Shown here: positions 1 to 23,697 of the stretch, in pieces | How positions within the stretch are numbered: the stretch's first letter is position 1 | How the letters are laid out: each line of letters opens with the position of its first letter | Source of the DNA: a virus | Length of the DNA: 23,697 bases | IMG/VR virus record: IMGVR_UViG_3300046010_000362 | Coordinates: 1 to 23,697 of that record | Reading direction: 5' to 3' (one strand) | Translations under genes and position numbers: made by a program | Notes under the pieces: model-generated | What the model was told of the DNA's origin: nothing | The model's input: the letters and a program-made list of their open reading frames with translations, nothing else | Database searches by the model: none

Positions 1-222
1 AGTAAAGCTATCGTACAACGTATCATGGACAAAGCTCTTAATGATGAAGATGAAGATCAGATGGCTTGTCTCAAGCTATGTGTTGATCGTATGATTCCAG
101 TTTCCTACTTTGAAAAAGAAAAGAGTGGGAACAAAGGTGTTACTATTCAGATTGTCGGAGTAGGACAAACTACTATCCAAGAGGATGAAGATGTTATTGA
201 TGGTGAAGTCATAGATGGCTGA
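1..222 (+). CDS. terS: Terminase small subunit, C-terminal part (5' end outside window)
   Basis: The frame is open from the first base and ends at TGA 220-222, giving 73 residues with no start codon visible; the gene begins upstream of the window. The residues include a short helical stretch with the pattern LKLCVDRMIPVSYFEK, then a hydrophobic beta strand (VTIQIVGVG) and an acidic tail. This layout (helical oligomerisation core, then a beta strand that forms the ring exit) is typical of the C-terminus of phage small terminases that recognise the packaging site. The position two genes ahead of the large terminase supports the call. It overlaps the next gene by 8 nt, so translation is probably coupled. 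The function rests on context and pattern only, because the DNA-binding N-terminus is missing. An internal ATG at 25 is not taken as the start. Confidence 0.7.
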   Translation, partial: SKAIVQRIMDKALNDEDEDQMACLKLCVDRMIPVSYFEKEKSGNKGVTIQIVGVGQTTIQEDEDVIDGEVIDG

Positions 223-1141
223 TAAGAACAATCCTTTCAAAGGTGGTAAGTTTACTCCTTATGGAGTAGTATCTGCTATAGAAGGTACACCTAAAAATAT
301 TTGGCAAGCTCTTCCTAAATATCTTAAAGAAAAAGGAAAGACTGCTGTTAATACCTATGAGACTATAGATAAAATATTTAAAGGTGAAATTGATCCTGAA
401 TCTCCTGAAGGTATGCAAGCAGCTATGTCTGCTGCTATGATGGTAGGTACTGGAGGAGTAGGAGCTTCTGGTGCTGTAGGTGGTCCTGGTACTATGGGAA
501 TGTTCATAGGTAGAAATGCTGCTACCTTTGATAAAGCTGCTGCAGAAGAAGCTCTTAATATGGCTAAGGCAGGATTTAATGCAACAGATATTTTAAAACA
601 AACAGGAACTCGTAGGTGGAAATCTGGTGCTAGACAAGAGTTAGATGATAGTTCTGCTATATTTAAAAAGGATTATCTAGATCTTCCTTTTGCAAATACT
701 AGATTAAAGTCTATGATAGATCATCCTGAACTTTTTAAAGCTTATCCAGAGTTAGAAAATCTTAAGATAATAGTTAGAGACGACCTTCCAGCAAAGAATG
801 CTGCAATGATCTTTAATAGGAATGAAGCTCATATTTCTAGAGAAGATGTTAATTCTAAAGATATTGAACCTTTGTTACATGAAATTCAACACTGGATTCA
901 AAATAAAGAAGGATGGCAATCAGGTGCAAATCTTAATGATTTCATAGGAGGGCCTCATGTGCTTCCTTCAGGACAACAAGTTAATTTAACTCCTCTAGAT
1001 AAATATATAATGAGTCCTGGTGAAAATGAGGCTGTCGCTACAGAGGCTAGACGTTTACTAAGTAGTTCTGAAAGAAGAAATAGATTACCTGAAGAAGACT
1101 TTCCAATAGACTACATAAACATGTATGATTTTTATAGATAA
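215..1141 (+). CDS. HExxH metallopeptidase-like protein of the phage large-polyvalent-protein (LPD) type
   Basis: 308 aa. The start ATG lies inside the end of the small terminase (8-nt overlap) and the stop shares one base with the large terminase start (TAATG). Residues about 70-100 are rich in Ala, Gly and Met and could insert in or lie against a membrane. The C-terminal half carries a zinc-peptidase signature, HEIQH at residues 222-226 (HExxH), followed about 45 residues later by a conserved-looking GENEA stretch (269-273) whose Glu could be the third metal ligand. The combination LLHEIQHWIQ...GE.EA...AR resembles domains in large phage polyvalent proteins thought to enter the host with the DNA. 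I infer a metal-dependent protease or a catalytically decayed relative; the substrate is unknown. Its place between terS and terL suggests it is made with the packaging machinery and may be carried in the virion. Confidence 0.6.
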   Translation: MADKNNPFKGGKFTPYGVVSAIEGTPKNIWQALPKYLKEKGKTAVNTYETIDKIFKGEIDPESPEGMQAAMSAAMMVGTGGVGASGAVGGPGTMGMFIGRNAATFDKAAAEEALNMAKAGFNATDILKQTGTRRWKSGARQELDDSSAIFKKDYLDLPFANTRLKSMIDHPELFKAYPELENLKIIVRDDLPAKNAAMIFNRNEAHISREDVNSKDIEPLLHEIQHWIQNKEGWQSGANLNDFIGGPHVLPSGQQVNLTPLDKYIMSPGENEAVATEARRLLSSSERRNRLPEEDFPIDYINMYDFYR

Positions 1142-2397
1142 TGGCTAACTTAGAAGTAAAGCTTCATGAGAAGCAACTAGAGATCTTTAATGATCAGCAT
1201 CGTTTTAAAGTTGTAGCAGCAGGACGTCGATTCGGTAAGTCTCGTCTAGCAGCCTGGACTTTAATTATTGAAGCTCTAAAGAGCTCAGATAAAGATGTAT
1301 TCTATGTAGCTCCTACTTATCAACAGGCTAGAGATATTCTCTGGTCTTTGTTAAAAGAAATTGGGCATGATGTTATTGCATCTGCTCATGAGAACACTTC
1401 AGTACTTACACTGATTAATGGTCGTAAGATCTATCTAAAAGGATCTGATAGGCCTGATACACTTCGTGGTGTTGGTCTTGCATACGTCGTAATCGACGAG
1501 TACGCTGACATGAAACCACAGGTGTTTGAACAGATTCTGCGCCCAGCTCTAGCTGACGTACAGGGTGGAGCTCTATTCATTGGTACGCCTAAAGGTCGTA
1601 ATCACTTCTACGAACTCTTTAAGTACTGTGAATCTGAGAAGGATGAAGAGTGGGCTGGCTTCCATTATACATCTTACGATAACCCATTATTGCCGCACTC
1701 TGAGATTGAGAAGGCTAAACTCTCTATGTCTAGCTTTGCATTTAGACAAGAGTTTATGGCTTCTTTCGAAGCTGCAAGTAGAGATCTATTCAAAGAAGAA
1801 TGGATTCAGATTGAAGAAGAAGAACCTTCCGACGGAAGATACTTTATTGCAGTCGACTTGGCAGGCTTCATTAATGTAGATAGAGAGTCTGGTAATAAGA
1901 ACAAGAAGTTAGATGAAACTGCTATTGCTATTGTTAAGGTTCATGACAACGGTTGGTGGGTTGCTGAAATTAAACATGGTAGGTGGGACATCAAAGAAAC
2001 CTGTCAACAGATTATGAATGCTGTTGTTAACTACGAACCAGTAGCAGTAGGTATTGAGAAGGGGTCACTAAAGAATGCTGCCCTTCCTTATCTTACAGAT
2101 TTAATGAGACGGCATAATCACTACTTCCGAATAGATGACGTGACTCATGGAAACCAAAAGAAAACAGATCGTATTGTCTGGGCTCTTCAAGGTAGATTTG
2201 AACATGGTAAGGTACAACTTAACTATGGAGATTGGAATAACGAGTTTGTAGATCAACTTGTCAACTTCCCTAACTCACAGTTACATGATGACTTGATTGA
2301 TGCTCTTGCTTATATTGATCAAATTCAAGTAGTTGAGTACTTCCAAGACTACGATGAAGAAGAGTATGAACCAATGGACGCTTATGCAGGATATTAA
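1141..2397 (+). CDS. terL: Terminase large subunit (packaging ATPase and nuclease)
   Basis: 418 aa. This is the motor that cuts concatemeric DNA and pumps it through the portal. The N-terminal ATPase domain has a Walker A motif, AGRRFGKS (residues 27-34), and a Walker B motif, VVIDEYAD, with D119 and E120 as magnesium-binding and catalytic acids. FIGTPKGR in the middle of the protein is the usual coupling motif III. The C-terminal RNase H-fold nuclease shows three acidic clusters: FIAVDLAG (D239), GIEKG and HDDLIDALAY (D383, D384, D387). The full ATPase-nuclease layout is present, so the gene looks intact although it is shorter than T7 gp19. The start overlaps the preceding stop as TAATG, so no separate ribosome site is needed. 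The next gene starts 14 nt downstream. Confidence 0.96.
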   Translation: MANLEVKLHEKQLEIFNDQHRFKVVAAGRRFGKSRLAAWTLIIEALKSSDKDVFYVAPTYQQARDILWSLLKEIGHDVIASAHENTSVLTLINGRKIYLKGSDRPDTLRGVGLAYVVIDEYADMKPQVFEQILRPALADVQGGALFIGTPKGRNHFYELFKYCESEKDEEWAGFHYTSYDNPLLPHSEIEKAKLSMSSFAFRQEFMASFEAASRDLFKEEWIQIEEEEPSDGRYFIAVDLAGFINVDRESGNKNKKLDETAIAIVKVHDNGWWVAEIKHGRWDIKETCQQIMNAVVNYEPVAVGIEKGSLKNAALPYLTDLMRRHNHYFRIDDVTHGNQKKTDRIVWALQGRFEHGKVQLNYGDWNNEFVDQLVNFPNSQLHDDLIDALAYIDQIQVVEYFQDYDEEEYEPMDAYAGY

Positions 2398-2411
2398 CTT
2401 AGGAAAAAAAG

Positions 2412-4382
2412 ATGCAGAATAAATTAGTAGAATGGGTTGTTGAATATGCTGACGAGTGGAGAGAACACCGTGATATCAACTATCTAGAAGACTGGAAAGA
2501 ATTCGAACGTTTATGGCGAGGTGAGTGGGCTGCTGAGGATCGTACTCGTGAATCAGAACGTAGTCGTATCACATCACCAGCACTACAACAAGCTATTGAG
2601 AATCATACAGCTGAGATTGAAGAAGCTGTCTTTGGTCAAGGAGCTAACTTCTTTGACATTGAAGATGACATGAAGGACCAAGATAAAGGCGACATTGAAT
2701 ACCTTAAAGCCTACATGAAAGAATGCTTCAAAAAGAATAAGACTCGTAAGAACATTGGTGATTCTATCTTATTAGGTTCTATCTATGGTACTGGTATTGG
2801 TGAAGTTATTACTAAGAAAGTAAAAGAATTAGTACCTGCTACTGAGAAACTAGAAGATATTAATGCTATGGTTATTGGTACACTAGAAACTGACAAGGTT
2901 AGTGTAACACTTAAACCAATTTCTCCTCAGAATTTCCTTATTGATCCTACTGCAACTACCATTGATGACGCTTTAGGCTGTGCTATTGAAGAGTTTGTAT
3001 CTGCACATACCATTGCTCAGAACATTAAGAAGGGTATTTACAAAGATGTTAAGTCTATGGGTGATGAATCTTCACCTGATTCTGACTTAGAAACATCATG
3101 GATTGATCAAGAATTCCAAGATGACAAGATCCGTATCTTGCGTTACTATGGTTTAGTACCTAAACATTTGCTAGATGCCTCTAAAGAAGAGGGAGATATA
3201 GTTGATCTCTTCGAACCAGAGGGAGAATCTGAGGTAATGGAAGAGTATGGTGACTTAGTAGAGGCTATTGTTGTCATTGCAGATGATCAATACCTACTAA
3301 AAGCTGAAGAAAATCCTTACATGATGAAGGATCGTCCAGTTGTAGCCTACCAAGATGACACAATTCCTAACAGATTCTGGGGTCGTGGTGTAGCCGAGAA
3401 GGGTTACAACATGCAAAAGGCTATTGATGCACAGATTCGTAGTCATATTGACTCATTAGCTCTAACAACTGTACCAATGATGGCTATGGATGCTACTCGT
3501 TTACCACGAGGTAGTAAATTTGAGGTACGTCCAGGTAAATCTATCTTGACAAATGGTAATCCTGCAGAGATCTTGATGCCATTCCGCTTTGGTACCACAG
3601 ATTCAGGTAATATTGAGACAGCTGCTAAGTTTGAAACCATGTTATTGCAGGCAACAGGTACCTTAGATACAGCTGCTATGCAGGCACAACCTGTGGGCGG
3701 TGAGTTATCTATTCAGTTGTCAAGCATTATTAAGAAAAACAAACGTACTCTTGTAAACTTCCAAGATCAATTCTTGATTCCTTTCATTGAGAAAGCAGCT
3801 TGGCGCTTTATGCAGTTTGATCCAGACAATTTCCCAGTTAAAGACTGGAAGTTTGTCCCTGCATCTACACTAGGTATGCTTGCTCGTGAAGTAGAACAAC
3901 AACAGTTTATTAACTTGATGAAGACTCTAGGACCTGACAGTCCCCTAGTACCTATCTTAATGCAAGGTGTGATTGAGACATCTAACCTAGCTAATAAACA
4001 ACAGTTGTTACAGATGCTAGCTCAAGCTATGCAACCTAATCCACAGCAACAACAGATGGAACAGATGCAAATGCAACTACAAGCTGGTCTTGTACAGGCA
4101 CAAACAGCAGATCTTACTACTAAAGCTCAGAAGCAACAAGCTGAAGCTCAGAAGACTGCAGTTGAAACTCAATTACTACCTGAAGAAATTAAAGCTAAAC
4201 AGATTGCAGCTTTATCTACTAACTTAGATGCTGGTAATGGTGATGATAAAGAGTTTGAACGTCGTGTTAAAGTAGCAGACCTACTACTTAAAGAGAAGAA
4301 AGTAGATCTACAAGAGCAAGACATGATGCAGAATCGTGAGATTGTTAAGATGCAAATGAAAAACAACTTGACAAATGACTAA
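2412..4382 (+). CDS. Portal (head-tail connector) protein
   Basis: 656 aa, preceded by an AGGA Shine-Dalgarno 8 nt upstream of the ATG. The portal is the dodecameric ring at one capsid vertex that nucleates head assembly, receives the terminase and later binds the tail tube. Support is the position directly after terL and before the scaffold, the length, and internal segments usual for podovirus portals (GSIYGTGIGEV near residues 120-130; the FWGRGVAEK region near 320-330 followed by a long helical stem). Residues from about 540 are strongly Gln-rich (QQQQMEQMQMQ) and predicted coiled coil, like the helical barrel or crown at the C-terminus of P22-type portals. The last codons contain the -35 box of the promoter that drives the following block. 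Confidence 0.9.
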   Translation: MQNKLVEWVVEYADEWREHRDINYLEDWKEFERLWRGEWAAEDRTRESERSRITSPALQQAIENHTAEIEEAVFGQGANFFDIEDDMKDQDKGDIEYLKAYMKECFKKNKTRKNIGDSILLGSIYGTGIGEVITKKVKELVPATEKLEDINAMVIGTLETDKVSVTLKPISPQNFLIDPTATTIDDALGCAIEEFVSAHTIAQNIKKGIYKDVKSMGDESSPDSDLETSWIDQEFQDDKIRILRYYGLVPKHLLDASKEEGDIVDLFEPEGESEVMEEYGDLVEAIVVIADDQYLLKAEENPYMMKDRPVVAYQDDTIPNRFWGRGVAEKGYNMQKAIDAQIRSHIDSLALTTVPMMAMDATRLPRGSKFEVRPGKSILTNGNPAEILMPFRFGTTDSGNIETAAKFETMLLQATGTLDTAAMQAQPVGGELSIQLSSIIKKNKRTLVNFQDQFLIPFIEKAAWRFMQFDPDNFPVKDWKFVPASTLGMLAREVEQQQFINLMKTLGPDSPLVPILMQGVIETSNLANKQQLLQMLAQAMQPNPQQQQMEQMQMQLQAGLVQAQTADLTTKAQKQQAEAQKTAVETQLLPEEIKAKQIAALSTNLDAGNGDDKEFERRVKVADLLLKEKKVDLQEQDMMQNREIVKMQMKNNLTND

Positions 4383-4396
4383 TCTTATGGTATAAT
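4368..4396 (+). promoter_or_regulatory. Consensus sigma-70 promoter ahead of the head-protein block
   Basis: TTGACA at 4368-4373 and TATAAT at 4391-4396 are separated by exactly 17 bp, with TGG before the -10 box (extended -10). Both hexamers match the consensus in all positions. The -35 lies within the last codons of the portal gene, and the predicted start is near 4403, leaving a leader of about 46 nt before the next gene. It shares the TTGACAAAT and TGGTATAAT ends with the promoter at 11631-11659. Transcription here would raise expression of the 78-aa protein, scaffold and capsid. Confidence 0.88.
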
Positions 4397-4448
4397 TATC
4401 TTAATAGAATGACTATTATAACATACTTTTTAAAAGGATGCAATAGTT

Positions 4449-4685
4449 TTGGATCAAGAATTACAAAAATATTATGAAGAACGTTTTACAACTATGGCAA
4501 CACAAGGTTGGCGTGACTTCATAGAAGATGTAGAAAATTTCTATGAGAACTATAATAGGGTGAATACTATAGAAACCTTTGAAGAGTTCCATAAACGTAA
4601 AGGGCAGTTGGATATTCTACAATGGATTCTCTCACTAAAAGATGTGAGTGAACAAACCTACGAAGAATTACAACAAGAAGATTAA
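4449..4685 (+). CDS. Small conserved phage protein before the scaffold, function unknown
   Basis: 78 aa if translation starts at TTG 4449, which has an AAGGA ribosome site 10 nt upstream at 4434-4438. The next in-frame ATG (4494) would remove the first 15 residues and lacks a comparable site. The protein is mainly helical, acidic and aromatic (KYYEERF, GWRDFIEDVENFYENYN), ending with KGQLDILQWILSLKDVSEQ. The same pattern (YYE.RF...GW..f.ed, then KGQL.IL.W) is familiar from small genes between portal and scaffold in podovirus genomes, where no function is assigned. It is the first gene after the 4368 promoter. It could be an assembly cofactor; that is inferred from position only. Confidence 0.8.
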   Translation: MDQELQKYYEERFTTMATQGWRDFIEDVENFYENYNRVNTIETFEEFHKRKGQLDILQWILSLKDVSEQTYEELQQED

Positions 4686-4693
4686 CTTAGGCT

Positions 4694-4800
4694 TTCCAAG
4701 TATGGCAATTTACTTGGGTAAAAAAGTAAATATAATATTGCCAAAAAAGAAATTAGATACTGCCAAGTATTTAGTTCCTTTCCTACAATGCTATTAAGCA
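4694..4800 (+). promoter_or_regulatory. Candidate structured leader RNA (possible H-type pseudoknot) upstream of scaffold gene
   Basis: This fills the only sizeable gap in the head block (4686-4813, 128 nt). CCAAGTA (4696-4702) pairs with TACTTGG (4711-4717) as a 7-bp stem. Seven of the eight loop bases, TGGCAAT (4703-4709), are exactly complementary to ATTGCCA (4737-4743). The connecting strand 4718-4736 is A-rich, as is common in loop 3 of H-type pseudoknots. A second CCAAGTAT at 4763-4770 could compete for TACTTGG, giving an alternative pairing. A small TGCT/AGCA hairpin (4789-4800) sits just before the GGGAG ribosome site of the scaffold gene. Against it: the first connecting loop would be 0 nt unless a pair frays, and a TATAAT at 4731-4736 could instead be part of a weak promoter. 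Confidence 0.4.
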
Positions 4801-4813
4801 CGGGAGAAATAAT

Positions 4814-5599
4814 ATGGCACAAGACTTAGATGATGTTTTAGTTAGTTCAATCGAAGAAGAGAACTTTGATCTTCCAGACAATCCTCAAGGTGAGGAATCT
4901 GTAGCATCAGGGGCTCCATCTGAGGATGATCTACCAGAGAAGTATCGTGGCAAGACCGCAAAAGAAATTGCATCAATGCACCAAGAAGCTGAAAAGTTAA
5001 TTGGAAAGCAGGGCAGTGAAGTCGGTGAGTTACGACGTGTGGTAGATGACTACATTAGAGCACAAACATCGAAAGACTTAAAGACAAAGGAACCAGAACT
5101 AGATGATGGTGATTTCTTTGTTGATCCAAAGAGTACTGTTAATAAAGCAATTGATAATCATCCTGCTATTCTCGAAGCTAAGAAAGCTTCATTTGAGATG
5201 AAGAAGGCCGATACTCTATCAAGGTTAGGTGCTAAATACCCTGACTTTATGGAGACTGTAGAAGATCCTGCCTTTGGTGACTGGATTAAAAGTTCTAAGG
5301 TACGTACAGAATTATTTGTTCGTGCTGAAAGTCAACTAGACTTTGATTCTGCAGATGAGTTATTAGCTACTTGGAAAGAGAAACAATCAATCACTAAGAA
5401 AGCATTGGACACTTCGAAGATGGACAGAGATAAACAACTTCAAACAGCCGACGTAGGTTCTAATTCATCTACTGAAAAGGTTTCTAAAAAGAAATATCGT
5501 CGAAGCGATATTATTAGACTTATGCAAACTGACCGAGCCAAGTATGACGCATTATCTGAAGAGATTTTGAAGGCATATGCGGAGGGTCGAGTAATATAA
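4814..5599 (+). CDS. Capsid scaffolding protein
   Basis: 261 aa, with a GGGAG ribosome site at 4802-4806 before ATG. It is a highly charged, largely helical protein with an acidic N-terminal third and no enzymatic motif. The C-terminus turns basic (VSKKKYRRSDIIRLM) and ends in an amphipathic helix with the pattern DRAKYDALSEEILKAYAEGRV. Scaffolds of T7/P22-like phages end in such a basic helix that touches the coat protein. The location immediately upstream of the major capsid gene and downstream of the portal is the standard one. It would direct procapsid assembly and leave before or during packaging. No protease signature is present, so cleavage-driven maturation is not indicated. Confidence 0.88.
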   Translation: MAQDLDDVLVSSIEEENFDLPDNPQGEESVASGAPSEDDLPEKYRGKTAKEIASMHQEAEKLIGKQGSEVGELRRVVDDYIRAQTSKDLKTKEPELDDGDFFVDPKSTVNKAIDNHPAILEAKKASFEMKKADTLSRLGAKYPDFMETVEDPAFGDWIKSSKVRTELFVRAESQLDFDSADELLATWKEKQSITKKALDTSKMDRDKQLQTADVGSNSSTEKVSKKKYRRSDIIRLMQTDRAKYDALSEEILKAYAEGRVI

Positions 5600-5622
5600 C
5601 ATTTTAGAAAAGGAAATTAATT

Positions 5623-6573
5623 ATGGCTTTAGGCTCTAATCACGTAACCACAACTACCGCTGCAAACTTTGTTCCAGAAATTTGGAGTGATGAGATTGTA
5701 GCAACTTATGAAAAGTCTCTTGTAGCTGCTAAGCTCTTTAAGACAATGCCAATGACAGGTAAGAAAGGTGATACAATTCACATTCCTACCCCTACTCGTG
5801 GCGCTGCTTCTTTAAAAGCTGCAAATACACAAGTAACTTTACAAGCATCAACAGATAGCGATATCGCTGTTGTTGTAGACAAACACTATGAATACTCAAA
5901 AGTTATTGAGGATATCGTAGAAGTACAAGCTCTAGCTTCAATGCGTCAATTCTACACTACAGATGCAGGTTATGCACTTGGTCGTCAAGTTGATAGCTCA
6001 TTGTTACAACTAGGTCGTACATTCAATGGCGGTTCAGCAGGTGCTCGTTATAATGCTGCTTACATCGGTGGTGACGGTACTACATTGTTTGACTACACAG
6101 CTAACACAAATACAGGTAATGCTTCTGCATTGACTGATGCTGCTATCCGTCGTACAATCCAACGTCTTGATGACAATGATATTCCTGAAGAAGGTCGCTT
6201 CATGATTATCCCTCCATCAGCACGTAACACATTGATGGGTATTGCTCGTTTCACTGAACAAGCTTTCGTTGGTGAAGTAGGTAATGGTAACACAATTCGT
6301 ACAGGTCAAATCGGTAACATCTATGGTATTCCAGTTTATGTTTCATCTAACTGTGACTACTTGAATAGTGCTGCTGATGGTTCAGGTACAAACTTAGGCC
6401 GTGCAGTATTGATCGGTCACCGTGATGCTGCTGTTCTTGTTGAACAACAAAAAGTTCGTTCACAAGCTCAGTACAAACAAGAGTACTTAGGCACTCTATA
6501 CACTGCAGATACAATCTACGGTGTTAAAGAGTTGCGTGACAATGCTTGTTTCGCATTAGCAGTTCCTTTATAA
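5623..6573 (+). CDS. Major capsid protein (HK97-fold)
   Basis: 316 aa, with an AAGGA ribosome site 9-10 nt before ATG. It forms the icosahedral shell. Features include an N-terminal arm followed by PEIWSDEI, a glycine/lysine loop (MTGKKGDTIHIPTP) like the E-loop or early beta region of phage coat proteins, and the segment VIEDIVEVQALAS leading into the spine-helix region; a later RFMIIPPSARN strand belongs to the A domain. Length is in the range for T7-type coat proteins, and the gene follows the scaffold by 23 nt. Codon choice is strongly biased to CGT, GGT and GCT, as expected for the most abundant virion protein. A strong terminator-like hairpin begins 9 nt after the stop. Confidence 0.92.
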   Translation: MALGSNHVTTTTAANFVPEIWSDEIVATYEKSLVAAKLFKTMPMTGKKGDTIHIPTPTRGAASLKAANTQVTLQASTDSDIAVVVDKHYEYSKVIEDIVEVQALASMRQFYTTDAGYALGRQVDSSLLQLGRTFNGGSAGARYNAAYIGGDGTTLFDYTANTNTGNASALTDAAIRRTIQRLDDNDIPEEGRFMIIPPSARNTLMGIARFTEQAFVGEVGNGNTIRTGQIGNIYGIPVYVSSNCDYLNSAADGSGTNLGRAVLIGHRDAAVLVEQQKVRSQAQYKQEYLGTLYTADTIYGVKELRDNACFALAVPL

Positions 6574-6582
6574 GAAACTGAT

Positions 6583-6614
6583 AGATGGCCCTTGCTTAGG
6601 CAGGGGCTATTTTT
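6583..6614 (+). terminator. Rho-independent terminator after the capsid gene
   Basis: TGGCCCTTG (6586-6594) pairs with CAGGGGCTA (6601-6609) across a 6-nt loop (CTTAGG). Three further pairs (6583-6585 with 6610-6612) extend the stem at its base, and the run TTTTT lies at 6610-6614. It would end or attenuate transcripts right after the capsid gene, lowering expression of the fibre and lysis genes downstream, which have no obvious promoter of their own. Confidence 0.82.
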
Positions 6615-6659
6615 ATGGGTACTTTTCTAGTATCTATAAGAATATTCAAGGAGATCTAA

Positions 6660-6827
6660 ATGAAATTCAAATGTTTACAATCAGGTGTGGTAATCGAGTT
6701 CGTTCAAGAACAAGATATTAAAACAACTCTAGATAATCCAGCTTATGAAGTATATGAAGAACCAGTAGTTGCTCCTAAAAAAGAAACTAAAAAAGTAGAA
6801 GTTAAAGTTGAATCTGTAGAGGAATAG
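6660..6827 (+). CDS. Small acidic/lysine-tailed phage protein, function unknown
   Basis: 55 aa, ATG at 6660, with a strong AAGGAG ribosome site (6648-6653) 6 nt upstream and TAG at 6825-6827. The first 35 residues form a compact part (KFKCLQSGVVIEF, then DIKTTLDNPAYEVYEE). The rest is a low-complexity Lys/Glu/Val tail. Short genes with a C..SG..IEF...DI....NP.Y pattern recur next to capsid genes in podophages and carry no known function. It ends one base before the ATG of the fibre gene, so the two are probably translated together. The strong ribosome site and the position make a real gene likely. Confidence 0.78.
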   Translation: MKFKCLQSGVVIEFVQEQDIKTTLDNPAYEVYEEPVVAPKKETKKVEVKVESVEE

Positions 6828-6828
6828 T

Positions 6829-8898
6829 ATGACTACTAGTAGAGGTATTTACAGAGCACCTGGTGGGGTTGGAGATGCAGTAGCAGATACAAGTAACCAG
6901 TCTGCCACAGCTGTTGCGGCTGCGGCTGCGGCTGAAGCTAGTGCATTAGCAGCTGCTTCTAGTGCTACAACTGCCGCTGGATCTGCAACTAGTGCCTCAT
7001 CAAGTGCAACTACTGCTACCAGTCAGGCAACTTCTGCAACAAGTTCAGCAAGTGCTGCAACCACTTCTGCTAGTAATGCTGCTACAAGTGCAACAGCTGC
7101 CCAAACTGCTGAAACAAATGCAGAGACTGCTGAAACTAATGCTATAGCTAGTGCAGAGTTAGCTCAGGATTGGGCTACTAAAACTACAGGGCCAGTTGCA
7201 GGGAGTGAATACTCTGCTAAATATAATGCAACTCTTGCAGCAACTTCTGCAAATAATGCAAGTACTTCTGCAAGTGCTGCTTCAAGCAGTGCTTCTTCTG
7301 CCTCATTAAGTGAATCAACAGCTATAACAAAAGCTTTAGAAGCTTCTACTAGTGCATCTAGTGCGGCAACGTCTGCAACTAATGCTTCTACATCAGCATT
7401 AACAGCTACAACTAAAGCAAGTGAGGCTAGTTCTTCAGCTTCTAGTGCCGCATCTTCAGCATCAACAGCAACTACACAAGCCTCTAATGCTTCTACTAGT
7501 GCTTCTACTGCAACTACACAAGCTGGAATTGCTACAACTAAAGCAGGAGAAGCTGCTACTAGTGCATCTAATGCAGCATCAAGTGCATCAGCTTCAAGTA
7601 CATCTGCTACAAATTCTGCTAACAGTGCTACTGCTGCAAGTACAGCTCAAACAGCAGCCGAAACTGCTTTATCTTCTACACAAGCTATCTATGATAATTT
7701 TGATGATAGGTACCTAGGGGCTAAAGCAACAGATCCTACACTAGATAATGATGGTAATGCTCTAGTTATTGGAGCTTTATTTTTTAGTACAACAGACAAC
7801 ATTATGAAAGTGTATACTTCAACAGGATGGTTGTCTGCTTATGCTTCTTCATCAGGAGGTTTATTAGCAAGTAATAATTTATCAGACGTAGCTAGTAGTT
7901 CAGCATCTAGAACAAATTTAGGTTTAGGTTCTATTGCAACTCAAAATTCTAATTCAGTAAGTATTACTGGAGGAACAATTGATGGTGTAAGTCTACTTAA
8001 TATTGTTGATTTAGATGTAGCTAATAATGTTCAGATTGATGGTAACTTAACTGTATCTGGTACTACTGTAACTATTAATGCTACAAATTTAGCTGTTGAA
8101 GATAATATGATTTATCTTAATGAAGGGTCTATAGTATCAAACCCAGACTTAGGTATTGCAGGTAATTACAATGATGGTACTTATCGCCATGCTGGTATGT
8201 TTAGAGATGCTTCAGATGGTCGTTGGAAATTCTTTCACCAATATACATTAGAACCTGATGCTTCTGCTTATATAGATACAAGTCATGCTTCTTTTGCTTT
8301 AGCTGACTTACAAATTAATACTCTTTATGGAAATGTATCTGGTAATGTTACAGGTAATTTAACTGGTAATGCAGATACTGTTACAAATGGAGTAGTTACA
8401 TCTGGAAGTTACTCAGATCCTTCTTGGATTGTATCATTAGATGATGGCAAAGTACTCCCATCAATGACTGGTAACTCTGGAAAAGTTTTATTTACTGATG
8501 GTTCTAATAGTTATTGGGGAACTGTAGATTTAACTACTAAAGCAAATACTGATGGGTCTAATGCTACAGGTACTTGGGCAATATCTATCAGTGGAAATGC
8601 TGCTACAGTAACTAATGGAGTATATACTTCAGGTAGTTATTCTAATCCATCTTGGATTACTAGTTTAAATTATTCTAAGCTTACTGGGACTATTCCAACA
8701 TGGAATCAAAATACAACAGGAAATGCAGCAACTGCTACAAACTCAACAAACGCAACAAAACTTGTTACTACAAATTGGACTGTAGAAGAAGTATCAGGCG
8801 CATTGCATTTTAAAGTTGGCGGAGTTGCAAAAGCTAAACTTGATTCAAACGGAAACTTAACTGTTGTTGGTAACGTAACAGCTTACGGAACTATTTAA
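6829..8898 (+). CDS. Tail fibre/appendage protein with long Ala-Ser-Thr repeat stalk
   Basis: 689 aa. The N-terminal residues 1-25 (MTTSRGIYRAPGGVGDA) look like a short attachment segment. From about 20 to 285 the chain is almost only Ala, Ser and Thr with spaced Gln, Glu, Asn and Lys, a pattern of trimeric coiled-coil or fibrous stalks in phage side fibres. A conserved module follows at 289-340 (DNFDDRYLGAK...GALFFST..N.MKVYTSTGW), then NNLSDV...RTNLGLG and beta-helix-like repeats (ITGGTIDGV, VQIDGNLTVSG). Two similar blocks near residues 515-545 and 590-620 share VTNGV.TSGSYS.PSWI. These features fit a host-recognition fibre. The last 50 codons change in codon choice toward those of the next gene. 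ATG follows the previous stop after one base. Confidence 0.85.
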   Translation: MTTSRGIYRAPGGVGDAVADTSNQSATAVAAAAAAEASALAAASSATTAAGSATSASSSATTATSQATSATSSASAATTSASNAATSATAAQTAETNAETAETNAIASAELAQDWATKTTGPVAGSEYSAKYNATLAATSANNASTSASAASSSASSASLSESTAITKALEASTSASSAATSATNASTSALTATTKASEASSSASSAASSASTATTQASNASTSASTATTQAGIATTKAGEAATSASNAASSASASSTSATNSANSATAASTAQTAAETALSSTQAIYDNFDDRYLGAKATDPTLDNDGNALVIGALFFSTTDNIMKVYTSTGWLSAYASSSGGLLASNNLSDVASSSASRTNLGLGSIATQNSNSVSITGGTIDGVSLLNIVDLDVANNVQIDGNLTVSGTTVTINATNLAVEDNMIYLNEGSIVSNPDLGIAGNYNDGTYRHAGMFRDASDGRWKFFHQYTLEPDASAYIDTSHASFALADLQINTLYGNVSGNVTGNLTGNADTVTNGVVTSGSYSDPSWIVSLDDGKVLPSMTGNSGKVLFTDGSNSYWGTVDLTTKANTDGSNATGTWAISISGNAATVTNGVYTSGSYSNPSWITSLNYSKLTGTIPTWNQNTTGNAATATNSTNATKLVTTNWTVEEVSGALHFKVGGVAKAKLDSNGNLTVVGNVTAYGTI

Positions 8899-8900
8899 TT

Positions 8901-10358
8901 ATGGCATTAAACTCATCAGGAAAAATTAGTCTTGCTGGATCCACTGCTGGAGAATCTGTTGCATTAGAGCTTGGAAAGTCTGCAACTGGCATGATTAGCA
9001 TGAATGACACTGTTGTTCGTGCGCTTGCTGGCATTTCAACTGGCGTTATTCAGCTTGATGATTTTTATGGAAAAAGCTCTGAATCATTTTGGATTGCATG
9101 TATTAACGGATTAACAAACACCCCTAGGATGGCTGATAGGCATAATATAGATGTAGATGCAGCTGGAAACTTATATGTTTCAATACTAACATCCAATACA
9201 TCAAATGCCAGCATATTGCGATACCTTGTTAAGCTAAATCCACAAGGACAAGTTTTATTTTCAAGAGTTTTTGGAAACGCAACAAATCCTTCAACTGGGA
9301 ACGTTGGTACAAATTACGTTTACGTTGATAACGTAAATTCTTGGTATTATTTATTTGATAGCAATACGCTTGCAGCAACTACAGCTAATACATACACAAG
9401 AATCAGAAAATTTGATTTGAATGGCAATTTTATTTCAACTCAAATGGATTGGCATAAACCAAACAATTCATCAACCACACAAAGAACTGAGCCAACATCT
9501 GTAACAAGAATGGAAAACGGAAATATTCTTGTTACTTACGGCGTTGGTCGAGGCGTAAATGTTGTTTATAACTCTGATTTTACTTCAATTGTTTGGAGGC
9601 AAGGTTATTCATCTTCAACTGAATCATATAGTGGAGCTATAATCCCAAGCACTACATCAATGGTTAATTATAATGGCCGTATAAATAAATTTAGTTATAC
9701 TGGCGCTCTTGAAAAACAAATTAACCCTTCTTCTGGAGGATTGGCCGAATGTGCAGTTACAGCAACATCTGCTGGAGTTTTTACTATATACAGAGGATCT
9801 AGCTCCGCTACGCCGCCTGAAACTGATATATTTATTAAGCTTAACAATAATTTAGATTTTGTATCTGCGGTATATTTTCAAAAAACTACGGCTACTCGCT
9901 ACGATACCAATGCAGTAAATGCGGCGTTTGATTCAAGTGGGAATATTTACGCAGTAGGTTGCTCTAATCAATCCCCATCAGTCGCGCCTTACTTTACACT
10001 GTATAAATTAGATTCCAACTTAAATGTTATTTGGCAAAGGGCAATTACTATTAGCCCAAATCCAAACTTTTTTGGCGGAACCACTCTTGCATTAAAAAGC
10101 CAAATTCGAATAATTGGTAATTCGCTGTATATAAACACTGGGCGCTTTGTATTTAAATTAAATACCAACGGAAGTGGAACTGGAACATATAGCGTAAATG
10201 GATTTACTGTGACCTATTCAGCATTAAGTTTAGCTGCGGTTCCAATAACATACGCATTAACAACTACAGCTCTTTGGGCAACGCCAAGTATTGCTACAGG
10301 ATCAATATCGCAAACCGATACAAATGTTACATTAACAGCAAGCGTGCAAAACGTATAA
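8901..10358 (+). CDS. Predicted receptor-binding fibre protein with beta-propeller-like repeats
   Basis: 485 aa, starting 2 nt after the previous stop with only a weak ribosome site (translation coupling likely). The first 55-60 residues (MALNSSGKISLAGSTAGES ... GVIQLDDFYGKS) are a widespread N-terminal module of phage fibre and structural proteins, ending in the typical L.DFYGKS. The remainder contains repeated units of the type VDAAGNLYVS, FDLNGNFIS, FDSSGNIYAVG and KLDSNLNVIWQR, which resemble beta-propeller blades (SBBP/NHL-like). This suggests a propeller-shaped tip that binds a host surface structure. Codon choice differs from flanking genes: more GGA, GGC, AAC and GCG, fewer GGT and CGT. 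That fits acquisition of the host-range module by exchange. The binding partner cannot be told from the sequence. Confidence 0.72.
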   Translation: MALNSSGKISLAGSTAGESVALELGKSATGMISMNDTVVRALAGISTGVIQLDDFYGKSSESFWIACINGLTNTPRMADRHNIDVDAAGNLYVSILTSNTSNASILRYLVKLNPQGQVLFSRVFGNATNPSTGNVGTNYVYVDNVNSWYYLFDSNTLAATTANTYTRIRKFDLNGNFISTQMDWHKPNNSSTTQRTEPTSVTRMENGNILVTYGVGRGVNVVYNSDFTSIVWRQGYSSSTESYSGAIIPSTTSMVNYNGRINKFSYTGALEKQINPSSGGLAECAVTATSAGVFTIYRGSSSATPPETDIFIKLNNNLDFVSAVYFQKTTATRYDTNAVNAAFDSSGNIYAVGCSNQSPSVAPYFTLYKLDSNLNVIWQRAITISPNPNFFGGTTLALKSQIRIIGNSLYINTGRFVFKLNTNGSGTGTYSVNGFTVTYSALSLAAVPITYALTTTALWATPSIATGSISQTDTNVTLTASVQNV

Positions 10359-10398
10359 ATAAATGACAGATCTTGAACTTATAACTAAGGATTAAGGA

Positions 10399-10578
10399 AT
10401 GACTCCTGAAGAACAAAAAGAAATACACAAAGCTGCTATTAAAGAAGCTATAGGAGAGTGGCTAGATAAGCAGTTCATTACCTTAGGTAAGTGGACTCTT
10501 AAAGGATTATCTGCAATGGGCTTAGCAGTGCTTGTTTATCTGTGGGCAGCTGCTCATGGATGGACTATTAAACTATGA
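10399..10578 (+). CDS. Holin candidate with one membrane segment
   Basis: 59 aa, ATG at 10399 with AAGGA directly upstream (10394-10398, very short spacing; a second AAGG lies at 10387-10390). TGA at 10576-10578 overlaps the endolysin ATG as ATGA. The N-terminal half is a charged amphipathic helix (MTPEEQKEIHKAAIKEAIGEW). Residues about 33-53 form one hydrophobic segment (LKGLSAMGLAVLVYLWAAA), followed by a short tail HGWTIKL. Size, single membrane segment and position immediately before the endolysin fit a small holin of the class III / T7 gp17.5 kind, which would open the inner membrane and release the endolysin. A second membrane protein follows the endolysin, so which one is the holin is open. 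Confidence 0.7.
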   Translation: MTPEEQKEIHKAAIKEAIGEWLDKQFITLGKWTLKGLSAMGLAVLVYLWAAAHGWTIKL

Positions 10579-10988
10579 TTAACTCTCGTAAGTTAGAAGA
10601 CCTGCATCCAAAGGTTAAAACTCTTTGCGAAAAGTTTATTGCTTCTTGTGATAAACAAGGTATTGATATTTTAATTACTTCTACATACAGAGATGGGGAA
10701 TCACAAAGTGCTTTATATACTCAAGGTAGAACTACTCCTGGAAAGATTGTTACAAATGCTAATGCTGGACAATCCTTCCACAACTGGCGTGTTGCTTTCG
10801 ATTTTGTACCATTAGTAAATGGTAAGGCTCAATGGTCTGATGTAGGGCTATTTACTAAGTGTGGAGAAATAGCAGAGTCTGTTGGATTAGAGTGGGCTGG
10901 ACGTTGGACTAAGTTTAAAGAGTTAGCACATTGTCAATATACTAATGGATTAAAGTTAGCAGACTTTCAAGCAGGTAAAACATTTTGA
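10575..10988 (+). CDS. Endolysin, M15-family zinc peptidase (L-Ala-D-Glu or D-Ala-D-Ala type)
   Basis: 137 aa. It cuts peptide cross-links or stems in peptidoglycan during lysis. The M15 signature is visible: Arg39 in STYRDGESQSALY, the H-x6-D zinc motif SFHNWRVAFD (H69 and D76), and an ExxH motif ELAH, with E116 as likely catalytic base and H119 as third zinc ligand. The usual Gly in SxHxxGxAxD is Arg72 here, a modest deviation. There is no signal peptide, so it depends on a holin, matching the membrane-protein genes on both sides. The length equals that of compact single-domain phage endolysins such as T5 lysin. Start ATG overlaps the previous stop (ATGA); the stop overlaps the next TTG start. 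Confidence 0.92.
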   Translation: MINSRKLEDLHPKVKTLCEKFIASCDKQGIDILITSTYRDGESQSALYTQGRTTPGKIVTNANAGQSFHNWRVAFDFVPLVNGKAQWSDVGLFTKCGEIAESVGLEWAGRWTKFKELAHCQYTNGLKLADFQAGKTF

Positions 10989-11176
10989 GTAAACCTTGGT
11001 ATAAAAGTAAAACAGTTTGGTTTAATGCAGCTTCGGCTGCTTTAATTGCTATTGAATCTAGTATACATGTTCTTCAAGATGTGCTAGGTCCAGCTTCTTA
11101 TCTTCCTCTAGTTGGCTTAGTAGCTGCAGGTAATATTATATTAAGAACAGTATCAACAGGTAAACTTACTAGATGA
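10985..11176 (+). CDS. Second holin-like protein with two membrane segments
   Basis: 63 aa from TTG 10985, which overlaps the endolysin stop as TTGA; an AGG-containing ribosome site (GCAGGT) lies about 8 nt upstream. The protein begins SKPWYKSKTVWFN, a common opening of phage holin-like proteins. It has two hydrophobic stretches (about residues 14-32 and 40-56) and ends with the pattern NIILRTVSTGKLTR, in line with phage holin C-termini. It could be the holin, an antiholin or a partner of the one-TM protein upstream of the endolysin. Its ATGA-type junction with the next gene keeps it within the lysis operon. Family recognition is from pattern memory, with no alignment run. Confidence 0.75.
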   Translation: MSKPWYKSKTVWFNAASAALIAIESSIHVLQDVLGPASYLPLVGLVAAGNIILRTVSTGKLTR

Positions 11177-11619
11177 TTACTATTTTAGCACAGAAGTATT
11201 GGAAACAGCTTGCAGGAATAGCCTTAATTCTCATTATCTTTTTGTTTGGATGGTATAAGGGCTATAGTTATGAACATGAGAAATTTAGTGCCTTTGTGTT
11301 GCAAACAGAAGTTAATGCTAAATTACAAGAACAAAAAGTAGAAGAGTTACAAAAGTCTCAGAAGAAAGTAACAGATAATGTATCTAAAGGATATTCAAAT
11401 GCTATTAAGAAGTTTAGTACTACTACTGTTAGTAAGCGGGTGTACAACAATACAACCTCAAGCAGTGAAGTGTCCAACATACCCAACTCCACCAGCACAG
11501 TTGATGGAGAAACCAAGAGCAATTTATCTAGTACCATCAGAGATTGTTCCTTAGATGTAATACAATTACTTTATTTGCAACAATGGATTAAAGAACAAGA
11601 GATTATTAATGAGTGGTAA
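11173..11619 (+). CDS. Inner-membrane spanin (Rz-like)
   Basis: 148 aa, ATG at 11173 overlapping the preceding TGA. The N-terminus has one membrane segment (about residues 12-29, LAGIALILIIFLFGWYKG). It is followed by a periplasmic coiled coil (residues about 35-85, many Lys/Gln/Glu), a Ser/Thr/Asn-rich linker (SSSEVSNIPNSTSTVDGE), and a C-terminal helix containing RDCSLDVIQLLYLQQW. This is the layout of i-spanins, which span the periplasm with an outer-membrane lipoprotein partner and fuse the two membranes as the last step of lysis in Gram-negative hosts. The partner gene is embedded in the +1 frame at 11399-11554, which strongly supports the call. Its low-complexity linker is where the second frame lies. 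Confidence 0.85.
   Translation: MITILAQKYWKQLAGIALILIIFLFGWYKGYSYEHEKFSAFVLQTEVNAKLQEQKVEELQKSQKKVTDNVSKGYSNAIKKFSTTTVSKRVYNNTTSSSEVSNIPNSTSTVDGETKSNLSSTIRDCSLDVIQLLYLQQWIKEQEIINEW
11399..11554 (+). CDS. Outer-membrane spanin lipoprotein (Rz1-like), embedded in the i-spanin gene
   Basis: 51 aa in the +1 frame wholly inside the i-spanin gene: ATG at 11399, TAG at 11552-11554. An AAAGGA ribosome site (11386-11391) sits 7 nt upstream, although it is inside coding sequence. The protein opens with a short lipoprotein signal, MLLRSLVLLLLVSGC. The lipobox LVSGC ends at Cys15, the predicted lipidated residue (codon 11441-11443). The mature part is only 37 residues and Pro-rich (CPTYPTPPAQLMEKP) with a second Cys25 that might form an intermolecular disulfide. 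Lipobox, size, proline content and embedded location all match lambda-type Rz1. It would anchor in the outer membrane and bind the i-spanin across the periplasm. Confidence 0.9.
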   Translation: MLLRSLVLLLLVSGCTTIQPQAVKCPTYPTPPAQLMEKPRAIYLVPSEIVP

Positions 11620-11630
11620 TTAAAAAGTAG

Positions 11631-11659
11631 TTGACAAATATACTATATTGTGGTATAAT
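11631..11659 (+). promoter_or_regulatory. Consensus sigma-70 promoter ahead of the tail block
   Basis: TTGACA at 11631-11636, exactly 17 bp, then TATAAT at 11654-11659 with TGG upstream (extended -10). The predicted start is about 11666, only some 18 nt before the ATG of the tail tube A gene. It sits in the 64-nt gap after the i-spanin stop and restarts transcription for the tail and ejection genes, which lie downstream of the capsid terminator. Confidence 0.9.
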
Positions 11660-11669
11660 TGTGGTATAA
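11648..11669 (+). repeat. Perfect 11-bp tandem repeat containing the extended -10 element
   Basis: TTGTGGTATAA occurs twice back to back (11648-11658 and 11659-11669). The first copy provides the promoter -10. The second copy gives TATAAC at 11665-11670, about one helical turn downstream and over the predicted transcription start. Confidence 0.95.
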
Positions 11670-11683
11670 CTTAGGAAAGTATA

Positions 11684-12325
11684 ATGAATTATTTAGATAT
11701 TGTCAATAGTATTTTACGTAGACTTAGAGAAAATGAGGTGTCTTCTGTTCAAGAAACTCCTTATAGTAAACTTATTGGCGATCTAGTTAATGTAGTTAAA
11801 AGAGAAGTAGAGGACACTTGGGATTGGTCGGCTCTACGTACAACATTAACTGCAGTAACTACTAGTACTTTATTTAACTATGAACTACAAGGTTCTACTA
11901 CTCGTATTAGAATCTTAGATATGTTTAATGATACTGATAATATCATTATGCAACAACGTAGTACTAAGTGGTTTGATAGACAATTCTTACTTACAAATCC
12001 TGAGAATGGTTCTCCATATTACTATAATTTTAATGGTGTTTCTTCAGATGGAGATAGTCAAGTAGACTTCTATCCAATCCCTGATGGAGCTTATAGTATT
12101 AGAATTAACTGTATTATTCCTCAAGAGAAGTTAGTAAACAATACAGATAGAATACTTGTACCTGCTGATGTAGTTATTGAAGGTACTATTTCTCGTGCTA
12201 TTTCAGAACGAGGAGATGATGGTGGTAATGCAGAACATGAAATGCGTTATCGTAGTATGTTGGCAGATTATATTGCTATTGAATCTGGTCAACGTATGGA
12301 TGAAATTACTTGGAGTCCTTACTAA
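11684..12325 (+). CDS. Tail tubular protein A / head-to-tail adaptor
   Basis: 213 aa, close in size to T7 gp11. ATG is preceded by TAACTTAGGAAA, the same 12 bases that precede the portal gene, giving an AGGA ribosome site. The N-terminal half is helical (MNYLDIVNSILRRLRENEV, then a WDWSALRTTL stretch typical of gp11-like adaptors). The second half is a beta domain (VDFYPIPDGAYSIRINCII) followed by a C-terminal helix. This protein forms the ring that joins portal to tail nozzle. It is the first gene after the 11631 promoter and is followed at once by the nozzle gene (TAATG junction), the order seen in T7-like phages. Confidence 0.85.
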   Translation: MNYLDIVNSILRRLRENEVSSVQETPYSKLIGDLVNVVKREVEDTWDWSALRTTLTAVTTSTLFNYELQGSTTRIRILDMFNDTDNIIMQQRSTKWFDRQFLLTNPENGSPYYYNFNGVSSDGDSQVDFYPIPDGAYSIRINCIIPQEKLVNNTDRILVPADVVIEGTISRAISERGDDGGNAEHEMRYRSMLADYIAIESGQRMDEITWSPY

Positions 12326-13926
12326 TGCCTGGTGCTTTAAAAGCAGCAAGTAATGCTACGCTAGGTTTCTTGGGTTTAAATACTCAAGAGAGTGGTGTGA
12401 CTCTTGAATCAGGGTACGCTAAGAAAGCTATTAACTGTGTAATTGATAAGTATGGTAGGTTAGGTAGTCGTCGTGGATGGCAGACTCTAACAACTAATAA
12501 TGGTGATCTAGCAGACTCAGAGTATATTGAATCTATCTTTGAGTTTAGAGATGTAGGAGGTAACTCTACTTTCTTATCTGCTGGTGGTGGTAAGTTATTC
12601 TCAGGTACTACTACATTAACTAGAAAATTAGTTTATGGAGCAGACTCTGGTGGTCCAGTTCCTTTAGTAACTCAACCTACATTTTCAGGTAATCGTTGGC
12701 AATGGGCAGCATTACAAGAAAATGCAGGAGCTGCTGCTGAGTCTTATGCCTTTGCTGCTCAAGGTGGTAATAGAATGATGGTATACAGAGAAGGTGCTCA
12801 TAGTGGCCCTTATGTATTTCAAAGAATTGGTGATTATGGAACAGCCCCAAGTGGTTTAGGTTTATTTGATCCTGATTGTGTTCATGCTGCTTTTGGTAGA
12901 TTATGGACTGGTAGAGTTACTGAAAATAAAACAACAGTATTCTATAGTAGACTTTTAGATGGTGCTCATTTTTCAGGTACAGGATCTGGATTACTAGACA
13001 TTGGTGCAGTAGTTGGAGGCAACGATGAAATTGTTGCTATTAGTTCTTACAATAAATTTTTAATTATCTTTTGTTCTAATAACATTGTTGTTTATGATAA
13101 TGCAGATGATCCTACTACAATTGCACTAGCTGATGTTATTAATGGTGTAGGTTGTATTGCTAGAGATTCTGTACAACAAACAGGTACTGACTTAATCTTT
13201 TTGTCTAAGAGTGGACTACGTTCTTTACGAAGAACTGTTGAAGAAAAGTCTATGCCAATGAGAGAGCTATCTCTTAACATTCGTGATGACTTGGTTAATT
13301 ATATTAATGGTGAAAGTCTTACTAATGTTAAAAGTGTTTACTTTGAAAGAGATGCTTTTTATTTATTAGTTTTACCTGGACTTAAACAATCTATTTATTT
13401 TGATTTACGACAAACACTTCCTAATGGCGCTTCAAGAACTACCATATGGAATAACTTAGTACCTAAGGCTTTATGTGCTACTTATGATCGTAACTTATAT
13501 TTAGGTATGGCTGGTGGTATAGGAAGATATTTTGGATATGACGATAGAGGGGACTCTTATCGTTTAGAGTATACTACTTCTAATACAGATGTAGGTGAAC
13601 CATTTACTCTTAAGTTTTTAAAGAAAGCTAAAGTAATTGTAATTGCATCAGGTACTCAAGACATTATTATTAAGTATGGTTTTGATTACAGTAATACTTC
13701 TTCTTCTAGAACTTATGCTAAAGACTTTGTATCTGGAGCTTCACAATATAATATTTCAGAGTATAACATTGGTGAGTTTACCTCTGGAACTTCTATCTCT
13801 GAGATTGATTTAAACTTAGGTGGGTCTGGTAAAGTACTAGAGTTTGGTGTTGAATGTACTATTGATGGTGCTCCAGTAAGCTTACAACAAATGACAGTGT
13901 ATTTAAAAACAGGAAAATTAGCATGA
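12325..13926 (+). CDS. Tail tubular protein B / tail nozzle
   Basis: 533 aa from ATG 12325, which overlaps the preceding TAA as TAATG. An in-frame TTG 15 bases earlier lies inside the adaptor gene and is not needed. The opening contains CVIDKYGRLGSRRGW, a frequent motif at the start of podovirus nozzle proteins. The rest is almost all beta strands with many short Gly/Ser/Asn turns (GGGKLFSGTT, FGRLWTGRV, YFGYDDRGDSYRLEY), consistent with the propeller-like fold of T7 gp12 and P22 gp10 proteins. It would form the lower tail tube and hold the fibres. It is shorter than T7 gp12 (about 790 aa). The stop overlaps the next start as ATGA. Confidence 0.78.
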   Translation: MPGALKAASNATLGFLGLNTQESGVTLESGYAKKAINCVIDKYGRLGSRRGWQTLTTNNGDLADSEYIESIFEFRDVGGNSTFLSAGGGKLFSGTTTLTRKLVYGADSGGPVPLVTQPTFSGNRWQWAALQENAGAAAESYAFAAQGGNRMMVYREGAHSGPYVFQRIGDYGTAPSGLGLFDPDCVHAAFGRLWTGRVTENKTTVFYSRLLDGAHFSGTGSGLLDIGAVVGGNDEIVAISSYNKFLIIFCSNNIVVYDNADDPTTIALADVINGVGCIARDSVQQTGTDLIFLSKSGLRSLRRTVEEKSMPMRELSLNIRDDLVNYINGESLTNVKSVYFERDAFYLLVLPGLKQSIYFDLRQTLPNGASRTTIWNNLVPKALCATYDRNLYLGMAGGIGRYFGYDDRGDSYRLEYTTSNTDVGEPFTLKFLKKAKVIVIASGTQDIIIKYGFDYSNTSSSRTYAKDFVSGASQYNISEYNIGEFTSGTSISEIDLNLGGSGKVLEFGVECTIDGAPVSLQQMTVYLKTGKLA

Positions 13927-14690
13927 GTAATTATGTAAAAGCAACTAACTTCTATTCTAAAGATGCTCTTCTTTCTGGGGATCCAGATAAGATTATTAAA
14001 GGAGCTGAGATTGATGATGAGTATAATGCTATTGCTGTAGCTGTTGCTACTAAAGCAGACTTAAATAGTCCTAACTTTACAGGTACTCCTACTGTACCTA
14101 CTGCTCCTAGTACAACTAATACAACTCAAGTAGCCTCTACTGCTTATGTAACAACCGCTATTGGTAATCTTGGTACAATGAAGAGTCAAGATGCTGATGA
14201 TGTAGAAATTACTGGTGGTTCTATTACAGGTATTACAGATTTAGCTGTAGCTGATGGTGGTACAGGTGCTTCTACATTAAGTGCTAATGCAGTATTGTTA
14301 GGTAATGGTACAAGTGCTTTACAAACAGTTGCTCCTAGTACATCAGGTAATGTACTAACATCTAATGGAACCACATGGACAAGTGTTGCTCCTGCTGGTG
14401 GTATTGGTATAGGGCAAACTTGGCAACAAGTAACAAGAACACTAGGAACAACTTATACAAATTCTACTGGAAAACCAATTATGTTAATTGGTAATGCAGT
14501 ACGTAATGCAGTATCTACGGCAGGTCTTAATTGTACAATTAATGGCGTTGAAGTTCCTTTATGTTATAACACTAACTCTGATGGTGGTAACGAATCTGTA
14601 GGCTCTATTATTATTCCTATAGATGCAACATATGTACTTACTACTAAAGGTGAATCTTTATCTAGCTATAGAATTTTTGAGTTACGATAA
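13923..14690 (+). CDS. Tail fibre-like protein with collagen/beta-repeat modules
   Basis: 255 aa, ATG overlapping the nozzle stop (ATGA). Residues 1-50 (SNYVKATNFYSKDALLSGD, then GAEIDDEYNAI) form an N-terminal module found at the start of fibre proteins encoded beside tail tube genes. Then come fibre building blocks: LNSPNFTGTPTVPTAPS, QVASTAYVTTAI, a DGGTGAS segment and NVLTSNGTTWTSV. The C-terminal 90 residues (from QTWQQVTRTLGTTYTNSTG) resemble a small beta-sandwich tip. The genome therefore has at least three fibre-type genes, two before and one after the lysis cassette. This one, in the tail block, may be the adaptor fibre attached to the nozzle; that assignment is inferred from position. 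Confidence 0.78.
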   Translation: MSNYVKATNFYSKDALLSGDPDKIIKGAEIDDEYNAIAVAVATKADLNSPNFTGTPTVPTAPSTTNTTQVASTAYVTTAIGNLGTMKSQDADDVEITGGSITGITDLAVADGGTGASTLSANAVLLGNGTSALQTVAPSTSGNVLTSNGTTWTSVAPAGGIGIGQTWQQVTRTLGTTYTNSTGKPIMLIGNAVRNAVSTAGLNCTINGVEVPLCYNTNSDGGNESVGSIIIPIDATYVLTTKGESLSSYRIFELR

Positions 14691-14999
14691 ATGCAAGGTA
14701 ATGTAGTACAGATAGATAACGAATTACAAACAGTACTATTTGATTATGTTGAGGCACTAGGTAAAAAAATAATTATAGCTCACTGTGATGTACACAAGTG
14801 GACTAAAGAAACAAAACCAGTAATTCTGAATCAGATAAAAGAACTGGCAAGTAAACAGACTCTTCCGATATTTGTAGTGTGGAATGGTAAAGATAAAAAG
14901 TTTTTAAAATGGATAACAATGTGTGGCTTTGTCTTCTCAGGCTTTTCCACTACTGATTATGGTGAAGAGGAATATATGTATATCTGGAGTAACAAATGA
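14691..14999 (+). CDS. Small phage protein of unknown function, possible acetyltransferase-fold remnant
   Basis: 102 aa, ATG immediately after the fibre stop with no spacer, and the stop overlaps the next ATG (ATGA). Visible pattern: LFDYVEALGKKIIIAH, a central amphipathic helix (KPVILNQIKELASK), a strand PIFVVWNGKD, then KFLKWITMCGFVFSG and a final YGEEEYMYIW. The helix-strand-(K.L.KW...CGF)-strand order looks like the C-terminal half of GNAT-type proteins, and T7-like phages carry a GNAT-like gene 13 product in the same place between tail and internal virion genes. That relation is weak and inferred; no CoA-binding loop (Q/RxxGxG/A) is present, so enzymatic activity is unlikely. Confidence 0.7.
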   Translation: MQGNVVQIDNELQTVLFDYVEALGKKIIIAHCDVHKWTKETKPVILNQIKELASKQTLPIFVVWNGKDKKFLKWITMCGFVFSGFSTTDYGEEEYMYIWSNK

Positions 15000-16036
15000 G
15001 TAAAAAGAAACCTAAGGTCGCTAGACTACAGTTAAAACCTACTACTGTTTCTACAGGATATGGTTCGGGTACTTATGATCCTTCTACAGGTAATGTAAGT
15101 TACGCTCTTGATCCTCAACTTGCTGAGTTTAGAGATTACTTTTATAATGCTGCTGAGGAGTTTCAACCTACTCAAGAAGAAATGGACTATGCTTTTGACT
15201 TAGGTCAAACAGGTCAGTCTTTCTTAGACAGAGGTTTAGGGTTAGATATTAATAAAGTAACCCAAGATTACTATAACAGAGGTACTAATCTTCTTGCACC
15301 TACTCGTGCTCAAGAAGAGTCTCGATTAGCTGATACTTTATTTAAGACAGGCCGTACTGGTGCCGCTGTAGGGCGAGGTACTGGGTATGTTAATCCTGAA
15401 CAGTTTGCATTACTTAAAGCTCGTGAGGAAGCTGATGCTTCTCGTATGTATGGTGCAGAGGAACGTGCTAGAGGTATTCAAGGTCAGGACATTCAACGTG
15501 GTTTAGGTTTAATTGACTCAAGTAATGCTTTAGCTATGCGTCCTTACAGTAATGTAAGTTCATTGTTTAACTTAGGTGCTGGTGTTGAAGGCTTAGGTTA
15601 TAATGTTCTTAATACTGTAGGCAGCTTTGCTCCTATTCAAGCTGGCTGGCAACAAGCTTTACAATCTAATCAACAACAAATTAATAATGCTAAAGCATCT
15701 GGTGGGGGCTTTGGTAGTGGTCTACTAGGTTCAGTAGTTAATGCTGGTGTAGGATATGCACTAGGTGGTCCTGCAGGAGCATTCTCTGGATTTACTGGTA
15801 TTCCTACATTTGGTATGGGTGGAGGAACTCCAGGTCCATTAGCTAACTGGTTTAGTAGTGTAGGTACAAGTCCTTCTTCATCTTTATTTGGTGATGGAGG
15901 ATTTGGTAATTTGGTAGGTACATTTAATAATACTTATAGTCCTCCTAGTTTTGGTAATAGTGGACTAAGCATGTTTGGAAATGCCCCTGCTAACTTTGGT
16001 GGTGGAACCATTGGGCCAAACTTTAGTACATTTTAA
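14996..16036 (+). CDS. Internal virion protein (gp14-like ejection protein)
   Basis: 346 aa. It starts with a basic tip (MSKKKPKVARLQLK) followed by a helical region with many Gln, Glu and Arg (residues about 40-215). The C-terminal third is very Gly/Phe/Pro-rich and partly hydrophobic (GGGFGSGLLGSVVNAGVGY, ALGGPAGAFSGF). Such a helical N-terminus and glycine-rich, membrane-active C-terminus are typical of the smallest internal virion protein in T7-like phages, which leaves the head first and forms a pore in the outer membrane. It is the first of three consecutive large genes in the ejection-protein position. Function is inferred from layout and composition. Confidence 0.72.
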   Translation: MSKKKPKVARLQLKPTTVSTGYGSGTYDPSTGNVSYALDPQLAEFRDYFYNAAEEFQPTQEEMDYAFDLGQTGQSFLDRGLGLDINKVTQDYYNRGTNLLAPTRAQEESRLADTLFKTGRTGAAVGRGTGYVNPEQFALLKAREEADASRMYGAEERARGIQGQDIQRGLGLIDSSNALAMRPYSNVSSLFNLGAGVEGLGYNVLNTVGSFAPIQAGWQQALQSNQQQINNAKASGGGFGSGLLGSVVNAGVGYALGGPAGAFSGFTGIPTFGMGGGTPGPLANWFSSVGTSPSSSLFGDGGFGNLVGTFNNTYSPPSFGNSGLSMFGNAPANFGGGTIGPNFSTF

Positions 16037-16047
16037 TAGGATAGAAC

Positions 16048-17331
16048 ATGGCAACTAACATTGTACCTTCTTTATTTGGTTTAACTCAACAACAAGTTAG
16101 ACAACAACAACTAGCTGGAGATAGACAGTTTGCTCAAGAGTTTGCAGCAACTCAAGCTACTCCTTATGCTAGAGAACGAGCTATGCTTGGTGCTACATTA
16201 GGCAGTGCTTTAACTCGTGGTATTGCTGGATTATTTGGAATTAAAACTGCAGAAGAACAAAGAGCTTTCCAAATGGATGAAGCTTTAAAATCTGCTGTTT
16301 CTTCTTTACCTCCAGAAATGCGTAATAATCGTTCTGCAGTTATGGGTAAAGTATCTGAGATGCTTAGTGGTAATCCTGACTTTCAACGTGAAGCTTTAGA
16401 AGCTCAGTTCCAAGCTAATGAATTCGCTTTAGAAGATACTGCTACTAGAGCTAAAACAGCTTCTTATGTAGCTTCTGAAGAAGCATCACGAGCTTCTGCT
16501 AATCTTAATAAGGTAAGAGCTACTCAAGAAGTTCTTGATAATCAACAAAAACAATTAGAACTTCAAGGACAGTTTGCATCTGGTGCTTTAGAATCTTACA
16601 AAAAGAATACAGATCCTCAAGCTAGAGCTAGAGTTTGGAATAATAGTCTTAAGTCTTTCAAGGGTTTAGGTATAGACACAACTGCTATTGAAGAACTTCC
16701 AGAGTCAGAGCGTCAAGGTTATCTAGAACAAGTAGTAGAGTCTTCTAAAAATACTATGAGTAGAATTAGAGAACAAGCTAATATAAATACTGCAGACTAT
16801 AGAAATCAAAAACTTGCTTTAGATAAAACTAAATTCCAAAGATCACAAGCATTTAAAGAAAAGCAAGCTAGTATCTCTAATAGTATTAAGCAAACTGCAC
16901 TTAACTTATCACTAGATAAGTTTACATTTGAGAAAAAGAAAGTATTATTTTCTCAAGCTAACGACTTGCTTAAAGCTAATGAACGTAATCTAGATGATAT
17001 TCGTGCAGACTTACAAGATGATATTGATGAAAGAACTAAACTAGAAACTGGCAAACAGTTTGGATTATCAGAGGAAGAGACTAAGGTTCGTAAAGCAGAG
17101 CTTGATGCTAGAATTAAACAAGGGCGTACTACTGTTAAACAAGGTGAACTTATTTTAGAAGATGCTCGTAAACAACTAGAAGGTACTAAGTTTGATTCTG
17201 CTCCTAGCATGGTTTCAGATGCTTCTAAAAGTACTCCTCCTATTAACTTATTAACTGAAGGTAAAGAAACTAAATTTAAAAATGGTCAAGTTTGGACTCT
17301 TAAAAATGGTAGACAAACTAGGGTTAAATAA
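16048..17331 (+). CDS. Internal virion protein (gp15-like ejection protein)
   Basis: 427 aa with an AGGA site about 8 nt before ATG. The protein is almost wholly helical and charged, rich in Gln, Ala, Lys and Glu, with long coiled-coil stretches at about residues 120-180 and 250-370. A short hydrophobic segment (LGATLGSALTRGIAGLFGI, residues about 47-65) may contact a membrane. The last 25 residues form a distinct module (TEGKETKFKNGQVWTLKNG) also seen at the ends of other phage virion proteins. The middle position among three ejection-type genes matches T7 gp15, part of the periplasmic tunnel for DNA. The stop shares a base with the next ATG (TAATG). Confidence 0.68.
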   Translation: MATNIVPSLFGLTQQQVRQQQLAGDRQFAQEFAATQATPYARERAMLGATLGSALTRGIAGLFGIKTAEEQRAFQMDEALKSAVSSLPPEMRNNRSAVMGKVSEMLSGNPDFQREALEAQFQANEFALEDTATRAKTASYVASEEASRASANLNKVRATQEVLDNQQKQLELQGQFASGALESYKKNTDPQARARVWNNSLKSFKGLGIDTTAIEELPESERQGYLEQVVESSKNTMSRIREQANINTADYRNQKLALDKTKFQRSQAFKEKQASISNSIKQTALNLSLDKFTFEKKKVLFSQANDLLKANERNLDDIRADLQDDIDERTKLETGKQFGLSEEETKVRKAELDARIKQGRTTVKQGELILEDARKQLEGTKFDSAPSMVSDASKSTPPINLLTEGKETKFKNGQVWTLKNGRQTRVK

Positions 17332-20300
17332 TGACAAATGAATGGGAAGTTGTAGATGATTGGGAAGTAGATGATAGTACTATTTCTCAAGTAGAAGATA
17401 TTAAACAAAAACCTCAAAGTACTAATTGGGCTGGAACAGGTCCAGCTATGTCTACAAAAGAATACTTTAAGTCAGGCTTTGCAGGTAGATTTATTTCTAA
17501 TGCTACTAGAGATGATCAAGAGTTACGTACTGAAGCAGATCGAATTGCTAAGCAACAGGTAGGTGCTTCCTGGAATAAAGTACCAGAGGCTAACAAAAGA
17601 TATAGAGATATCTATAGTAGAGAATTTAGCAGACTAGCTAATGAAAGGGATGTTGCTGTCAGAGCAGAAAGACAAGCTACTCCTGAACCTACTGTTACAG
17701 AAAGTCTTAAAGAATTTGGTAAGCAAGTTATTAATGATCCTTGGGGTGCAGCTAAGGGTATGTTTTATGAACTTGGAAAAGATCCTGAACTACTAATAGC
17801 TGGTCCTGCTGCTCTTCCTAAAGCAGGGGCTGCTGCTACTACTGTTGGTAAGGCTGCTAGAGTAGCTACTGATATTGGTAAGTCTGCTGCTAAAGCTGGA
17901 GCACTTGGTGCTACTGCAGAGACTCTAGCACAAACTGGGCAAGTTGGTGGATATGATACTCAACGTATTGCTAACACTGCTGCTACATTTGCAGCTGGTG
18001 GTGCTGCTATTAACACTGCAGTACGTGCAGTAAAACCTTTTCTTCCTGAGATTAAGTTTAAACCTAAAGCTGTTGCTGAAGAAACTAAAATCTTTGAAGA
18101 TACTAAAGAGTTTGAAGAGTCTCTAAAAGAACCTGTTCAAAAAGAATTATTTGAATGGGAAATTGAAGATCCTGAAAGTATTAAAGAAACAGTATCTGCA
18201 TTCGATGCTCAAGAAAACCTTGAGTTTAATACTACAAAAGCTGCTGCAGATCTTCTTAAAGATCCTTTAGAAGAACCTAGAACTTTTATTGGAGATGCTT
18301 TATCTAAGTATCGTGCTATAGAACGTACGATTAATAATGCTGCTGAAAAGATTAGAGAAGCTGTACCTGAACTAGGTATTCGTGAACGTATTACATTGGC
18401 TTTAGAAAAAGATAGATCTTATGATAAGATTTATACTGATGCTGAAAAAGCAGAAATGCTTTATGGTACTAATGAAGTAGATCCTATTACTAATCGTAGG
18501 GTTAATATAGGTATGACAGGAGCTTTCGAAATATATGATAATGCTTCTACATATTTAGGTTTACCTACTTCTAGTAGATTTGTTCCTAAAGTAGATGCTC
18601 AAGGTAATTTAAAAGGATTGTCTCCAAAAGGATTTGACACTTTTTGGGATAACTATTTAAAAAGAAATAATCTTGTAGGAAAATCAAGACAAGAACAACT
18701 TAAACATTTTGAATTAAAGAAAAATAAATTAGAATTTGTAATTGACAGATTAGAAAAACTTCCTTCTGAAGAACATGCTCTTCCTGTTGTAGAGAACATT
18801 CAGAAAGCTTTTACTGATATTGGTCAGCAAGCTGTTGACGCTGGTGTCTTTGAGTATCTACGTAATAACTACGTAACTCACATTCTTAACTATAAGAACA
18901 TGTCTGTGTCTAGAGACCAGTTAAATGCTATTTTAGATAAGATTTATAAAGCTCCTAAAGACAGTAGATTTGTGCGTAACTTTGCTGAGTCTCGTATCTA
19001 TGATACTATCCGTGATTTAGATGAAGCACTACAAGGTACTGGTGTAGTAGTAGAAAGAGACATTGCTAAGATCTATGAGATCTATGCTAAGTCTATGCAG
19101 AATGCTATTATACAAAAAAGTATTGTAGATAAATTATTAGAAACTTCTATTGATGGTATGCCTGCTCTTACTAAAGACTTAGAGTTAGGTGTTAATGGTA
19201 AGTATGTAAAATTTGACAGTAAAGATTCTAGGATTGTTAAAGATTACATGGTACATCCTGATATAGCTAATATGTTAGGGTATGTATTTAGACAAACAGA
19301 ACCATCACAAGCACTACGTGCATTGAGTGGTATATCTTATTTAACTAAAGCATTACAAACTTCTGCATCTTTATTCCATGCTACATCTTTAGCTTTTGCT
19401 AGGTTATCTGCAGCTCCTATCTCTACATTAAAAGACTTCTTGTCTGCAGGTGGTGGTACTAGGGAAGCTGTTAAGCTTTATAAGCAAGGAGGTCTTGGTG
19501 ATGTTATTGATTTGGGTTTACGTAATAATCTAGTATTAGGTACTGAAGACGTAAGTCAAAGTATTATTGCTGATGCTGGTGTTATGGTAGATAAGATCCT
19601 AAGTAAAGTAGGACCTGAAATTACAGCTGCTCAGAAAGTAACAAGCCCATTTGACAAGTTCGTTATGCAAAAAATGAACAAGTTTACATGGGAGTACATG
19701 CACACTGGTGGTAAGATCCATTTGTTTACTCATGTATTTACTACAATGAAAGCTAAAAACCCTACAATACCTGATGATGTACTTGCTAAAGAAGCTGCTA
19801 GCTTTGTCAATAATACTTTAGGAGGTCTTGATTGGTTTCAAGTAGCTAATTCAGTAGCAAATAGAATTGATAATATCTGGCTTAAAGATAAAGTTGTAAA
19901 AGCTGGCACTATTGCTGGTAGGGAATGGGCTCAAGTTCTTATGTTTGCTCCTGACTGGACAGTGTCTACTCTTAGAGCTGTTACTACAGCACTACCTAAA
20001 GAATTATCTAAACCTAAGAACTGGGAATTAAAAGAAGGTGTTAAAGGTATTTGGAATCCTAAGACCCAAGGTGATTTAGCTAGACGATACGTTCTTAATA
20101 CTGCTTTAATTTACTTGACATATATGAATGGTGTCAACTTAGCTATGGTAGGTAGAAACATTTGGGAGAATGAAGACCCTACTCGTGTAGATATTGGTGA
20201 TGGTACAACAATGCAGTTAGCTAAACATAATATGGAAGCTGCTCATTGGGCACTAGATTTTTCTAAAACACTTAAAAATAAATTAGGCTTTATACCTAAA

Positions 20301-20564
20301 GCTGTTGGAACTATGCTTGATGATAGAATGACAGTTGTAGATAAAGCTACTCAGATTGGATCTAGTGCTTTACCATTCCAAGTTAGTGCTGCAGTACGTG
20401 CACCTAAAGGTGAGAAACTTAAAAGATCTTTCTGGAGCTTTATTGGTATGCCAATTTATGGTACACAACGTGAAGAGTTTCTTGATAGAGAAGTTGCTAT
20501 TGAAAAAGCTAGGGATCGTGCCATGAAAAAGTATGAGAATGCTAAAAAGAAAGCAGAGAGATAA
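17331..20564 (+). CDS. Giant internal virion / polyvalent ejection protein (gp16-like position)
   Basis: 1077 aa, the longest gene in the window and last of the late unit. The N-terminus is acidic with a repeated W(E)V-D motif (EWEVVDDWEVDD). Residues about 155-235 are Ala/Gly/Thr-rich and may be membrane-active. The middle (about 330-680) is helical and charged. The C-terminal 400 residues contain FVNNTLGGLDWFQVAN, REWAQVLMFAPDWTVSTLR and RRYVLNTALIYLTYMNG, resembling the C-terminal domain of large phage polyvalent proteins. It ends in a basic coiled coil. No lytic transglycosylase signature (an ES...GLMQ-type motif) was found, unlike T7 gp16. It is presumably packaged in the head core and ejected with DNA. 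Ejection function is inferred from size, order and composition. Confidence 0.7.
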   Translation: MTNEWEVVDDWEVDDSTISQVEDIKQKPQSTNWAGTGPAMSTKEYFKSGFAGRFISNATRDDQELRTEADRIAKQQVGASWNKVPEANKRYRDIYSREFSRLANERDVAVRAERQATPEPTVTESLKEFGKQVINDPWGAAKGMFYELGKDPELLIAGPAALPKAGAAATTVGKAARVATDIGKSAAKAGALGATAETLAQTGQVGGYDTQRIANTAATFAAGGAAINTAVRAVKPFLPEIKFKPKAVAEETKIFEDTKEFEESLKEPVQKELFEWEIEDPESIKETVSAFDAQENLEFNTTKAAADLLKDPLEEPRTFIGDALSKYRAIERTINNAAEKIREAVPELGIRERITLALEKDRSYDKIYTDAEKAEMLYGTNEVDPITNRRVNIGMTGAFEIYDNASTYLGLPTSSRFVPKVDAQGNLKGLSPKGFDTFWDNYLKRNNLVGKSRQEQLKHFELKKNKLEFVIDRLEKLPSEEHALPVVENIQKAFTDIGQQAVDAGVFEYLRNNYVTHILNYKNMSVSRDQLNAILDKIYKAPKDSRFVRNFAESRIYDTIRDLDEALQGTGVVVERDIAKIYEIYAKSMQNAIIQKSIVDKLLETSIDGMPALTKDLELGVNGKYVKFDSKDSRIVKDYMVHPDIANMLGYVFRQTEPSQALRALSGISYLTKALQTSASLFHATSLAFARLSAAPISTLKDFLSAGGGTREAVKLYKQGGLGDVIDLGLRNNLVLGTEDVSQSIIADAGVMVDKILSKVGPEITAAQKVTSPFDKFVMQKMNKFTWEYMHTGGKIHLFTHVFTTMKAKNPTIPDDVLAKEAASFVNNTLGGLDWFQVANSVANRIDNIWLKDKVVKAGTIAGREWAQVLMFAPDWTVSTLRAVTTALPKELSKPKNWELKEGVKGIWNPKTQGDLARRYVLNTALIYLTYMNGVNLAMVGRNIWENEDPTRVDIGDGTTMQLAKHNMEAAHWALDFSKTLKNKLGFIPKAVGTMLDDRMTVVDKATQIGSSALPFQVSAAVRAPKGEKLKRSFWSFIGMPIYGTQREEFLDREVAIEKARDRAMKKYENAKKKAER

Positions 20565-20599
20565 AATTTGACCTACACAATCAACGTATAACAAGAGAA

Positions 20600-20625
20600 A
20601 AGGGGACGGCTAATGCTATCCCCTT
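20600..20625. terminator. Intrinsic terminator between converging operons
   Basis: AAGGGGA (20600-20606) pairs with TCCCCTT (20619-20625); inside, GGC and GCT add three pairs (one wobble) around a TAAT loop. Read on the minus strand the stem is followed by TTTTCTC, a fair U-rich tract. On the plus strand the tract is weaker (TTAATTCTT). It lies 35 nt after the last late gene and 41 nt after the last minus-strand gene, so it probably serves both directions, best for the minus strand. Confidence 0.7.
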
Positions 20626-20666
20626 AATTCTTGCTAACTATTTGTTATAGAGCTTTGTAGATATGT

Positions 20667-20801
20667 CTATGACGTTTTCTTATATTTTTCCACTAAAACT
20701 CGTACAATTCCCAGGTCAATGATGAAGTAATGTGTACTTTCTTCTTCAAGATACTCAACTCCTACAGTAAAACCTGTAATAAAGTCCATTGAAATAAACA
20801 T
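20667..20801 (-). CDS. Small phage protein, 44 aa, function unknown
   Basis: ATG at 20801-20799 on the minus strand, stop TAG at 20669-20667. The start shares one base with the stop of the preceding gene (TAATG), so it is translationally coupled. The sequence has a hydrophobic, glycine-containing N-terminus (MDFITGFTVGVEYLEEES), then FIIDLGIVRVLVEKYKK. The pattern DF.TGF.VG.EY followed by I.DLGI.R.L is one I associate with short phage ORFs in early or metabolic regions, with no assigned role. An internal Met5 gives an alternative start. It is the last gene before the shared terminator. Confidence 0.75.
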   Translation of the reverse strand: MFISMDFITGFTVGVEYLEEESTHYFIIDLGIVRVLVEKYKKTS

Positions 20802-20998
20802 TAGTCACCTTTCTTAAAGTAAACTGTACGTTCAGTGAGAGTTTGAATATAAAACTTCATAGCTTGTACTTGCTGAGTAAGTAATTCAATCTCTTTTGTT
20901 TCAATCTGTGGGTCTGTTCGTAGAAAGTCAATTAACTTTTGTGTCTTTGCTACTAACTCATCACGTTCTTCTACTACTTTAGTTTGCCATGCTTGCAT
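20801..20998 (-). CDS. Small coiled-coil phage protein (crAss001_48-related type)
   Basis: 65 aa from ATG 20998, chosen because an AAGGAG ribosome site stands 6 nt upstream. A longer in-frame version starting at 21031 would overlap the reductase and has no such site. The protein is a helical hairpin: QTKVVEERDELVAKTQKLIDFL, a short linker with DPQIETKE, then LLTQQVQAMKFYIQTLTERT. The pattern V.EE..L......L..FL, then LL..Q...M..Y...L..R matches a small protein family common in tailed phages and named after a crAssphage gene; the role is unknown. It starts 10 nt after the reductase stop and overlaps the next gene by one base. Confidence 0.78.
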   Translation of the reverse strand: MQAWQTKVVEERDELVAKTQKLIDFLRTDPQIETKEIELLTQQVQAMKFYIQTLTERTVYFKKGD

Positions 20999-21008
20999 AT
21001 TTTTCTCC

Positions 21009-22859
21009 TTAGTTAACTTCACAACTTCCACCTGAACAAGCTAAGTTATCCTTAGCCTCTGTTAAATCATCATGTTCAACTACCTGTGTTAAATCAATAG
21101 CTGCCATATGTTTAAACATTTCTTCAAACACTTCTTTAGTACAATCTTCGAATGGTGCTTGTTGATATGTACCACCATTGTAAGGTAGAACAGAAATACC
21201 TGTGTAGTCATAGCGATTATCCCACATCCACTTACCACACTCTTTCCATTCATCATCTTTCAATGAGATAGTGCATGATACATTATGTTTGTTGTTACCA
21301 CTAACATGACCATTAGCTACCCATTCTAGATTGAATCGTTTAACTCGTTCTAAAATCTCCTTATAACTTTCTGTTCGTAAAATTGCACCTTGTGGAGCAC
21401 GTTGTGGGAAACTCATTACAGCTTCTAAGTGAGGTTTGTATACACAGTCCTCAATTAAAGAAGGAAATCTGTCAACCATGTAGCTATATAACGGCTCATT
21501 CTTTCCAACACGCATACGACGGATATAATAATCGTTATGCCAAGCATGAATTCCAGAACTACTTCCAAGAACCAACGACGTTGTCCCTGCAGGTTTAACA
21601 GTAGTAATACGGGCAGAAGAATTAATACCGATAAGAGCAGCAACACGTTTATTCTCCTCTACTGTAACTGCAGCAGCTTCATTTAAGTCAAGTTTAAGTA
21701 CACCAGCTGAGGCAATACCTGTCATTGATACACCAAGTAAAGCTTCTCGTTCTGTTGTTTCTTTCCAAACACTACGTAAGTAATGGAAGTCTGTATATCC
21801 TGCTTGTAGTGTACCAATTAGAGTAGCTGCTTTGACTCGTGCATTTAGCTCTTCTTGTGTTACTACATCTGATACGTTAACTTCTACTAGGTTACAGTAC
21901 TGATTAGAGTTAAGACTAATCTCTGCACATGGGTTAGTACCAATGTCATAGTCGTTAGTCCAGAATACACCAGGTTCTCCTGAACCAGATAACTCTACTT
22001 TCTTCCAGATGTCATACCATTCTTGTTCAGTAACTTCTTCCCTATTAAGGACTACTGAATTGTTAGCACGACCTCGTTGTGGATTTAATTCCCACCATGC
22101 ACCTGACTTAGCTGATAACATATCTAAATCATCCTTGTCAAACAAGGAGATTAATGCAGCACGTCTAATGCCGCCAGATAAGACAGCATCGGCAATATGA
22201 CAAACCATGTCGTGTACTTCAATAGGCTTGAGTTTTCTTCCGATACTGTCATTAAGCACACTACGAAGCTTATCCAAACAGATACGTAAAGGGTCTGGTC
22301 CAGGTGCCTTCCCTCCACTTGTGATAAGCCTACTCCCTTTAGGACGAATATCACGGAAATCAAACACAGGGTCAGACTTGCCAAGAGTGTAAGCTTTAAC
22401 AAGAACTTTAACAGCATCTGCCCAACCTTCAATAGAGTCTCCAACTAAGAATCTCCTTTGTTTAGATGATGGCCCAACAATCGTAGGTAGATTTTCAACA
22501 TGCCGCTTCTGAACAGAGAAGCCGACTCCAGATCCACCAAGTAAGTTAAACATTGTTTCGCTAAAGACTGCTGGATGATCAACAGCGGAGAAAGCACAAT
22601 TAAACATGCGGTTATTACTAAGTTCAATAGGAGTACCTCCAAACTGTAACGAACGCATCGAAGGTAGAACTTGCCTATTAAATACAAACGTGTATGCACT
22701 TTTGATTTCCTCTTTCATCTTAGGATATTTACGTAAGTGCATTGCCATGTTACGTTGCACTAACTCTTCCCATGTTTCTCGACGTTCTGCTTCTGGAACA
22801 TACTTAGCATACTTGTTGAAGATTGTAATATCTGATAATACTTTCTGACTAATATCCAT
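21009..22859 (-). CDS. nrdJ: Class II (adenosylcobalamin-dependent) ribonucleoside-triphosphate reductase
   Basis: 616 aa from ATG 22859 (MDISQKVLSD). It makes deoxynucleotides from ribonucleotides for phage DNA synthesis, using a B12-derived radical without a separate radical subunit. Conserved residues by position: C88 in RMFNCAF and C322 in QYCNLVE (active-site redox pair), C311 and E313 in TNPCAEISL (radical cysteine and glutamate), and the pattern GGSGVGFS (109-116). The VKPAGTTSL loop is at 421-429 and the C-terminal relay pair at C608/C613 (CSGGSC). The spacing C311 to C322 (11) and C608 to C613 (5) equals that in the Lactobacillus RTPR family as I recall it, while the region between C88 and C311 is shorter. 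It depends on host B12. The frame is open to 22976, but that extension would cover an upstream gene and has no ribosome site. Confidence 0.93.
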   Translation of the reverse strand: MDISQKVLSDITIFNKYAKYVPEAERRETWEELVQRNMAMHLRKYPKMKEEIKSAYTFVFNRQVLPSMRSLQFGGTPIELSNNRMFNCAFSAVDHPAVFSETMFNLLGGSGVGFSVQKRHVENLPTIVGPSSKQRRFLVGDSIEGWADAVKVLVKAYTLGKSDPVFDFRDIRPKGSRLITSGGKAPGPDPLRICLDKLRSVLNDSIGRKLKPIEVHDMVCHIADAVLSGGIRRAALISLFDKDDLDMLSAKSGAWWELNPQRGRANNSVVLNREEVTEQEWYDIWKKVELSGSGEPGVFWTNDYDIGTNPCAEISLNSNQYCNLVEVNVSDVVTQEELNARVKAATLIGTLQAGYTDFHYLRSVWKETTEREALLGVSMTGIASAGVLKLDLNEAAAVTVEENKRVAALIGINSSARITTVKPAGTTSLVLGSSSGIHAWHNDYYIRRMRVGKNEPLYSYMVDRFPSLIEDCVYKPHLEAVMSFPQRAPQGAILRTESYKEILERVKRFNLEWVANGHVSGNNKHNVSCTISLKDDEWKECGKWMWDNRYDYTGISVLPYNGGTYQQAPFEDCTKEVFEEMFKHMAAIDLTQVVEHDDLTEAKDNLACSGGSCEVN

Positions 22860-22911
22860 ATTGTTTCTTTCTTTTCTAGGATAGTTTAATAAATTAATAG
22901 GAGGAAACCAC

Positions 22912-23067
22912 TCACTCCAACTCAGCACAAATGGTTTCATACCTATCTTCAATCTTATCTGCAAAAGCGTATACAAGATCTTGAGTAGTTAATCCTAGTA
23001 GATCTATCAAGTCTACTTCATCAATCTGCTCAATTATTTTTTCTTGTAATTCAGTTATTGTTAACAT
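22912..23067 (-). CDS. Small phage protein, 51 aa, function unknown
   Basis: ATG at 23067-23065 on the minus strand, stop TGA at 22914-22912, with GGAAG 5 nt upstream of the start. The sequence is acidic and helical: MLTITELQEKIIEQIDEVDL, then LIDLLGLTTQDLVYAFADK and a short end. The motif LL.LTT.DLV.AF.D.I is one I associate with short ORFs of the replication region of podophages. Function is unknown; it could be a small regulatory or inhibitor protein. It overlaps the upstream 44-aa gene by 17 nt and lies 52 nt before the reductase start. Confidence 0.75.
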   Translation of the reverse strand: MLTITELQEKIIEQIDEVDLIDLLGLTTQDLVYAFADKIEDRYETICAELE

Positions 23068-23185
23068 AATAACTTCCAACCTTATACTTAATATTGAATC
23101 CTTGATTATTTAAATAGCCTACCATACTATTATGAACCCACTCTAAAGGAAACCCATAGTCTTTATACTGTTGAAGAGATAACAC
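23051..23185 (-). CDS. Small GTG-start phage protein, 44 aa, function unknown
   Basis: GTG at 23185-23183, stop TGA at 23053-23051. The end of the preceding gene supplies an AAGGA ribosome site 7 nt upstream, and only one base separates its TAA from the GTG. The sequence is MLSLQQYKDYGFPLEWVHNS, then a YLNNQGFNIKYKVGSYYVNNN end: aromatic, mildly basic and compact. I do not recognise the family. The good spacing, operon position and lack of any competing ORF in this gap support a real gene; the 17-nt overlap with the next start is compatible with coupling. Confidence 0.6.
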   Translation of the reverse strand: MLSLQQYKDYGFPLEWVHNSMVGYLNNQGFNIKYKVGSYYVNNN

Positions 23186-23186
23186 T

Positions 23187-23453
23187 TTATTTTCCTTGTA
23201 GTCTATTTGCAACTAAGGTAACATATCCTGCAATGTCAACCCAGCTATCATCGTAATCAGGATCACCATTTAAGATTCGCCCTATCTTATGAGCTACCAT
23301 CTCAAGCGATTCTTTCTGATCCTCTTTAAGTCTACTCCAGTTTTGCGTATTCTGCATAATAAACTTAATACGTTGTGTAATGTTTGCGTGTCCTGCAAAA
23401 TCACCATACCTACTACCACGTTCTGCTAAAGTATCTTGAATGTTAGATGACAT
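23187..23453 (-). CDS. DUF6378-like phage protein
   Basis: 88 aa, ATG at 23453 with an AAAGG ribosome site about 7 nt upstream. The conserved-looking parts are LAERGSRYGDFAGHA near the N-terminus and KIGRILNGDPDYDDSWVDIAGY near the C-terminus. The pattern R...YG.f, then K..RIL.Gdp.y.DsW.DiaGY, is typical of a small phage family annotated DUF6378. Its acidic helices recall MazG-type all-alpha nucleotide pyrophosphohydrolases. A role in nucleotide-pool control would suit its place beside the ribonucleotide reductase but is inference. The start overlaps the upstream gene by 11 nt. Confidence 0.78.
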   Translation of the reverse strand: MSSNIQDTLAERGSRYGDFAGHANITQRIKFIMQNTQNWSRLKEDQKESLEMVAHKIGRILNGDPDYDDSWVDIAGYVTLVANRLQGK

Positions 23454-23697
23454 TAACTACCCTTTCTGCTGTTCGACTACGTAAGTTTTTATTTCCTCGG
23501 AACCAGTTACCACAATCTTGACACTGATATCGTTGGAACTTACTTACTGTTGTTACTGCGTACCCACGTTTCTGGTGATGTTTACCACCACAGTTAGGAC
23601 AAACAAGCTCATCATCGTTGAAGATGGATAAGTTTAAATGATGTTTAATCCATGGTCTAAACTTATAGTACACCTTCTCTAGAAGAACTACGTCTTG
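23443..23697 (-). CDS. C-terminal zinc-ribbon part of a larger protein (probable RNase H-fold exonuclease), start outside window
   Basis: The minus-strand frame is open to the window edge, so 84 residues of the C-terminus are seen; a GTG at 23673 is not assumed to be the start because the eight codons upstream (QDVVLLEK) read naturally into the protein. A zinc ribbon is clear: CPNCGG, then YQCQDCGNWFRG (two CxxC pairs, about 25 residues apart). It is preceded by VYYKFRPWIKHH and followed by a basic tail. The combination DVVLLEKVYYKFRPWI plus a zinc ribbon is what I recall at the end of phage RNase H-like 3'-5' exonuclease proteins. That identity rests on memory and cannot be checked because the catalytic domain lies outside. 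Confidence 0.65.
   Translation of the reverse strand, partial: QDVVLLEKVYYKFRPWIKHHLNLSIFNDDELVCPNCGGKHHQKRGYAVTTVSKFQRYQCQDCGNWFRGNKNLRSRTAERVVNVI

What the first reader, a model, noticed from the sequence alone, without database searches (positions are those of the whole stretch)
4694..4800. Possible H-type pseudoknot and alternative pairing in the scaffold/capsid leader
In a genome where genes overlap or touch, a 128-nt non-coding gap stands out. It contains a 7-bp hairpin (CCAAGTA 4696-4702 with TACTTGG 4711-4717) whose loop TGGCAAT (4703-4709) is perfectly complementary to ATTGCCA at 4737-4743. The linker between (4718-4736) is A-rich, as in many H-type pseudoknots. A second CCAAGTAT (4763-4770) could capture the 3' strand of the hairpin, so two exclusive folds can be drawn, and the second ends near the ribosome site of the scaffold gene. 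This might be a switch or coat/scaffold-binding RNA that tunes scaffold and capsid translation. The geometry needs one pair to fray (no loop-1 base), and the AT-rich context raises the chance of accidental pairing.
Basis: partly seen in the sequence, partly recalled or inferred. Interest (0 to 1): 0.6.

Follow-up and report, generated by a model that had tools for sequence, protein, structure and literature searches.

The report
Structured RNA leader before phage scaffold
A metagenomic phage and its relatives keep a conserved three-part RNA fold (a pseudoknot, a hairpin, and a hairpin hiding the ribosome site) just before the capsid-scaffold gene; in most relatives the pseudoknot also lies inside a small protein gene, and this phage has lost that gene but kept the fold, which probably tunes how much scaffold and capsid protein is made.

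Summary
All motifs lie at the stated coordinates, and 0 of 300 dinucleotide shuffles of the gap give so good a knot.

The H-type pseudoknot is real. A near-identical relative (L003) differs from the window at six sites in the 128-nt gap. Four of them form two exact compensatory pairs in the predicted loop stem; the other two also keep pairing.

In about 45 further distinct relatives the same knot lies inside the 3' end of a small zinc-ribbon gene. Its stem 2 sequences vary widely but keep pairing (154/200 cells against 120 with swapped partners; 19 double compensatory changes on a tree against 0-2 in slid registers). The window's "gap" is the relic of that lost gene: the protein went, the RNA fold stayed.

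Its CCAAGTAT is one strand of a separate covarying hairpin. A third hairpin, covarying across the wider family, holds the scaffold Shine-Dalgarno sequence.

Best explanation: a knot-hairpin-SD-hairpin leader that controls translation of scaffold, and through it capsid, in a promoter-to-terminator operon. The structure is near certain. The control step and any binding protein are inferred. No Rfam family matches.

The parts
4368..4396 (+). Perfect sigma70-type promoter with extended -10 (TTGACA-17-TATAAT, TG before -10), start of the scaffold/capsid transcription unit
   Evidence: 12/12 match; 11-12 of 12 at the same place in 19 of 19 relatives tried, shuffles 8-9
4449..4685 (+). 78-aa ORF, conserved upstream neighbour, no known family
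4691..4760 (+). Relic of the 3' end of a zinc-ribbon (Zn_ribbon_8/FmdB-like) ORF that is intact in relatives (..GSFPGAAxxWDKKRKQ..) and lost here
   Evidence: gene absent from the 38.8-kb near-identical record, positive controls found
4696..4717 (+). Pseudoknot stem 1: 4696-4701 with 4712-4717 (a seventh pair 4702-4711 probably frays)
4703..4743 (+). Pseudoknot stem 2: 4703-4709 with 4737-4743
4718..4736 (+). A-rich loop 3 that crosses stem 1 (16-20 nt, 63% A across relatives)
4751..4776 (+).
4779..4807 (+). SD hairpin: 4779-4784 with 4802-4807, inner stem 4789-4792 with 4797-4800, invariant internal loop A-N-A-A opposite C; the SD GGGAG (4802-4806) is paired
4814..5599 (+). Scaffold protein gene
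   Evidence: phrog_19777 head scaffolding protein, 5.2e-07
5623..6573 (+). Major capsid protein gene
   Evidence: (phrog_267, 8e-53)
6584..6614 (+). Intrinsic terminator after the capsid gene (12-bp stem, then T tract)
   Evidence: -19.3 kcal/mol

Best explanation
The gap is a cis-acting mRNA leader made of three consecutive folds: an H-type pseudoknot, a hairpin (H2), and a hairpin that pairs the scaffold Shine-Dalgarno sequence. It lies inside one transcription unit: host-type promoter, 78-aa ORF, (zinc-ribbon ORF in relatives), leader, scaffold, capsid, terminator. SHOWN by sequence comparison: the three folds are under selection as RNA of the + strand; the knot sits 64-76 nt before the scaffold AUG even when the overlapping zinc-ribbon gene is shortened or lost. 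INFERRED: the SD hairpin keeps scaffold initiation low. Opening of that hairpin raises scaffold synthesis and, by proximity, capsid synthesis; it would be opened by a ribosome ending on the zinc-ribbon gene in relatives, and by breathing or a bound factor here. The knot with H2 acts as the upstream control module, most likely a docking site for a protein made in the operon (scaffold or capsid, as feedback) or a spacer that keeps the initiation region folded and protected. In the ancestor the knot was written into the last codons of the zinc-ribbon gene; the window lineage deleted the gene and kept the knot.
For: Six of six window/L003 differences keep pairing, including two compensatory pairs in stem 2, which was predicted before any comparison. 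Stem 2 over 25 distinct arm combinations: 154/200 cells paired against 119.9 +/- 4.9 with swapped partners, 0/5000; whole knot 82.3% against 23-47% in slid registers, covariation score 0.340 against 0.03-0.12; 19 double compensatory changes on a scaffold-protein tree against 0-2 slid. Pairing exceeds codon-preserving shuffles in the clade (15.5 against 11.6), not in 20 outgroup sequences (11.05 against 10.5). Register is constant and shifts by exactly one codon when the linker loses a codon. In the inner six pairs G-U outnumbers A-C 14 to 1, as expected for sense RNA. H2: own halves -244 against -130 +/- 11.7 kcal/mol permuted, 0/5000. SD hairpin: 95.8% of cells paired against 37-58% slid, 7 of 8 pairs with double changes, one strong site in each of 14 genomes. 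Knot-to-AUG distance 64-76 nt while knot-to-stop distance varies 9-26 nt. Promoter and terminator.
Against: No experiment; host unknown. The control step is inferred from position. The SD hairpin also exists in relatives without the knot, so the knot is not needed for it. SD hairpin stability is moderate (-7.5 kcal/mol), so repression may be mild. In relatives the knot would be unwound by each ribosome on the zinc-ribbon gene. Stem 1 is nearly invariant and partly fixed by the FPG..W codons, so it is supported less by covariation than stem 2. A few sub-clades (L320/L381/L330, L362, L228) have weak or no stem 2. The pseudoknot-free minimum-energy fold of the window draws stem 2 with a different inner helix. 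The L004 version of the knot is not significant alone (17/300).
Confidence: 0.6

Rival explanations
1. Processing or stability element: the knot is a roadblock or 5' cap that protects the scaffold/capsid part of the operon mRNA after endonuclease cleavage, giving these cistrons longer life than the upstream ones; translation is not its target.
For: It sits at the boundary between low-need and high-need cistrons in one transcription unit, is compact and stable, and works without the overlapping gene.
Against: Does not explain by itself the constant 64-76 nt spacing to the AUG or the covarying SD hairpin.
Confidence: 0.22
2. Ribosome pausing or coupling device of the zinc-ribbon gene: the knot slows ribosomes near the end of that ORF and so sets how often the terminating ribosome opens the SD hairpin.
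For: In relatives the knot lies in the last 60 nt or so of the ORF and the stop codon lies inside or next to H2.
Against: The window lineage lost the ORF but keeps the knot under selection. No slippery heptamer precedes it.
Confidence: 0.1
3. By-product of protein coding or chance pairing in AT-rich DNA: FPGAA..WDKK codons happen to pair and the window copy is just a decaying pseudogene.
For: Stem 1 coincides with conserved Phe-Pro-Gly and Trp codons; the window stretch is a gene relic.
Against: Codon-preserving shuffles, swapped partners, slid registers, the tree test and the non-coding window/L003 compensations.
Confidence: 0.02
4. DNA-level element such as a secondary promoter (TTTACT-16-TATAAT, 4709-4736) rather than an RNA.
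For: 10/12 match to the sigma70 consensus inside the knot.
Against: The -10 and -35 are absent in coding relatives; G-U tolerance points to sense RNA; a far better conserved promoter lies upstream.
Confidence: 0.04

Closest known systems
T4/T2 gene 32 translational operator (PMC3014915)
   Same: H-type pseudoknot in an mRNA leader, in the region 67 nt upstream of the initiation codon (here 64-76 nt), proposed to set translation of the gene below
   Different: Downstream of the T4 knot the leader is unstructured and A+U-rich and is coated by gp32; here two covarying hairpins follow, one holding the SD. The gene is a capsid scaffold, not a single-strand DNA-binding protein. The knot is overlapped by another gene in relatives. 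Loop 3 is long (16-20 nt; the shorter loop of the T2 knot is from my own knowledge).
Phage P22 scaffolding-protein autoregulation (own knowledge; no open paper found)
   Same: Scaffold synthesis adjusted after transcription; the portal here belongs to the SU10/P22 portal group
   Different: No RNA operator is known to me for P22; no feedback has been tested here
Coat-protein operator hairpins of RNA phages such as MS2 (own knowledge)
   Same: Small hairpin with a conserved internal irregularity that occludes a ribosome site
   Different: DNA phage; conserved feature is an A-N-A-A/C internal loop; binding protein unknown
Recoding pseudoknots (-1 frameshift, stop readthrough; PMC3835772 as general reference)
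   Same: H-type pseudoknot geometry, A-rich loop 3
   Different: No slippery heptamer and no useful extension; position differs between lineages relative to reading frames

Membership tests
H-type pseudoknot (structural class) | Two stems with the loop of stem 1 pairing downstream, short loop 1, loop 2 of 0-1 nt, supported by covariation | tested here: met
T4 gene 32-type translational operator | Pseudoknot at a fixed distance upstream of the regulated start codon | tested here: met
   64-76 nt in 47 distinct relatives, 70 in the window
T4 gene 32-type translational operator | Unstructured A+U-rich stretch between knot and SD for cooperative protein binding | tested here: not met
   covarying H2 and SD hairpin occupy it
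T4 gene 32-type translational operator | Regulated gene encodes a single-strand nucleic-acid-binding protein that binds the leader | tested here: not met
   downstream gene is a scaffold; binding itself not testable
-1 frameshift stimulator | Slippery X XXY YYZ heptamer 5-9 nt before the knot in an overlapping frame | tested here: not met
   sequence before stem 1 is ..TCAGGAAGCTTT or TTAACTTAGGCTTT, read by eye
Stop-readthrough pseudoknot | Stop codon about 8 nt upstream of the knot with a conserved extension frame | tested here: not met
   only the window lineage has a stop 10 nt upstream; reading on meets a stop after 11 codons; relatives have no stop there
Any Rfam 15 family | Score above the curated gathering threshold | tested here: not met
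   none in the window or 12 loci; only chance-level hits at relaxed threshold
Autogenous translational operator of a phage structural protein | Product binds the leader and lowers its own translation | not testable with these tools
   needs binding and reporter assays

The most novel reading that the evidence does not exclude
The leader is the RNA operator through which scaffold (or coat) protein controls its own synthesis in a widespread family of podovirus-like phages. The knot and H2 dock the protein, and the H2 loop (GCC in most sub-clades) can also pair with the invariant AUGGC at the scaffold start, closing the site. The operator arose inside a zinc-ribbon coding sequence and outlived that gene.
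Probability: 0.2. Interest if true: 0.78.

Novelty: new variant of a known kind. Interest (0 to 1): 0.62.

Why it matters
Phages must set the ratio and timing of scaffold to coat. Scaffold autoregulation after transcription has been known for decades in P22 (own knowledge), without an RNA target that I know of. Here is a compact, strongly covarying leader at exactly that gene, not in Rfam, in many metagenomic phages, with natural compensatory mutants ready for testing. It also shows an RNA fold written into the last codons of one gene and kept after that gene was lost, which separates RNA selection from protein selection. The SD hairpin, with its invariant internal loop, is a second, wider RNA element of the same phages.

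Tried and rejected
Alternative fold of 4763-4770 with 4711-4717 (-6.3 kcal/mol in isolation against -8.9 for stem 1): rejected because that segment belongs to H2, which covaries, and CCAAG is not kept at that place in most sub-clades. Rfam: nothing. Recoding: no slippery site and no conserved frame. Secondary promoter inside the knot: not conserved. DNA similarity search in cultured phages: no match; the nearest cultured relatives by capsid are about 30-38% identical, mostly Saffermanviridae, which have scaffold directly against portal and lack the SD-hairpin model match. Genome-contig scan for a host: nothing usable. T7-type RNA polymerase search: no match, but the control also failed, so uninformative. 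MAFFT could not place the linker gap, so the knot alignment was made by register, and the tool count used linker-trimmed sequences. Literature on scaffold autoregulation RNA targets: nothing in the open library; the 2017 paper on 224 candidate RNAs is not held.

Full report
THE OBSERVATION. Every motif is at the stated coordinates. The gap 4686-4813 separates a 78-aa ORF from a scaffold gene (phrog_19777) followed by the major capsid gene. The window is an IMG/VR virus record of 23,697 bases. A scan for H-type knots in the gap scores 34.5; 0 of 300 dinucleotide shuffles reach it.

THE FIRST TEST, CLOSE RELATIVES. L001 and L005 are identical in the gap. L003 (capsid 99% identical) and L102/L152 carry TGACAGT/ACTGTCA where the window has TGGCAAT/ATTGCCA: two exact compensatory pairs, 4705-4741 (G-C to A-U) and 4708-4738 (A-U to G-C). 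The two remaining gap differences, G4756A and G4802A, turn G-U pairs into A-U pairs in H2 and in the SD hairpin. All six differences therefore keep pairing. Six random transitions do so with probability about 8e-4, and give two or more compensatory pairs anywhere with probability about 6e-4. Stem 2 had been drawn before any comparison.

THE GAP IS A GENE RELIC. In relatives with 55-62% identical scaffold, a zinc-ribbon ORF of about 70-82 aa (Zn_ribbon_8 type, 1.3e-07, just under the Pfam cut-off) lies between the 78-aa ORF and scaffold. The window sequence GGCTTTCCAAGT...CTTGGGTAAAAAAGTAAA aligns to its 3' end, AGCTTTCCAAGT...CTTGGGATAAAAAGCGTAAA (GSFPSAADAWDKKRK). The gene is absent from the 38.8-kb record that is identical to the window here, while the same search finds it in control records.

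THE KNOT IS IN THE CODING RELATIVES TOO. 81 distinct zinc-ribbon 3' ends were collected. In the clade with this scaffold type, the loop of stem 1 pairs with a stretch 16-22 nt after the Trp codon: GCAATGG/CCATTGC, GGCTATG/CGTAGCC, AGCAGCC/GGCTGCT, AGCGAGTT/AACTTGCT, CAGCCGAT/ATTGGCTG, TGCGATG/CATCGCA. The register is constant and shifts by exactly three when one linker codon is missing. Controls: codon-preserving shuffles (clade 15.5 against 11.6; outgroup 11.05 against 10.5); swapped partners 154/200 against 119.9 +/- 4.9, 0/5000; slid registers and shuffles; 19 inferred double compensatory changes on a scaffold-protein tree against 0-2 slid. G-U outnumbers A-C 14 to 1 in the inner six pairs, pointing to sense RNA. 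Stem 1 is mostly CC(A)GG/CTTGG and nearly fixed, so it is supported mainly by position. In L004 (85% capsid identity, also without the gene) a diverged knot can be drawn, CTAGG/CCTAG with ACAGA/TCTGT, but alone it is not significant (17/300).

TWO MORE FOLDS. Between knot and start lies H2 (4751-4776). In 35 distinct sequences its mean z is -2.45, and own halves pair at -244 against -130 +/- 11.7 kcal/mol when swapped, 0/5000. Examples: GATTAACTAC/GTAGTTAGTT, TTAAGCA/TGCTTAA, CTAAGAA/TTCTTAG, CAAGC/GCTTG against TAAGC/GCTTA. Immediately before the AUG an SD hairpin pairs UUUCCU with the SD, with an inner stem and an invariant A-N-A-A/C internal loop. Over 30 sequences, including the wider family without the knot, 95.8% of cells pair against 37-58% slid, and 7 of 8 pairs show double changes. 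A covariance model finds one strong site per genome in 14 of 14 genomes (the four extra hits score below 19 bits), and L007/L008, which were not in the model.

OPERON. A near-perfect extended -10 sigma70 promoter (TTGACA-17-TATAAT) is kept upstream of the 78-aa ORF in 19 of 19 relatives tried, and a strong terminator follows the capsid gene. The transcription unit is promoter, 78-aa ORF, (zinc ribbon), leader, scaffold, capsid, terminator.

FUNCTION. The knot-to-AUG distance is 64-76 nt (70 in the window), while the distance to the zinc-ribbon stop varies 9-26 nt, and the knot persists without that gene. This ties it to the scaffold gene or to the RNA itself, not to the zinc-ribbon reading frame. 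Together with the SD hairpin, translational control of scaffold is the most likely role; mRNA stability is the main rival. Which protein, if any, binds is unknown. The closest analogue is the T4 gene 32 knot, in the region 67 nt upstream of its start (PMC3014915), but there the stretch below the knot is unstructured, so membership is not claimed.

LIMITS. Alignments are guided by the structure; the tool count for the knot used linker-trimmed rows; several rows are close relatives; some sub-clades have a weak stem 2; host unknown; no experiment.

Noticed in passing
window 4779-4807: SD hairpin with invariant A-N-A-A/C internal loop upstream of scaffold, covarying across the whole family and wider than the knot; no Rfam match. 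Made part of the finding.
   Followed up: yes
window 4368-4396 and 11631-11659: Two perfect 12/12 sigma70 promoters with extended -10 in a 23.7-kb window; the first is conserved in all relatives tried, suggesting these genes are read by host RNA polymerase.
   Followed up: partly
window 4762-4765 and 4814-4819: H2 loop carries GCC in most sub-clades and every scaffold start is AUGGCA; loop and start codon could pair (UGCCA/UGGCA in the window). Might be a further closing contact.
   Followed up: partly
window 4702-4797: A 31-codon ORF starts inside the knot and stops in the loop of the SD hairpin; codons change amino acids between window and L003 and it is absent in L004, so probably not a gene.
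   Followed up: partly
window 6829-7660: Dense 21-nt-register Ala/Ser/Thr-rich repeats in the 689-aa tail-fibre-like ORF.
   Followed up: no
window 21009-22976 (-): Ribonucleotide reductase gene on the opposite strand to the structural genes.
   Followed up: no
L066, L067, L078, L080: Some relatives have an extra 147-157 aa ORF inserted between scaffold and capsid genes.
   Followed up: no
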